From contig CACIZC010000008.1 in the NCBI GenBank assembly GCA_902591045.1, positions 1 to 51,252 of the forward strand: a stretch of 51,252 bases of DNA, in the 5' to 3' direction. A program made the position numbers and the translations under genes. Below the pieces are notes generated by a model. That model had not been told where the DNA came from. It was given only the letters and a program-made list of their open reading frames with translations, and did no database searches. This stretch comes from an uncultured Pelagibacteraceae bacterium. Lineage in GTDB: Bacteria > Pseudomonadota > Alphaproteobacteria > Pelagibacterales > Pelagibacteraceae. Shown here one piece after another: positions 1 through 51,252 of this stretch (position 1 is its first letter; the number at the start of each line of letters is the position of its first letter).

Positions 1-1263
1 AAAATCACATGTATGGCAGTCGAAAGATGCTGAACCAAGCTTAAGATTTACGGTTACGTCTATAGAGTCCCATTCCATATATTCTTTTAATTTTTTCTCA
101 TTATATTCATCGGAAATTTTTCCTTTTTCAGCAACTTTGAATTCACCAATTTTTACTTCTAATTTATTTGGGATTATTTTTTCACCAGATTTCCCTATGC
201 CCATAATTATTCTTCCCCAATTAGGATCTCCTGCGGCCATAGCTGTTTTAAATAGAGGAGAATTTGCAATTGAGAAAGCAATATTTTTTGCCATGTGCTG
301 CGATCTAGCATTAATCACTTTGATAGTTACAAATTTTTTTGCACCCTCTCCGTCGCTAACAATTTGTTTGCTTAAGTTTAGAAGTGCTTTTTGAAGAGCA
401 AGCTCAAAATCTTTTAGTTTTGGATCTAAAGCATTATAAATTTTTCCAGTTTTGATTTTTCCTGTTGAAAAAATTCCAACCATATCATTTGTCGAAGTAT
501 CGCTGTCTACAGTTATGGAATTAAAAGTATTTGATACTGATTTTTTTAATAAACTTTTTAAATATGTTGATGGTATATCCGCATCAGTAAAAACAAATGC
601 TAACATTGTAGCCATATTTGGTGCGATCATACCTGAGCCTTTTGCTATTGCACAAATTTTAATATCTTTATTCCACACTCTACATGTTTCAAATGCTAAT
701 TTAGGTCTAGTGTCTGTTGTCATTATTGATGAAGCTGCTTTAAACCATACAAACTTATTTTGTCTATCTCTAAGTTTATCAACCAAATTAATAATGTTTC
801 CTTTGATTTGTTGGGTAGGAAATTTTTCTCCGATAACACCTGTGGAAGCAAATAATATTTCGTTCGCCTTAACTACATTGGTCGTCCCGCTCTCTTTTTG
901 GGACTCCCTTAAAGTTAACGTTTTAGATAATGCTTTCGAAAGACTTTCTAATCCTTCAGCCCCTTGTGTTCCTGTAAATGTATTGGCATTTTTTGTATTA
1001 ACCATTAAAGCTTTAACTTTGGTTTTTCTAATATTTTTGTTCCAAGTTATGGACTCCGAACATATAGTGTTACTTGTGTACACGGCTGCATAGTTGGCTC
1101 CATCTTTGAAATAGAACAAACACAAATCATCTCTACCATTTCCATACAAATCTGCTGAAACTGAGGAAATCTCTAACCCCTCAATTTCCTCAAGTGCTTG
1201 GAATTCCCCCATTTTTGAGAGTTTTGCTTTATCTTTTAAAAAATTTTTAAGGTTTATAGTCAT
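1..1263 (-). CDS. argJ: ArgJ, glutamate N-acetyltransferase / amino-acid acetyltransferase (3' end cut by window)
   Basis: ArgJ moves the acetyl group from N-acetylornithine to glutamate in the cyclic arginine pathway. I translated this frame from the ATG at 1263. It stays open to base 1, giving 421 codons, and the last residues read HTCDF, which matches the family's C-terminal ...CDL/CDF segment, so only about ten residues should be missing. The family signature GSGMIAPNMATMLAF is present. The Thr in MATML (about residue 219) is the expected self-cleavage site and nucleophile, where the precursor splits into alpha and beta chains. MTTDTRPK lies upstream of it. The gene diverges from secA across a 60 bp spacer. 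argB, at 17130, belongs to the same pathway. Confidence 0.93.
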   Translation of the reverse strand, partial: MTINLKNFLKDKAKLSKMGEFQALEEIEGLEISSVSADLYGNGRDDLCLFYFKDGANYAAVYTSNTICSESITWNKNIRKTKVKALMVNTKNANTFTGTQGAEGLESLSKALSKTLTLRESQKESGTTNVVKANEILFASTGVIGEKFPTQQIKGNIINLVDKLRDRQNKFVWFKAASSIMTTDTRPKLAFETCRVWNKDIKICAIAKGSGMIAPNMATMLAFVFTDADIPSTYLKSLLKKSVSNTFNSITVDSDTSTNDMVGIFSTGKIKTGKIYNALDPKLKDFELALQKALLNLSKQIVSDGEGAKKFVTIKVINARSQHMAKNIAFSIANSPLFKTAMAAGDPNWGRIIMGIGKSGEKIIPNKLEVKIGEFKVAEKGKISDEYNEKKLKEYMEWDSIDVTVNLKLGSASFDCHTCDF

Positions 1264-1323
1264 GTAAAAATTCTAATTTATCACTATATATATATGAAAT
1301 TACTAAATATATAAATTGTATTT
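1264..1323. promoter_or_regulatory. Divergent argJ/secA promoter region
   Basis: This 60 bp AT-only spacer separates two outward-facing start codons, so at least one promoter for each gene should lie here or inside the gene ends. It holds an alternating TA run (about 1286-1295) and a second one (about 1307-1313), either of which could act as a -10 element. I see no convincing -35 box or Shine-Dalgarno site before secA, so the exact promoters cannot be called. Confidence 0.35.
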
Positions 1324-3864
1324 ATGAGCTTTATAACCAAGACTTTAAATAGATTATTCAAAAACAGTAATCAACAAGAATTAAACAAAATTAAGCCGCT
1401 AGTTGTTAGAATAAATGATCTAGAGAGTGATTTTTTAAATTTTTCAAAAGAAGATTTTTCTCGTAAAACTGCTGAATTAAAAAAAAATGTAGCGGATGGA
1501 AGAAGTCTTGAAGAATTGCTGCCTGAAAGCTTTGCTTTGGTCAGGGAGGCGGCTAAACAAGTTCTTGGGGAAAGACATTTTGATGTTCAATTAATAGGTG
1601 GAATTATTTTGCACAAAGGTTCAATAGCTGAAATGAAAACGGGAGAAGGGAAAACTCTTGTGTCTACTCTACCTGCTTACCTTAATGCTTTAAAAGGAAA
1701 AGGAGTTCATATAGTTACCGTAAATGATTATCTTGCAAAAAGAGACTCTGAATGGATGGGAAAAATTTATAATCATTTAGGTTTAAACACAGGATGTATA
1801 ACAAACGAATTAGATGATGAGCAAAGAATAAAAAATTACAAAACAGATATTACATACGCAACTAATAATGAGCTTGGATTCGACTATCTAAGAGACAACA
1901 TGAAGTACAGTTTTGAAGAGATGGTCCAAAAAAATAGAGATTATTGTATAGTCGATGAAGTAGACAGTATACTGATTGATGAGTCTAGAACCCCTTTAAT
2001 TATTTCAGGCGGTGTTGAAGATAAATCAGATCAATATTTTCTTGCAAATAAATTTGTTAATATTTTAGAAAAAAAAGATTTTGAATTAGATGAAAAAAAT
2101 AAAAATGCTATTTTAACAGATATTGGTATAGACAAAATTGAAAAAATGTCAGAGAAGTCTGGTGTTTTAAAAAATAATAATTTTTATGATCCTAAAAACC
2201 TTAATTTAGTTCATCATATCAACCAAGCACTTAAAGCTAATCTCTTGTTCCATAAAGATAAAGATTACATAGTTAAAGATGGAAGTGTACAGATTATTGA
2301 TGAATTTACGGGAAGAGTTTTGGGAGGAAGAAGATTTTCGGACGGACTTCATCAAGCAATTGAAGCAAAAGAAAATGTAGATATTCAAAAAGAAAATCAG
2401 ACTTTAGCCTCTATAACATACCAAAACTATTTCAGATTATATAACAAACTATCGGGAATGACAGGTACTGCCCTTACTGAGTCAGAAGAGTTTTATGACA
2501 TATATAAATTAAAAGTTGTGAGTATACCGACAAATAAAAATATGATTAGAAAAGATTATAATGATCAAATTTTTAGAACAGAAAAGGAAAAAAATTACGC
2601 AATACTAAATAAAGTAAAAGAATGTAACCAGAAAGGTCAACCAGTTCTAGTTGGTACAACTAGTATTGAGAAATCAGAAAATATTTCAAAATTATTGAAA
2701 AACAACGGACTGAATCATAATGTGCTAAATGCAAAGCATCATGAAAAAGAAGCAAAAATAATTTCCGAGGCAGGAAAAATTGGAATAATAACCATAGCAA
2801 CAAACATGGCTGGAAGAGGAACGGACATTCAATTAGGTGGTAACAAAAACTTTAATCCAGAAGATGTTAAAAAAATTGAAGAAGACAAACAAAAAGTCAA
2901 AAAATTGGAAGGTCTGTGCATAGTAGGGACTGAAAGACATGAAAGTAGAAGAATAGATAATCAACTTAGAGGAAGATCTGGAAGACAGGGAGATCCTGGG
3001 TCTTCAATATTTTATATAAGTTTAGAAGACGATTTAATGAGAATTTTTGGAGCGAAGTCTATAGACGGAATGCTAAAAAAACTTGGATTAAAAGAAAATG
3101 AATCCATCGACCATCCGTGGATTAATAAAGCAATGGAGAGAGCTCAGCAAAAAGTTGAGGCTAGAAATTTTGAAATAAGAAAAACTCTACTGAAATTTGA
3201 TGATGTTATGAATGATCAAAGGCAGGTAATTTTTGGCCAAAGACTTAAAGTAATAAAAAATGAAGATAACTCTGACATGATAGATTCTTTTCTTGAAGAA
3301 ACTAAAAAAAATTCTGAAAAAGCACTTGAAAATTATAAAAATACCAATGATTTGAAAGCTTTTTCTAACGAAATTAAAATTAATTTTGGAAATATTTTTA
3401 CTGAAAATCAAATTTCAGATTTTTCAAAAATGGAAAAAAATATTTTTAATCAAAAAATATCAGAAATTTTTAGTAATAAAAGAAAAGAAAGAATAAAAAT
3501 TGTAGGAGAAAAAGAAAATAATGAAATAGAAAAAAGGATCTTTTTGCAAATTTTAGACTTTTTGTGGAGATCTCATCTGCAATATTTAGAACATCTTAGA
3601 CAAGTAATAGGTTTAAGAAGCTATGGCCAGAAAGATCCCTTGGCAGAATTTAGAAAAGAATCTTTTGAACTTTTTGAAAACTTGCTATTTAAGGTAAAAA
3701 CTGAAACAATAAAATTTTTAACTAATCTAAATGTTGTTGTAGAGAAAGAAAAAGAGGAATCACAAATTCCTGTGAAAAATAGAAAGAAAGTTTCTAGAAA
3801 TTCACCTTGTACATGTGGTTCTGGGAAAAAGTATAAATATTGCTGTGGAAGAAATGTTGCTTAA
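1324..3864 (+). CDS. secA: SecA, preprotein translocase ATPase
   Basis: SecA is the motor ATPase that pushes unfolded preproteins through SecYEG. At 846 aa it has the usual length for a compact SecA. Walker A is MKTGEGKT at residues 104-111 and the DEAD-type Walker B is VDEVD at about 210-214. The second helicase half contains GTTSIEKSE, TNMAGRGTDI and LRGRSGRQGDPG. The C-terminus is a SEC-C zinc finger, CTCGSGKKYKYCCG (Cys829, 831, 840, 841), where the last ligand is Cys instead of the His of E. coli; this variant is common. The ATG at 1324 follows the argJ divergent spacer. The 3' end overlaps the next gene's start by 11 bp. Confidence 0.98.
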   Translation: MSFITKTLNRLFKNSNQQELNKIKPLVVRINDLESDFLNFSKEDFSRKTAELKKNVADGRSLEELLPESFALVREAAKQVLGERHFDVQLIGGIILHKGSIAEMKTGEGKTLVSTLPAYLNALKGKGVHIVTVNDYLAKRDSEWMGKIYNHLGLNTGCITNELDDEQRIKNYKTDITYATNNELGFDYLRDNMKYSFEEMVQKNRDYCIVDEVDSILIDESRTPLIISGGVEDKSDQYFLANKFVNILEKKDFELDEKNKNAILTDIGIDKIEKMSEKSGVLKNNNFYDPKNLNLVHHINQALKANLLFHKDKDYIVKDGSVQIIDEFTGRVLGGRRFSDGLHQAIEAKENVDIQKENQTLASITYQNYFRLYNKLSGMTGTALTESEEFYDIYKLKVVSIPTNKNMIRKDYNDQIFRTEKEKNYAILNKVKECNQKGQPVLVGTTSIEKSENISKLLKNNGLNHNVLNAKHHEKEAKIISEAGKIGIITIATNMAGRGTDIQLGGNKNFNPEDVKKIEEDKQKVKKLEGLCIVGTERHESRRIDNQLRGRSGRQGDPGSSIFYISLEDDLMRIFGAKSIDGMLKKLGLKENESIDHPWINKAMERAQQKVEARNFEIRKTLLKFDDVMNDQRQVIFGQRLKVIKNEDNSDMIDSFLEETKKNSEKALENYKNTNDLKAFSNEIKINFGNIFTENQISDFSKMEKNIFNQKISEIFSNKRKERIKIVGEKENNEIEKRIFLQILDFLWRSHLQYLEHLRQVIGLRSYGQKDPLAEFRKESFELFENLLFKVKTETIKFLTNLNVVVEKEKEESQIPVKNRKKVSRNSPCTCGSGKKYKYCCGRNVA

Positions 3865-4927
3865 ATCAAAATTTGGAAATATTTTACGACCAGATTGGAC
3901 AAAGGGGAAATTTAGAGATAACAAAAAATTGTGGTTAGATAAAAATGAAAATTCAGATGAATTTTTAACAAAAAAAATATCTTCAATTTTAAACAAATTA
4001 GATTTAAACGCTTTTTTTGCTTATCCTGATTTGTCCATCACATATAAAAAATTAGGCAAACATTTGGGTCTTAACCCTAGGAATCTTTTACTTACTGCTG
4101 GATCGGATTTGGGTATTAAAGCAGTTTTTGAAACTTTCATAAAAGAAAAAGACATCGTGTTAAGAACGCAACCTACATTTATTATGTATTCAACTTATAC
4201 AAAAGCTTTTAAAGCAAGGGAAAAAATTTTAAAATACAAAAAAACCAAACTAGGACCAAAAATCAATTTTGATACAATAATAAATTATTTAAAAAAATAT
4301 AAAGTTAAAATGCTTTGCTTGCCCAATCCTGATGTGCCAACTGGACATTTTTTATCAAAATCACAAATAAAATATATTTTAAATTTAGCAAAAAAAACGA
4401 ATACATTGGTTTTAATTGATGAAGCCTATTATCCATTTCATCCGGATACCTTTATAAGTTTAATCGATAAATATAAAAATCTTATAATTATTAGAACAAT
4501 GTCAAAAGCTTGGGGATTAGCAGGTGGAAGAATAGGTTTTGTGGTGTCTTCTAAAAAAAATATAGCAGAAATGCATAAAATAAAGCCAATGTATGAAATT
4601 AATAATATAGCTGCAAATATTTTGAATAACTTAATACAAAATAAAAAATTTGTTAACGGGTCGGTCAAAAGACTCCTAGAAGGAAAAAATTATTTTAAAA
4701 AAAAGTTAGAAGAATATGGATTTGAGGTTCTTCAAAAACAAGGTGGAAATTTTCTACATGTTAACTTTAAAAAAAAACAAAATAAAATCCTAAAATCTCT
4801 TGAAAAAAAGGCTTATTTTAAAATTGAAAAACATGCTTGTTTAAAAGGTTTTGTAAGATTTTCTTTAGCTAATAAAAAAAAATTTGAAACTCTTCTAAAA
4901 ATAATTAAAAAGAATCGTATTAGGTAA
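3854..4927 (+). CDS. HisC-like PLP-dependent aminotransferase (class I/II)
   Basis: This is a fold-type I PLP aminotransferase of the histidinol-phosphate aminotransferase group, about 357 aa. The PLP lysine is Lys218 in MSKAWGLAGGRIGF. The upstream motifs LPNPDVPTGHFLS and LIDEAYYPF match the family's NPN.PTG and DEAYxxF blocks. I chose the ATG at 3854 because the upstream extension (from 3815) lies wholly inside secA and adds unlike sequence. The gene is probably co-transcribed with secA. True HisC, a tyrosine/phenylalanine aminotransferase, or a transaminase for another phosphorylated or aromatic substrate all remain possible. hisD lies 2.5 kb away on the other strand, which does not settle the matter. 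Confidence 0.85.
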   Translation: MLLKSKFGNILRPDWTKGKFRDNKKLWLDKNENSDEFLTKKISSILNKLDLNAFFAYPDLSITYKKLGKHLGLNPRNLLLTAGSDLGIKAVFETFIKEKDIVLRTQPTFIMYSTYTKAFKAREKILKYKKTKLGPKINFDTIINYLKKYKVKMLCLPNPDVPTGHFLSKSQIKYILNLAKKTNTLVLIDEAYYPFHPDTFISLIDKYKNLIIIRTMSKAWGLAGGRIGFVVSSKKNIAEMHKIKPMYEINNIAANILNNLIQNKKFVNGSVKRLLEGKNYFKKKLEEYGFEVLQKQGGNFLHVNFKKKQNKILKSLEKKAYFKIEKHACLKGFVRFSLANKKKFETLLKIIKKNRIR

Positions 4928-4929
4928 TT

Positions 4930-6303
4930 TTAACCAACTTCCCTTGTATTTGCATTAAACGACTCAGTAAATGGTACTGGCACAACTACTGCTTCAACTG
5001 GCTTTGTAGAATACTTCTTTGGTAAATGAACTTTGTATTTTTTTCCAAATTTGCCTGTGGGAAAACCATTTTTATTTAAATCTCCTTCAAATGGAACATA
5101 GCCCATTGCAATATTTTTGCCTTTTTCAGGGTGGTACCATGGTGAAGTTATATAGCCGACTGGTTCTCCACCGCTTATATTTGAAATTAACCAAAAATCA
5201 TTTGCATAATCTTCTATTGGTTTTCCTCCTGACAACTCCAAACCAACAAGTTGAAGTTTGTATGGTTTTTCACCATTTTTGAGTTGTTTTTTCATTCTTT
5301 CTAAAGCTTCTTTTCCTACATAATTTGTTTGCTTATTCCATTCTCCTTTTCCAGATAGAGAGACTTGGTAACCTAAATTGCACTGAAACGGATTGCTCTC
5401 ATGATCCATATCTTGTCCCCAAGATAATATTCCAGCTTGAATTCTTCTGTGGTGAGCAGGTGCTATGACCATTAATTTATGTTTCTTCCCTGCTTTTAAT
5501 ACAGCATTCCACATGTCTTCTGCATACAAAGTTGCGTTTCGAAGATAAATTTCATAACCAGCTTCTCCGGAAAATCCTGATTGAGAAATAACACAGCTTC
5601 TACCACCTACTTTTGCTTCTGCTAAACCATAAAAAGGCATGTTATCTAAATCAACCTGATCTCCAATTAAATCTTTCATTAATGCTTTTGACTTAGGACC
5701 CTGAATTTGAACTGGACATGAATCTATCTCGTCTATTTCAACTTTAAATCTTTTATCAGAGTTAACGCCTTGTAAATATTTACCTATATCAGAGTCTGAT
5801 AAACTGAACCAAAACTCATCATCAGCTATTCTCATTAAAACTGGATCATTAAGAACTCCACCTTTGTAATTGCAAAGAATAACGTAACGGCCTCTCATTG
5901 TTGAAATTTTTGTAGCATCTCTTGTTATTACATAATCTGTAAATTTTTCTGCATCGGGCCCTTTAACACGAATTTGTCTTTCTACTGCTACATTCCACAT
6001 AGTTACGTGTTTTTTAATAGCTTGATATTCTACCATTGCACCACCTTTTTCAGGTCTAACGTAACCTCTTGGATGATAAATACGGTTATAAACTGTAGCT
6101 CTCCAGCATCCTGCTTTCATCGATAAATGCCAGTACGGTGATTTTCTTACTCTTGTCGAAATTAACATTTCTACTTTTGTTGGCCCACTTTGTCTTAAAT
6201 TGTAAGGAACTTGTCTGTCGGATTGATTTACTGACGTTTCGTGTCTTACTTTGTCGTAATTTACTTTTTCAACTTTGTACGAGTTAGGAACTTTTTTAGA
6301 CAT
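4930..6303 (-). CDS. DmdA/GcvT-family tetrahydrofolate-dependent demethylase
   Basis: The protein belongs to the GcvT/DmdA fold: it would move a methyl group from a methylated substrate to tetrahydrofolate. From memory of SAR11 DmdA, the stretches ISTRVRKSPY, TVYNRIYHP, MWNVAVERQIRVKGPDAEKF, NDPVLMRI, FSLSDSDIGKYLQG and QIQGPKSKALM line up with DmdA. It is 457 aa, about 90 longer than DmdA (about 370), and has an extra N-terminal segment of some 45 residues before ISTRV. It may therefore be a paralogue with a different substrate (another sulfonium, betaine or methoxy compound) instead of true DmdA. Its ATG overlaps the end of the MetF-like gene by 8 bp, so the two are coupled. Its stop lies 2 bp from the converging aminotransferase. 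Confidence 0.85.
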   Translation of the reverse strand: MSKKVPNSYKVEKVNYDKVRHETSVNQSDRQVPYNLRQSGPTKVEMLISTRVRKSPYWHLSMKAGCWRATVYNRIYHPRGYVRPEKGGAMVEYQAIKKHVTMWNVAVERQIRVKGPDAEKFTDYVITRDATKISTMRGRYVILCNYKGGVLNDPVLMRIADDEFWFSLSDSDIGKYLQGVNSDKRFKVEIDEIDSCPVQIQGPKSKALMKDLIGDQVDLDNMPFYGLAEAKVGGRSCVISQSGFSGEAGYEIYLRNATLYAEDMWNAVLKAGKKHKLMVIAPAHHRRIQAGILSWGQDMDHESNPFQCNLGYQVSLSGKGEWNKQTNYVGKEALERMKKQLKNGEKPYKLQLVGLELSGGKPIEDYANDFWLISNISGGEPVGYITSPWYHPEKGKNIAMGYVPFEGDLNKNGFPTGKFGKKYKVHLPKKYSTKPVEAVVVPVPFTESFNANTREVG

Positions 6304-7000
6304 AATTATTTTTTACTAACCACTTGTTTGTTTCTTTTAATCCACCAAATGTATATATGTGAAAATTTTCAGTAGACCCTTTAAGTTTGCTAATTAAATC
6401 ATTTGGATCTGACGGTTTTAACAAATCGAATGCTTTGCTTGCATTTGATTTAAGAAAATTAATTGAATTTTTTGCTCCTACAATATTTGCAAATTTTATC
6501 AAACTACTTATTTTTAGAGGACCTGTTATTCCTACGTGAACAGGCAAACTTTGTTTAGATATAAATTTAGCTATAGAGTCGGAATTTAAAAGCCACTGAG
6601 TAACAATGTAATCGGCAAAAGGTTTCTTATCGGTCATGGCTTTTTGTAAATCTGAATTCGATATATCAGGGGACCCCTCCGGATGTCCAGCAATTCCTAT
6701 CTTGAACCCCTTGAATAATCCTGTCTCTAACAACTGCAACGAACAGTGGTAGTCCCCGATAGGTTGGGAGCTCCCCCCGATAACAAGAGCTTGTTTTACG
6801 CCAAAATCTTTGCACATAGATACGTAATCCCTCAGGTCGTTTAAGTTTTTAATTGATCGTGCAGGAAAGTGAGGTACTGGATTAAACCCGGACTGGACTA
6901 GTTCTTTTGCTTTATTAGCCACATCTCTAAAATCATTCCCAGGCAACATAGTTATATAAACATCTTTCACTTTGGGTAATACGGAAAGATCTGTTTTCAT
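6296..7000 (-). CDS. Short MetF-like methylenetetrahydrofolate reductase family protein
   Basis: The translation resembles the TIM barrel of 5,10-methylene-THF reductase: ITMLPGNDFRDV, FNPVPHFPARSI, ALVIGGSSQPIGDY and IGIAGHPEGSPD correspond to the family's strand blocks, and QWLLNSD fits the F-Q-F-F region. At about 234 aa it is shorter than MetF (about 290). I prefer the ATG at 7000 over the one at 7024 because AGAG sits six bases upstream of it and the 7024 start would directly touch a leader hairpin. Overlap with the downstream DmdA-like gene suggests a shared job: the demethylase yields methyl-THF, and this enzyme would oxidise it to methylene-THF. Direction and cofactor are inferred. 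Confidence 0.8.
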   Translation of the reverse strand: MKTDLSVLPKVKDVYITMLPGNDFRDVANKAKELVQSGFNPVPHFPARSIKNLNDLRDYVSMCKDFGVKQALVIGGSSQPIGDYHCSLQLLETGLFKGFKIGIAGHPEGSPDISNSDLQKAMTDKKPFADYIVTQWLLNSDSIAKFISKQSLPVHVGITGPLKISSLIKFANIVGAKNSINFLKSNASKAFDLLKPSDPNDLISKLKGSTENFHIYTFGGLKETNKWLVKNNYV

Positions 7001-7024
7001 TGTTATCTCTAAGGAAAAATGCAT

Positions 7025-7068
7025 AATTCTCGGGATATACCAGCGAAACCCATATGATGTCCAGAATT
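7025..7068 (-). promoter_or_regulatory. Leader hairpin before the MetF/DmdA-like operon (candidate cis-regulatory RNA)
   Basis: On the minus strand, AATTCT (7068-7063) pairs with AGAATT (7030-7025). Next to it, GGACAT (7062-7057) pairs with ATATCC (7038-7033), with one G-U wobble. The whole is about 12 bp with a 2 nt bulge and an apical loop of about 18 nt. It lies 10 nt after the tRNA-Phe CCA end and 24 nt before the preferred start codon. No continuous U-run follows, only ATGCATTTTTCC, so a terminator is possible but weak. I do not recognise a known riboswitch class. Confidence 0.45.
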
Positions 7069-7078
7069 ATTGCGTTTG

Positions 7079-7153
7079 TGGTGGCCTTGGTTTGAATCGC
7101 ACAAACGACACATACCTTTTCAGGGTACTGCTCTACTACTGAGCTACAAGGCC
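7079..7153 (-). tRNA. tRNA-Phe (GAA) with a non-canonical elbow
   Basis: It folds as a cloverleaf: 7 bp acceptor (GGCCTTG/CAAGGCC), D-stem GCTC/GAGC, anticodon stem GTACC/GGTAT with loop CTGAAAA (anticodon GAA), 5 nt variable loop, T-stem GTTTG/CAAAC, discriminator A and an encoded CCA. Phe identity features such as U20, U45, U59, U60 and A73 are kept. The D-loop is AGTAGTA, lacking the G18G19 pair. The T-loop is TGCGATT, so the usual GTTC is GTGC and position 55 is G. The Thr and Ser tRNAs in this window are canonical at these positions. It could be a functional variant, a specialised tRNA or a decaying copy. Confidence 0.88.
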
Positions 7154-7161
7154 AAAATCGG

Positions 7162-7377
7162 CTAAAATCTAAAAGTAATTCTGCCTTTAGTCAAATCATA
7201 TGGTGTCATTTCAACTAAAACTTGATCGCCCGCTAAAACTCTTATTCTATTCTTTCTTAGTTTTCCAGCAGTATGGGCTAAAATTTCGTGGTCGTTCTCA
7301 AGCTTAACTCTAAACATCGCGTTAGGTAATAATTCGGTGACTTTTCCCTTGAATTCGATTTTTTCCTGTTTTGCCAA
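7162..7377 (-). CDS. infA: Translation initiation factor IF-1
   Basis: IF-1 is a single S1/OB-fold protein that occupies the ribosomal A site during initiation. The 71 aa translation has the family length and landmarks: [42 protein letters not shown] and the C-terminal TKGRITFRF. It lies 4 bp after hisD on the same strand and 8 bp before the tRNA-Phe, so all may be carried on one transcript. Confidence 0.98.
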
Positions 7378-7381
7378 TTTG

Positions 7382-8680
7382 TTAACCTTTTTTCATTCTT
7401 ATTTTTACTGAATTAGCGTGACCATGTAAATTTTCATATTTTGATAAATTTATAACCGATGAGCCGAGTCTTTCAATACCTGATTTACTAATTTTTATTA
7501 TAGACTGTCTTTTTATAAAGTCATAAACCGATAAACCTGAGGAAAACTTAGCTGTTCCAGAGGTGGGTAAAACGTGATTAGGACCTGCCAAGTAATCTCC
7601 CATTGCTTCTGGGGAATACCCGCCTAAAAAAATAGAGCCAGCATTATTTATTGAGTTTAAAAAGATATTAGGTTTTTTTGTGTATATTTCAAGGTGTTCA
7701 GGGGATATTTGATTTACAATATTAACTATTTCTCGATTGTTTTTTGCTAAAATCAAAATTCCATTTTTATTAAAACTTTTTTGAACAATTTTCTTTTTTG
7801 GTAAGCTTTTTAATTGTTTAAAAATAAGTTTTTTAACTTTTATAACTAGCTTATCATTGTTAGTAACTAATATTGATTGAGCCATTTCATCATGTTCTGC
7901 TTGTGCTATCAGATCAGCTGATATCCATTCAGGATTAGAATATTTATCTGCAATTATTGTAATTTCAGATGGACCTGCAAATATATCAATCCCAACCTGA
8001 CCGAAAACTTCTTTTTTTGCTAATGAGACATACTCATTTCCAGGACCAATAATTTTGTCAACTTTTTTAATTGTTTTTGTCCCATAAGCAAATGCTGCTA
8101 TAGCTTGAGCTCCTCCTATCTTATATATTTTTTTAACTTTGCACTTTGTGGCGGCATATAAAACTCCAGCATTAATTTTATTGTTTAAAGAAGGTACGGT
8201 CATATAAATTTCATTTACACCCGCAATTATTGCTGGAATACAGTTCATTAATACTGAACTTGGATAGCTAGCTTTACCACCGGGTACATAAATTCCAATT
8301 TTATCTATAGGCCTTGATCTATAGAATAATTTATTTTTGAATTTGTCTGTTATTTGAAAAGTTTTTATTTTTTGGTTTTTATGAAAATTTGAAATTCTTT
8401 GATATGCAATATCAATTGCTTTTTTTATTTTTGGATTAAGTTGTTTTGTAAAATATTTTATTTCGCTTTTAGAAAAAGTTAAATTTTTATTTTTTAATTT
8501 TTTTATATTATTGAATGTTTTTTCATATTTAATTAAAGATTTATCACCATTTTTTCTTATATTATTTATAATTTTTCTTACAAAAGATATTTTGGCTTCT
8601 GAAATATTATTTCTTTGGCTCAAAAGAATATTTAGTTCTCTTTCAAAATTTTTTGAGTTTGTTCTTAAAATTTTAATCAT
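7382..8680 (-). CDS. hisD: Histidinol dehydrogenase
   Basis: HisD carries out the last two steps of histidine synthesis, oxidising L-histidinol to histidine with two NAD+. The 432 aa length is normal. Recognisable blocks are [52 protein letters not shown], the metal and substrate region [24 protein letters not shown], and near the C-terminus ISPEHLEI and [26 protein letters not shown]-type residues ([19 protein letters not shown] is visible). Its start overlaps the DUF2948 gene by 8 bp. The murA-DUF2948-hisD order is typical of Alphaproteobacteria. Confidence 0.97.
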
Positions 8681-9122
8681 TTAATAAAGTATGTTTTGGT
8701 TTACTTTTAGTCTCCCAAGACTCGCCTTGATCATCTAACAAACAATCTATTGCCTCAACATTTATTTTTATCAATATATTTCCTGCAAAATGTAATATTA
8801 TTTCGTAACTTTTATCAGACAAATTGTTAGTTTCAATTACTAAAAACTCTAAAAATCTATCTTTTTTTTTTTGATTCAAGTTTTTTGATGAAACGCTTAT
8901 TATATTCTCAAGCTTAAAAATTGATTGAACTCTTCGATTTTTTCTAAATACTCCTCTTTCAACATCTTCCCACATGAATCTGTTAAATTCGATTAAAAAA
9001 ATTTTATTCTTTTTCAAATGAACAATATTGCCCACCTGAGTTATTCCATCTTGTAGATGAGCTGATATGACTTTTAAATCCTCAAAAGAGGTTGCTCTTA
9101 ATTTAAGATTTTTTCTTATCAT
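8673..9122 (-). CDS. DUF2948 family protein
   Basis: This is a small protein (149 aa) of unknown function that I recognise as DUF2948 from its blocks LRATSFEDLKVISAHLQDG, FLIEFNRFMWE, ILHFAGNILIKINVEAIDC and the ending LDDQGESWETKSKPKH. Members are nearly always found between murA and hisD in Alphaproteobacteria, as here. It has no signal peptide or membrane segment and looks cytosolic. It overlaps hisD by 8 bp and starts 3 bp after murA, so it sits in one operon with them. No function can be assigned from sequence. Confidence 0.85.
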   Translation of the reverse strand: MIRKNLKLRATSFEDLKVISAHLQDGITQVGNIVHLKKNKIFLIEFNRFMWEDVERGVFRKNRRVQSIFKLENIISVSSKNLNQKKKDRFLEFLVIETNNLSDKSYEIILHFAGNILIKINVEAIDCLLDDQGESWETKSKPKHTLLND

Positions 9123-9125
9123 TAT

Positions 9126-10388
9126 TTAATGGAGTCTAGAAATAGCCGCTTTGCAATTTTTTAATTTTTTTTCAAGAAACTCATATCCTCTGTCCAAGTG
9201 ATAAACTCTATTTACAGTAGTTTTATTTTTTGCGACTAAGCCTGCCAATACTAAACTAACCGAAGCTCTAAGGTCTGTTGCCATTACTTCTGCTCCATTA
9301 AGATTTGATGAACCTGTTATTTTTGCAACATTGTCTAAAATATTAATTTTTGCACCCATTCTAATTAATTCAGGAACATGCATGAATCTATTTTCAAAAA
9401 TATTTTCTTTAATTGTTGATATCCCATTTGCTTTTGTCATTAAAACCATAATCTGTGCTTGTAAATCTGTTGGAAAACCAGGGTAAGGTGCTGTTGTTAT
9501 AGAAATAGGTTTTATTTTTCTAGATTTTAATATTTTAATTTCTTTACTTTTAATTTCTAACTTTACACCCATTTTTTTTAAAACTTGTAACTCCTTTTTT
9601 AAAACTTTAGTTTCTATTCCAGATATTACTATTTTTGTTCCGATAAGAGCACCTGCAATTATGAAGGTGCCTGTTTCAATTCTGTCAAACATTATTTTAT
9701 AATTTGCAGATTTTAATTTTTTGGTTCCTTCAATTTTTATTTTTCTCTTTCCAACCCAGTTAATATTCACATTCATTTTTTTTAAAAAATTAATTAGGTC
9801 TTGTATTTCAGGTTCCGTAGCACAATTACTTATGTAAGATACTCCGTCAGCATAACTCGCTGCTATAATGGCATTTTCAGTAGCTCCAACTGATATGGAT
9901 GGAAATTTAATTTTTGCTCCTCTAAGACCATTTTTAGCTTTGGCTAATATATATCCATTCTTAATTTTAATATTGGCCCCTAGTTTTTTTAAAGCCAAAA
10001 GATGCAAATTTACTGGTCTCGTTCCAATAGCGCAACCACCTGGTAAAGAAACTTTTGCTTTTTTGAATTTTGATAATAATGGTCCCAGAACTATTACGCC
10101 TGCCCTCATAGTTTTTAACAACTTATAAGGAGCTAAAGTTCTAAATTTTTTTTTTTTATTATTTATTACGATTTTTTTTCTTTTATAGTTAATTTTAATA
10201 TTTGAACCAATATATTTTAAAAGTTCTACCATTGTGATCACATCTTTTACAAGTGGAGTGTTGCTAATTTCAATTTTTTGATTATTTAAAATAGAAGCTG
10301 CTAAAATTGGAAGTGTTGCATTTTTAGATCCAGATATTTTTATATTTCCAGATAAATTTCTTTTTCCTTTAATTATTAGTTTTTGCAT
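9126..10388 (-). CDS. murA: UDP-N-acetylglucosamine 1-carboxyvinyltransferase
   Basis: MurA makes the first committed peptidoglycan precursor by adding enolpyruvate from PEP to UDP-GlcNAc. The 420 aa protein starts with KGKRNLSGNIKISGSKNATLPILAAS and carries the catalytic loop LPGGCAIGTRPVNLH, whose Cys is the residue targeted by fosfomycin (some bacteria carry Asp there; this one does not). PYPGFPTDLQAQ and the C-terminal ATDLRASVSLVLAG and IDRGYE-type (LDRGYEFLEKK) blocks are also present. It heads a run with DUF2948 and hisD and begins 4 bp after dcd. Confidence 0.97.
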   Translation of the reverse strand: MQKLIIKGKRNLSGNIKISGSKNATLPILAASILNNQKIEISNTPLVKDVITMVELLKYIGSNIKINYKRKKIVINNKKKKFRTLAPYKLLKTMRAGVIVLGPLLSKFKKAKVSLPGGCAIGTRPVNLHLLALKKLGANIKIKNGYILAKAKNGLRGAKIKFPSISVGATENAIIAASYADGVSYISNCATEPEIQDLINFLKKMNVNINWVGKRKIKIEGTKKLKSANYKIMFDRIETGTFIIAGALIGTKIVISGIETKVLKKELQVLKKMGVKLEIKSKEIKILKSRKIKPISITTAPYPGFPTDLQAQIMVLMTKANGISTIKENIFENRFMHVPELIRMGAKINILDNVAKITGSSNLNGAEVMATDLRASVSLVLAGLVAKNKTTVNRVYHLDRGYEFLEKKLKNCKAAISRLH

Positions 10389-10391
10389 TAA

Positions 10392-10946
10392 TTATATTTT
10401 GGGAAGTGTAACACCCTTCTGTTTCATATATTTACCTTTTCTTTTTGAGTATGTAGTCTCTGGCTTTTCATTGCCTTTGATAAATACAAATTGTGCAGCT
10501 CCCTCGTTTGCATAAATTTTAGCTGGCAAAGGAGTAGTATTTGAAAACTCCAGTGTTACATGTCCTTCCCATCCAGGTTCAAGGGGTGTAACATTAACGA
10601 TTATTCCACATCTTGCATAAGTAGATTTACCTAGGCAGATTACAATTACATTATCCGGTATTTTAAAATATTCTACAGTTCTAGCTAAAGCAAAAGAATT
10701 GGGTGGTATGACACAAATTTTTGATTTTTTTGAAATAAAACCTTCTTTTTTAAAATTTTTTGGATCTACTATTGTGGAGTTAACATTGGTAAAAATTTTA
10801 AAATCATCTGAAACTCGCGCATCATAACCGTAGGATGAAAGCCCATAAGATATTTTTCCTTTTCTAGTTTGTTTTGGAATAAATGGAGAAATCATTTTAT
10901 GACTTTTTGCCATTTTTCTTATCCATTTATCAGAAAGTACGCTCAT
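10392..10946 (-). CDS. dcd: dCTP deaminase
   Basis: Dcd deaminates dCTP to dUTP, feeding thymidylate synthesis; it acts as a homotrimer. The 184 aa protein shows [63 protein letters not shown] and the catalytic EGAAQFVF region. The start codon overlaps the stop of a tiny upstream ORF as ATGA, suggesting translational coupling. Confidence 0.95.
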
Positions 10947-11059
10947 TTTTTTTTTGTCTTAAAATATTTTTGTTTAAATTTTTTTCTTTTTTTTAAGTTA
11001 ATTTTCAAAGCTAATTCCTTACTCAAAAGAGATTTCTCTTTTTTTTCAACAATTTTCAT
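10943..11059 (-). CDS. Tiny lysine-rich ORF (38 aa) coupled to dcd
   Basis: An ATG at 11059 opens a 38 aa frame starting [19 protein letters not shown] and ending in a Lys/Phe-rich tail. Its TGA overlaps the dcd start in an ATGA junction, and its start is 5 nt after the stop of the next upstream small gene. The spacing suggests an operon member, but low complexity and AT bias can create such ORFs by chance. I recognise no family. It could instead be a leader that only controls dcd translation. Confidence 0.4.
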
Positions 11060-11064
11060 TAAAG

Positions 11065-11259
11065 TTAATTTTTATCTGGATTTGTTAAATCCTCTAGAGT
11101 GATTGGTTTATGAATATCATGCATCTCCTCTTTTGTTTCTCCAGTTTTACTTTGGGAAACTCTTTTGGCTCTTTTTTGCTCTAAGCGCGCTTTTCTCTTA
11201 GCTTCTTTACGCATAGCTTTTTCGCCCCTTGTAGATTTGTAATCGTAGTGGATACCCAT
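11065..11259 (-). CDS. Small charged protein, function unknown
   Basis: This 64 aa protein has a very basic middle (RGEKAMRKEAKRKARLEQ and more) likely to form a helix, followed by an acidic tail (ITLEDLTNPDKN). It begins MGIHYDYKSTRG. The composition, the ATG start and its place just ahead of dcd make it a credible gene, and the non-repetitive N- and C-termini argue against a chance ORF. I recognise no domain. A basic helix could bind RNA or ribosomes, but this is only a guess. It diverges from the tRNA-Thr. Confidence 0.65.
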   Translation of the reverse strand: MGIHYDYKSTRGEKAMRKEAKRKARLEQKRAKRVSQSKTGETKEEMHDIHKPITLEDLTNPDKN

Positions 11260-11350
11260 TTTTTCACCATAGTTTTATTATGTTTTACTTTGAAGAATGT
11301 AAATATGCAAGTGTCTATTAAAAACCTTGTAAATTAACTATTTAGAAAAT

Positions 11351-11370
11351 ATAGAATTCATTAATTCTAT
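11351..11370. repeat. Perfect 8-bp inverted repeat before tRNA-Thr
   Basis: ATAGAATT, a 4 nt CATT spacer and AATTCTAT form a perfect palindromic hairpin ending 11 bp before the tRNA-Thr. It lies inside the 120 bp spacer between the tRNA and the divergent small gene. It could be an operator or just AT-rich symmetry in the promoter. Confidence 0.4.
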
Positions 11371-11381
11371 CCAAACTAGAA

Positions 11382-11457
11382 GCCCACATAGCTCAGTTGG
11401 TAGAGCACTTCCATGGTAAGGAAGAGGTCGCAAGTTCAATTCTTGCTGTGGGCACCA
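11382..11457 (+). tRNA. tRNA-Thr (GGT)
   Basis: Cloverleaf with acceptor GCCCACA/TGTGGGC, D-arm GCTCAGTTGGTAGAGC, anticodon stem CTTCC/GGAAG with loop ATGGTAA (anticodon GGT), T-stem GCAAG/CTTGC with canonical loop TTCAATT, discriminator A and an encoded CCA. All tertiary positions look standard, unlike the tRNA-Phe at 7079. Confidence 0.97.
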
Positions 11458-11499
11458 TGAAAGTAGTAGTTTTATAAATGTGATTATATAACTTTAATT

Positions 11500-12240
11500 A
11501 TGAATAAATTAAACACTGATAAAATAAATAATATAAAATATTTAATAAAAAATAAAAATGACATCATAGAGAAAACTTTATTAAAGGGCGTACAGTGGAA
11601 TAATGACATTGTATTATTAATTGGGTACTGGATAAAAAAATATAAACTAAAACATTTTGTTAATATTGGTTGTCATATTGGAACGGTAGCTTTGCCTATA
11701 TCAAATTATATTAAAGAAGTAAGTGCCATTGAGCCATTCCCCCCTACTTACAAACATCTTTTAGAAAATATAAGTTTAAATAATATTAAAAATATAAAAA
11801 CTCTTAATGTTGCCACTGGGGATAGATTTGACAAGGTATACTTTTTAGACACAAAGCATGAAAGAATTAAAAATAATTCTGGTGGGATGCATGCGGTCAC
11901 TATTAAAGATATAAAAAAAAACTCTTTATCGTCAAGCTTGTATACAAAAAAATACTGTGTAGATATGAAAAAAATAGATGATTTATCGATAAATAAATTT
12001 GACATTATGTTATTAGACGTTGAAGGAAGGGAATATGAAACTATTAAGGGAGGTATTCAAAAAATTTCTGAATGCATGCCAATTTTGATTATAGAAATTT
12101 GGGGAGATAAAAAAAGAAAGTTAGAGAATATGAATACAAAAAAAAAGGATGTTATAAATTTTATTATTAGTAAAAAATATAAGTTATTTAAACAAATTAA
12201 CGATAATTATATTTTTTTTCCTAAAAATTTAAAAATTTAA
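11500..12240 (+). CDS. FkbM-family methyltransferase
   Basis: This 246 aa SAM-dependent methyltransferase has FVNIGCHIGTVALPIS as the SAM-binding motif I, SAIEPFPPTYKHLLENISLNN as motif II with an acidic residue for the ribose, and LLDVEGREYETIKG as the FkbM signature. FkbM enzymes often methylate sugars or polyketides; nearby glycosyltransferase-like genes suggest a surface sugar, but this is inference. It follows tRNA-Thr by 42 bp and overlaps the 3' end of the opposing TPR gene by 4 bp. Confidence 0.85.
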   Translation: MNKLNTDKINNIKYLIKNKNDIIEKTLLKGVQWNNDIVLLIGYWIKKYKLKHFVNIGCHIGTVALPISNYIKEVSAIEPFPPTYKHLLENISLNNIKNIKTLNVATGDRFDKVYFLDTKHERIKNNSGGMHAVTIKDIKKNSLSSSLYTKKYCVDMKKIDDLSINKFDIMLLDVEGREYETIKGGIQKISECMPILIIEIWGDKKRKLENMNTKKKDVINFIISKKYKLFKQINDNYIFFPKNLKI

Positions 12241-13724
12241 TTTTTTTTTATTTTTAAATTTTTTTTAAGATCTTCTTTAATATTCTCAAAAACTCCGTCC
12301 CAATCTCCATCTTCTTTTTGTCTATATAGGGTAACATTTTCATACCAAGTAGATTTTTTTTCATTACGAAACCATCGCCAATCACTAACAAAAGGAAGAA
12401 CAATCCATGTTTTTTTTTCCAACATTGCCGATAAGTGTGCAATTGAAGTATCTGCAGTAATTATTAAATCTAAATTTTTAATTATACTCATTGTGTCTTC
12501 GAATGGCTTGGTATCCTTATCTAGTTTATCAAAATAATTTACATTGGAATTTTCGTTAAGAATTTTTAGCTTGTTTGTATTAAAATCTTGCTGGAGAATG
12601 AAAAAGTTAACACTTTTTAAATCTGTTAGAGTCTTAAATTGCTCAATGGGAATCATTCTTAGTAACGATCCGGTTGCACCAGATCTTTTTGTTGAGTCGG
12701 CATTTATACCAATTTTTAGACCAGTAAAAGAACTAAAAAAAATTTTCCACTTTTCTAGTTTTTGTTTGTCAAGCTGAGCAAAATTTTTATTGGATGGAAA
12801 AGACTTATTTTTTTCATAAAAAATTCCAGGAAGACTCATTAAATGATTATGAAAATCATGTGATGGTATTTTATCTTTTTCTGAAATCGTTTGAATTTCT
12901 TTAGGATTAAAAAAATGAGAAAGATTGTACTTAAGTCTTAAGATTATTTTGCCTCCGAATTTTTCTTTTAACAAATAAAGATATCTTGAAAATTGAAACA
13001 AGTCCCCGATTCCTTGTTCTGAAAAAATCAGTATAGTTTTATTTTTTAAATTTTCACCATTCCAAATTGGAGTATTTATTTTCAAATTTATATAGTTCAC
13101 ATAATCAGAAAAAATTTTGCTTTTTTTCCTCCATTCATATTCTTTGAATCCTCTTTCAAATTTTTTTAAAGATAAAAGTATTGTGGAATAATTTAAGTGT
13201 GCTTCTACATAATCAGGTTTTTTATCAATTGCCTGTTCGTAATATTTTTCAGCTTCTTCAAAATTTCCTAAATATTTGTAGGAGAAACCAATATTGTTAT
13301 AAGCTAAAAAATTAGAAGGATTAGCATTTATTGCTATATTGAAATATTTGATCGCTTTATCAAACTTTTTAAGAGCGGAAAATATATTTCCTAAATTATA
13401 TGCGCTTACGTCATTTTTTTTATTAACTGTAAGAGATTTTTTATAAAATATGATGGCTTGATCAAAATTTTTTTGATCATGAAAAAATTTTGCATAGTTA
13501 TAAAGGAGCAAAGAGTCTTCTGGTTTTATTTTTAAACACTTCTGAAATATATCCTCTGCCTTTTTATATTGCCTTGTCTCTGAAAGTAAAGTTGCATAAT
13601 TAAGAAGAATAGAAATATTGTACGGATTATCTCTCAATAAGTTTTCATAGATATCTTGTGCCTTAGAATAATTTTTTCTTTTGTGATGAATAACTGCGTT
13701 TTTAAAATCTTTTTCGATTACCAT
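12237..13724 (-). CDS. TPR protein fused to a glycosyltransferase-9-like C-terminal domain
   Basis: The first ~210 residues are tandem tetratricopeptide repeats, visible in the recurring blocks LLLYNYAKFFHDQKNFDQA, AYNLGNIFSALKKFDKA and AYNNIGFSYKYLGNFEEA. The C-terminal part (about 220-490) holds ILIFSEQGIGDLFQFSRYL, LKIGINADST and ITADTSIAHLSAMLEKKTWIVLP, which match the GT-B-like domain of TPR glycosyltransferase-9 proteins, with a DTSIAHLAGAL-type nucleotide-sugar motif. Such proteins are common in SAR11. The acceptor is unknown. It is the last gene of a three-gene operon; its ATG overlaps the stop of the preceding 51 aa gene by one base (TAATG). Confidence 0.85.
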   Translation of the reverse strand: MVIEKDFKNAVIHHKRKNYSKAQDIYENLLRDNPYNISILLNYATLLSETRQYKKAEDIFQKCLKIKPEDSLLLYNYAKFFHDQKNFDQAIIFYKKSLTVNKKNDVSAYNLGNIFSALKKFDKAIKYFNIAINANPSNFLAYNNIGFSYKYLGNFEEAEKYYEQAIDKKPDYVEAHLNYSTILLSLKKFERGFKEYEWRKKSKIFSDYVNYINLKINTPIWNGENLKNKTILIFSEQGIGDLFQFSRYLYLLKEKFGGKIILRLKYNLSHFFNPKEIQTISEKDKIPSHDFHNHLMSLPGIFYEKNKSFPSNKNFAQLDKQKLEKWKIFFSSFTGLKIGINADSTKRSGATGSLLRMIPIEQFKTLTDLKSVNFFILQQDFNTNKLKILNENSNVNYFDKLDKDTKPFEDTMSIIKNLDLIITADTSIAHLSAMLEKKTWIVLPFVSDWRWFRNEKKSTWYENVTLYRQKEDGDWDGVFENIKEDLKKNLKIKKN

Positions 13725-13879
13725 TATTTTTTAATAAATTTTAGAAGCAAAATGTTAAATAGAGATAATATAACGGCAGCTAAAACATCTAATAATGGGC
13801 TGGCAGCAGGATAGCCGTAATTCCACAAAACCACTAAAAAAAACCAAATAAACCAAAAAGTTATTGTAATATTTTTCAT
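13724..13879 (-). CDS. 51-aa membrane protein, function unknown
   Basis: An ATG at 13879 opens a 51 aa frame starting MKNITITFWFIWFFLVVLWN and continuing through a short YGYPAASPL turn into a second hydrophobic helix (VLAAVILSLFNILLLKF). This predicts a two-helix inner-membrane hairpin with a Lys-rich C-terminus. The stop overlaps the TPR gene's ATG (TAATG), and the start lies 2 bp after the TVP38-like gene. That tight packing on both sides and the coherent hydrophobic pattern support a real gene despite its size. No family recognised. Confidence 0.7.
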   Translation of the reverse strand: MKNITITFWFIWFFLVVLWNYGYPAASPLLDVLAAVILSLFNILLLKFIKK

Positions 13880-13881
13880 GT

Positions 13882-14610
13882 TTAATTTTTTTTAAAGAAA
13901 GTTTTTTTTAAAACAAAAGCTAATATTAAAATAATTAAAAATCCAGCTATAGGTAAATAAATGTCCGGAGAAGTTGCTACTTTCATGAAAGTAAGTTCTG
14001 TATTCTCGTCTATAACTTTTTCGATACCAGAACCAATAGCCACTGTAATAAACATAGAAGGTAAACTACCAAATGCTGTTGCTATAAAATAATTTTTTAT
14101 TGGCATGTTAAATAAAATTGGTAAAACATTCTGTACGGCGTAAGGTGCTCCACCCCCACCAATAAAACGAAAACACATAAAATAAATAAGATTATTTTTA
14201 TTAAAAAGCTCTCTTAGCTTAGAAAATCTTGGAGCTAGTTTTTCTTCTATGAAATCTCTAAAAAATGCACCCGCTAAAACATATAAAAGTGTTGCTCCGA
14301 CGCTTGTGGAAATAATAATTATTGATATACCCCACCACTTACCGAAAACAAATCCGCTAAATACAAGTAGTGGCATTGCAAAACCGAGAAAAAGTACCCA
14401 GATAATACTAAAAATAAAAAAAGCTATTGTTAAAAATAAAAAATTTTCCTCTTTATATTGTAAAATTATGTCTTTGTTCAATTTTATAAAATCGTAACTA
14501 GTTAAATCTTTAAGATCAATTGCAGAAAATAAAAAATAAAGACCTATAGAAAGCAAAGATAAATAAACTGCACCAATTGTTAGTTTTAACTTTCCAGAAG
14601 TTATATTCAT
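13882..14610 (-). CDS. TVP38/TMEM64-family (SNARE-associated) membrane protein
   Basis: The 242 aa protein has about six hydrophobic segments and the VTT-domain features: ISIIIISTSVGATLLYVLAGAFFRDF, PRFSKLRELFNKNNLIYFMCFRFIGGGGAPY with the conserved R-F/I-x-G/P turn, NVLPILFNMPIKNYF and GSLPSMFITVAIGSG. In this superfamily (DedA relatives) some members act as lipid scramblases or transporters; the substrate here is unknown. It heads the operon with the 51 aa protein and the TPR-glycosyltransferase, hinting at envelope glycolipid work (inferred). Confidence 0.85.
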   Translation of the reverse strand: MNITSGKLKLTIGAVYLSLLSIGLYFLFSAIDLKDLTSYDFIKLNKDIILQYKEENFLFLTIAFFIFSIIWVLFLGFAMPLLVFSGFVFGKWWGISIIIISTSVGATLLYVLAGAFFRDFIEEKLAPRFSKLRELFNKNNLIYFMCFRFIGGGGAPYAVQNVLPILFNMPIKNYFIATAFGSLPSMFITVAIGSGIEKVIDENTELTFMKVATSPDIYLPIAGFLIILILAFVLKKTFFKKN

Positions 14611-14687
14611 AAATTAACTTTTAACTGTACTTATACAGGCTTATTCCCTATAAATATCAAAAAATTTAATAGGAACCAAATAAATCT

Positions 14688-14822
14688 ATGAAAAGAACGT
14701 ATCAACCTAGCAAACTAGTCAGAAAAAGAAGGCATGGCTTTAGATCTAGAATGTCAACAAGAGGTGGCCGAAAACTTCTAGCAAGAAGAAGATCAAAGGG
14801 TCGTAAAAGACTTTCGACCTAA
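14688..14822 (+). CDS. rpmH: Ribosomal protein L34
   Basis: This 44 aa protein reads [18 protein letters not shown] at the N-terminus and ends KGRKRLST, the standard L34 sequence pattern. It precedes rnpA by 7 bp, the classic rpmH-rnpA pair. AGGA lies about 14 nt upstream of the ATG. Confidence 0.98.
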
Positions 14823-14829
14823 CTAAATA

Positions 14830-15183
14830 ATGACAAAGCTTGAGAGTTTAAAAAAAAATTCACATTTTGAAACTGTGTTAAAGAATAGAGTTGTTAATAA
14901 CGATTTATTTTCAATTTATCGTGTAAAAAATTTCATTAAAAACAATAGTAATAGTAAAAAATTATATATTAGTTTTGTAATGAGAAAGAAAGTCGGAAAT
15001 GCTGTTAAAAGAAATAGAATAAAGAGAAAATTAAAATCTATTATTCAAAAATTATTGAAAATAAATAGTGCAATTAATTCAAATTACACATATATAATTT
15101 TTGGTAAAACAAAAGTTTATAAAGAAGGTAGCAAGGAATTATTTGAAAAAATGAAAAATAGTTTCAAAGGAATGAGGAGCTAA
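14830..15183 (+). CDS. rnpA: Ribonuclease P protein component
   Basis: RnpA is the protein subunit of RNase P, which trims tRNA 5' ends with an RNA catalyst. The 117 aa sequence has the RNR signature region KKVGNAVKRNRIKRKLK and a basic, Lys-rich composition. It lies between rpmH and yidD, the normal order. Confidence 0.96.
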   Translation: MTKLESLKKNSHFETVLKNRVVNNDLFSIYRVKNFIKNNSNSKKLYISFVMRKKVGNAVKRNRIKRKLKSIIQKLLKINSAINSNYTYIIFGKTKVYKEGSKELFEKMKNSFKGMRS

Positions 15184-15188
15184 AAATT

Positions 15189-15446
15189 ATGAAGATAGTC
15201 AACTATCTGCTTATAAATTTAATAAAATTTTATAAATATTTTATCTCTCCTATATTTGGGCAAAATTGTAGGTTTTTACCAACCTGTTCTGAATATTTTA
15301 TTGAATGCTTGAAGGTGCATGGAACAACAAAAGGTTTGTACTTGGGAATAAAAAGAATGGGAAAATGCCATCCAATAAAGATTTTGGGAGGGAACTCAGG
15401 ATTAGATCTTGTGCCTAAAAAAGAAATAACTAGAAAAAAAAATTAG
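15189..15446 (+). CDS. yidD: YidD, membrane protein insertion efficiency factor
   Basis: The 85 aa protein has the YidD pattern: LIKFYKYFISPIFGQNCRFLPTCSEYFIEC with the conserved Cys residues, then GLYLGIKRMGKCHPI. It is thought to assist YidC at the inner membrane. It abuts yidC with no gap, between rnpA and yidC as expected. Confidence 0.96.
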   Translation: MKIVNYLLINLIKFYKYFISPIFGQNCRFLPTCSEYFIECLKVHGTTKGLYLGIKRMGKCHPIKILGGNSGLDLVPKKEITRKKN

Positions 15447-17129
15447 ATGGATCTTAGAAACGTAATTTTTGCTATAGCTTTATCATTTGCAGTTTTATTT
15501 GGCTGGTCAGTAATTTTTGAAACTCCGCAAATTGAGGAACAAAGAAAATCACAGCAAACAGAAAGTAAAGATCAAAACTTAGATTCTCCTAGCGTTAATC
15601 TAGAAAAAACAAAGGTTCCTAACATTTCGAGGGAAGATGCTATTAAATCTACAAGTAGAATAAAGTTTGAAAATGAAAATGTTGAGGGTTCAATTGCGCT
15701 TCAAGGAGCTTTGATAGATGATATTACCTTCAAAAAATATAATGAGACCCTTAAAGCTGATAAAAAAGTAACATATTTAAACCCTTCAGAAACAGATGAA
15801 GGTTACTTTGTAGAAACTGGATGGGCCGCTAGCAATCTTGAAAAGACAGCTCTTCCTAATGCAAAAACAATTTGGAGTGTTAAAGGAAACAATAAACTAT
15901 CGGAAGGCAATCCTGTAGTAGTAGAGTGGAATAATAAATCAGGATTAGTATTCAGAAAAAAAATTGAATTAGATAGTAAATTTTTATTTAGAATAACCCA
16001 AGAAATCCAAAATAAGTCTGGAAAAAGAGTTGAGTTGTATCCTTATGCTCAAATAACTAGAAATAAAAAACCTGATGTTGCAGATTTTTATATTTTACAT
16101 GAAGGTTTTATCGGAGTTTTTGATGAAGAACTTCAAGAAGAAGGCTACAAAGATATTGAGGATAAAAAAAAGGAATACAACGCTGGGGAAGGTTGGCTAG
16201 GAATAACAGACAAATATTGGTTAACGGCATTAGTACCTGAAAAAAATCAACCCTTTAAAGGAGAGTTTGTTTACAAAAATAGCTTTAAAGCAAATTATAT
16301 CCAAAATAAACCTGTAGTTATTCAGCCATCAGGATCAGGGATATCTGAAACAAAGATTTTTGTTGCTGCCAAAGAAGTAAAAGTCATTGACGGATATGCA
16401 GAATCGGAATCTATTAATAAATTTGATTTAACTATTGATTGGGGCTGGCTCTATTTTTTAACAAAGCCATTATTTTTTATAATAAACTATCTATTTGAAC
16501 TTACTAAAAACTTTGGAATAGCTATAATTTTAGTTACAGCAGCTGTAAGATTATTGTTCTTTCCACTTGCAAACTACTCATTTAGATCCATGGCAAAAAT
16601 GAAAATTTTGCAACCAGAATTATTAAGGTTAAAAGAATTACATAAAGGTGACAAAACAAAACTTCAGCAAGAAATGATGTCTCTCTACAAAAGAGAAAAA
16701 GTTAATCCATTGTCTGGTTGCTTACCAATTTTGATACAAATACCTTTCTTTTTTGCAATCTACAAAATGCTCTTAATTTCTCTTGAAATGAGACACCAAC
16801 CATTTTTTGGTTGGATAAAAGACTTGTCTGCGCAAGACCCAACTTCTATTTTTAATATCTTTGGTCTAATTCCTTGGGATCCTCCATCGTTTTTAATTAT
16901 TGGTGCTTGGCCAATAATGATGGGCGCAACTATGTTTTTACAACAAAAATTAAATCCAACACCGCCTGATCCTATACAGGCAAAAATATTCATGTTCTTT
17001 CCATTTTTCTTAACAATAATTTTAGCTCCATTTCCTTCTGGTTTAGTTGTCTATTGGACAATCAATAACATTTTAACTATTGCCCAACAGTGGGTAATTA
17101 TGAGAACCACAACAGTAAAAACAAAATAA
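15447..17129 (+). CDS. yidC: YidC membrane protein insertase
   Basis: YidC inserts and folds inner-membrane proteins, alone or with SecYEG. The 560 aa protein has an N-terminal anchor (VIFAIALSFAVLFGWSVIF), a large periplasmic domain (about 60-350), and a C-terminal Oxa1-type domain with FGIAIILVTAAVRLLFFPL, MAKMKILQPELLRLKE, LSGCLPILIQIPFFFAIYKML and SGLVVYWTINNIL. The substrate-gripping Arg occurs in TAAVRLLFFP. Its stop abuts the argB start. Many Alphaproteobacteria carry engB between yidC and argB; none is here. Confidence 0.98.
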   Translation: MDLRNVIFAIALSFAVLFGWSVIFETPQIEEQRKSQQTESKDQNLDSPSVNLEKTKVPNISREDAIKSTSRIKFENENVEGSIALQGALIDDITFKKYNETLKADKKVTYLNPSETDEGYFVETGWAASNLEKTALPNAKTIWSVKGNNKLSEGNPVVVEWNNKSGLVFRKKIELDSKFLFRITQEIQNKSGKRVELYPYAQITRNKKPDVADFYILHEGFIGVFDEELQEEGYKDIEDKKKEYNAGEGWLGITDKYWLTALVPEKNQPFKGEFVYKNSFKANYIQNKPVVIQPSGSGISETKIFVAAKEVKVIDGYAESESINKFDLTIDWGWLYFLTKPLFFIINYLFELTKNFGIAIILVTAAVRLLFFPLANYSFRSMAKMKILQPELLRLKELHKGDKTKLQQEMMSLYKREKVNPLSGCLPILIQIPFFFAIYKMLLISLEMRHQPFFGWIKDLSAQDPTSIFNIFGLIPWDPPSFLIIGAWPIMMGATMFLQQKLNPTPPDPIQAKIFMFFPFFLTIILAPFPSGLVVYWTINNILTIAQQWVIMRTTTVKTK

Positions 17130-17999
17130 ATGTCTGAGGAAAAAAATTTAGATGAAATAAAAAAATTTTGGCCTAAGGAATTGTCAGATATTAAGAATGT
17201 ACCAAAGTATATCAAAAAATATAAAGAAGACTTAATAGTTATTAAATATGGTGGTAACGTTTTAATAGACAGAAATATATTTAATAATTTTATAGAGGAT
17301 ATAAGCATATTAAATAAACTAGGTCTTTCAATTATAGTTGTACATGGAGGAGGTCCAAGAATAGAGAGAGAGTTAAAAAAAGAAAATATTCAAACAAAAT
17401 TTATAAATGGCTTAAGAGTAACAGATGAAAAAGTAATTAAGATTGTTGAAGAGGTATTGATTGATTTTAATAATGATATTGTAAACTCTTTAAAGAAAAA
17501 AGGCTTAAAAGCAATCTCAATAAATTCTAAAATCAATAATGTAATTAATGTAATTCCAGATAAACAGGAGTTAGGTTTTGTCGGTGTACCAGATAAAATT
17601 AGCACGGATATTATTAAGAATATGATAAATCAAAATCAAATACCTATAGTGGCACCATTGGGTTTGGACAAAAATAATCAAACATACAATATAAATGGAG
17701 ATACTGCTGCTAGTGCTATAGCAAAAAAACTAAAATCTAGAAGACTTTTATTGATGACTAATGTTGAGGGAGTTTACGATGATAGAAAAAATTTAATATC
17801 AGAAATAAAACCTTATGATATGGAGAACTTGGTAAATTTGAAAATTGTTCAAGGCGGCATGATACCAAAAATAAAAAATTGTATTGATGCTGTTGAAAAT
17901 GGAGTAAGAGGTGTTGTTATACTTGACGGAAGAAAACCTCACTCTATCTTGAAAGAGATTTTCTCAGACAAAGGTGCTGGAACTCTAATAAGAAAATGA
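17130..17999 (+). CDS. argB: N-acetylglutamate kinase
   Basis: ArgB phosphorylates N-acetylglutamate, the second step to arginine and usually the feedback-controlled one. The 289 aa protein has LIVIKYGGNVLID, IIVVHGGGPRIERELK, NGLRVTDEKVIKIVEEVL, YNINGDTAASAIAKKL, LMTNVEGVYDD and IVQGGMIPKIKNCIDAVENGV, covering the whole amino-acid kinase fold. The N-terminal ~35 residues form the extra helix typical of arginine-regulated hexameric NAGKs (inferred). It overlaps the next gene by 4 bp. Confidence 0.97.
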   Translation: MSEEKNLDEIKKFWPKELSDIKNVPKYIKKYKEDLIVIKYGGNVLIDRNIFNNFIEDISILNKLGLSIIVVHGGGPRIERELKKENIQTKFINGLRVTDEKVIKIVEEVLIDFNNDIVNSLKKKGLKAISINSKINNVINVIPDKQELGFVGVPDKISTDIIKNMINQNQIPIVAPLGLDKNNQTYNINGDTAASAIAKKLKSRRLLLMTNVEGVYDDRKNLISEIKPYDMENLVNLKIVQGGMIPKIKNCIDAVENGVRGVVILDGRKPHSILKEIFSDKGAGTLIRK

Positions 18000-18667
18000 A
18001 AGAGCTTATAAATATCAAATACTGGATATTCGATCTAGACAACACTCTTTATTCGGGAGATACAAAAGTTTTTGATCAGGTGGATAAAAAGATGTCCAAA
18101 TATATTTCTGATAAGCTTGACGTAAGCATTGAGGAAGCCAAAAAAATTCAGAAAAATTATTTTCACAAATATAACACAACTTTAAATGGAATGATTAAAA
18201 ATCACAAGATTGATGCACAAGAATTCTTGGATTTTGTTCATGATGTTGATTTGAACTTTTTAAAAAATGACAAAGATTTGGAACAGGAGCTAAGCAAAAT
18301 AACAGATAAAAAAATAATTTTTACCAATGGATCTAGAGCTCATGCCAAAAATGTTACCAAAAAAATAGGTATTAATAACCTATTTGATGGAATTTTTGAC
18401 ATTGTAGATTCGGATTTTGTGCCCAAACCAGCAATCGAAAGCTATAAAAGATTAATTGATAAATACAAAATTGAGCCACAATATTGTATATTAGTAGAGG
18501 ATATCGCTAGAAATTTAAAACCGGCACATGAACTAGGCATGAAAACTGTTTGGATTAAAAACAAAGAACCTTGGGCAGCTGAATTTTCTAACGAAAGTTT
18601 TATAGATTATAGAGTTGAAAATTTAACGAATTTTTTAAAGGAAATTAATGAATTTAGAAAAAATTGA
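17996..18667 (+). CDS. HAD-family pyrimidine 5'-nucleotidase-like phosphatase
   Basis: This 223 aa protein is a haloacid-dehalogenase hydrolase: motif I is [10 protein letters not shown] (nucleophile Asp), motif [10 protein letters not shown], motif III the Lys in [11 protein letters not shown], and motif [18 protein letters not shown] helical cap sits between motifs I and II. It resembles the pyrimidine 5'-nucleotidase (SDT1) branch, found next to argB and dapD in Alphaproteobacteria. The true substrate may differ. It overlaps argB by 4 bp and dapD by 20 bp, so the three are coupled. Confidence 0.85.
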
Positions 18668-19472
18668 AAAATCAATAAACGAAGCTTTTGCTAACAAAGA
18701 TAAAATTAACCAGTCGGATAAAACTCTGAATAAATTGGTTAAAGAAACAATTGATCTGTTAGATGAAGGGAAAATAAGAGTTGCTGAAAAAAAAGGTAAT
18801 ATATGGCAGGTTAATCAGTGGATCAAAAAAGCAATCTTGTTAAGTTTTAGAGTTAATAAAATGAAAGCCTCTAAAGGTCCTTACTCAACCTGGTATGATA
18901 AAATTGAGGGAAAAACTCAAGGATGGAGTGAAAAGGAAATTAAGAAAGCTGGATTCAGATATGTTCCAAATGGTGTAGTAAGAAAAGGAGCATTCATTGC
19001 AAAAAATGTTGTCTTGATGCCTTCATTTGTAAATGTTGGAGCTTATGTTGATGAGGGAAGCATGATCGACACTTGGGCTTCGGTAGGATCTTGCGCGCAA
19101 GTTGGAAAAAATTGTCATATATCAGGCGGAGCTGGAATTGGCGGAGTATTAGAACCTATGCAGGCAAACCCAACCATAATCGAAGACGATTGTTTTATTG
19201 GAGCTCGAGCAGAAATAGCTGAAGGTGTTATTGTTGAAAAAGGTTCAGTATTATCAATGGGAGTTTACATAGGTGCCTCAACTAGAATCGTTGATAGAGC
19301 TACTGGTGAGATTCATTACGGAAAGGTTCCCACATACTCAGTTGTTGTACCTGGATCTATGCCAAGCAAAAATAATCCAGATGGACCGTCATTATATTGC
19401 GTAGTGATTGTTAAAAAAGTAGACGAAAAAACAAGAAGTAAAACTTCTATAAACGATTTATTAAGAGACTAA
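18648..19472 (+). CDS. dapD: Tetrahydrodipicolinate N-succinyltransferase
   Basis: DapD succinylates tetrahydrodipicolinate in the lysine/diaminopimelate pathway. The 274 aa protein has an N-terminal helical domain, the [31 protein letters not shown] hexapeptide beta-helix, [31 protein letters not shown] and the C-terminal tail. Length and order match the family. dapE follows 7 bp later. Confidence 0.97.
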
Positions 19473-19479
19473 TAAACTC

Positions 19480-20619
19480 ATGTCAATAAGTGAATTAAAA
19501 CTAGCTAAGGAATTGATTCGTAAACCAAGTATTACACCAAAAGATGCTGGGGTGATAAATCTTTTGGCAAAAAATTTACGCTCTCTTGGCTTTAACTGTA
19601 AAATAATAAATTTTAAAAATATTAAAAATTTGTACGCAAAACTTGGAAAATCTTCACCTAATTTTTGCTATGCTGGACATACAGATGTTGTGCCTCCGGG
19701 AAATATAAGTGATTGGAGTGTTAATCCATTTAAACCAGTCGTAAAAAACAACAAATTAATCGGACGAGGCGCTAACGACATGAAGGCTTCAATTGCCTGT
19801 TTTGTTGCAGCAGTAAGCAAATTTAAAACTCAAAATAAAAAATTTAAAGGCTCAATAAGTTTATTAATTACTGGAGATGAAGAAGGAATAGCAATAAACG
19901 GAACAAAAAGAGTTGTAAAATATTTAAAAAGAAAAAGAGAGAGAATTAATTTCTGTCTAGTAGGTGAACCTACAAATCCAAATAAACTTGGAGAAATGAT
20001 TAAAATTGGAAGACGAGGAAGCATAACTGGAAGACTTACAGTGATTGGGTCTCAAGGTCATGTGGCTTACCCTCATAGAGCCAATAATCCTTCAAATACA
20101 ATAATTAAAATTCTAAAAAGAATAAAAGAATTGAAATTAGACAGAGGAACAAAAAATTTTCAACCTTCAAATCTGGAGGTAACAAAAATTAGTATAGATA
20201 ACCATGCTGATAATGTAATTCCAGGATTTGCTGATGCAGTATTTAATATACGATTTAACGATAAACACTCTGCTAATTCATTAAAAAGAAAATTAAATGC
20301 TATATTCAGATCTATGACTAAAAAAAACAAATGCAGGTTTAAAATACAATATGACGTTTCAGGCGAAGCCTTTTTAACAAAACCAAATAAAACTACTTTT
20401 ATGATTCAAAATACCATAAAAAAAATTACAGGTATTAAACCTAAACTATCTACTTCTGGTGGAACATCTGATGCCAGATTTATAAGAAATATTGCACCTT
20501 GCTTAGAATTCGGTTTAGTAGGGAAAACCATGCATAAAGTAGATGAAAGTGTATCGGTTTCTGACTTAAAAAAATTAACTAAAATTTATCAAAATATTTT
20601 GATAAATTATTTTAAGTGA
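19480..20619 (+). CDS. dapE: Succinyl-diaminopimelate desuccinylase
   Basis: DapE is a di-zinc M20 peptidase-like enzyme that removes succinate to give LL-diaminopimelate. In 379 aa it shows the metal ligands in CYAGHTDVVPPG and GRGANDMKASIAC, the catalytic Glu region TGDEEG, then LVGEPTNPN, a dimerisation lid with GRLTVIGSQGHVAYPH, and LSTSGGTSDARFI with the late His in KTMHKVDESV. Works downstream of DapD. Its TGA overlaps the next gene's GTG start. Confidence 0.97.
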   Translation: MSISELKLAKELIRKPSITPKDAGVINLLAKNLRSLGFNCKIINFKNIKNLYAKLGKSSPNFCYAGHTDVVPPGNISDWSVNPFKPVVKNNKLIGRGANDMKASIACFVAAVSKFKTQNKKFKGSISLLITGDEEGIAINGTKRVVKYLKRKRERINFCLVGEPTNPNKLGEMIKIGRRGSITGRLTVIGSQGHVAYPHRANNPSNTIIKILKRIKELKLDRGTKNFQPSNLEVTKISIDNHADNVIPGFADAVFNIRFNDKHSANSLKRKLNAIFRSMTKKNKCRFKIQYDVSGEAFLTKPNKTTFMIQNTIKKITGIKPKLSTSGGTSDARFIRNIAPCLEFGLVGKTMHKVDESVSVSDLKKLTKIYQNILINYFK

Positions 20620-21536
20620 AAACAGGAATTATAACCACAGACTCTTATTTAAGTCACGAAACAGGACAGGGTCATCCTGAAAGAGCTGACCGAGTTTCTG
20701 TTGTAATTGAAAATCTTAAAAAAAATAAAAAACTAGCTTGGAAAAAACCAGGTAAGTTTGATTCTAAATATTTAAAAATTACTCATAATTCAAATTATAT
20801 AAACGAAGTAGAAAAATCTTTTCCTAAAAAAGGTTTGTTCTTTTTAGATGGTGACACTATTGTATCTCCTGGAAGTAAAAAAGCTGCCTCAGATGCGGTT
20901 GGATCAATTATTACTGCTATCGATAGTGTACAAAATAAAGAATTCAAAAATGTTTTTTGTGCTGTACGCCCACCTGGACACCACGCTGAAAAAGATAAAG
21001 CAATGGGGTTTTGTATTTATAATAATGTAGCTGTAGGTGCCTACTATCTTATTGAAAAATATAAACTAAATAAAATTGCAATCATTGATTTTGATGTACA
21101 TCATGGAAACGGAACTCAGGATATTTTTTATGAAAATGAAAAAGTTTTATACATATCAACCCATCAATATCCTTTTTATCCTGGCAGTGGTTCAAATAAT
21201 GAGAAAGGTAAACATAATAATGTTCTGAATATACCTTTGCCAGCTGGAACAAATTCTGAGGAATATTTAAATGCTTATGAACATGTTTTAAAAAAACTTA
21301 AAGAATTTAAGCCAGAGTTTGTACTGTTCTCAGCAGGCTTTGATGCTCATGAGGATGATCCCCTTGCGCAGTTCAAATTAAAGTCAAAAGACTTTTACGA
21401 CATTACAAAAAGAACATTAGAAATTGCAAATAAAAGTAGCAATAATAGAGTAGTTTCAATTTTAGAGGGCGGTTACGATCTGAATGCATTAAAAGAAAGT
21501 ACGGAAATGCATTTGAATGCTTTAATAGAAAATTAA
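20616..21536 (+). CDS. Histone-deacetylase-family amidohydrolase
   Basis: This 306 aa zinc hydrolase has the HDAC/acetylpolyamine amidohydrolase fold: GHPERADRV, AVRPPGHHAEKDKAMGFCIYNN, the metal site IDFDVHHGNGTQDIF and FSAGFDAHEDDPLA. Bacterial members may deacetylate acetyl-lysine, acetylpolyamines or acetoin-related substrates; the sequence does not settle which. The start is GTG at 20616, overlapping the dapE stop (GTGA). It converges with truA, only 1 bp apart. Confidence 0.9.
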   Translation: MKTGIITTDSYLSHETGQGHPERADRVSVVIENLKKNKKLAWKKPGKFDSKYLKITHNSNYINEVEKSFPKKGLFFLDGDTIVSPGSKKAASDAVGSIITAIDSVQNKEFKNVFCAVRPPGHHAEKDKAMGFCIYNNVAVGAYYLIEKYKLNKIAIIDFDVHHGNGTQDIFYENEKVLYISTHQYPFYPGSGSNNEKGKHNNVLNIPLPAGTNSEEYLNAYEHVLKKLKEFKPEFVLFSAGFDAHEDDPLAQFKLKSKDFYDITKRTLEIANKSSNNRVVSILEGGYDLNALKESTEMHLNALIEN

Positions 21537-21537
21537 T

Positions 21538-22278
21538 TCAGTATTTTACTTTATCTAAATAAAGCCCATGTGCTGGAGCAGGAGAAGCACACATTGTTCT
21601 TTTCTTTGATAAAAATGCCTTTTTAAAATCATCTAAGTTCCACTTCCCTTCCCCTAAGTATTTTAAAGAACCTACCATTGATCTAACTTGTTGTTGTAAA
21701 AAAGATTTGGATTGAAAAGTGAAAATAATTTTATTTTTATTTTTTTTTACTGTAGCTTTTTTTATAGTTTTTATTGGAGACTTCGCTTGACAAGATGAAG
21801 ATCTAAATGTTGAAAAATTATGAGTACCTTTTAAAATTTCAGCGCCTTTCCTCATAATTTTTACATCAAGTTTTTTTTTAATATGCCAGGCTTTATTTTT
21901 TTCTAAAACTAAAGATGAGCGTCTATTAATAATAAAATATTTATAGATTCTTTCATTTGCACTGTGCCTTGCATGAAATTTGTTTGGCCTTTTTTTTATA
22001 CTAAGAACAGATATGGGATATTTTCTTAAAAAAAAATTAATAGAGTTTATGAAGATGTTTTTATCAAGTATTTTGTATTTTGTTTTAAAATGAGCCGATT
22101 GCTCACTCGCATGAACACCCGCATCTGTGCGACCTGATCCTATAACTCTAATTTTATCTTTTAAAAACTTAGATAAAGTTTTTTCCAAAACCTCTTGAAC
22201 TGAAATACCATTCTTTTGAATTTGCCATCCAACAAAATTTGTTCCTAAGTATTCAACATTAATTTGGTATGTGAACAT
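21538..22278 (-). CDS. truA: tRNA pseudouridine(38-40) synthase
   Basis: TruA makes pseudouridine at positions 38-40 of tRNA anticodon stems. The 246 aa protein has YLGTNFVGWQIQKN, the catalytic Asp in IGSGRTDAGVHA, RHSANERIYKYFI, HNFSTFRSSSCQAKSP and FLQQQVRSMVGSL. It touches fmt: the stop of fmt and the start of truA share a base at 22278. Confidence 0.96.
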   Translation of the reverse strand: MFTYQINVEYLGTNFVGWQIQKNGISVQEVLEKTLSKFLKDKIRVIGSGRTDAGVHASEQSAHFKTKYKILDKNIFINSINFFLRKYPISVLSIKKRPNKFHARHSANERIYKYFIINRRSSLVLEKNKAWHIKKKLDVKIMRKGAEILKGTHNFSTFRSSSCQAKSPIKTIKKATVKKNKNKIIFTFQSKSFLQQQVRSMVGSLKYLGEGKWNLDDFKKAFLSKKRTMCASPAPAHGLYLDKVKY

Positions 22279-23198
22279 TAGACTATGTTTTCACCTTGTT
22301 TTATCTTGTTCCCAAGTAAAAACTGATCAACTTCCTGTCTGCTTTTTCCTTCTTTTTGGATCTCAAGAATTTTTATTGAACCTTCCTTACAAGCAATTGT
22401 GAGTTTATCATCCAGTGTTTTTCCTGGCTCTCCATTTCCATTTGTTATTTTAGCTTTCCAAATTTTGAATCTTTCTTCCTTGTATTGAAACCAGGCTCCA
22501 GGATTAGGATTAAGACCATTAATTTTTGCCAATATTTTTTTTGCACTAATGTTCCACTGAATTTTACCTTCTGCTTTGCTAATTTTTTTTGCATAAGTTG
22601 CTACGCTATGATCTTGCTGTTTAAATTTTGCAGTGCCATCCGCTATTTTATTTATAGAATCCAGTAAAGTCTTTGCTCCTAGCTGGGACAAGACTTTGGC
22701 TAATATTTTTGCATCTGTATTTTGATTGATTGAAATCTTCGCTTGATGCATAACAGGACCGGTATCTAAATCTTCTGTGATTTTCATGATACTTACTCCC
22801 GTCTCGTTATCCAAATTCATAATAGATCTTTGAATTGGAGCAGCTCCTCTCCACTTAGGTAATAATGAAGCATGAACATTGATAAATCCTTGTTTAGCTA
22901 AATTTAAAAATTTTTTTGGTATAATTTTTCCATAAGCTATTACAACCACAATGTCTGGATTCAAATTTTTAATAAAGTTATATTCTTCATCTGAATCTAG
23001 CTTAAGTGGAGTTCTAACATTAATAGAGTTTTTTTTTGAAAACAATTCAACATCTGAAGGTTTTATTTTTTGACCTCGGTTAGCCTTGCTTGGCGGTTGG
23101 GAATATACTGTCAAAATTTTATGGTTTGATTTGAATAGTAGCTCCAAAGTTGGAACTGCGAACTCAGGTGTTCCCATAAAAACAATTTTTTGTGACAT
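22278..23198 (-). CDS. fmt: Methionyl-tRNA formyltransferase
   Basis: Fmt formylates initiator Met-tRNA using 10-formyl-THF. In 306 aa it shows FMGTPEFAVPTLELL at the start, the catalytic segment NVHASLLPKWRGAAPIQRSI (Asn-His) and TEDLDTGPVMHQ (Asp), then the C-terminal domain. It lies between def and truA; the def-fmt-truA order is common. Confidence 0.97.
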   Translation of the reverse strand: MSQKIVFMGTPEFAVPTLELLFKSNHKILTVYSQPPSKANRGQKIKPSDVELFSKKNSINVRTPLKLDSDEEYNFIKNLNPDIVVVIAYGKIIPKKFLNLAKQGFINVHASLLPKWRGAAPIQRSIMNLDNETGVSIMKITEDLDTGPVMHQAKISINQNTDAKILAKVLSQLGAKTLLDSINKIADGTAKFKQQDHSVATYAKKISKAEGKIQWNISAKKILAKINGLNPNPGAWFQYKEERFKIWKAKITNGNGEPGKTLDDKLTIACKEGSIKILEIQKEGKSRQEVDQFLLGNKIKQGENIV

Positions 23199-23211
23199 TA
23201 AATTATTGAAG

Positions 23212-23736
23212 TTAAACTACTATTCTTTCTAATTCTTTTTTTTGTTTTGAAAGTTTTTTTGTTATCATAGATTTTTTGAGTTTTGACAAATAGTCAATAA
23301 ATAATATTCCTTCTAGATGGTCCATTTCGTGTTGAATGCAAGTTGCTAACAAACCTTCTGCCTTAAGTTCTTTGGGATTGCCGTTGTAATCCAAATATTT
23401 AATATGACATTTATCTGGCCTATCAATTTCAGCGAATTGTCCTGGAACAGATAAACAACCTTCTTCATAAGTTGCCTGATCTTTTGATGCATATATTTTT
23501 TCAGGATTAATAAAATACATTGGTTCTTTTTTTTCTGGATCCTTTGAAATATCCAGAACTATAATCCTTTTTGGCACCCCTATTTGTATTGCTGCAAGAC
23601 CTATACCTGGAGCTGCATACATAGTCTCAAGCATATCATCCATTAATTTTCTAATTGTGTCGTCAACAATTTCCACTGGTTTTGAAATTTGCCGAAGTAT
23701 AGGATCAGGTTCGGTTAGTATTTTTTTTAAAGCCAT
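23212..23736 (-). CDS. def: Peptide deformylase
   Basis: Def removes the formyl group from new proteins using a ferrous ion. The 174 aa protein has all three motifs: [19 protein letters not shown] (Cys ligand) and [12 protein letters not shown] (His ligands and catalytic Glu). It is upstream of fmt in the same run. Confidence 0.97.
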
Positions 23737-23754
23737 ATGAGACTTATATATGAA

Positions 23755-25527
23755 TTAGGCTCTAAGCGGTAGAGTTAGGTTCAGAATTTGATTTCGTAAT
23801 TTTTTAATTTTTGCCTTATTTAAAACATTTGTAATAAAATAAATCGTCTCTGGATCTAGATTTTTAATTTCATCACTACCTATTATTTCGACTATTTTAA
23901 GCATTAGCAATCCAAGTTCTTTATTTTTAACAAGTAAACTAATATTTTCAGGTACAGTTAAATTTTTTGATAATTCTTTTAGATCAAATTCTTTGGGAAT
24001 ATCTATTCCATCTGAAACTAATGTCTCTAACACAATAACATCCTTTATAGAATAAAAGTATTTCTTATTTTTTCTTATTTTTTTATGTACGCTAGCTAAA
24101 TCTTTTTTAATTTTTTTTTGATTTGGATTTTCTTCTGTAAATATTTTTATCACTTTGGATCTGTGTAATACTTTATCGTCATACTTGATTTTTCCCAGTT
24201 TTTTATCCTTTTCTAATAATATATTTATTTCTACTACACTGGTATAATTACTTGGTATTTCTTTGGGATCTATATCTTTAAGAGTGTCACTTAAATATTG
24301 TTTGTAAACATTGTCAAGTTTGTCTTTTTTGAACAAATCTTTTAATAAAAAAAGATTTTGTAATTTATTTTCAATATTATCAGATATTAAAATTTTTTGA
24401 TAAATCAAAGCTCTAGCTTCATATCCGTTCAAAGTTTTATAAACAGTGTCTGAATTAACTAGCTGATTAATGTTGAATGGAACTGTTTTGTATATTTCAA
24501 AAATTTTATTTTTATCGAAAGTTCCTTTGTTAGCTGCTGACTCATACTTAATTAACTTTTCCTTATCTTCTTCATAATTTAATGAAATCATATTTGCGGC
24601 ATTAAGATATTTCCAAATATTCTTATCAGTTTTTTCTGTAGGCTCGTATTTAAAATTTTCAATAGTTACTGAGGACAAATAAAAATTCAATAAGTTGTCG
24701 TCTAAAATTTTATTTTCTGGTTTATCTTTTATATCAAGCAAAAATAAAATTTTATCATCAAAAAATTTATCAGATCCATCTTGCTCTCTAAGAAGATCAA
24801 AATTTAATTGTGCTTCTTCTTTTTTGTTGTTCAGGACTAAACAGTAAATTCTAAATTTTTCTAAATAATTTTCTTTTATCTCTTTATTGATAAAATTTGC
24901 TTTTTTACATCCTTCGTAAATATCTGCAGAAGCTATATAATGGTCCACCAAATACTTTATTAATTTTGACTTTCCATCAAATTCAGAATTGTTATTTAAA
25001 AAATTTTCAATTAATTTTGGTTTATTATTTTTAATTAACCAATTAATTCTAAATTTTAAGAAATCTTTCTCAGAAAAATTATTCTTTGGCGGATAAGAAT
25101 AGGTAAATATAGTATTAACAAAAACTTCTTCAGAAAATTTAGATAGATTAATTTTTTCTATTCTTTTAAAAGTTTCTTTGATTAATTCCCCGTTAGTACC
25201 TGACCACATGTCCAGATTTAAATCATTTTTTTCTGGTTCATAAAGACCGACTAATTTTATCTCTTCCTCATTATCTGTGTTCTCGGATATCTTTATTTCA
25301 GTTTCTTTAGTTTTTAATGTTGAAACATTTATTTTTGAGGACTCAGATAATTTTTTTTCTTTGGACAAATTTTCTTTTTTATTATCTCTTTTTTGACTCC
25401 AAATATCTATGGATTCCTCTGCATATGAATATGAGGAATTAAAAATAAAAGTGATTAAAAATAAACTTATAAAAAAATTTTTACTTAAGTTTAATAATTT
25501 TATCGGTGACATCTTTTTTAATTTCAT
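23755..25527 (-). CDS. Large exported protein, function unknown
   Basis: A 590 aa protein with a likely signal peptide: basic MKLKKMSPIKLL, hydrophobic FFISLFLITFIFN and an Ala-type cleavage site at about SYSYA. The next ~100 residues are charged and probably disordered, after which the sequence is alpha-helical with no enzyme motif I recognise, perhaps a helical-repeat scaffold. An internal ATG (25512) could be the real start, but the signal peptide fits either. It overlaps the 60 aa membrane gene upstream and lies 18 bp from def. The partners suggest an envelope role only by position. Confidence 0.75.
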   Translation of the reverse strand: MKLKKMSPIKLLNLSKNFFISLFLITFIFNSSYSYAEESIDIWSQKRDNKKENLSKEKKLSESSKINVSTLKTKETEIKISENTDNEEEIKLVGLYEPEKNDLNLDMWSGTNGELIKETFKRIEKINLSKFSEEVFVNTIFTYSYPPKNNFSEKDFLKFRINWLIKNNKPKLIENFLNNNSEFDGKSKLIKYLVDHYIASADIYEGCKKANFINKEIKENYLEKFRIYCLVLNNKKEEAQLNFDLLREQDGSDKFFDDKILFLLDIKDKPENKILDDNLLNFYLSSVTIENFKYEPTEKTDKNIWKYLNAANMISLNYEEDKEKLIKYESAANKGTFDKNKIFEIYKTVPFNINQLVNSDTVYKTLNGYEARALIYQKILISDNIENKLQNLFLLKDLFKKDKLDNVYKQYLSDTLKDIDPKEIPSNYTSVVEINILLEKDKKLGKIKYDDKVLHRSKVIKIFTEENPNQKKIKKDLASVHKKIRKNKKYFYSIKDVIVLETLVSDGIDIPKEFDLKELSKNLTVPENISLLVKNKELGLLMLKIVEIIGSDEIKNLDPETIYFITNVLNKAKIKKLRNQILNLTLPLRA

Positions 25528-25663
25528 TCTGAGGAGATGGGAAAGTTATCTTTTCAATAAAATAAAAAATCAATCCAAGAGCGCCTATTAGCAAAATAAT
25601 TTTTAAAGTCACGTTTGTTATAGACGAGCCTGTTTTTGATCTAAGATTTAATCTTGGTTGCAT
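25481..25663 (-). CDS. Small single-TM membrane protein
   Basis: I start this protein at the ATG at 25663 (MQPRLNLRSKTG), not the further-upstream 25717, since the extra 18 residues are unlike it and would intrude on the aroK promoter region. The 60 aa protein has a basic N-terminus, one TM helix (IILLIGALGLIFYFI) and a soluble Lys/Glu tail. It overlaps the next gene's start by 47 bp in another frame, so the pair is likely coupled. No family recognised. Confidence 0.6.
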   Translation of the reverse strand: MQPRLNLRSKTGSSITNVTLKIILLIGALGLIFYFIEKITFPSPQNEIKKDVTDKIIKLK

Positions 25664-25737
25664 AGTCGATAAAATGTATTTAAACTCGAAAATTAAGACA
25701 AATTTATGAAAAATCAAATTAAAATTTGAGCTATATT

Positions 25738-26247
25738 TTGAAAAAAAACCTAGTATTGACTGGAATGATGGGTGTAGGAAAATCTACAATCGGAAAACTG
25801 CTGTCAAAAAAACTAAATATGCAATTTAAAGATGTGGATAAGGTTATTGAAAATAAAACCTCTTTAACTATTAATGAAATATTTTTAAAAAAGGGCGAGG
25901 ACTTTTTTAGAGAAATAGAAGAAAAAGAAAGCTTGCGGTTACTAGAAAAAGACGGGCTAATTATTGCTTTGGGGGGTGGTGCATTTGTAAATAGCAATAT
26001 TAGAAAAAAAGTGAAAAAACTATCTGTTTCCATATGGTTGGATTTAAATTCTAAATTTATATTTCAAAGGATAAAAAAAAATAAAAAAAGGCCCTTGCTA
26101 AATAATTCGCAATCAGAGAAAAATCTAGAAGAAATTCTAAAAAAAAGAAAGTCAATTTATTCTTTGGCAAACCACAGAATAAATTGTAATTACAAAAATA
26201 AATATGAAATAACAAAAATAATAAAAAAAATTTATGAAGGTATCTAA
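25738..26247 (+). CDS. aroK: Shikimate kinase (non-ATG start)
   Basis: AroK phosphorylates shikimate in aromatic amino-acid synthesis. The P-loop is GMMGVGKSTIGKLL at about residues 9-18, with DVDKVIE and FFREIEEKESLRLL for the shikimate site and ALGGGAFVN. No ATG exists near the start. I favour TTG at 25738 (MKKNLVLTGMMG...), 7 bases after a GAG, over TTG at 25726 (four residues longer). The 3' end overlaps aroB by 14 bp. Confidence 0.92.
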   Translation: MKKNLVLTGMMGVGKSTIGKLLSKKLNMQFKDVDKVIENKTSLTINEIFLKKGEDFFREIEEKESLRLLEKDGLIIALGGGAFVNSNIRKKVKKLSVSIWLDLNSKFIFQRIKKNKKRPLLNNSQSEKNLEEILKKRKSIYSLANHRINCNYKNKYEITKIIKKIYEGI

Positions 26248-27343
26248 ATTAACTATAGGTAATAAAAATATGAATTATCCAATTTTTATTGGATCGGGAA
26301 TACTCAATTCAATCAAAAAGAGGATACGAGAGTATTGTCCTGAAACTAAAAAAATTGCTTTGGTAATTGATAAAAATATTCCGTTTAAATACAAAAAGGA
26401 AATCAAACAAAGACTTAGTTCTTTTGAAATTTATACGTTTGAATATTCGGTAAATGAAAACTTAAAATCATTTACAAAAACTAATAATTTAGTTGAAAAA
26501 CTTTTAAAGAGAAATTTTAATAGAAATGATACTTTGATAGCTGTTGGTGGAGGTATAATCGGTGATTTTTCTGGATTTGTTGCCAGTATAACAAAAAGAG
26601 GAATTAATTTTATAAATTTACCGACCACCCTATTAGCGCAAGTAGATTCTTCTATTGGAGGTAAGACTGGAATTAATTCTAATATGGGAAAAAATCTTAT
26701 AGGATCATTTTATCAACCTAAATTAGTTCTTACCGAATTAAATTTTTTAAAGTCGCTATCTAAAAGAAATATTATTTGTGGTTTTGCAGAAATTTTAAAA
26801 CATGCTTTAATTCATGATAGTAATTTTTTTATTTGGATTAAAAAAAATTCAAAAAATATTTTAGAAAATTTAAATCTTTCAATTATGAGAGAAGCGATAT
26901 TAAAAAGTTGTAAAATAAAATTTTATTTTGTTTCTAAAGATGAAAAAGAAAAAAATATAAGAATGATATTAAATTTTGGACATACATTTGCTCATGCAAT
27001 TGAAGCTGCAAACGGATTCTCAAGAAAAATTAATCATGGTGAAGCGGTATTAATTGGAATGATCTTGGCAACAAGATTGTCTTTCAAGAAAAAGACCTGT
27101 TCTTTTTCTACTTTAGATAAAATTGAAGATTTTTATAAGAAAAATAATTTGCCCATGAAAATACAGAAAAAATTAAAAAAAAATAACTTTAAACAAATAA
27201 TTAATTTCATGGGAAAAGATAAAAAAAATAACGACGAAAGGATTAACTTTATACTCTTAAAAAAAATTGGAAAGACATGTCAACCAGGAAAATTTAAGAT
27301 TCCAAAAAAAAATATGGGAAGTATTTTAAAAAAAATTAATTAA
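26234..27343 (+). CDS. aroB: 3-dehydroquinate synthase
   Basis: AroB converts DAHP to 3-dehydroquinate with bound NAD and a divalent metal. The 369 aa protein has AVGGGIIGDFSGFVAS (NAD site), LPTTLLAQVDSSIGGKTGIN, and the metal ligands in EILKHALIHD, NFGHTFAHAIEA and INHGEAVLIGM. It follows aroK directly and its 3' end overlaps the opposing bolA by 8 bp. Confidence 0.97.
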   Translation: MKVSKLTIGNKNMNYPIFIGSGILNSIKKRIREYCPETKKIALVIDKNIPFKYKKEIKQRLSSFEIYTFEYSVNENLKSFTKTNNLVEKLLKRNFNRNDTLIAVGGGIIGDFSGFVASITKRGINFINLPTTLLAQVDSSIGGKTGINSNMGKNLIGSFYQPKLVLTELNFLKSLSKRNIICGFAEILKHALIHDSNFFIWIKKNSKNILENLNLSIMREAILKSCKIKFYFVSKDEKEKNIRMILNFGHTFAHAIEAANGFSRKINHGEAVLIGMILATRLSFKKKTCSFSTLDKIEDFYKKNNLPMKIQKKLKKNNFKQIINFMGKDKKNNDERINFILLKKIGKTCQPGKFKIPKKNMGSILKKIN

Positions 27344-27590
27344 TTTTAATTTCTAAAGAGTGAATATCGTTTTTCATTTCTTTGCTCAAAATATTCATAA
27401 TTTTTTTGTGAGATTTTATTCTTCCTAGATTCTTTAAATACTCAGATTCTATTATTAATTTTAAATGAAGTTTATTTTTTACATGTGATTTATGCTTTAA
27501 ATGCTTATGTGTGTTATCTAATATATTAATCTTGCTAAGTTGAATACTTGCTCTTATTTTTCTTTCAATATTATATTTAAAACTTTTCAT
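27336..27590 (-). CDS. BolA-family protein
   Basis: An 84 aa member of the BolA/IbaG fold: N-terminal helix, DNTHKHLKHKS, HLKLIIES and RIKSHKKIMNILSKEMKNDIHSLEIKI match the family. BolA proteins pair with monothiol glutaredoxins in iron-sulfur trafficking. In Alphaproteobacteria a bolA gene commonly sits next to the J-domain/cobS/cobT set, as here. Divergent from the J-domain gene with a 35 bp spacer. Confidence 0.85.
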   Translation of the reverse strand: MKSFKYNIERKIRASIQLSKINILDNTHKHLKHKSHVKNKLHLKLIIESEYLKNLGRIKSHKKIMNILSKEMKNDIHSLEIKIN

Positions 27591-27625
27591 TAATTAATTA
27601 TTTTACTATATAATTGGAAAAATTT

Positions 27626-28141
27626 ATGAAAAATATTTGTGATTGGGATAAATGTAATAAAGTTGGGGTTTATAAAGCTCCCTTAGAGAAAGATAATAGT
27701 AGAAATTTCAGATTGCTATGTCTTGAGCATATTAAAATCTTTAATAAAAATTGGAATTATTTTTCAGATATGAATGAAGACCAAATTGAATTTTTTATTA
27801 AATCTGACCTTACTTGGCACAAGCCGACAAAAAGTTTTACCTCTTCAGAGAATTTCTTTAAAATATTATGGGGAAATGCCCTAGACGATAAGCTTAGGAT
27901 ATTTGGTAGTTCAAACTTCAAGGGCTTTGAAAGGTCTAAGCTTAATCAAAAAGATCGAGATGCACTGGAAATTTTGGGTTTAAAACAAGAGTCCAAATGG
28001 TCAGATATTCAAAAAAAGTTTAAAACTCTTGTAAAGAAATACCATCCTGATAAAAACCAGGGTAGTACAAAGTATGAAAATATACTTAAAAAAGTTACTT
28101 TGGCCTATAGTCAACTTAAGTTAAGTTTAAACAAAAATTAA
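27626..28141 (+). CDS. J-domain protein with N-terminal Cys-rich element
   Basis: The C-terminus (about 110-171) is a J-domain with ALEILGLKQESKWSDIQKK and the HPD motif in KKYHPDKN. The N-terminus has CDWDKC and LCLEHIKIFN, a C-x4-C...C-x2-H pattern that may hold a metal; the order fits an alphaproteobacterial J-domain family seen next to cobS. I start at ATG 27626 instead of TTG 27614 (four residues earlier). It probably recruits Hsp70 to a client; the client could be the CobS/CobT complex, by location only. Confidence 0.82.
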   Translation: MKNICDWDKCNKVGVYKAPLEKDNSRNFRLLCLEHIKIFNKNWNYFSDMNEDQIEFFIKSDLTWHKPTKSFTSSENFFKILWGNALDDKLRIFGSSNFKGFERSKLNQKDRDALEILGLKQESKWSDIQKKFKTLVKKYHPDKNQGSTKYENILKKVTLAYSQLKLSLNKN

Positions 28142-28147
28142 ATAACT

Positions 28148-29122
28148 ATGAATTTAGAGAATCAAAAACCAGAATTAAAAATTTCCGTTAGACAAACTTT
28201 CGGTTTGGATACTGATATGGAAATTAATTGCTTTGCTGAAAAAAATCAATATGTGCCAAAAATAGATAATGATTATAAATTCGATAGAGATACAACTTTA
28301 GCAATCCTATCGGGATTTGCTTTTAACAAAAGAGTTTTAATACAAGGATACCATGGAACAGGAAAATCAACGCATATTGAACAAGTAGCAGCTAGATTAA
28401 ATTGGCCTTGTGTGAGAGTTAATCTAGATAGCCATATTAGTCGTATTGATTTAATTGGAAAAGATTCGATAGTCATAAAAGATGGAAAACAAATAACAGA
28501 GTTTAAGGAAGGTATTCTTCCATGGTCAATTCAAAATCCTATTGCTCTTGTTTTTGATGAATATGATGCAGGAAGACCTGATGTTATGTTTGTTATACAA
28601 AGAGTCTTGGAGAGTGATGGCAGATTCACCTTGTTAGATAAAAATAAAGTATTAAGTCAAAATAAATTCTTTAGAATGTTTGCTACCACAAATACTGTTG
28701 GTTTAGGTGATACAACAGGATTATATCATGGAACCCAACAAATTAACCAAGGACAAATGGATAGATGGAATATAGTTACAACTTTAAATTATTTAAAATT
28801 TGAAAAAGAATTAGAAATAGTTCTGGCAAAAAACAAATCTTTAAACAATAAGGAAGGAAAAGAAAAAGTTTCAAACATGATTAAGGTTGCAGATTTAACT
28901 AGAAACGGTTTTATTAATGGAGATATATCGACTGTTATGAGTCCCAGAACAGTAATACATTGGGCTGAAAATTCAAATATTTTTAAAGATGTGGGGTATG
29001 CTTTTAGAGTTACGTTTTTGAATAAGTGTGATGAATTGGAAAGAAAAATAATTGCCGAGTATTATCAGAGATGTTTTGGAGTGGACCTCCCAGAATCATC
29101 TGTGAATGTTAAAATTTCCTAA
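28148..29122 (+). CDS. cobS: CobS-like AAA+ ATPase (cobaltochelatase subunit family)
   Basis: A 324 aa AAA+ protein of the MoxR/CobS group: Walker [13 protein letters not shown], Walker [13 protein letters not shown], sensor TTNTVGLGD and MDRWNIV. In aerobic B12 synthesis CobS and CobT energise cobalt insertion by CobN. No cobN or other B12 genes are in view, and SAR11 is not known to make cobalamin, so a different job is likely. It starts 6 bp after the J-domain gene and its stop lies 1 bp before cobT. Confidence 0.9.
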
Positions 29123-29123
29123 A

Positions 29124-30908
29124 ATGGAAAAAAAAGATGCACATTTAGAAAAGTTTAAGAGCGCAATAACTTCAACGATAAAGTCAATATCGAAAAAAAA
29201 AGATTTTGAGATACACTTTGGTAAAACAGTATCCAATAATAAAAAAAATATAAATCTACCAGAAATCAAAGAGCTCGATAGCTTAAAAGATTATATACAT
29301 ATAAGAGCAAAAGCAGACTCTGAGGCCTTGAGACTAAAATATAGTAATGAAGATATTTTCAATAAGTATACTCCCAATGGAAAAAATTCCCTAAATTTAT
29401 ACAAAATAGCTGAGAAAGTAAGATATGAGAAAATTGGAAGTGAGGAATTTAAAGGAATAAAACAAAATTTATTTAGCGCATATAATGAAAGAAAAATAGA
29501 CACTAAATCACCATCAGTTTATCTTCAGGAATCTTTCGACTCTTATTTAAGAAATATTTTTTTTAAAAATAAAAAAGGTAAAGAAAATTATCCTGGTTTA
29601 AAAAAAATTAAAAAAAACTTAGATACTATTTTAAAAAAAAACATAGATTTTTTAAAAACTAATCTGCGAAACCAAGAAAAGTTTAATAGTCAAATTGCGA
29701 AAATAATATCTCATCTAAATATTGAAGAAAAAGAAAGTGATGAAAAATCAGAAGAGAATCAAAACCAAAATTTAGCTGATCAAGAAAATAGCGAGAAAAA
29801 AGATGACGCATCGAAAGATAAAAATAAAGATCAGGAAACAATTGTAGATGCCGGTATATCACAAAATGAAATAATGTCAGAAGAAAACGATACTGCAGTT
29901 GAGATTGAACAGTCAGATGATCTGGAATCGGAATCTAATCAAAGATCTAAAACAATATTTTCAAACGAAAATAGAAAATACAAAATTTATTCTGAAGAAT
30001 TTGATGAAATCATTAAGGCAGAAAATCTAGAAACAGACGAAGAGCTCATAAGATTAAGATCATCATTAGATCAACAGCTTTTACAACTTAAGAGTTTTAT
30101 TTCAAAGTTGGCAAATAAGTTACAAAGAAAACTTCTAGCAAAACAAAATAGATCTTGGGATTTTGATTTAGAAGAAGGAACTTTAGATACATCAAAACTA
30201 ACAAGAATTATAGTTGATCCATTTAATTCTTTGTCTTTTAAAAAAGAAAAAGAAACAGATTTCAAAGATACGCTGGTTACAATACTTATAGATAATTCAG
30301 GTTCAATGAGAGGAAAGCCTATTTCGGTAGCAGCAATATGTGGAGATATTTTATCTAGAACTTTGGAAAGATGCTCAGTCAAAGTTGAGATCTTAGGTTT
30401 TACTACAAAACATTGGAAGGGCGGATTGTGTAGGGAGAAATGGACAAGCAATCATAAACCTAAATTTCCAGGAAGACTTAATGATTTAAGACATATAATT
30501 TATAAATCAGCAGACACTCCATGGCGGCAAGCTAAAAATAATATGGGCCTTATGCTTAAAGAAGGTTTGTTAAAAGAAAATATTGACGGAGAAGCATTAA
30601 GATGGGCATTTAATAAAATGATTAAAAGAAAAGAAGAGAGAAAAATATTAATGATAATATCTGATGGAGCGCCAGTAGATGACTCTACATTATCTGCAAA
30701 TGTTAGTGACTATCTGGAAAATGATTTAAAAAATACAGTAAATGCAATTGAACAATTCTCATCAATAGAACTTTTAGCTATTGGTATTGGTCATGATGTA
30801 AAAAGATATTACAAAAGAGCAGTTAAGATCACAGATGTTCAGGATCTCGGTGATGTGATGATTAATCAACTTACAAATCTTTTTTCAGAAAGCAAAACTC
30901 TACATTAA
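29124..30908 (+). CDS. cobT: CobT-like VWA-domain protein
   Basis: The partner of CobS: about 594 aa, with an N-terminal helical region, a long acidic linker (about 210-300; many Glu, Asp, Gln and Asn), and a C-terminal von Willebrand A domain whose MIDAS is [13 protein letters not shown] at about residue 388, plus [15 protein letters not shown] take ATG 29124, just after the cobS TAA, over the ATG at 29106 inside cobS. CobT normally pairs with the CobS ring for a chelatase; here the client is unknown. It converges with yhhQ, 2 bp apart. Confidence 0.9.
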
Positions 30909-30910
30909 GA

Positions 30911-31501
30911 TTAAACTAAAGGTGCATTTGACGAATATTTCTGTCCGTCAACAACTTTCTTTAAAAGCAACCTAAAAGGTATTAGCATCAAGATAGTTAT
31001 AAAAATTTTAACTAAAAAATCTCCAACAGCAAGCGTAACCCAAGGAACTTCTGTTCCGTAAAAAGATATGAAAAAAAATAGTGTAGTATCAATTAATGAC
31101 GCAAGTGATGAAGAAGCTAAAGGGGCAATAAACCAAATTTTTTTTCTTAACTTATCAAATATCTGAACATCCAATAATTGAGCGATTAAAAAAGCTGTCC
31201 CAGATCCTAGGGCTATTCTCATTGATATTAAGTCTGAAAAGTTTGTTGAAAAAAACAACGTAAGGAACACTCCTGAAATAAAACCTACATAAACTACTTT
31301 TCTAGCAGTTTCTTTTCCAAACCTACGGTTTGCCAAATCTGTTATAAGAAATGTTATGGGATAGCTAAATGCTCCATAGGTTAACAAATTACTCAATCCG
31401 AAATAACTTACTGGAAATTGAACTAAAAAATTTGAGATGGCAACCATTGTTGCCATTGAAAATCCTAAAATAAAAAAAAGTTTAGGATTATCGCTTAGCA
31501 T
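30911..31501 (-). CDS. yhhQ: Queuosine-precursor transporter (YhhQ/VUT family)
   Basis: A 196 aa membrane protein with about six helices and the family motifs ISNFLVQFPV, GAFSYPITFLITDLANRRFG, RIALGSGTAFLIAQLLDVQIFDKLR and DTTLFFFISFYG. Relatives import queuine-pathway precursors for tRNA modification. It lies 1 bp after rpmB on the minus strand. Confidence 0.9.
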   Translation of the reverse strand: MLSDNPKLFFILGFSMATMVAISNFLVQFPVSYFGLSNLLTYGAFSYPITFLITDLANRRFGKETARKVVYVGFISGVFLTLFFSTNFSDLISMRIALGSGTAFLIAQLLDVQIFDKLRKKIWFIAPLASSSLASLIDTTLFFFISFYGTEVPWVTLAVGDFLVKIFITILMLIPFRLLLKKVVDGQKYSSNAPLV

Positions 31502-31502
31502 A

Positions 31503-31784
31503 TTAAGCGGATTTTAAAATTATTTTACTTTTTAATTTTTGAGCTTTCTTAGACAGCTTAAAAGCTTTTGCAGATCTTAAAAATTCATCTATACCACCCT
31601 TGTAATCTACGGTTTTTAAGGCAGCATTTGAGACATTCAATTTTACATTTTTCTTTAAAATATCGCTTTTAAAAGTCACTTGTTTTATATTTGGTAAAAA
31701 TCTTCTCTTAGTTTTGTTATTCGCGTGACTAACGTTATGTCCTTTTAAAGGTCTTTTAGCAGTAAGTTCGCATTTTTTGCTCAT
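31503..31784 (-). CDS. rpmB: Ribosomal protein L28
   Basis: 93 aa from the ATG at 31784: MSKKCELTAKRPLKGHNVSHANN, KRRFLPNIKQVTF and a C-terminal basic tail. A longer frame to 31850 exists, but its extra 22 residues are not part of L28 and would fill the divergent promoter region, so I rejected it. Confidence 0.95.
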   Translation of the reverse strand: MSKKCELTAKRPLKGHNVSHANNKTKRRFLPNIKQVTFKSDILKKNVKLNVSNAALKTVDYKGGIDEFLRSAKAFKLSKKAQKLKSKIILKSA

Positions 31785-31877
31785 AAAATATCCAATAGCT
31801 ATATAATTCTTGCTTAACATATAATCAAGTAAATATATGGCTATTGACAATTTTTACACCAAAGCATACTAAACTGA

Positions 31878-32975
31878 ATGGATTTTTTCCTTCCTGTAGC
31901 ACAAGTTCAAGTAAATATTATAACTATACTATTGTTAAGTTTTTGTGTTGGTTTCATTTCTGGTTTGTTTGGAATTGGAGGGGGTTTTTTGATGACGCCA
32001 GTTCTAATATTTTTGGGAATACCTCCTGCATTTGCGGTAGCAAATGAAGCTAACAATATATTGGGCTCATCTGTTTCTGGAGCATTAACTCATTGGTTTA
32101 GGAAAACGCTAGATTATAAAATGGGTATTACTATTGTTATTGGTGGAATAGGTGGAACCATAGTCGGAATTATTATTTTTGATGCACTTAAAGAAATGGG
32201 TATAATTAATATCATTATTTCACTAGCCTATATTTATATGCTGGTAATTATTGGAACTCTTATGTTCGCCAAAGGTGCTAAAGAAATGATTGATATAAGA
32301 AAAAAAGTAGTTGTTAGAAGGAAACTTCATACACATTATTGGATACATGGTCTCCCTTTTAGAGTTAGATTTCATAAATCAAATTTATATGAAAGTGCAC
32401 TGGCGCCAATAATTCTTGGTTTTATTGTAGGTATATTTGCATCAATTATGGGTGTTGGTGGAGCGTTTTTGATGGTCCCTGCTATGATTTACATAATTGG
32501 TATGCCAACTAGATTGGTTCCTGGCACTGCTTTATTTGTTACAATCTTTATAACTGCATTAGTAGTAATTGGTCATGCTTTAAAATTTCAAACTATAGAT
32601 TTTATATTAGTTGCTATATTAGTTTTTGGATCAATAATTGGATTGCATATTGGTCATAAAGTATCTCAAAAACTAAACGCCTCCGAATATAAAACTTTAT
32701 TAGCTGTATTGCTTATTGGTGTGGGCTTAATAATGGGAATTGAACAATTTGTTCTTGAAAAAGGAGAAAGTCTTTTTATCAATGGATCAACGGGTGAGAT
32801 CAATAATAAATTATCAGAAATGGTCTTTATGTTATCAACGTCACATCCGATAGCATATAGTTTTTTATCAATTCTACTAGTAATTTTCTTTGGTGCTTCT
32901 TTTTCTTATTTAAGAGAGTTTGTTCATTATTTTAGGTATAATATGGACAAAAAAAAACAAAGTCTATTTAAATAA
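31878..32975 (+). CDS. TauE/SafE-family sulfite/organosulfonate exporter-like permease
   Basis: A 365 aa polytopic protein with the duplicated TSUP pattern: GFISGLFGIGGGFLMTPVLIFLG in the first half and GIFASIMGVGGAFLMVPAMIYI in the second. Such transporters move sulfite, sulfonates or other small anions; the substrate is unknown. With DMSP-type sulfur chemistry common in this lineage, a sulfur link is tempting but not shown. It diverges from rpmB by a 93 bp spacer and converges with pyrD, 1 bp apart. Confidence 0.85.
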   Translation: MDFFLPVAQVQVNIITILLLSFCVGFISGLFGIGGGFLMTPVLIFLGIPPAFAVANEANNILGSSVSGALTHWFRKTLDYKMGITIVIGGIGGTIVGIIIFDALKEMGIINIIISLAYIYMLVIIGTLMFAKGAKEMIDIRKKVVVRRKLHTHYWIHGLPFRVRFHKSNLYESALAPIILGFIVGIFASIMGVGGAFLMVPAMIYIIGMPTRLVPGTALFVTIFITALVVIGHALKFQTIDFILVAILVFGSIIGLHIGHKVSQKLNASEYKTLLAVLLIGVGLIMGIEQFVLEKGESLFINGSTGEINNKLSEMVFMLSTSHPIAYSFLSILLVIFFGASFSYLREFVHYFRYNMDKKKQSLFK

Positions 32976-32976
32976 G

Positions 32977-34026
32977 TCAACTGTATGCAGAACCAACTGC
33001 ATCTGAAATATTTCTATAATTTTTTTCTTTCAATATATCAATCAACTCTTTTTTTATATCTTTAACTATTGATGGTCCTTTATATATCATTCCGGTATAT
33101 AGCTGAATCGCAGAAGCGCCAGCTGAAATTTTTTCATATGCTGACTCTCCAGAATCAATTCCTCCTACACCAATAATCGGGATCTTTCCTTTTAGTTCTT
33201 TATAAAATTTTTTAATAATCTCATTTGAAATATTTTTTAAAGGGGCTCCTGAGAGTCCACCTATTTCATTTTTTTTAGAGCTTAACAAGGAGTCTCTGTT
33301 TGCTTCGGTTGTGTTAGTTAAAATAACTCCATTAATTTTATATTCTGTTATTAAACTTATAATATCACCTATATGCTCATCCTGAAGATCAGGAGAAATT
33401 TTTAACAAGAATGATTTGTTAAATTCACTTTTTTCTCTTATATCATTAATTTTTTTTAATAATACTTTAAGCATCTCGCTTTTGTGGAAATCTCTTAAAC
33501 CCTCTGTGTTTGGGGAGGAAATATTAATTGTAATATAGTCTCCTAATGGAAAAAAAGTTTCTGCACAACTAATAAAGTCATCTGTCATATTTTTAGTATC
33601 TTTGTTTGGTCCAATATTAATACCAAGCAATCCATCTGGAATATTGTTCTCAATTCTTTTTTTAATAATATTCGAACCATCATTATTAAATCCCAGTCTA
33701 TTAATCATTGCCTTGTCTTCTTCGAGTCTAAAAATTCTAGGTTTTTCGTTTCCAAACTGCTTTCGCGGAGTAACTGTTCCTACTTCGACAAAACCAAAAC
33801 CAAGTTTTAATATCTGATTGTAAACCTCAGCACTTTTGTCAAATCCTGCTGCTAAACCAATAGGGTTTCTAAGTTCTTTGCCAAATAGTTTCATTGATAA
33901 CATTTCTTCATTTTCGACTTTAAATAGGCTTTCAGGAAGAAAATTATACTTTAAAGATTTGATCGCTAAATCATGTGCCTTTTCGGGATCTAAGTTAAAT
34001 ATAAAAGGTCTTAGAAAAGAAAACAT
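32977..34026 (-). CDS. pyrD: Dihydroorotate dehydrogenase (class 2, quinone-linked)
   Basis: PyrD oxidises dihydroorotate to orotate, passing electrons to quinone at the membrane. The 349 aa protein has an N-terminal hydrophobic/amphipathic entry helix, NPIGLAAGFDKSAEVYN, FVEVGTVTPRKQFGN, the catalytic-Ser motif ITINISSPNTEGLRDF and GIISVGGIDSGESAYEKISAGASAIQLYTGM-type blocks (IIGVGGIDSGESAYE seen). The class 2 assignment follows from the catalytic Ser and N-terminal helix. Confidence 0.96.
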   Translation of the reverse strand: MFSFLRPFIFNLDPEKAHDLAIKSLKYNFLPESLFKVENEEMLSMKLFGKELRNPIGLAAGFDKSAEVYNQILKLGFGFVEVGTVTPRKQFGNEKPRIFRLEEDKAMINRLGFNNDGSNIIKKRIENNIPDGLLGINIGPNKDTKNMTDDFISCAETFFPLGDYITINISSPNTEGLRDFHKSEMLKVLLKKINDIREKSEFNKSFLLKISPDLQDEHIGDIISLITEYKINGVILTNTTEANRDSLLSSKKNEIGGLSGAPLKNISNEIIKKFYKELKGKIPIIGVGGIDSGESAYEKISAGASAIQLYTGMIYKGPSIVKDIKKELIDILKEKNYRNISDAVGSAYS

Positions 34027-34031
34027 TAAAA

Positions 34032-35597
34032 TTACATTCTCAACTTTTTTTCCATTAAATCAATTGTCTCTTTTACTCCAAAAAAGCTTATAAAAAAGCC
34101 CATTCTTGGACCATTTTCTTCTCCAAAAGTAACTTCGTATATTAATTTAAACCAACTTCTTAAATCATTGCTATAACCGTTTTCTTTTCCCGCAGTATAA
34201 ACCATAGTCTGGATTTTTTCTGCTTCGGTACTTTGAGGTACTGTTTTTAAAACTTTAATAAGATTGAGTAATGCTTTTTTTTCATTTTCATTTGGTTTTT
34301 TAAATTTTTTATTTGGTTCAACTCGATCCACAAAATAATTTATTGCATAATCAGTTAGGCTATCTAAAATTCTGTGACTCTTTGGATCTAATTCCTTATG
34401 AAATTTTTTAATAAATTTCCATAAAACATCTTTATTTTTTGCATTACTAGAACCAACTATATTCAATAACATCGAAAAAGGCATAACGATTTTTTCCTTT
34501 GGTGGAGACCCGTTATGTACGTGCCAAACCGGATTTAAAAGTTTTTCATTAGGTTTTTGATTAAAATATTTTTCAATTAAGGACAAATATTCATCAACCG
34601 CTTTGGGGACCACTTCTGGGTAAAGTTTTTTTGCTCTTTTAGGATTCTGATACATGTATAAAGATAAACTTTCGGGAGAGGCATATCTTAACCACTCTTC
34701 TATAGTAATGCCATTTCCCTTAGATTTAGATATTTTCTCTCCTTTTTCATCTAAAAATAATTCGTATGCAAAACCATTCGGCGGTCTTTTCCCCAAAACT
34801 TTACATATTTTTCCAGATATTATTGCGCTTTCGATTAAATCTTTACCATACATTTCAAAATCAACATCAAATGCAAACCACCTCATTGCCCAATCAACTT
34901 TCCATTGTAATTTACAATGTCCGTCTAAAATACTTGTTTCAATTTTTTTTCCATTATTGTCAAAAATTATTTTATTATTTTTTTTATCTATCTCTAAAAC
35001 AGGAATTTCTAAAACCTTTCCTGTGTTAGGGCAGATGGGTAGAAAGGGACTATAAGTTTTTCTTCTTTCGCTTCGCAATGTGGGTAAAATTATATTCATT
35101 ATCTCATCATATTTTTCTAAGGTTCTCACGATAGAGTTATTAAAAAATCCCTTTTTGTAATTTTCTGTAGAGCTTTTAAAATTAAATTTAAAATTAAATT
35201 TATTTAAAAATTCTATCAACATCTTGTTGTTATGTTCTCCAAAACTTTTATATTTTTTAAATGGATCAGGAATATTTGTAAGAGGTTTACCCAAATTGTC
35301 ATGAAGAATTTTTGAATCAGGAATATTCTCAGGAACTTTTCTTAGTCCATCCATATCATCTGAAAATGTTATTAATTCAGATTCTATTTTTTTTATATGA
35401 TTTAACGCATTAATCATAATAGATGTCCTTGAAACTTCTCCAAAAGTACCTATGTGCGGTAAACCACTTGGGCCATATCCTGTTTGAAAAGTAATTTTAT
35501 TTTTCTTGTTAATAAGATCCTTTCTGTCTTTAAGAAGTTTACGAATCTCGACAAATGGCCAAGAAGATGTTGATTGAATTAGATCGGACTCAAGCAT
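34032..35597 (-). CDS. lysS: Lysyl-tRNA synthetase, class I
   Basis: A class I LysRS, a fold shared with Archaea and many Alphaproteobacteria, unlike the class II enzyme of E. coli. The 521 aa protein has GYGPSGLPHIGTFGEV (HIGH) and EKISKSKGNGI (KMSKS), the Zn-like CPNTGKV segment, and the usual C-terminal helical domain. It charges tRNA-Lys. Confidence 0.96.
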   Translation of the reverse strand: MLESDLIQSTSSWPFVEIRKLLKDRKDLINKKNKITFQTGYGPSGLPHIGTFGEVSRTSIMINALNHIKKIESELITFSDDMDGLRKVPENIPDSKILHDNLGKPLTNIPDPFKKYKSFGEHNNKMLIEFLNKFNFKFNFKSSTENYKKGFFNNSIVRTLEKYDEIMNIILPTLRSERRKTYSPFLPICPNTGKVLEIPVLEIDKKNNKIIFDNNGKKIETSILDGHCKLQWKVDWAMRWFAFDVDFEMYGKDLIESAIISGKICKVLGKRPPNGFAYELFLDEKGEKISKSKGNGITIEEWLRYASPESLSLYMYQNPKRAKKLYPEVVPKAVDEYLSLIEKYFNQKPNEKLLNPVWHVHNGSPPKEKIVMPFSMLLNIVGSSNAKNKDVLWKFIKKFHKELDPKSHRILDSLTDYAINYFVDRVEPNKKFKKPNENEKKALLNLIKVLKTVPQSTEAEKIQTMVYTAGKENGYSNDLRSWFKLIYEVTFGEENGPRMGFFISFFGVKETIDLMEKKLRM

Positions 35598-35653
35598 TAT
35601 TAAGGTTTATAATAAGTTGAATTTTATTGCTATTTAAATATTGTGCAAATTCT

Positions 35654-37099
35654 ATGACTTCAAATAAAACTGTTTTTTTTATTGTTGGTATCTTGTTGGT
35701 AATTCTAGGTATCTTTATGACGATACCTTATGCGGTTCAATTAACTTATGGTGAGAATAGTAATAGTTTTTTTTCTTCTTCAATCATAACAATATTTATA
35801 GGATTGCTAACAATTCTTTCAAGTTTGAAAAAGGATAATCAATTAAATCTGCAGCAGGCTTTTCTTTTTTCAACTCTAGCATGGGTTAGCATAGCTCTTT
35901 TTGGAAGTTTACCTTTTATGTTATCAAGTATGAAATTATCCTTTAGCGAAGCTTTTTTTGAGAGTATGTCGGGAATAACAACGACTGGTTCTACGGTAAT
36001 TTCTGATTTGGACAATGCTCCAAAAAGTATTTTACTTTGGAGATCTATAATGCAGTGGCTTGGGGGTATTGGTATAATCGTTATGGCCACAACAGTTATG
36101 CCATTATTAAAAGTTGGGGGGATGCAATTATTTAAAACTGACTCTTCTGGAACGGAAAAAATATTACCCAAAACAATTGAGGTTGCAGCTACAATTATTT
36201 CAATTTATGTCACGCTTACATTTGCGTGTAGTTTTTTCTACTGGATTCAAGGGATGAATATTTTTGATAGCATAGCTCATTCTATGACTACACTAGCGAC
36301 CGGGGGATTTTCCACTCATAACGAATCTATTGGTTACTTTAAAAGTCCAGGAATTGAATTTACTGCTACAATATTTATTATTTTAGGAAGTATACCATTC
36401 ATAGCCTATCTTAAATTTATTAAAGGTAATAAAAAAATATTTTTTCAGGACATACAGATAAAAGGTTTTGTTTACTTATTAGTGTTTTCTATTTTAATAA
36501 TGTTTTTGTATCTATTAATAGGCAACAAGGAGTATGCTATCGTCGACAATTTAAGAATTTCTTCCTTCAATGTAGTATCCATCTTATCGGGTACCGGTTA
36601 CGTAACAGATGATTTCGGACTTTGGGGAAAATTTCCTTTAATTTTTTTTCTTTTTTTAATGTTTGTTGGTGGATGTGCTGGATCTACCACATGTGGAATT
36701 AAAATTTTTAGACTTCAAGTGCTTTTTCTTTTTATAACAAGTCAAATTAAGAAATTAATTTATCCCAATAGTGTTTATATACTTAGTTATAATAAACAAA
36801 GAATTCAAGACAGCTTTGTTAATTCAGTTGTGGTTTTCATATTCTCTTACCTGTTTTTATTTTTAATTATAGCCATGTTGTTATCAATAACTGGTCTTGA
36901 TTTCTTGTCAGCTATTTCTGGCTCGGCAACTTCAATATCAAACGTTGGTCCTGGTCTTGGTGAGATGATAGGGCCTAATGGTAATTTTAGTGAAGTCTCA
37001 AACGTCTCAAAATGGATATTATCTTTTGCCATGTTGTTAGGAAGATTAGAGATATTTGCTGTATTGGTTCTTTTTTTACCCTCTTTCTGGAGATCGTAA
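35654..37099 (+). CDS. trkH: TrkH-type potassium uptake channel
   Basis: Membrane subunit for K+ uptake: about 481 aa with the four M1-P-M2 repeats and loops SGITTTGSTVI, TLATGGFSTHN, LSGTGYVTDDF and TSISNVGPGLG, each carrying a glycine filter. I start at ATG 35654 (MTSNKTVFFIV); a TTG at 35627 would add nine residues and would also be possible. No trkA partner is in view. Confidence 0.92.
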   Translation: MTSNKTVFFIVGILLVILGIFMTIPYAVQLTYGENSNSFFSSSIITIFIGLLTILSSLKKDNQLNLQQAFLFSTLAWVSIALFGSLPFMLSSMKLSFSEAFFESMSGITTTGSTVISDLDNAPKSILLWRSIMQWLGGIGIIVMATTVMPLLKVGGMQLFKTDSSGTEKILPKTIEVAATIISIYVTLTFACSFFYWIQGMNIFDSIAHSMTTLATGGFSTHNESIGYFKSPGIEFTATIFIILGSIPFIAYLKFIKGNKKIFFQDIQIKGFVYLLVFSILIMFLYLLIGNKEYAIVDNLRISSFNVVSILSGTGYVTDDFGLWGKFPLIFFLFLMFVGGCAGSTTCGIKIFRLQVLFLFITSQIKKLIYPNSVYILSYNKQRIQDSFVNSVVVFIFSYLFLFLIIAMLLSITGLDFLSAISGSATSISNVGPGLGEMIGPNGNFSEVSNVSKWILSFAMLLGRLEIFAVLVLFLPSFWRS

Positions 37100-37123
37100 T
37101 TTAATTTATAGTCTTTATTAATT

Positions 37124-38500
37124 ATGGAAATCTATCAAAAAGAAAGTTTTAAAGAATCTTTCAAAATTTACTTTGACGTAAGAATGCTTCGAATATTGTT
37201 GCTTGGAATCATAAGTGGATTTCCATGGGTTCTTATTGGAAGTAGTTTAAGTCTTTGGCTAAAAGAAGAAGGTCTGAGTCGAAGCACAATAGGTTGGGCT
37301 GGATTAATATTTGCAGTTTATGCTTTCAATTATTTATGGGCTCCACTAATTGATAGGATTCGTATTCCTTGGCTGACTAATAAAGTTGGGCATCGTCGTG
37401 GCTGGATCATAATCATGCAGCTCGTTATTTTATTAAGTTTGATCTGTTGGAATCTAGTAGATCCCACAGCTAATCTTGCATTAGTAATTACGGTTGGTTT
37501 AATTATTGCAATTGCTTCAGCGACTCAGGATATCACTGTAGACGCTTTAAGAATTGAGCAAATTGGAAAAGATGAAGGAAAATCAATGCAGGCTGGGGCT
37601 GCTATGGCTGTCGTTGGTTGGTGGACTGGATATAAACTTGGTGGAGTAATTGCGTTAAATACTGCAGAGTATTTTGAAAATGCAGGATTCGAAAATTACT
37701 GGCAGCTTACTTTTTTAATTCTTGGAATAGTTATTATTGCTTGCAACATTGCCTTGATGTTTGTCCATGAAGAACAGCCTATGCAAAGACAAGAAGCACA
37801 AAGAAAAACTGACGAAATGATTCAAAGCAAACTGGGAGCTTCTAATTTTGCTACAAAATCAGCTGCATGGATTAGTGGAACAGTTGCTGGTCCTATAATA
37901 AGTTTTTTCAAAAAAAATGGATTCAAAATTGCTTTAGGAATTTTAGGATTTGTATTTCTTTTTAAAATTGGAGAAGCTTTTCTTGGACGAATGTCCATAG
38001 TATTTTATAAAGAAATAGGTTTCTCAAAAGGAGATATAGCAATTTATTCTAAAGGTTTAGGTTGGATCACCACAGTTGTTTTCACCCTTTTAGGTGGACT
38101 GTTTGCTATCCGATCAGGTGTAATTAAAGCAATGTTTGTTTCGGGAATATTGATGGCATCAACAAATCTTTTGTTTTCTTTGCTTGCTTGGTCAGGGAAA
38201 TCTGAATGGCTTTTTGCTATAGCGGTAATTTTTGATGATATGGCTGCTGCATTTGCCACTGTTGCTTTTGTTGCTTTTATTTCAATGCTAGTAGATAGAA
38301 CCTATACCGCAACTCAGTACGCACTTCTTGCTTCTATTGGAACAGCAGGGAGAACTACCCTCGCAGCTTCCTCTGGTGCAATGGTCGATTGGTTGAATGG
38401 TGATTGGGGTATATTCTTTGTAATTACAGCAGTCATGGTAATACCTTCGTTGATTGTTCTCTATATAATAAAAAATGATATTCGGTTAAGTGAAAAATAG
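37124..38500 (+). CDS. ampG: AmpG-family muropeptide permease (MFS)
   Basis: A 458 aa MFS transporter close to AmpG, the inner-membrane importer of anhydromuropeptides. Blocks: LLGIISGFPWVLIGSSLSLW, FAVYAFNYLWAPLIDRI, HRRGWIIIMQ, SATQDITVDALRIEQI and AFVAFISMLVDRTYTATQYALLASI. It overlaps the NlpC/P60 gene by 11 bp, consistent with cell-wall recycling. Confidence 0.9.
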   Translation: MEIYQKESFKESFKIYFDVRMLRILLLGIISGFPWVLIGSSLSLWLKEEGLSRSTIGWAGLIFAVYAFNYLWAPLIDRIRIPWLTNKVGHRRGWIIIMQLVILLSLICWNLVDPTANLALVITVGLIIAIASATQDITVDALRIEQIGKDEGKSMQAGAAMAVVGWWTGYKLGGVIALNTAEYFENAGFENYWQLTFLILGIVIIACNIALMFVHEEQPMQRQEAQRKTDEMIQSKLGASNFATKSAAWISGTVAGPIISFFKKNGFKIALGILGFVFLFKIGEAFLGRMSIVFYKEIGFSKGDIAIYSKGLGWITTVVFTLLGGLFAIRSGVIKAMFVSGILMASTNLLFSLLAWSGKSEWLFAIAVIFDDMAAAFATVAFVAFISMLVDRTYTATQYALLASIGTAGRTTLAASSGAMVDWLNGDWGIFFVITAVMVIPSLIVLYIIKNDIRLSEK

Positions 38501-39233
38501 TTTTAAAAACAATTTTCCTGTTATTAATCTCTATAAAAAAAAGAGTTTAAAATCTAAAATAGATACTCAATTGCTTTATGGTGATAATTTTAAAGTAATT
38601 AAAAAAAATAGTGGTTGGAAGAAAATTAAAATAACAAAAGATGGTTATATTGGATATATTAAAAATAAGAAATTTTCAAAACCTATTAAGCCAAATTTTA
38701 AAGTTTCTGTTTTAAAAGCAAGTTTATTTAGTAAACCTAGTTTAAAAAAAAAATTAAAACAATTTCTTCCATACGAATCTAGAGTAAGAATAATTAAAAA
38801 AAATGGGAAATTTGGTAAATTTGAAAAGTACTGGATAAAAATTTCTGATCTAAAAAAAATTAATTTTAAATATAAAGATATTTTCAAAGACATAAAACTG
38901 TTCAAAAATACAAGATATCTATGGGGCGGAAAAAGCTATAAAGGCATTGACTGCTCCGCATTAGTACAAATTTTTTTTAATCATAATAATAAATATTGCC
39001 CAAGGGATTCTAAAGATCAGGAAAAGTATTTTAATAAAAAAGTAAAACTAAAAAATATAAGAAAAAATGATATGATTTTTTGGAAAGGTCATGTGGCCGT
39101 AGCTTTATCTGGAAATAAATTGATTCATGCTTATGGCCCAGTAAAAAAAGTGGTTATAATGAATACTAAAAAAACAATAGAAAGAATTTATAAAACTGCT
39201 AACTTAAAAGTAACAAGTATTAGGAGGTTTTAA
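38490..39233 (+). CDS. NlpC/P60 cell-wall peptidase with SH3-like domains
   Basis: A 247 aa protein: N-terminal SH3-like domain(s) (about 1-115) rich in Lys, then an NlpC/P60 papain-like domain with YLWGGKSYKGIDCSALVQ holding the catalytic Cys, GHVAVALSGNKLIHAYG holding the His. Such enzymes cut gamma-D-Glu-dipeptide bonds in peptidoglycan stems. It lacks an obvious signal peptide. The start is GTG at 38490, inside the ampG end. It and AmpG look like a muropeptide-handling pair. Confidence 0.88.
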   Translation: MKNSFKNNFPVINLYKKKSLKSKIDTQLLYGDNFKVIKKNSGWKKIKITKDGYIGYIKNKKFSKPIKPNFKVSVLKASLFSKPSLKKKLKQFLPYESRVRIIKKNGKFGKFEKYWIKISDLKKINFKYKDIFKDIKLFKNTRYLWGGKSYKGIDCSALVQIFFNHNNKYCPRDSKDQEKYFNKKVKLKNIRKNDMIFWKGHVAVALSGNKLIHAYGPVKKVVIMNTKKTIERIYKTANLKVTSIRRF

Positions 39234-39234
39234 A

Positions 39235-39303
39235 ATGCATTGGATATTACTCGGAATAGCAATAGGTCTGATATTTTATCTGGGAGATAAATACCTATTT
39301 TAA
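39235..39303 (+). CDS. 22-aa transmembrane micropeptide with a strong Shine-Dalgarno site
   Basis: An ATG at 39235 opens a 22 aa frame (MHWILLGIAIGLIFYLG then DKYLF) that is a single TM helix with a charged tail. The perfect AGGAGG at 39222-39227 lies 7 nt before the ATG, inside the NlpC gene end. Genes in this window seldom have such sites, so the site argues for translation. No family recognised; the size recalls membrane-active micropeptides and type I toxins, but this is speculative. Confidence 0.6.
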   Translation: MHWILLGIAIGLIFYLGDKYLF

Positions 39304-39324
39304 TTCTGAACTTGTTATAAATCT

Positions 39325-39384
39325 TTATTTATTTGCTATCCAGTAGATAACAGCAACAACTGCTAAAATTTCCCAACCGCTCAT
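39325..39384 (-). CDS. 19-aa transmembrane micropeptide
   Basis: The minus-strand frame MSGWEILAVVAVIYWIANK is a single short TM helix. AAAGGAG lies 5 nt before its ATG. It follows the 78 aa gene by 31 nt on the same strand and converges with the 22 aa ORF 21 bp away. Tiny size makes it tentative, but the strong ribosome site and hydrophobic design match its neighbours. Confidence 0.55.
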   Translation of the reverse strand: MSGWEILAVVAVIYWIANK

Positions 39385-39415
39385 TTGTTCTCCTTTCTAT
39401 TAATTTAGACAATAG

Positions 39416-39652
39416 CTATTTTAATAATTTTCTGTATGCAAATATTACAGCAAACACAATTATTAATGCTGCGATACCTTGGCTTCCTAAATTATTTAGT
39501 AGTCCGACTAAATTTTTAGTAACTTGAGAGCCAAAAAAAGCAACATTGGGTCCGAATATTACTTCTGCAATAACTGATACAGCCAGTAAAAGAACGCCAA
39601 CTTCTATAAAACTATTTAAATAGTACTTAACCTTTGATATCCAATTTTTCAT
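39416..39652 (-). CDS. Small membrane protein, paralogue of the 71-aa neighbour
   Basis: 78 aa with two hydrophobic stretches (VGVLLLAVSVIAEVIF and IAALIIVFAVIFAY) around a Gly/Asn-rich middle (GPNVAFFG ... NLVGLLNNLGSQG). It shares the framework G-x-NV-x-F-x-G...N-x-VGL-x3-LG-x2-GI with the 71 aa protein upstream, so they appear to be tandem duplicates. Its ATG follows AAGGA with 8 nt spacing. No known family recognised; holin-like, bacteriocin-like or envelope-stabilising roles are all possible. Confidence 0.7.
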   Translation of the reverse strand: MKNWISKVKYYLNSFIEVGVLLLAVSVIAEVIFGPNVAFFGSQVTKNLVGLLNNLGSQGIAALIIVFAVIFAYRKLLK

Positions 39653-39672
39653 AATTTCATCCTTCCGTTTTA

Positions 39673-39756
39673 TTACCCCAACCTAGCTTTTATAATCAAT
39701 ATAAAGGGGAAAGACCGGGGTAACATTGCAGCTAACTCCTGGAGGTTTTAAGCTGC
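39673..39756. repeat. Two nested/adjacent inverted repeats between the paralogous small genes
   Basis: TTACCCC (39673-39679) faces GGGGTAA (39717-39723), a 7 bp inverted repeat with a 37 nt spacer. Beside it, GCAGCT (39728-39733) faces AGCTGC (39751-39756) with CTC/GAG able to pair inside, a likely hairpin. The second starts 12 nt past the 71 aa gene stop. No U-run follows on the minus strand, so it is not a standard terminator. On the plus strand it includes GGAGGTTTTAA, the same 11-mer as before the 22 aa ORF. Confidence 0.5.
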
Positions 39757-39768
39757 TTATTGTTTTAT

Positions 39769-39984
39769 CTACTTGTAAAATCCTAGGATGATTATAGCGG
39801 CTACTAAGCCAACTATGCCTGCATCACCTAAAGACTGTACCAGTCCAACTATATTATCTGCTATACCGCCAACGAATGGAACGTTTCCACCAAGTAGCGA
39901 AACAACGATTCCTAACCCAAGTAGTGATATAACTACTTTAGTCAAAGAAGATATAGTTGATGATAGTCCTGCTAACATTTTCAT
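39769..39984 (-). CDS. Small glycine-rich membrane protein (71 aa)
   Basis: The translation MKMLAGLSSTISSLTKVV leads into two hydrophobic segments (VISLLGLGIVVSLLG and GIVGLVAAIIILGFY) joined by GGNVPFVGGIADNIVGLVQSLGDA. I start at ATG 39984, because GAGG lies 9 nt before it; the frame to 40053 adds 23 polar residues without support and runs over a hairpin. It is paralogous to the 78 aa protein. No family recognised. Confidence 0.7.
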   Translation of the reverse strand: MKMLAGLSSTISSLTKVVISLLGLGIVVSLLGGNVPFVGGIADNIVGLVQSLGDAGIVGLVAAIIILGFYK

Positions 39985-39994
39985 AACTTCCCTC

Positions 39995-40032
39995 TTTTTT
40001 GTTAAACAAAAAACAAAACGAACTGATTCGTT
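39995..40032 (-). promoter_or_regulatory. Attenuator-like pair of hairpins before the 71-aa gene
   Basis: Reading the minus strand, AACGAA-TCAG-TTCGTT (40032-40017) is a 6 bp hairpin followed by TTGTTTTTTG, terminator-like. The same T-tract can pair with AACAAAAAA (40003-39995) just before the GAGGG ribosome site, giving a mutually exclusive stem. Such a layout could switch transcription or translation. Function is inferred; AT bias could also create the second pairing. Confidence 0.45.
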
Positions 40033-40049
40033 CTGTAGCTTATATTTTA

Positions 40050-40098
40050 TCACTAATTGAATCTGTGCTCTATTAAATTGACTATACTCTATTAGTGA
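40050..40098. repeat. Inverted repeat with internal direct repeats upstream of the micro-ORF operon
   Basis: TCACTAAT (40050-40057) and ATTAGTGA (40091-40098) are a perfect 8 bp inverted repeat 33 nt apart. Between and overlapping them, CTCTATTA occurs twice (40068-40075 and 40087-40094), 19 bp apart start to start, about two helical turns. It sits about 65-115 bp before the 71 aa ORF, where a promoter and operator would be expected. Confidence 0.4.
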
Positions 40099-40144
40099 GT
40101 CCTACCAATGATTTTTTGCCCCGAAATGGGTATAAGTACAATCT

Positions 40145-40231
40145 GGCGGAGAGAGTGGGATTCGAACCCACGATACCCGAAGGTATACACACTTTCCAAG
40201 CGTGCGCTTTAAACCGCTCAGCCATCTCTCC
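40145..40231 (-). tRNA. tRNA-Ser (GGA)
   Basis: A class II tRNA of 87 nt with CCA: acceptor GGAGAGA/TCTCTCC, D-arm GGCTGAGCGGTTTAAAGC, anticodon stem CACGC/GTGTG with loop TTGGAAA (anticodon GGA), long variable arm ATACCTTCGGGTAT, T-loop TTCGAAT in GTGGG/CCCAC, and discriminator G. All features are standard for tRNA-Ser. It starts right next to the lepA stop. Confidence 0.97.
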
Positions 40232-42039
40232 TTAAGTCTCTTTGTTAATTTTTAAAACTCCTATAAAAGCTTCCTGTGGTATCTCAACTCTTCCAAATTG
40301 TTTAGCTCGAGCTTTTCCTTTTTTCTGCTTTTCTAATAACTTTCTTTTACGATCTCGTGCACCTCCACCATGAATTTTTGTTAAAACATCCTTTTTAAAA
40401 CCTTTTATGCTTTCCCTTGCAATAATTTTTCCACCGATAGCTGCTTGTATGGGAATCATAAAATTATGTCTTGGGATTAAATCTTTTAATTTTTCACAAA
40501 CTAATCTTCCTTGATTTTGTGCAAATTCTTTATGAATGATCATTGACAAAGCATCCACTGGTTCATTGTTAACTAAAATACCAAGTTTAACTAGATTGCC
40601 CTCTTTATAACCAGTAATCTCATAATCAAAACTGGCATACCCGCTCGTAATGGATTTCAGCCTATCATAAAATCAAAAACAACTTCGTTAAGAGGAAGTT
40701 CATAAACTAGAACGGCTCTGTTTCCTGAATAAGATAAATCTTTTTGAATACCTCTTTTATCTTGGCATATTTTAATAATTGATCCTAAATATTCATCAGG
40801 TGTAATAATCGTTGCTTTAATCCACGGTTCCTCTATAAATTTAATTTGTGAAGGATCGGGCATTGTAGTTGGATTTTGAAGATCTTCTGTATCACCATTA
40901 ATTTTGTTAAGTTTATAAACAACTCCCGGAGTTGTAGTTATTAAATTAATATCAAATTCCCTTTCAAGTCTTTGGGTTATAATCTCTAAATGGAGTAAAC
41001 CCAAAAATCCACATCTAAACCCTAGACCCAGAGCGCTTGAAGATTCGGGCTCAAAAGAGAAACTTGAATCATTTAATTTTAGTTTTGCCAAACCATCTTT
41101 AAGTTTTTGATATTCTGAACTATCAACTGGAAATAGTCCGCAAAATACAACTGGCTTACTGGGTTTAAATCCTGACAAAGGCTTTTCTAAGGGATCGGTT
41201 GGATCACATATTGTATCTCCAACTTTGGTTTCTGATAAACTTTTAATTCCTGTAATTATAAATCCAATTTCGCCTGCATTTAATTCTTCAACATCTTTTG
41301 CCTTAGGTGTAAAAATACCAACTTTTTCTATTTGATAGTCCTGATTAGTCGACATTAGTTTTACTTTCATTCCTTTTTTAATCTTTCCATCAAGAATTCT
41401 AACGAGAATGACAACGCCCAAGTAACTATCATACCAACTATCAACTAATAAAGATTTTAGTTTAGATGATTGGTCTCCCTTAGGTGAAGGAAGATCTTTT
41501 ACGATTGATTCTAGAATTTCCTCAATGCCTTCTCCTGTTTTTCCTGAACAAGAGATAGCTTTTGAAGTATCTATACCAATTACATCTTCTATTTGTTTTT
41601 TTACTTTTTCTGTATCAGAAGCAGGAAGGTCAATCTTGTTTAAAACTGGAATAATATGGTGATTTGAATCAAGAGCCTGATATACATTTGCTAGAGTTTG
41701 AGCTTCGACACCTTGAGAACTATCAACAATTAATACAGATCCTTCGCAAGCAAGTAGAGAACGGCTCACCTCATAACTAAAATCTACATGACCGGGAGTA
41801 TCAATAATATTTAATATATATTTATTTCCATCTTTTGATTTGTAATTTAGCTTTACTGTCTGCGCTTTAATAGTAATCCCTCTTTCCCTTTCTATGTCCA
41901 TCGAATCCAAAACTTGTTCTTTCATCTCTCTTGCTGAAAGACCTCCGCAAATTTGGATCATTCTGTCAGCGATTGTGGACTTTCCATGGTCAATATGTGC
42001 GATAATCGCAAAATTTCTTACTCTATTGATATCTGACAT
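40232..42039 (-). pseudogene. lepA: LepA (EF4) with an apparent one-base frameshift
   Basis: LepA is a ribosome-associated GTPase. The N-terminal part (42039-40657) has [37 protein letters not shown] and GYRG-type elongation domains to VVFDFMIG, where it stops at TGA. Its C-terminus ([16 protein letters not shown]... to 40232) continues in another frame; the missing junction reads [20 protein letters not shown] after one T is added to the four-T run (40669-40672, written AAAA on the plus strand). Restored length is about 602 aa, the family norm. Either a real disruption or, quite likely, a homopolymer sequencing error. Its ATG overlaps the pheT stop (TAATG). Confidence 0.9.
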
Positions 42040-44441
42040 TAGGATCTTATTGTTCCGCCAGTCTTGGCTTTAACAATATTTATTATTTTTTGGCTTACTT
42101 CATGTATATCTTTTTCCGAAAGTGTTTTATCCATTGATTGAATTGTTACATTAATAGCGATAGATTTCTTTCCTTCTGGCATATTTCCACCCTCAAAAAC
42201 ATCAAATATTAAAACTTTTTTAATTAAATCTTTATCAACTTCGTTGATTAGTTTTTCTACCTCGCCAGCTTTATAGCTTTTATCGATTACAAAAGCAAAA
42301 TCTCTTTCAGATTTTTGGAACTCAGATACGGAATAATTCTTTTTGGCAAGCCTATGTTTCTTTTTAGGCTCTGGAATATTTTTTAGAAAAATTTCAAACC
42401 CACAAACATTTTGCTCTTTTAAGTCTACGTTAGAAACTATAGCAGGATGTATTTCGCCAAAAAAAGCTAATTGGGGACCATTTGCCGATTTTAGATTTAT
42501 AGAACCAGATCTTCCTGGATTATAATAATCCTGAGTTTTGTTACTAATATGTAAATCATCTTCTTCGATACCAAGCTCTGTTAATGTTTTAACTGAATCT
42601 GCTTTAACATCAAAAACATCTATGTTTCTTGCTTGGGAATCCCAACTTTTTCTATTTGCAACACCAGACTTTAATCCGCCTAGAATAATTTGTTGTTCAC
42701 CTGGTTTGTTTCCAAAAAAAGTTGGTCCAATTTCAAATAATGAAAGATCGGGATAACCCCTGTCTTGGTTTTTTTTTAAATAAATAATTAAGTTTGAAAA
42801 TATTGACCTTCTTAATACATTCAGATCGCTTGAGATAGGATTTGCAATTTCTATTGCTTTTTTTCCTTGTGAAAAATGCTTGTCAATACGGGAGTCAGTA
42901 AATGACCAAGTCACTGCTTCTAGATAACCTTTGGTTGCCGTAGCTCTTTGGGATAAATGAAATAATTTCTGTTTAAAACTGAGAGTTTCTTTAGACCTAG
43001 TTCTTTCTGGATGAACCAGTGAAATTTTATCAAAACCTTTTATTCTTATAAGTTCTTCTATGAGATCTATGTCTTCCTTAATATCAGGTCTCCAGCTGGG
43101 TGGTAAAACCTTAATCTTTTTACCAATAATTTTTAATGAACATCCAAGTGAAATTAAAATCTTTTTAATTTCTGCAATTGTCATTGAAAAACCGATAACC
43201 TTTAAAAATTTTTCCGGTTCCAAATTAATCGTTGGCCTTTTATCCTGTATTTTTCCTACAATTGAAAGTTTGCTGGCCTCGCCACCACACATGTCCAATA
43301 TCATGCACATTCCAAGTTCTAGTCCTAATTTTACAGAATCTGGATCGATACCTCTTTCAAATCTATATTTTGCATCTGTATCAATACTTAAGATCTTAGA
43401 GGTTTTTCTAATTGATGAAGGAAAAAAGTATGCAGACTCCAATAAAACATTTTTAGTAGAAAGCTCTGTGGCAGACCTGTTTCCTCCGATAATTCCTCCA
43501 AGACCTAGGACTCCTGATTTATCACTTACTGAACACATATTGTTTTGAAGTTTATATGTCTTGTTGTCTAATGCTTCAAAGGACTCACCTATTTTTGAAT
43601 TTCTAACAATAATTTCCTGATCAATTTTATCCGCATCATAAGCATGTAGAGGTCTGTTCAAATCATACATTACATAATTAGTAGCATCTACAATTGCTGA
43701 AATAGGTTTCAAGCCCAAAGATATAATTCTTTTTTTTAACCAATCTGGACTTTCTTTATTTTGAACATTTTTAATATATACGCTTCCAAAAATACCACAG
43801 CCTTGATTCTTTTCTTTTTTTATTGAAACTTTGATGGGATTTTTAAATTTTTGATTTATTTTGATTTGAGGTTGCTTTTTTAACTGTCCCAAACCAGAAG
43901 ATGATAAATCTCTGGCAATGCCTCGAACACCCAAACAATCAGGTCTATTTGGAGTAACCGATATATCAATAGATTTTTCTCCTTTGTTTTTAAAATAGTT
44001 TTTTCCAATATCCTTTTCTCTATTTTTTAACTCAATTATTCCATCGCTTTCATCTGAAATATTAAGTTCGCTTTCAGAGCAAAGCATGCCATGTGACTCT
44101 ACACCTCTAATCTTTGCTACTTTCAGTTTCATTTTTGTTTTTGGAATTACCGATCCTGGAGGAGCGTATATAGTAATTAATCCATTTCTTGCGTTAGCAG
44201 CTCCACATACAACTTTTATTGTTTTATTTTTCCCAAGACTAACATCACAAAGTTTTAGTTTGTCTGCGTTAGGATGTTTTTCTACTTTTAGAACTTTTAC
44301 AACTTTGAAGTCAGATAATTCACCCTGACTCCCTTTTATTCCTTCTACTTCAAGACCTATTCCTGTAAGTTTATCAATTATTTTTGATAAATTTGCGCTG
44401 GTACTTAGATGATTTTTTAACCAAGACAATGTTATTATCAT
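42039..44441 (-). CDS. pheT: Phenylalanyl-tRNA synthetase beta subunit
   Basis: The 800 aa beta chain of the (alpha-beta)2 PheRS. The N-terminus is a tRNA-binding OB domain ([20 protein letters not shown]), followed by the B3/B4 editing domain, a B5 domain and a C-terminal FDX-ACB domain ([24 protein letters not shown]). It overlaps pheS by 4 bp and lepA by one base. It would charge the tRNA-Phe at 7079, if that is functional. Confidence 0.97.
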
Positions 44442-45493
44442 CTGCTTAGTCCTCTATAGTTTGTTGGAACATCTAGGGGGTCAAAACCAAAATAATTTAA
44501 CCACCTATAGTCAGCCTCAAAAAAAGATCTAAGATCATTTATTCCATATTTTAGCATTGCAAGTCTGTCTATACCCATTCCAAATGCAAAACCTTGAAAT
44601 TTTTTTGGATCAACTTTAGCGTTTTTTAAAACATTTGGATGAACCATTCCGCAACCTAATATCTCAAGCCACTTGTCACCCTCACCAACAATAATTCTTC
44701 CGTTTTCCAATCTATAACCAATATCAACTTCAGCTGACGGTTCTGTAAATGGAAAATGGCTAGGCCTAAATCTCATTTGAAGTTTTTTAACTTCAAAGAA
44801 TTCTTTAACAAAATAGTCTAAACATCCTTTTAAGTGACCCATAGTTATATCTTTATCAATATGCAATCCCTCAAGTTGGTGGAACATAGGCGCATGAGTT
44901 TGGTCACTATCACAACGATAAGTTCTTCCGGGAACAATAATTTTAAATGGTGGCTTCCCACTTAGCATTGCTCTAATTTGAACCGGCGAAGTGTGAGTTC
45001 TTAACAAAATTTTTTTATTACCATCCAAATAAAAAGTATCATGCATATCTCTAGCTGGATGATCTTCGGGAGTATTTAAAGCTGTAAAATTATTATATTC
45101 TGTCTCTACATCTGGACCTTCTGCAACTGAAAAACCTATTTCAGAAAATATGGAAGAAATCTCATCAATAACCTGTGAGACAGGATGTATTTTTCCATTT
45201 GGTCTTTCTCGAGCTGGTAATGTTACATCGACTTTATCTTTTTGAAGTTTTTGATTTATTTCTGATTTTTCTAATTCTTTAAACCTGCTATTAATAGCTT
45301 CGGTAATTTTTTGTTTTTCATTATTAAGAGATGCTGCTCTCGTTTTTCTTTCGTCCTCAGCCAGAGAGCCAAGTTTTTTGAACTCTTGATTGATTTGGCT
45401 ATTTTTTCCTAAAAACTGAGTTTTTAAATTTTGCAGTTCTAATTTATTCTTAGCTTGCAATACTTTTTGAATTAATTCTCGTAAATCTACCAT
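44438..45493 (-). CDS. pheS: Phenylalanyl-tRNA synthetase alpha subunit
   Basis: The catalytic class II subunit, 351 aa: N-terminal coiled coil, then [33 protein letters not shown], the motif 2 region [23 protein letters not shown], and [18 protein letters not shown] as motif 3. It overlaps pheT by 4 bp (ATGA). Confidence 0.98.
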
Positions 45494-45534
45494 TAGTTAG
45501 TTTTTACTCTAACTTTGTAAAAGAAAAAACAAGT

Positions 45535-45891
45535 TTATTTTATTGATAACTGAACTTTTTTAACAAGTGATTTGAAAGCTTCTGGATTATTATACGCCAA
45601 ATCAGCTAAAACTTTTCGGTCTAATTTAATTTTTGACTTATTTAGACCATTTATAAACTTAGAATAAGTCAAACCCTCTAATCTTACACCTGCATTAATT
45701 CTCTGTATCCAAAGAGATCTGAATTCTCTTTTCTTTGCTCGTCTATCTCTGTAAGCATACTGTAATGCTTTTTCCATTGCTTGACGTGCAATACGGATTG
45801 TATTTTTTCTTCTTCCAAACTGGCCTTTGACAGTTTTAAGAACTTTTTTATGTCTAGCTCTGCTTACTACACCTCTTTTTGTTCTAGCCAT
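45535..45891 (-). CDS. rplT: Ribosomal protein L20
   Basis: 118 aa with [53 protein letters not shown] and [11 protein letters not shown], standard L20. Follows rpmI by 1 bp. L20 can repress its own operon in other bacteria; no such leader structure is clear here. Confidence 0.98.
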
Positions 45892-45892
45892 C

Positions 45893-46099
45893 TTATCCTC
45901 TTAAATTATACGGCATATAAGATTTCACAATTTTTGAATCTTGTTTTGACATTATTGTCGTACCCCTCTGTTTTCTTATTTGAGAATTTGTCCTTTTGAT
46001 CATACCGTGTCGTTTGTTAGCTTGTGGCATTTTTATTTTGCCTGATTTTGTAAATCTAAATCTTTTCTTTGCTGAGCTTTTTGTTTTTAATTTTGGCAT
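45893..46099 (-). CDS. rpmI: Ribosomal protein L35
   Basis: 68 aa: [23 protein letters not shown] at the start and [20 protein letters not shown], then a basic tail ending in YNLRG. Lies between infC and rplT as in the classic cluster. Confidence 0.97.
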
Positions 46100-46155
46100 A
46101 AGTATCGGAGTTATATAGTTATTAATTTTGGTTTACAAGATTATTTTACTTAAAA

Positions 46156-46701
46156 TTAGACAGGCTGAACTATCATAATCATTTGTCTACCCTCAAGCTT
46201 TGGCTTTAATTCGACTGTACCTAGTTCTTTGGTGTCCTCTATTATTCTGTTCATTAAATCTTTTCCTAATTGGATGTGTTGCATTTCTCTCCCTTTGAAT
46301 CTAACTGTAAATTTTACCTTGTCCCCTTTTGTTAAAAATTTTTTAGCATTTTTTATTTTAAAATTATAATCGTGTATTTCTGTAACGGGTCTTAACTTCA
46401 ATTCTTTTAAGGATGCAATTTTTTGATTTTTTTTTGCTTTGTTTGCTTTTTTTTGCATATCATATTTATATTTTCCCATGTCCATAATTTTGCACACAGG
46501 AGGATTTGCATTGGGAGATATTTCTATTAAATCTAAACCTTCGCTTTTTGCTGCATCTATAGCTTCTTTAATTGGTAACACTCCAAGATTTTCTCCGCTG
46601 CTATTAATAACTTGAACGTCTAAACTTTTTATTCTGTAGTTAGTTCGGGGTCCTTGGAACCTGGGTTTTCTATGAAAATAATGTTGTTTAGTCTTTTGCA
46701 C
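46156..46701 (-). CDS. infC: Translation initiation factor IF-3
   Basis: 181 aa with both IF-3 domains: RTNYRIKSLDVQVINSSGENLGVLPIKEAI and LDLIEISPNANPPVCKIMDMGKYKYD, then KIASLKELKLRPVTEIHDYNFK and GDKVKFTVRFKGREMQH. The start I use is GTG at 46701, which follows directly on the thrS stop; rare start codons are known for infC and serve autoregulation elsewhere. Confidence 0.96.
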   Translation of the reverse strand: MQKTKQHYFHRKPRFQGPRTNYRIKSLDVQVINSSGENLGVLPIKEAIDAAKSEGLDLIEISPNANPPVCKIMDMGKYKYDMQKKANKAKKNQKIASLKELKLRPVTEIHDYNFKIKNAKKFLTKGDKVKFTVRFKGREMQHIQLGKDLMNRIIEDTKELGTVELKPKLEGRQMIMIVQPV

Positions 46702-48621
46702 TTATTTTACTGGAAGGTTGTTTAAAATTTTTAAATCTTTAGTCAACTTAGCAAACTTAACTGTTTCTTGTTTTTCAGATCCAAGTCTCCTCAAAGTAAT
46801 GCTTTTATCTGAGATTTCTTTTTTTCCACAAATTAACAGCAAAGGCACTTTTGCCAAAGAATGTTCTCTTATTTTATAATTTATTTTTTGGTTCCTCAAA
46901 TCCACTTCGCACTTTATACCTTCTTTGAAAAGTTCTTCAAATATTTTTTTTGCATATTGATTGTGTTCTTCTGCTATGGGCAATACAACAGCTTGTACGG
47001 GTGATAGCCAAAAAGGAAGTTTGCCTGCATAATTTTCTATTAAAATGCCTATAAATCTTTCAAGTGATCCGAATAGAGCTCTGTGTAGCATAACTGGAGT
47101 TTTTTTTGTTCCATCTTTATCTACAAATTTTGCGCCAAGTCTTTCGGGCAAGTTTAAATCTACCTGAAGTGTTCCGCATTGCCAATCTCTTCCGATTGCA
47201 TCTCTTAATACAAACTCAATTTTAGGTCCATAAAAAGCTCCTTCTCCTTTGTTTGTTGTATAATCTAATTTTGTTTTTTTAATTGCAGCAAGCAAAGCTT
47301 TTTCGGATTTGTCCCAAATCGAGTCATTACCTACTCTTTTTTCAGGTCTATCTGAGTATTTTAAAAAAACTTTTTTAAAACCTAAATCTTTATAAATATC
47401 CAAGATTAAATTTGTTACAGTAATACATTCTTCTGTTATTTGTTCTTCGGTACAAAATATATGTGCATCATCCTGTGTAAAAGCTCTAACTCTTAGCAAT
47501 CCATGTAAAGCTCCTGATGGTTCATACCTATGAACCTTTCCAAACTCAGATAATTTAAGTGGTAAATCTCTATAACTTTTTAATCCTTGGTTAAAAACTT
47601 GTACGCACCCAGGACAATTCATTGGTTTAATTGCAAAAGTTTTTTCATCTGGTGTTTCTGATGTAAACATAAGTTCTCCAAATTTTTCCCAATGACCAGA
47701 TTTTTCCCAAAGACTTTTATCTAAAAGTTCAGGGGTATTGATTTCTCGATAGCCTGCGAGTCTTTGTTTTAATCTCATGTATTCGATAAGCCTTTGAAAT
47801 AAATTCCAACCTTTTTCATGCCAGAATACTGATCCTGGACTTTCTTCTCTAAAATGAAAAAGATCCATTTCTTTTCCGAGTTTCCTATGATCTCTTTTTT
47901 CGGCTTCTTCTAATCTGTGTAAATAATCATCTAGTTCCTTTTTAGAGCTCCAGCATGTTCCATAAATCCTTTGTAACATTTCATTATTGGAATCACCTCT
48001 CCAATATGCACCAGAGACTTTTGTTAATTTGAAAGCTTTCCCAATTTTCTTCGATGAGTCTAGATGGGGCCCTCTACACAAATCATGCCAAGTATCTCCA
48101 TGATGATAAACTGAGAGTTCCTCGTTTTCAGGTATGCTCTCAATGATTTCTGCTTTGTACTTTTCTCCTATCTTTTTGAAATGCGCGATAGCTTTGTTTC
48201 TTTCCCATACTTCTCGTTTCGTTTTTACATCTCTATCAATTATTTCTGACATTTTTTTTTCAATTTTTTTTAAATCATCACTTGTAAATGGTTCTTTTCT
48301 AACAAAATCATAATAAAAGCCATTTTCAATTACAGGGCCAATTGTTACTTGGGTTCCTGGAAATAATTCTTGAACTGCCATTGCCATTATGTGGGCAGCA
48401 TCGTGTCTTATTACATCTAAACCTTCTTTATCTTTATTGGTAATTATTTTAACTGAAGAGTCTTTTTGAATAGAAAAACTTAGATCTTTCAATTCACCGT
48501 TCACGCTCATAATAAGTGCTTGTTTTGAAAGTGATTTGCTTATCTTTTCAGCAACTTCTAAACCGGTTACCTTATTTTTAAAACTTAACTTTTTTCCATC
48601 AGGTAAAGTTATATTCGGCAT
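46702..48621 (-). CDS. thrS: Threonyl-tRNA synthetase
   Basis: 639 aa with TGS domain, editing domain HDAAHIMAMAVQELFPGTQV, and class II catalytic core: KPMNCPGCVQVFNQGLKSYRDLPLKL (zinc Cys), FTQDDAHIFCTEEQ (His) and VMLHRALFGSLERF (His), and a C-terminal anticodon domain. It starts right after the glycosyltransferase stop and precedes infC. Confidence 0.97.
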   Translation of the reverse strand: MPNITLPDGKKLSFKNKVTGLEVAEKISKSLSKQALIMSVNGELKDLSFSIQKDSSVKIITNKDKEGLDVIRHDAAHIMAMAVQELFPGTQVTIGPVIENGFYYDFVRKEPFTSDDLKKIEKKMSEIIDRDVKTKREVWERNKAIAHFKKIGEKYKAEIIESIPENEELSVYHHGDTWHDLCRGPHLDSSKKIGKAFKLTKVSGAYWRGDSNNEMLQRIYGTCWSSKKELDDYLHRLEEAEKRDHRKLGKEMDLFHFREESPGSVFWHEKGWNLFQRLIEYMRLKQRLAGYREINTPELLDKSLWEKSGHWEKFGELMFTSETPDEKTFAIKPMNCPGCVQVFNQGLKSYRDLPLKLSEFGKVHRYEPSGALHGLLRVRAFTQDDAHIFCTEEQITEECITVTNLILDIYKDLGFKKVFLKYSDRPEKRVGNDSIWDKSEKALLAAIKKTKLDYTTNKGEGAFYGPKIEFVLRDAIGRDWQCGTLQVDLNLPERLGAKFVDKDGTKKTPVMLHRALFGSLERFIGILIENYAGKLPFWLSPVQAVVLPIAEEHNQYAKKIFEELFKEGIKCEVDLRNQKINYKIREHSLAKVPLLLICGKKEISDKSITLRRLGSEKQETVKFAKLTKDLKILNNLPVK

Positions 48622-49782
48622 TTATTTTTTTCTTTTTACTAATTTTTGGTATTCTAAGAATGTTGAGTGACACATTTTTTCGACATCAAATTTCTTCAAT
48701 ACGTTTTTCCTACCTTCATTTCCAATTGATTGCAACTTGTCTTTGTCCATATTGATTATATTATTTAAGTGCTCTGCAAGCGAGTCAGGATTGTTGTTTT
48801 TAAATAAAAAACCAGTTTTACCATCTATTACTGTCTCTTTTGAACCTCCTAGATCACTTGCTAAAATTGGTTTTTGCATTGCTTGAGCCTCAACTGCTAC
48901 TCTTCCAAAGGCCTCTGGTTCTATTGAAGATGAAACCACAACATCTGTAGCATAATAAAAAACTGGCATTTCTTCAAAATTTGACAAAAAAACAATATTG
49001 GATTTCAGTTGATTTTTTTCAACCTGCGTAAGGAGTTTTTTATAATAAACTTTCCTTCCTTGGTGAGAGCCAAGGATAATAGCCTTAAAATTTTCATGAT
49101 TATATTTTTCTTTTAATATTTTAAGAGAATCAATAAACATTTCCTGACCCTTCCACTTAGTCAGCCTACCAGGTAAAAGTATTTTAAATGTTTCAGTATC
49201 TAGCCTGAGGGCTGAATAAATTTTTTCTATTTTCTCATTAGATATTTTGGAATTATCATAATACTCAGTATTAACACCTCTGAAGATAACCATTAGTTTT
49301 TTGTTATTTATTAAATCTGAGTAATTTTTATGAATATGATCAAAAATAAAATTTGATCCGGCTATAATAAGTTCCGATCGCAACATTATGGAGTTATAAA
49401 ACTTTTTCAAACTATTTGAAAAGTTATATGTTCCATGAAAAGTTGTTACAAATTTTCTATTTGTAATTTTACAAGATAAAAAGCATGACCATGCCGGAGC
49501 TCTGCTCCTTGCGTGAACAATGTCAATTCTCAGAAAAAGTATTATCAAAGAAATTAAAATAGTGTTTATTAAAATTAAAAGTGGATTTTTTGAATGAACA
49601 GGCAATCTAAAAACTTTTACTTTATCTTTTCTAATAAATTTTAAGAGTGGGCCTCCGCTAGTAATGATATAAGATTTACAATTTTTTTCTGCCAAATAAT
49701 GTGCAATGTCATAGCAGCCTGTTTCGGCTCCGCCATAACCTAATTTGGGAATAACTTGCAATACTTTAAAATTAGAAGACAT
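48622..49782 (-). CDS. Family 4 glycosyltransferase
   Basis: 386 aa GT-B retaining glycosyltransferase: VIPKLGYGGAETGCYDIAHYLAE (acceptor domain), VTTFHGTYNF, LLPGRLTKWKGQEMFIDSL and the donor-site signature VVSSSIEPEAFGRVAVEAQAMQKPILASDLGGSKETV (EAFGRVAVEAQA is the E-x7-E motif). Likely adds a sugar to lipopolysaccharide or another surface glycan; acceptor unknown. Ends next to thrS with no gap. Confidence 0.9.
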   Translation of the reverse strand: MSSNFKVLQVIPKLGYGGAETGCYDIAHYLAEKNCKSYIITSGGPLLKFIRKDKVKVFRLPVHSKNPLLILINTILISLIILFLRIDIVHARSRAPAWSCFLSCKITNRKFVTTFHGTYNFSNSLKKFYNSIMLRSELIIAGSNFIFDHIHKNYSDLINNKKLMVIFRGVNTEYYDNSKISNEKIEKIYSALRLDTETFKILLPGRLTKWKGQEMFIDSLKILKEKYNHENFKAIILGSHQGRKVYYKKLLTQVEKNQLKSNIVFLSNFEEMPVFYYATDVVVSSSIEPEAFGRVAVEAQAMQKPILASDLGGSKETVIDGKTGFLFKNNNPDSLAEHLNNIINMDKDKLQSIGNEGRKNVLKKFDVEKMCHSTFLEYQKLVKRKK

Positions 49783-49825
49783 ATGATAAAGTAATACAAT
49801 ATCAGATTACTTGCACAAATTTTAC

Positions 49826-50575
49826 ATGAAAAAATTTAAATATTTAAAAATATCCAGTACTAAAAAACTTAGATATATAGACAATTATTACAAAAAAAAA
49901 CTATATGTAATTTTTCTTCCAGGATTTATGTCTGATATTGAAGGGGAAAAGCCTCAAGCATTTAAAAAATATGCTGTTAAAAATAAATTAGGTTTTTTGA
50001 CGGTAGAATATTCCGGCCACGGTAAATCATCGGGAAAGTTTACCAAAGGAAATATAAGTGAATGGTCCAATGATGTTAAAAAATCAATAAAAAAAATTGT
50101 TAAAAAAAATAATTTTATTTTAATTGGTTCAAGCATGGGAGCATGGATTTCTTTGAATCAATTTAAATATTTTAAAAAACAAATTAAAGGATTTATTGGC
50201 ATTGGTTCTGCGCCCGAATTCCTAGAAAGATTAATGTGGAAAAAATTTCCAAAAAAAATAAAGAAAGAAATTAAAGAAAAAGGCGTAAGTATAATTAAGC
50301 AAAAACAATATGAATATCCTATAACATATCAATTAATAAAAGATGGAAGAAAAAATAAGGTTTTATCAAAAAAAATAAAATCTAAAATAAATGTAACTAT
50401 GTTTCATGGCAAAAAAGATGAGGTGGTTCCAGTTTCGTTTTCCAGAAAAGTCCTAGCAACCTTTTCTGGGGCTAAAAAAAAATTAGTTATTATTAAAAAT
50501 GGTGATCACAGCTTATCACAAAAAAACAACCTGAATATAATAGCTGGTGAATTAAAAAGAATAATAGATTCCTAA
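49826..50575 (+). CDS. Alpha/beta hydrolase (serine hydrolase)
   Basis: About 249 aa from the ATG at 49826; the TTG at 49811 would add five residues. The fold shows the oxyanion part VIFLPGFMSDIEG, the nucleophile elbow IGSSMGAWISL (G-S-S-M-G), a late Asp in HGKKDEVVPVSFS and the His in IKNGDHSLS. Substrate unknown (esterase, lipase or acyl hydrolase). Diverges from the glycosyltransferase by 43 bp and overlaps the opposing epimerase by 4 bp. Confidence 0.85.
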   Translation: MKKFKYLKISSTKKLRYIDNYYKKKLYVIFLPGFMSDIEGEKPQAFKKYAVKNKLGFLTVEYSGHGKSSGKFTKGNISEWSNDVKKSIKKIVKKNNFILIGSSMGAWISLNQFKYFKKQIKGFIGIGSAPEFLERLMWKKFPKKIKKEIKEKGVSIIKQKQYEYPITYQLIKDGRKNKVLSKKIKSKINVTMFHGKKDEVVPVSFSRKVLATFSGAKKKLVIIKNGDHSLSQKNNLNIIAGELKRIIDS

Positions 50576-51252
50576 AAATATTGTTTCAAAATTAACGCGT
50601 TTTTTTCCATCCATAAAAAAAGATCTAATAAAATTTTTTTTAAATTTCGTTTTGGAGTCCATTTATAAATTTTTTTTACATGAGCATTATTTGAAACATA
50701 GTAGGGAACATCATATGGAGAGGTTTTTTTGACAGAGCCAATTTTAATCTTATGTCTGGTTAAAGTTGAACAATAATTTGTAAGTTGAGAAAGGCTTACA
50801 GAATTTTTTTTACCTCCCCCTATATTAATTATCTTATTATTTATTTTTTTAATATTTTTAATTTGTAATAAAATTAATTCACACAGATCATCTATATGAA
50901 GAAGATCTCTTACTTGTCTACCTTTCCCACCAAAGCCTATGTAATTTAATTTTTTTTTATTTATATGATGCCAAACCCAAAGACTAACAAAACCTTGTTC
51001 TTGTTTTCCAAACTGCCAAGGTCCTGTGACTAAAGCAACTCTATTAATAAGATACTTAATTTTGTAGAGATACGAATATTCTTTAATTAAAAGTTCAGAG
51101 CTAATCTTTGTAAAGCCATAAATAGATTTTGCTTTTTCAACATTAAATTTTTCGTTCACAGTTTGATTTTTTTTTAGTTTCAATAAATCTTCTATTGCAT
51201 AAACTCTTGAGCTAGATAAAAAAATTATATTTGATTTATCTTTTGCGCATTT
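50572..51252 (-). CDS. NAD-dependent sugar epimerase/dehydratase (5' end cut by window)
   Basis: The frame is open to the window's end, so the protein continues upstream: I read NIIFLSSSRVYAIEDL immediately before residues KLKKN. This matches the SDR extended family, with YGFTK as the catalytic Tyr-x3-Lys. NRVALVTGPWQFGKQEQGFVSLWV and GFGGKGRQVRDLLHIDDL look like CDP-paratose/tyvelose or related nucleotide-sugar epimerases. The NAD-binding N-terminus is missing from this window. Likely part of a surface-sugar gene group. Confidence 0.87.
   Translation of the reverse strand, partial: KCAKDKSNIIFLSSSRVYAIEDLLKLKKNQTVNEKFNVEKAKSIYGFTKISSELLIKEYSYLYKIKYLINRVALVTGPWQFGKQEQGFVSLWVWHHINKKKLNYIGFGGKGRQVRDLLHIDDLCELILLQIKNIKKINNKIINIGGGKKNSVSLSQLTNYCSTLTRHKIKIGSVKKTSPYDVPYYVSNNAHVKKIYKWTPKRNLKKILLDLFLWMEKNALILKQYF

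Follow-up and report, generated by a model that had tools for sequence, protein, structure and literature searches.

A coupled A18/G55 replacement at the elbow of a SAR11 tRNA-Phe

In tRNAs of known structure, residue 18 lies between residues 57 and 58 and, as G18, bonds to pseudouridine 55 (psi55), and the G19-C56 pair forms an exposed face that RNase P, the L1 stalk, and L5 make use of (PMC4810234). In bacteria, psi55 is the product of TruB, whose substrate sequence is GUUYRANYC; enzymes other than TruB that make psi55 occur outside the bacteria (PMC7912444). Natural departures from this arrangement include metazoan mitochondrial tRNAs, which have lost the elbow (PMC4810234), and the staphylococcal non-proteinogenic tRNA-Gly, which carry UU or CU at positions 18-19 together with altered T-stem pairs 49-65 and 51-63, and which exist beside normal copies (PMC4052509). 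Here we analyzed a tRNA-Phe gene of an uncultured SAR11 bacterium, contained in a stretch of 51,252 nucleotides (the window, meaning the whole of that stretch). SAR11 is among the most abundant bacterial groups in the ocean. Like the mitochondrial tRNAs, this tRNA-Phe departs from the universal D-loop/T-loop contact, but its elbow is retained through a substitute pair whose two bases change together. Artificial suppressor tRNAs with altered D- and T-loops were reportedly selected in the Steinberg laboratory and are said to show that other combinations of the two loops can support translation; those are laboratory products, whereas the SAR11 tRNA-Phe is a fixed natural tRNA. A literature search, with subscription journals outside its reach, returned no description of A18-G55, and the paper on SAR11 tRNA signatures (PMC3937112) does not mention the elbow, the D-loop, or the T-loop. 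Our main reading, to which we give a probability of roughly 0.8, is that this is an ordinary translational tRNA-Phe whose 18-55 contact has switched to a pseudouridine-independent A-G pair, a change made tolerable or useful through the loss of TruB.

The gene lies on the minus strand at positions 7079 to 7153 and encodes a tRNA-Phe(GAA) of 75 nt including an encoded CCA (7081-7079); its full minus-strand sequence is GGCCTTGTAGCTCAGTAGTAGAGCAGTACCCTGAAAAGGTATGTGTCGTTTGTGCGATTCAAACCAAGGCCACCA. The coordinates proposed from the letters alone for a tRNA-Phe with an altered elbow proved exact, with ARAGORN recovering the gene, and the Infernal-type scoring proposed at that time gives 65.2 bits against the Rfam tRNA model (RF00005), above its threshold. 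In the D-loop (7134-7140), which aligned to the Rfam model reads A14 G15 U16 A18 G19 U20 A21 (7 nt), A18 is base 7137 and G19 is base 7136; in the T-loop (7095-7101), which reads U54 G55 C56 G57 A58 U59 U60, G55 is base 7100 and C56 is base 7099. Positions 18 and 55 are thus both changed, G18 to A and U55 to G, as the sequence-only reading had noticed. Its description of the D-loop as lacking G18G19 stands for G18 only: both G19 and the C56 with which it forms a Watson-Crick pair remain, and the change is confined to the 18-55 pair. The bacterial Phe determinants U20, G44, U45, U59, GAA, and A73 (PMC9976931) are all present, the anticodon GAA at 7119-7121, so that the earlier impression of intact identity elements was correct; the same source also lists a C10-G25 pair, where this tRNA has G10-C25, as in most tRNAs. 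All 21 of the 21 stem pairs (100%) are kept in each of its nine main sequence types, with changes on both sides at 10 pairs, which rules out a tRNA pseudogene. In its cloverleaf, identity elements, encoded CCA, G19-C56 pair, locus, and single-copy role, the molecule resembles a canonical bacterial tRNA-Phe(GAA). It differs in that the conserved G18-psi55 contact, a feature typical of tRNA-Phe but not required for the assignment, is replaced by A18/G55, and in that there is neither a TruB site in the tRNA nor a TruB found in the genome. Judged by its sequence, it is a variant rather than a standard member of bacterial elongator tRNA-Phe.

Directly upstream, on the same strand, the gene is adjoined by infA, encoding translation initiation factor IF-1 (7162-7377; TTG start; Pfam PF01176, E 7e-27), and further upstream, also on the minus strand, lie hisD (histidinol dehydrogenase, named from sequence and known gene order; 7382-8680) and a murA-like gene (9126-10388). 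The order murA-YHCP-hisD-infA-tRNA-Phe is conserved, with tRNA-Phe directly downstream of infA, and hisD and murA were used for the tree. On the other side, between tRNA-Phe and a hisC-like gene, the minus strand at 4930-7024 encodes two proteins, one with a GCV_T domain (Pfam PF01571, DmdA/GcvT-like) and one of 242 aa that has no Pfam match and appears MetF-like by eye; relatives have other genes in this place. A tRNA-His, found 150-1100 bp from tRNA-Phe in SAR11 loci, varies far more between relatives than tRNA-Phe does. Four genomes carry, 1.2-2 kb downstream, a 3' fragment of the tRNA-Phe of that same locus, 38-59 nt long and 100% identical (L068:3436-3494 in G113, L069:3490-3527 in G164, L676:3884-3930 in G389, and L681:5649-5693 in G007). 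The fragments flank variable genes, among which there is no recognizable integrase, and they resemble attachment sites left behind by small insertions at tRNA-Phe. The same att-like pattern occurs in the window's own genome, with a 3' fragment of the initiator tRNA-Met (G000:C3:66297-66353; L016, L029) ~1.2 kb from the intact gene.

The 75 bases of the tRNA-Phe are identical over their whole length in 19 genomes (the window's own and 18 further ones). Two more genomes match over 73-74 bases, and ~55 match at 95%, the differences being compensatory T-stem changes where they were read. A scan of ~85,000 named genomes yielded at least 120 loci of the A18/G55 type, and among the matches listed (80) all belong to SAR11, as Pelagibacteraceae, Pelagibacterales, or Candidatus Pelagibacter. 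Across the order, 113 of 397 genomes carry a canonical tRNA-Phe. They account for the greater part of the sister family f2 and for part of g3, and genera g2, g4, g5, g7, g8, and g9 are all represented among them; within the 397 genomes, no canonical copy was found in g1, the genus of the window, or in g6. According to the sequence-only reading, canonical orthologs at the same locus would suggest a sequencing error or a decaying copy. Such orthologs exist, in the 113 genomes just mentioned, but they form separate lineages on the tree, and whole genera are fixed for the variant; therefore, neither error nor decay accounts for it. On the tree of hisD and murA, three changes of elbow type are needed in 84 rows, and five (bootstrap range 5-6) in a set with more canonical rows; a single A18/G55 clade is rejected (p = 7e-60). 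With polarity taken from f2 as outgroup, the tree reads as one or two gains of A18/G55 and about three returns to G18/U55, although some of the switches could be accounted for by recombination between lineages. At each switch, positions 18 and 55 changed together and, in most cases, D-loop length changed too.

The same coupling is seen in other SAR11 tRNAs. Among 179 distinct SAR11 tRNAs, a set in which the manner of retrieval favored Phe, A18/G55 is carried by 17 (tRNA-Phe, three kinds of tRNA-His, one tRNA-Val, and one tRNA-Thr), and neither of the mixed combinations, A18/U55 or G18/G55, occurs. Three tRNAs have the swap in the complete genome G003: Phe, Val(GAC), and His, the last two also with A54/U58 instead of U54/A58. 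The tRNA-His (L730, G003:C1:205065-205135) was missed by ARAGORN, scores 50.6 bits with Rfam, and was read by eye. In the complete genome G001, the swap is found in tRNA-His only, and tRNA-Phe is canonical. Using the restricted pattern TAGCTCA...RGT...GTGC, which covers one D-arm type and places tRNAs with other D-arms outside the count, we found real A18/G55 tRNAs in SAR11 only among 385 alphaproteobacterial genomes, and in the window's own only among 229 genomes of the phylum; the 385 genomes also gave one tRNA-Pro-like G18/G55 match (G629). Other elbow changes were observed in SAR11 tRNA-Thr(GGT). One form (L115, L190, L693, L698) has the D-loop TAGTGTTA and the T-loop UUAGAUU, with U19-A56 replacing G19-C56; another (L095, L104, L107, L109, and others) has the T-loop GUCAGUA, where G54 and G58 replace the U54-A58 reverse-Hoogsteen pair and G18/U55 is kept.

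Phage tRNAs show the coupling on a larger scale. Phage contigs were fetched from IMG/VR with patterns for A18/G55, G18/G55, and A18/U55; to limit selection bias, the tRNAs that had matched a pattern were left out of the count, and positions 18-19 were assigned without regard to the T-loop. The nonredundant count is 604 G18/U55, 76 A18/G55, 6 A18/U55, and 0 G18/G55, in 20 isotypes and 31 contigs; because the contigs are interrelated and one in three had been picked for an A18/G55 tRNA that it carries, the frequency of A18/G55 is inflated, the coupling much less so (Fisher p = 1e-94, ignoring the relatedness of contigs). Of 15 tRNAs in these contigs without C56, 13 have a Watson-Crick partner at position 19 (A19-U56, U19-A56, or C19-G56; viral loci L263-L622), and the assignment of positions thus recovers the known tertiary pair. 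A frequent viral A18/U55 class that appeared in an earlier count was discarded: most of its D-loops are GG with an inserted AG (e.g., AGTGGAGTA) and do not have a true A18. Going by this covariation, the putative A18-G55 pair is a second solution to the elbow contact that is found in nature. We would give even odds to the broader proposal that this pseudouridine-independent solution evolved many times, in phage tRNAs and in SAR11, and that in SAR11 it became established in the essential tRNA-Phe after the loss of TruB.

The psi55 synthase gene, truB, is absent from the SAR11 clade holding every A18/G55 tRNA-Phe, by a clean deletion between rbfA and rpsO. The search covered 155 genomes of the order, made up of the window's own and others that are at least 90% complete, with a control that was positive in 14 of 14 known genomes. 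Pfam TruB_N was found in 21 of the 155, all in f2, g2, g4, and g5, and was absent from the other 134, including g1, g3, g6, and one genome each of g7 and g288. Within infB-rbfA-truB-rpsO-pnp, the operon to which it belongs, truB is present in g2 and g8 and is cleanly cut out in the sampled genomes of g1, g3, g6, g7, g9, and g288. The T-loop of the tRNA-Phe at 7079-7153 does not fit the TruB substrate sequence (PMC7912444). The truB-less g7 and g9 have canonical tRNA-Phe; therefore, truB was lost before the switch or without it. Several truB-less g3 lineages kept or regained G18/U55 in tRNA-Phe, and the truB-bearing g2 has an A18/G55 tRNA-His. The loss of truB is thus neither sufficient nor strictly necessary for the swap, and most other tRNAs in truB-less genomes keep G18/U55. 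Since the loss is a single event on the tree, and given the tRNA-His of g2, we can only infer that it favored the switch.

We suggest the following course of events. The switch would have arisen in SAR11 within the truB-less clade, the contact that locks the D-loop to the T-loop passing from G18 with pseudouridine 55 to A18 with G55. Once the pseudouridine is gone, less would be at stake in the G18-U55 contact, and a pair of two purines, which requires no modification, could replace it. A18 presumably remains inserted between bases 57 and 58, with hydrogen bonds to G55, a geometry that we infer from covariation. Only the buried 18-55 pair is replaced and the outer G19-C56 pair is kept; the exposed face would therefore be preserved, and tRNA-Phe would show its partners the same outer surface.

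The most serious alternative is a horizontal replacement, in which the tRNA-Phe came from phage or through recombination between SAR11 lineages at the locus, the elbow being a passenger. Phage tRNAs do have the same D- and T-loop, identical tRNA-Phe is found in genomes with hisD only ~50% identical to that of the window, and the tRNA-Phe fragments 1-2 kb downstream in four genomes resemble attachment sites. However, the central part GAGCAGAGCCCTGAAAAGGCTTGTGTCG is the same in the canonical and in one A18/G55 type of SAR11 tRNA-Phe, which favors a change in place. Among phages, nothing close to this tRNA came up: a SAR11-like tRNA-Phe pattern matched no contig in IMG/VR, and the named phages gave only distant matches. 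The coupling of 18 and 55 across isotypes would also be left unexplained. We regard this origin as unlikely, at something like one chance in five. Less probable again is that the swap was an adaptation that shields the tRNA from a nuclease or modification enzyme of host or phage that targets tRNAs, with the loss of TruB coincidental to genome streamlining. The frequency of A18/G55 in phage tRNAs and the one A18/G55 tRNA in the TruB-bearing g2 would agree with such an adaptation, but we know of no nuclease specific for the 18-55 pair.

The copy number speaks to the role of the molecule. ARAGORN finds one tRNA-Phe in the window's own genome (963 kb in 28 contigs, 82% complete), where all other tRNAs read with a complete cloverleaf have GG and UUC. 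The complete relative G003 also has one, of the A18/G55 type, and a second, canonical tRNA-Phe was found in neither genome. As the sole copy, the A18/G55 tRNA-Phe must decode all UUU/UUC codons, in agreement with the suggestion of the sequence-only reading that it could be the organism's only, tolerated, tRNA-Phe. The companion suggestion, that it is charged yet acts outside normal translation, finds no support: the tRNA is the sole tRNA-Phe, with G19 and C56 kept, and we reject such a role. The tRNA-Phe at 7079-7153 is very probably the cell's normal, essential elongator, with charging and use of EF-Tu predicted from its sequence. We consider it highly improbable that charged tRNA-Phe is diverted to peptidoglycan, lipid, or N-end aminoacylation in the manner of the staphylococcal non-proteinogenic tRNA-Gly. 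The likeness to these tRNAs, which had been pointed out at the start, consists in the loss of G18, with GG broken up, and in the GUGC T-loop that the sequence-only reading ascribes to them. The staphylococcal tRNAs, however, carry UU or CU at 18-19, and their T-stem pairs, altered at 49-65 and 51-63, are weak ones for EF-Tu (PMC4052509), where this tRNA-Phe keeps G19-C56; they coexist with normal tRNA-Gly, whereas the SAR11 tRNA-Phe has no canonical isoacceptor in its own genome or in G003; and the same elbow is found in phage tRNAs of many isotypes. That the gene is a decaying or mis-assembled copy, as the canonical tRNA-Phe at the same locus in relatives might suggest, is more improbable still, given the 18 further genomes with the identical tRNA, the occurrence of this type at 120 or more loci of named genomes, the compensatory stem changes among types, and the fixation in whole genera.

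A practical consequence of an A18/G55 elbow is that consensus-based tRNA finders can miss tRNAs that carry it, as ARAGORN did with the tRNA-His of G003. With a natural coupled replacement in an essential tRNA, and TruB lost in the same lineage, two questions are open to direct test: which chemistry the 18-55 contact requires, and what purpose psi55 serves.
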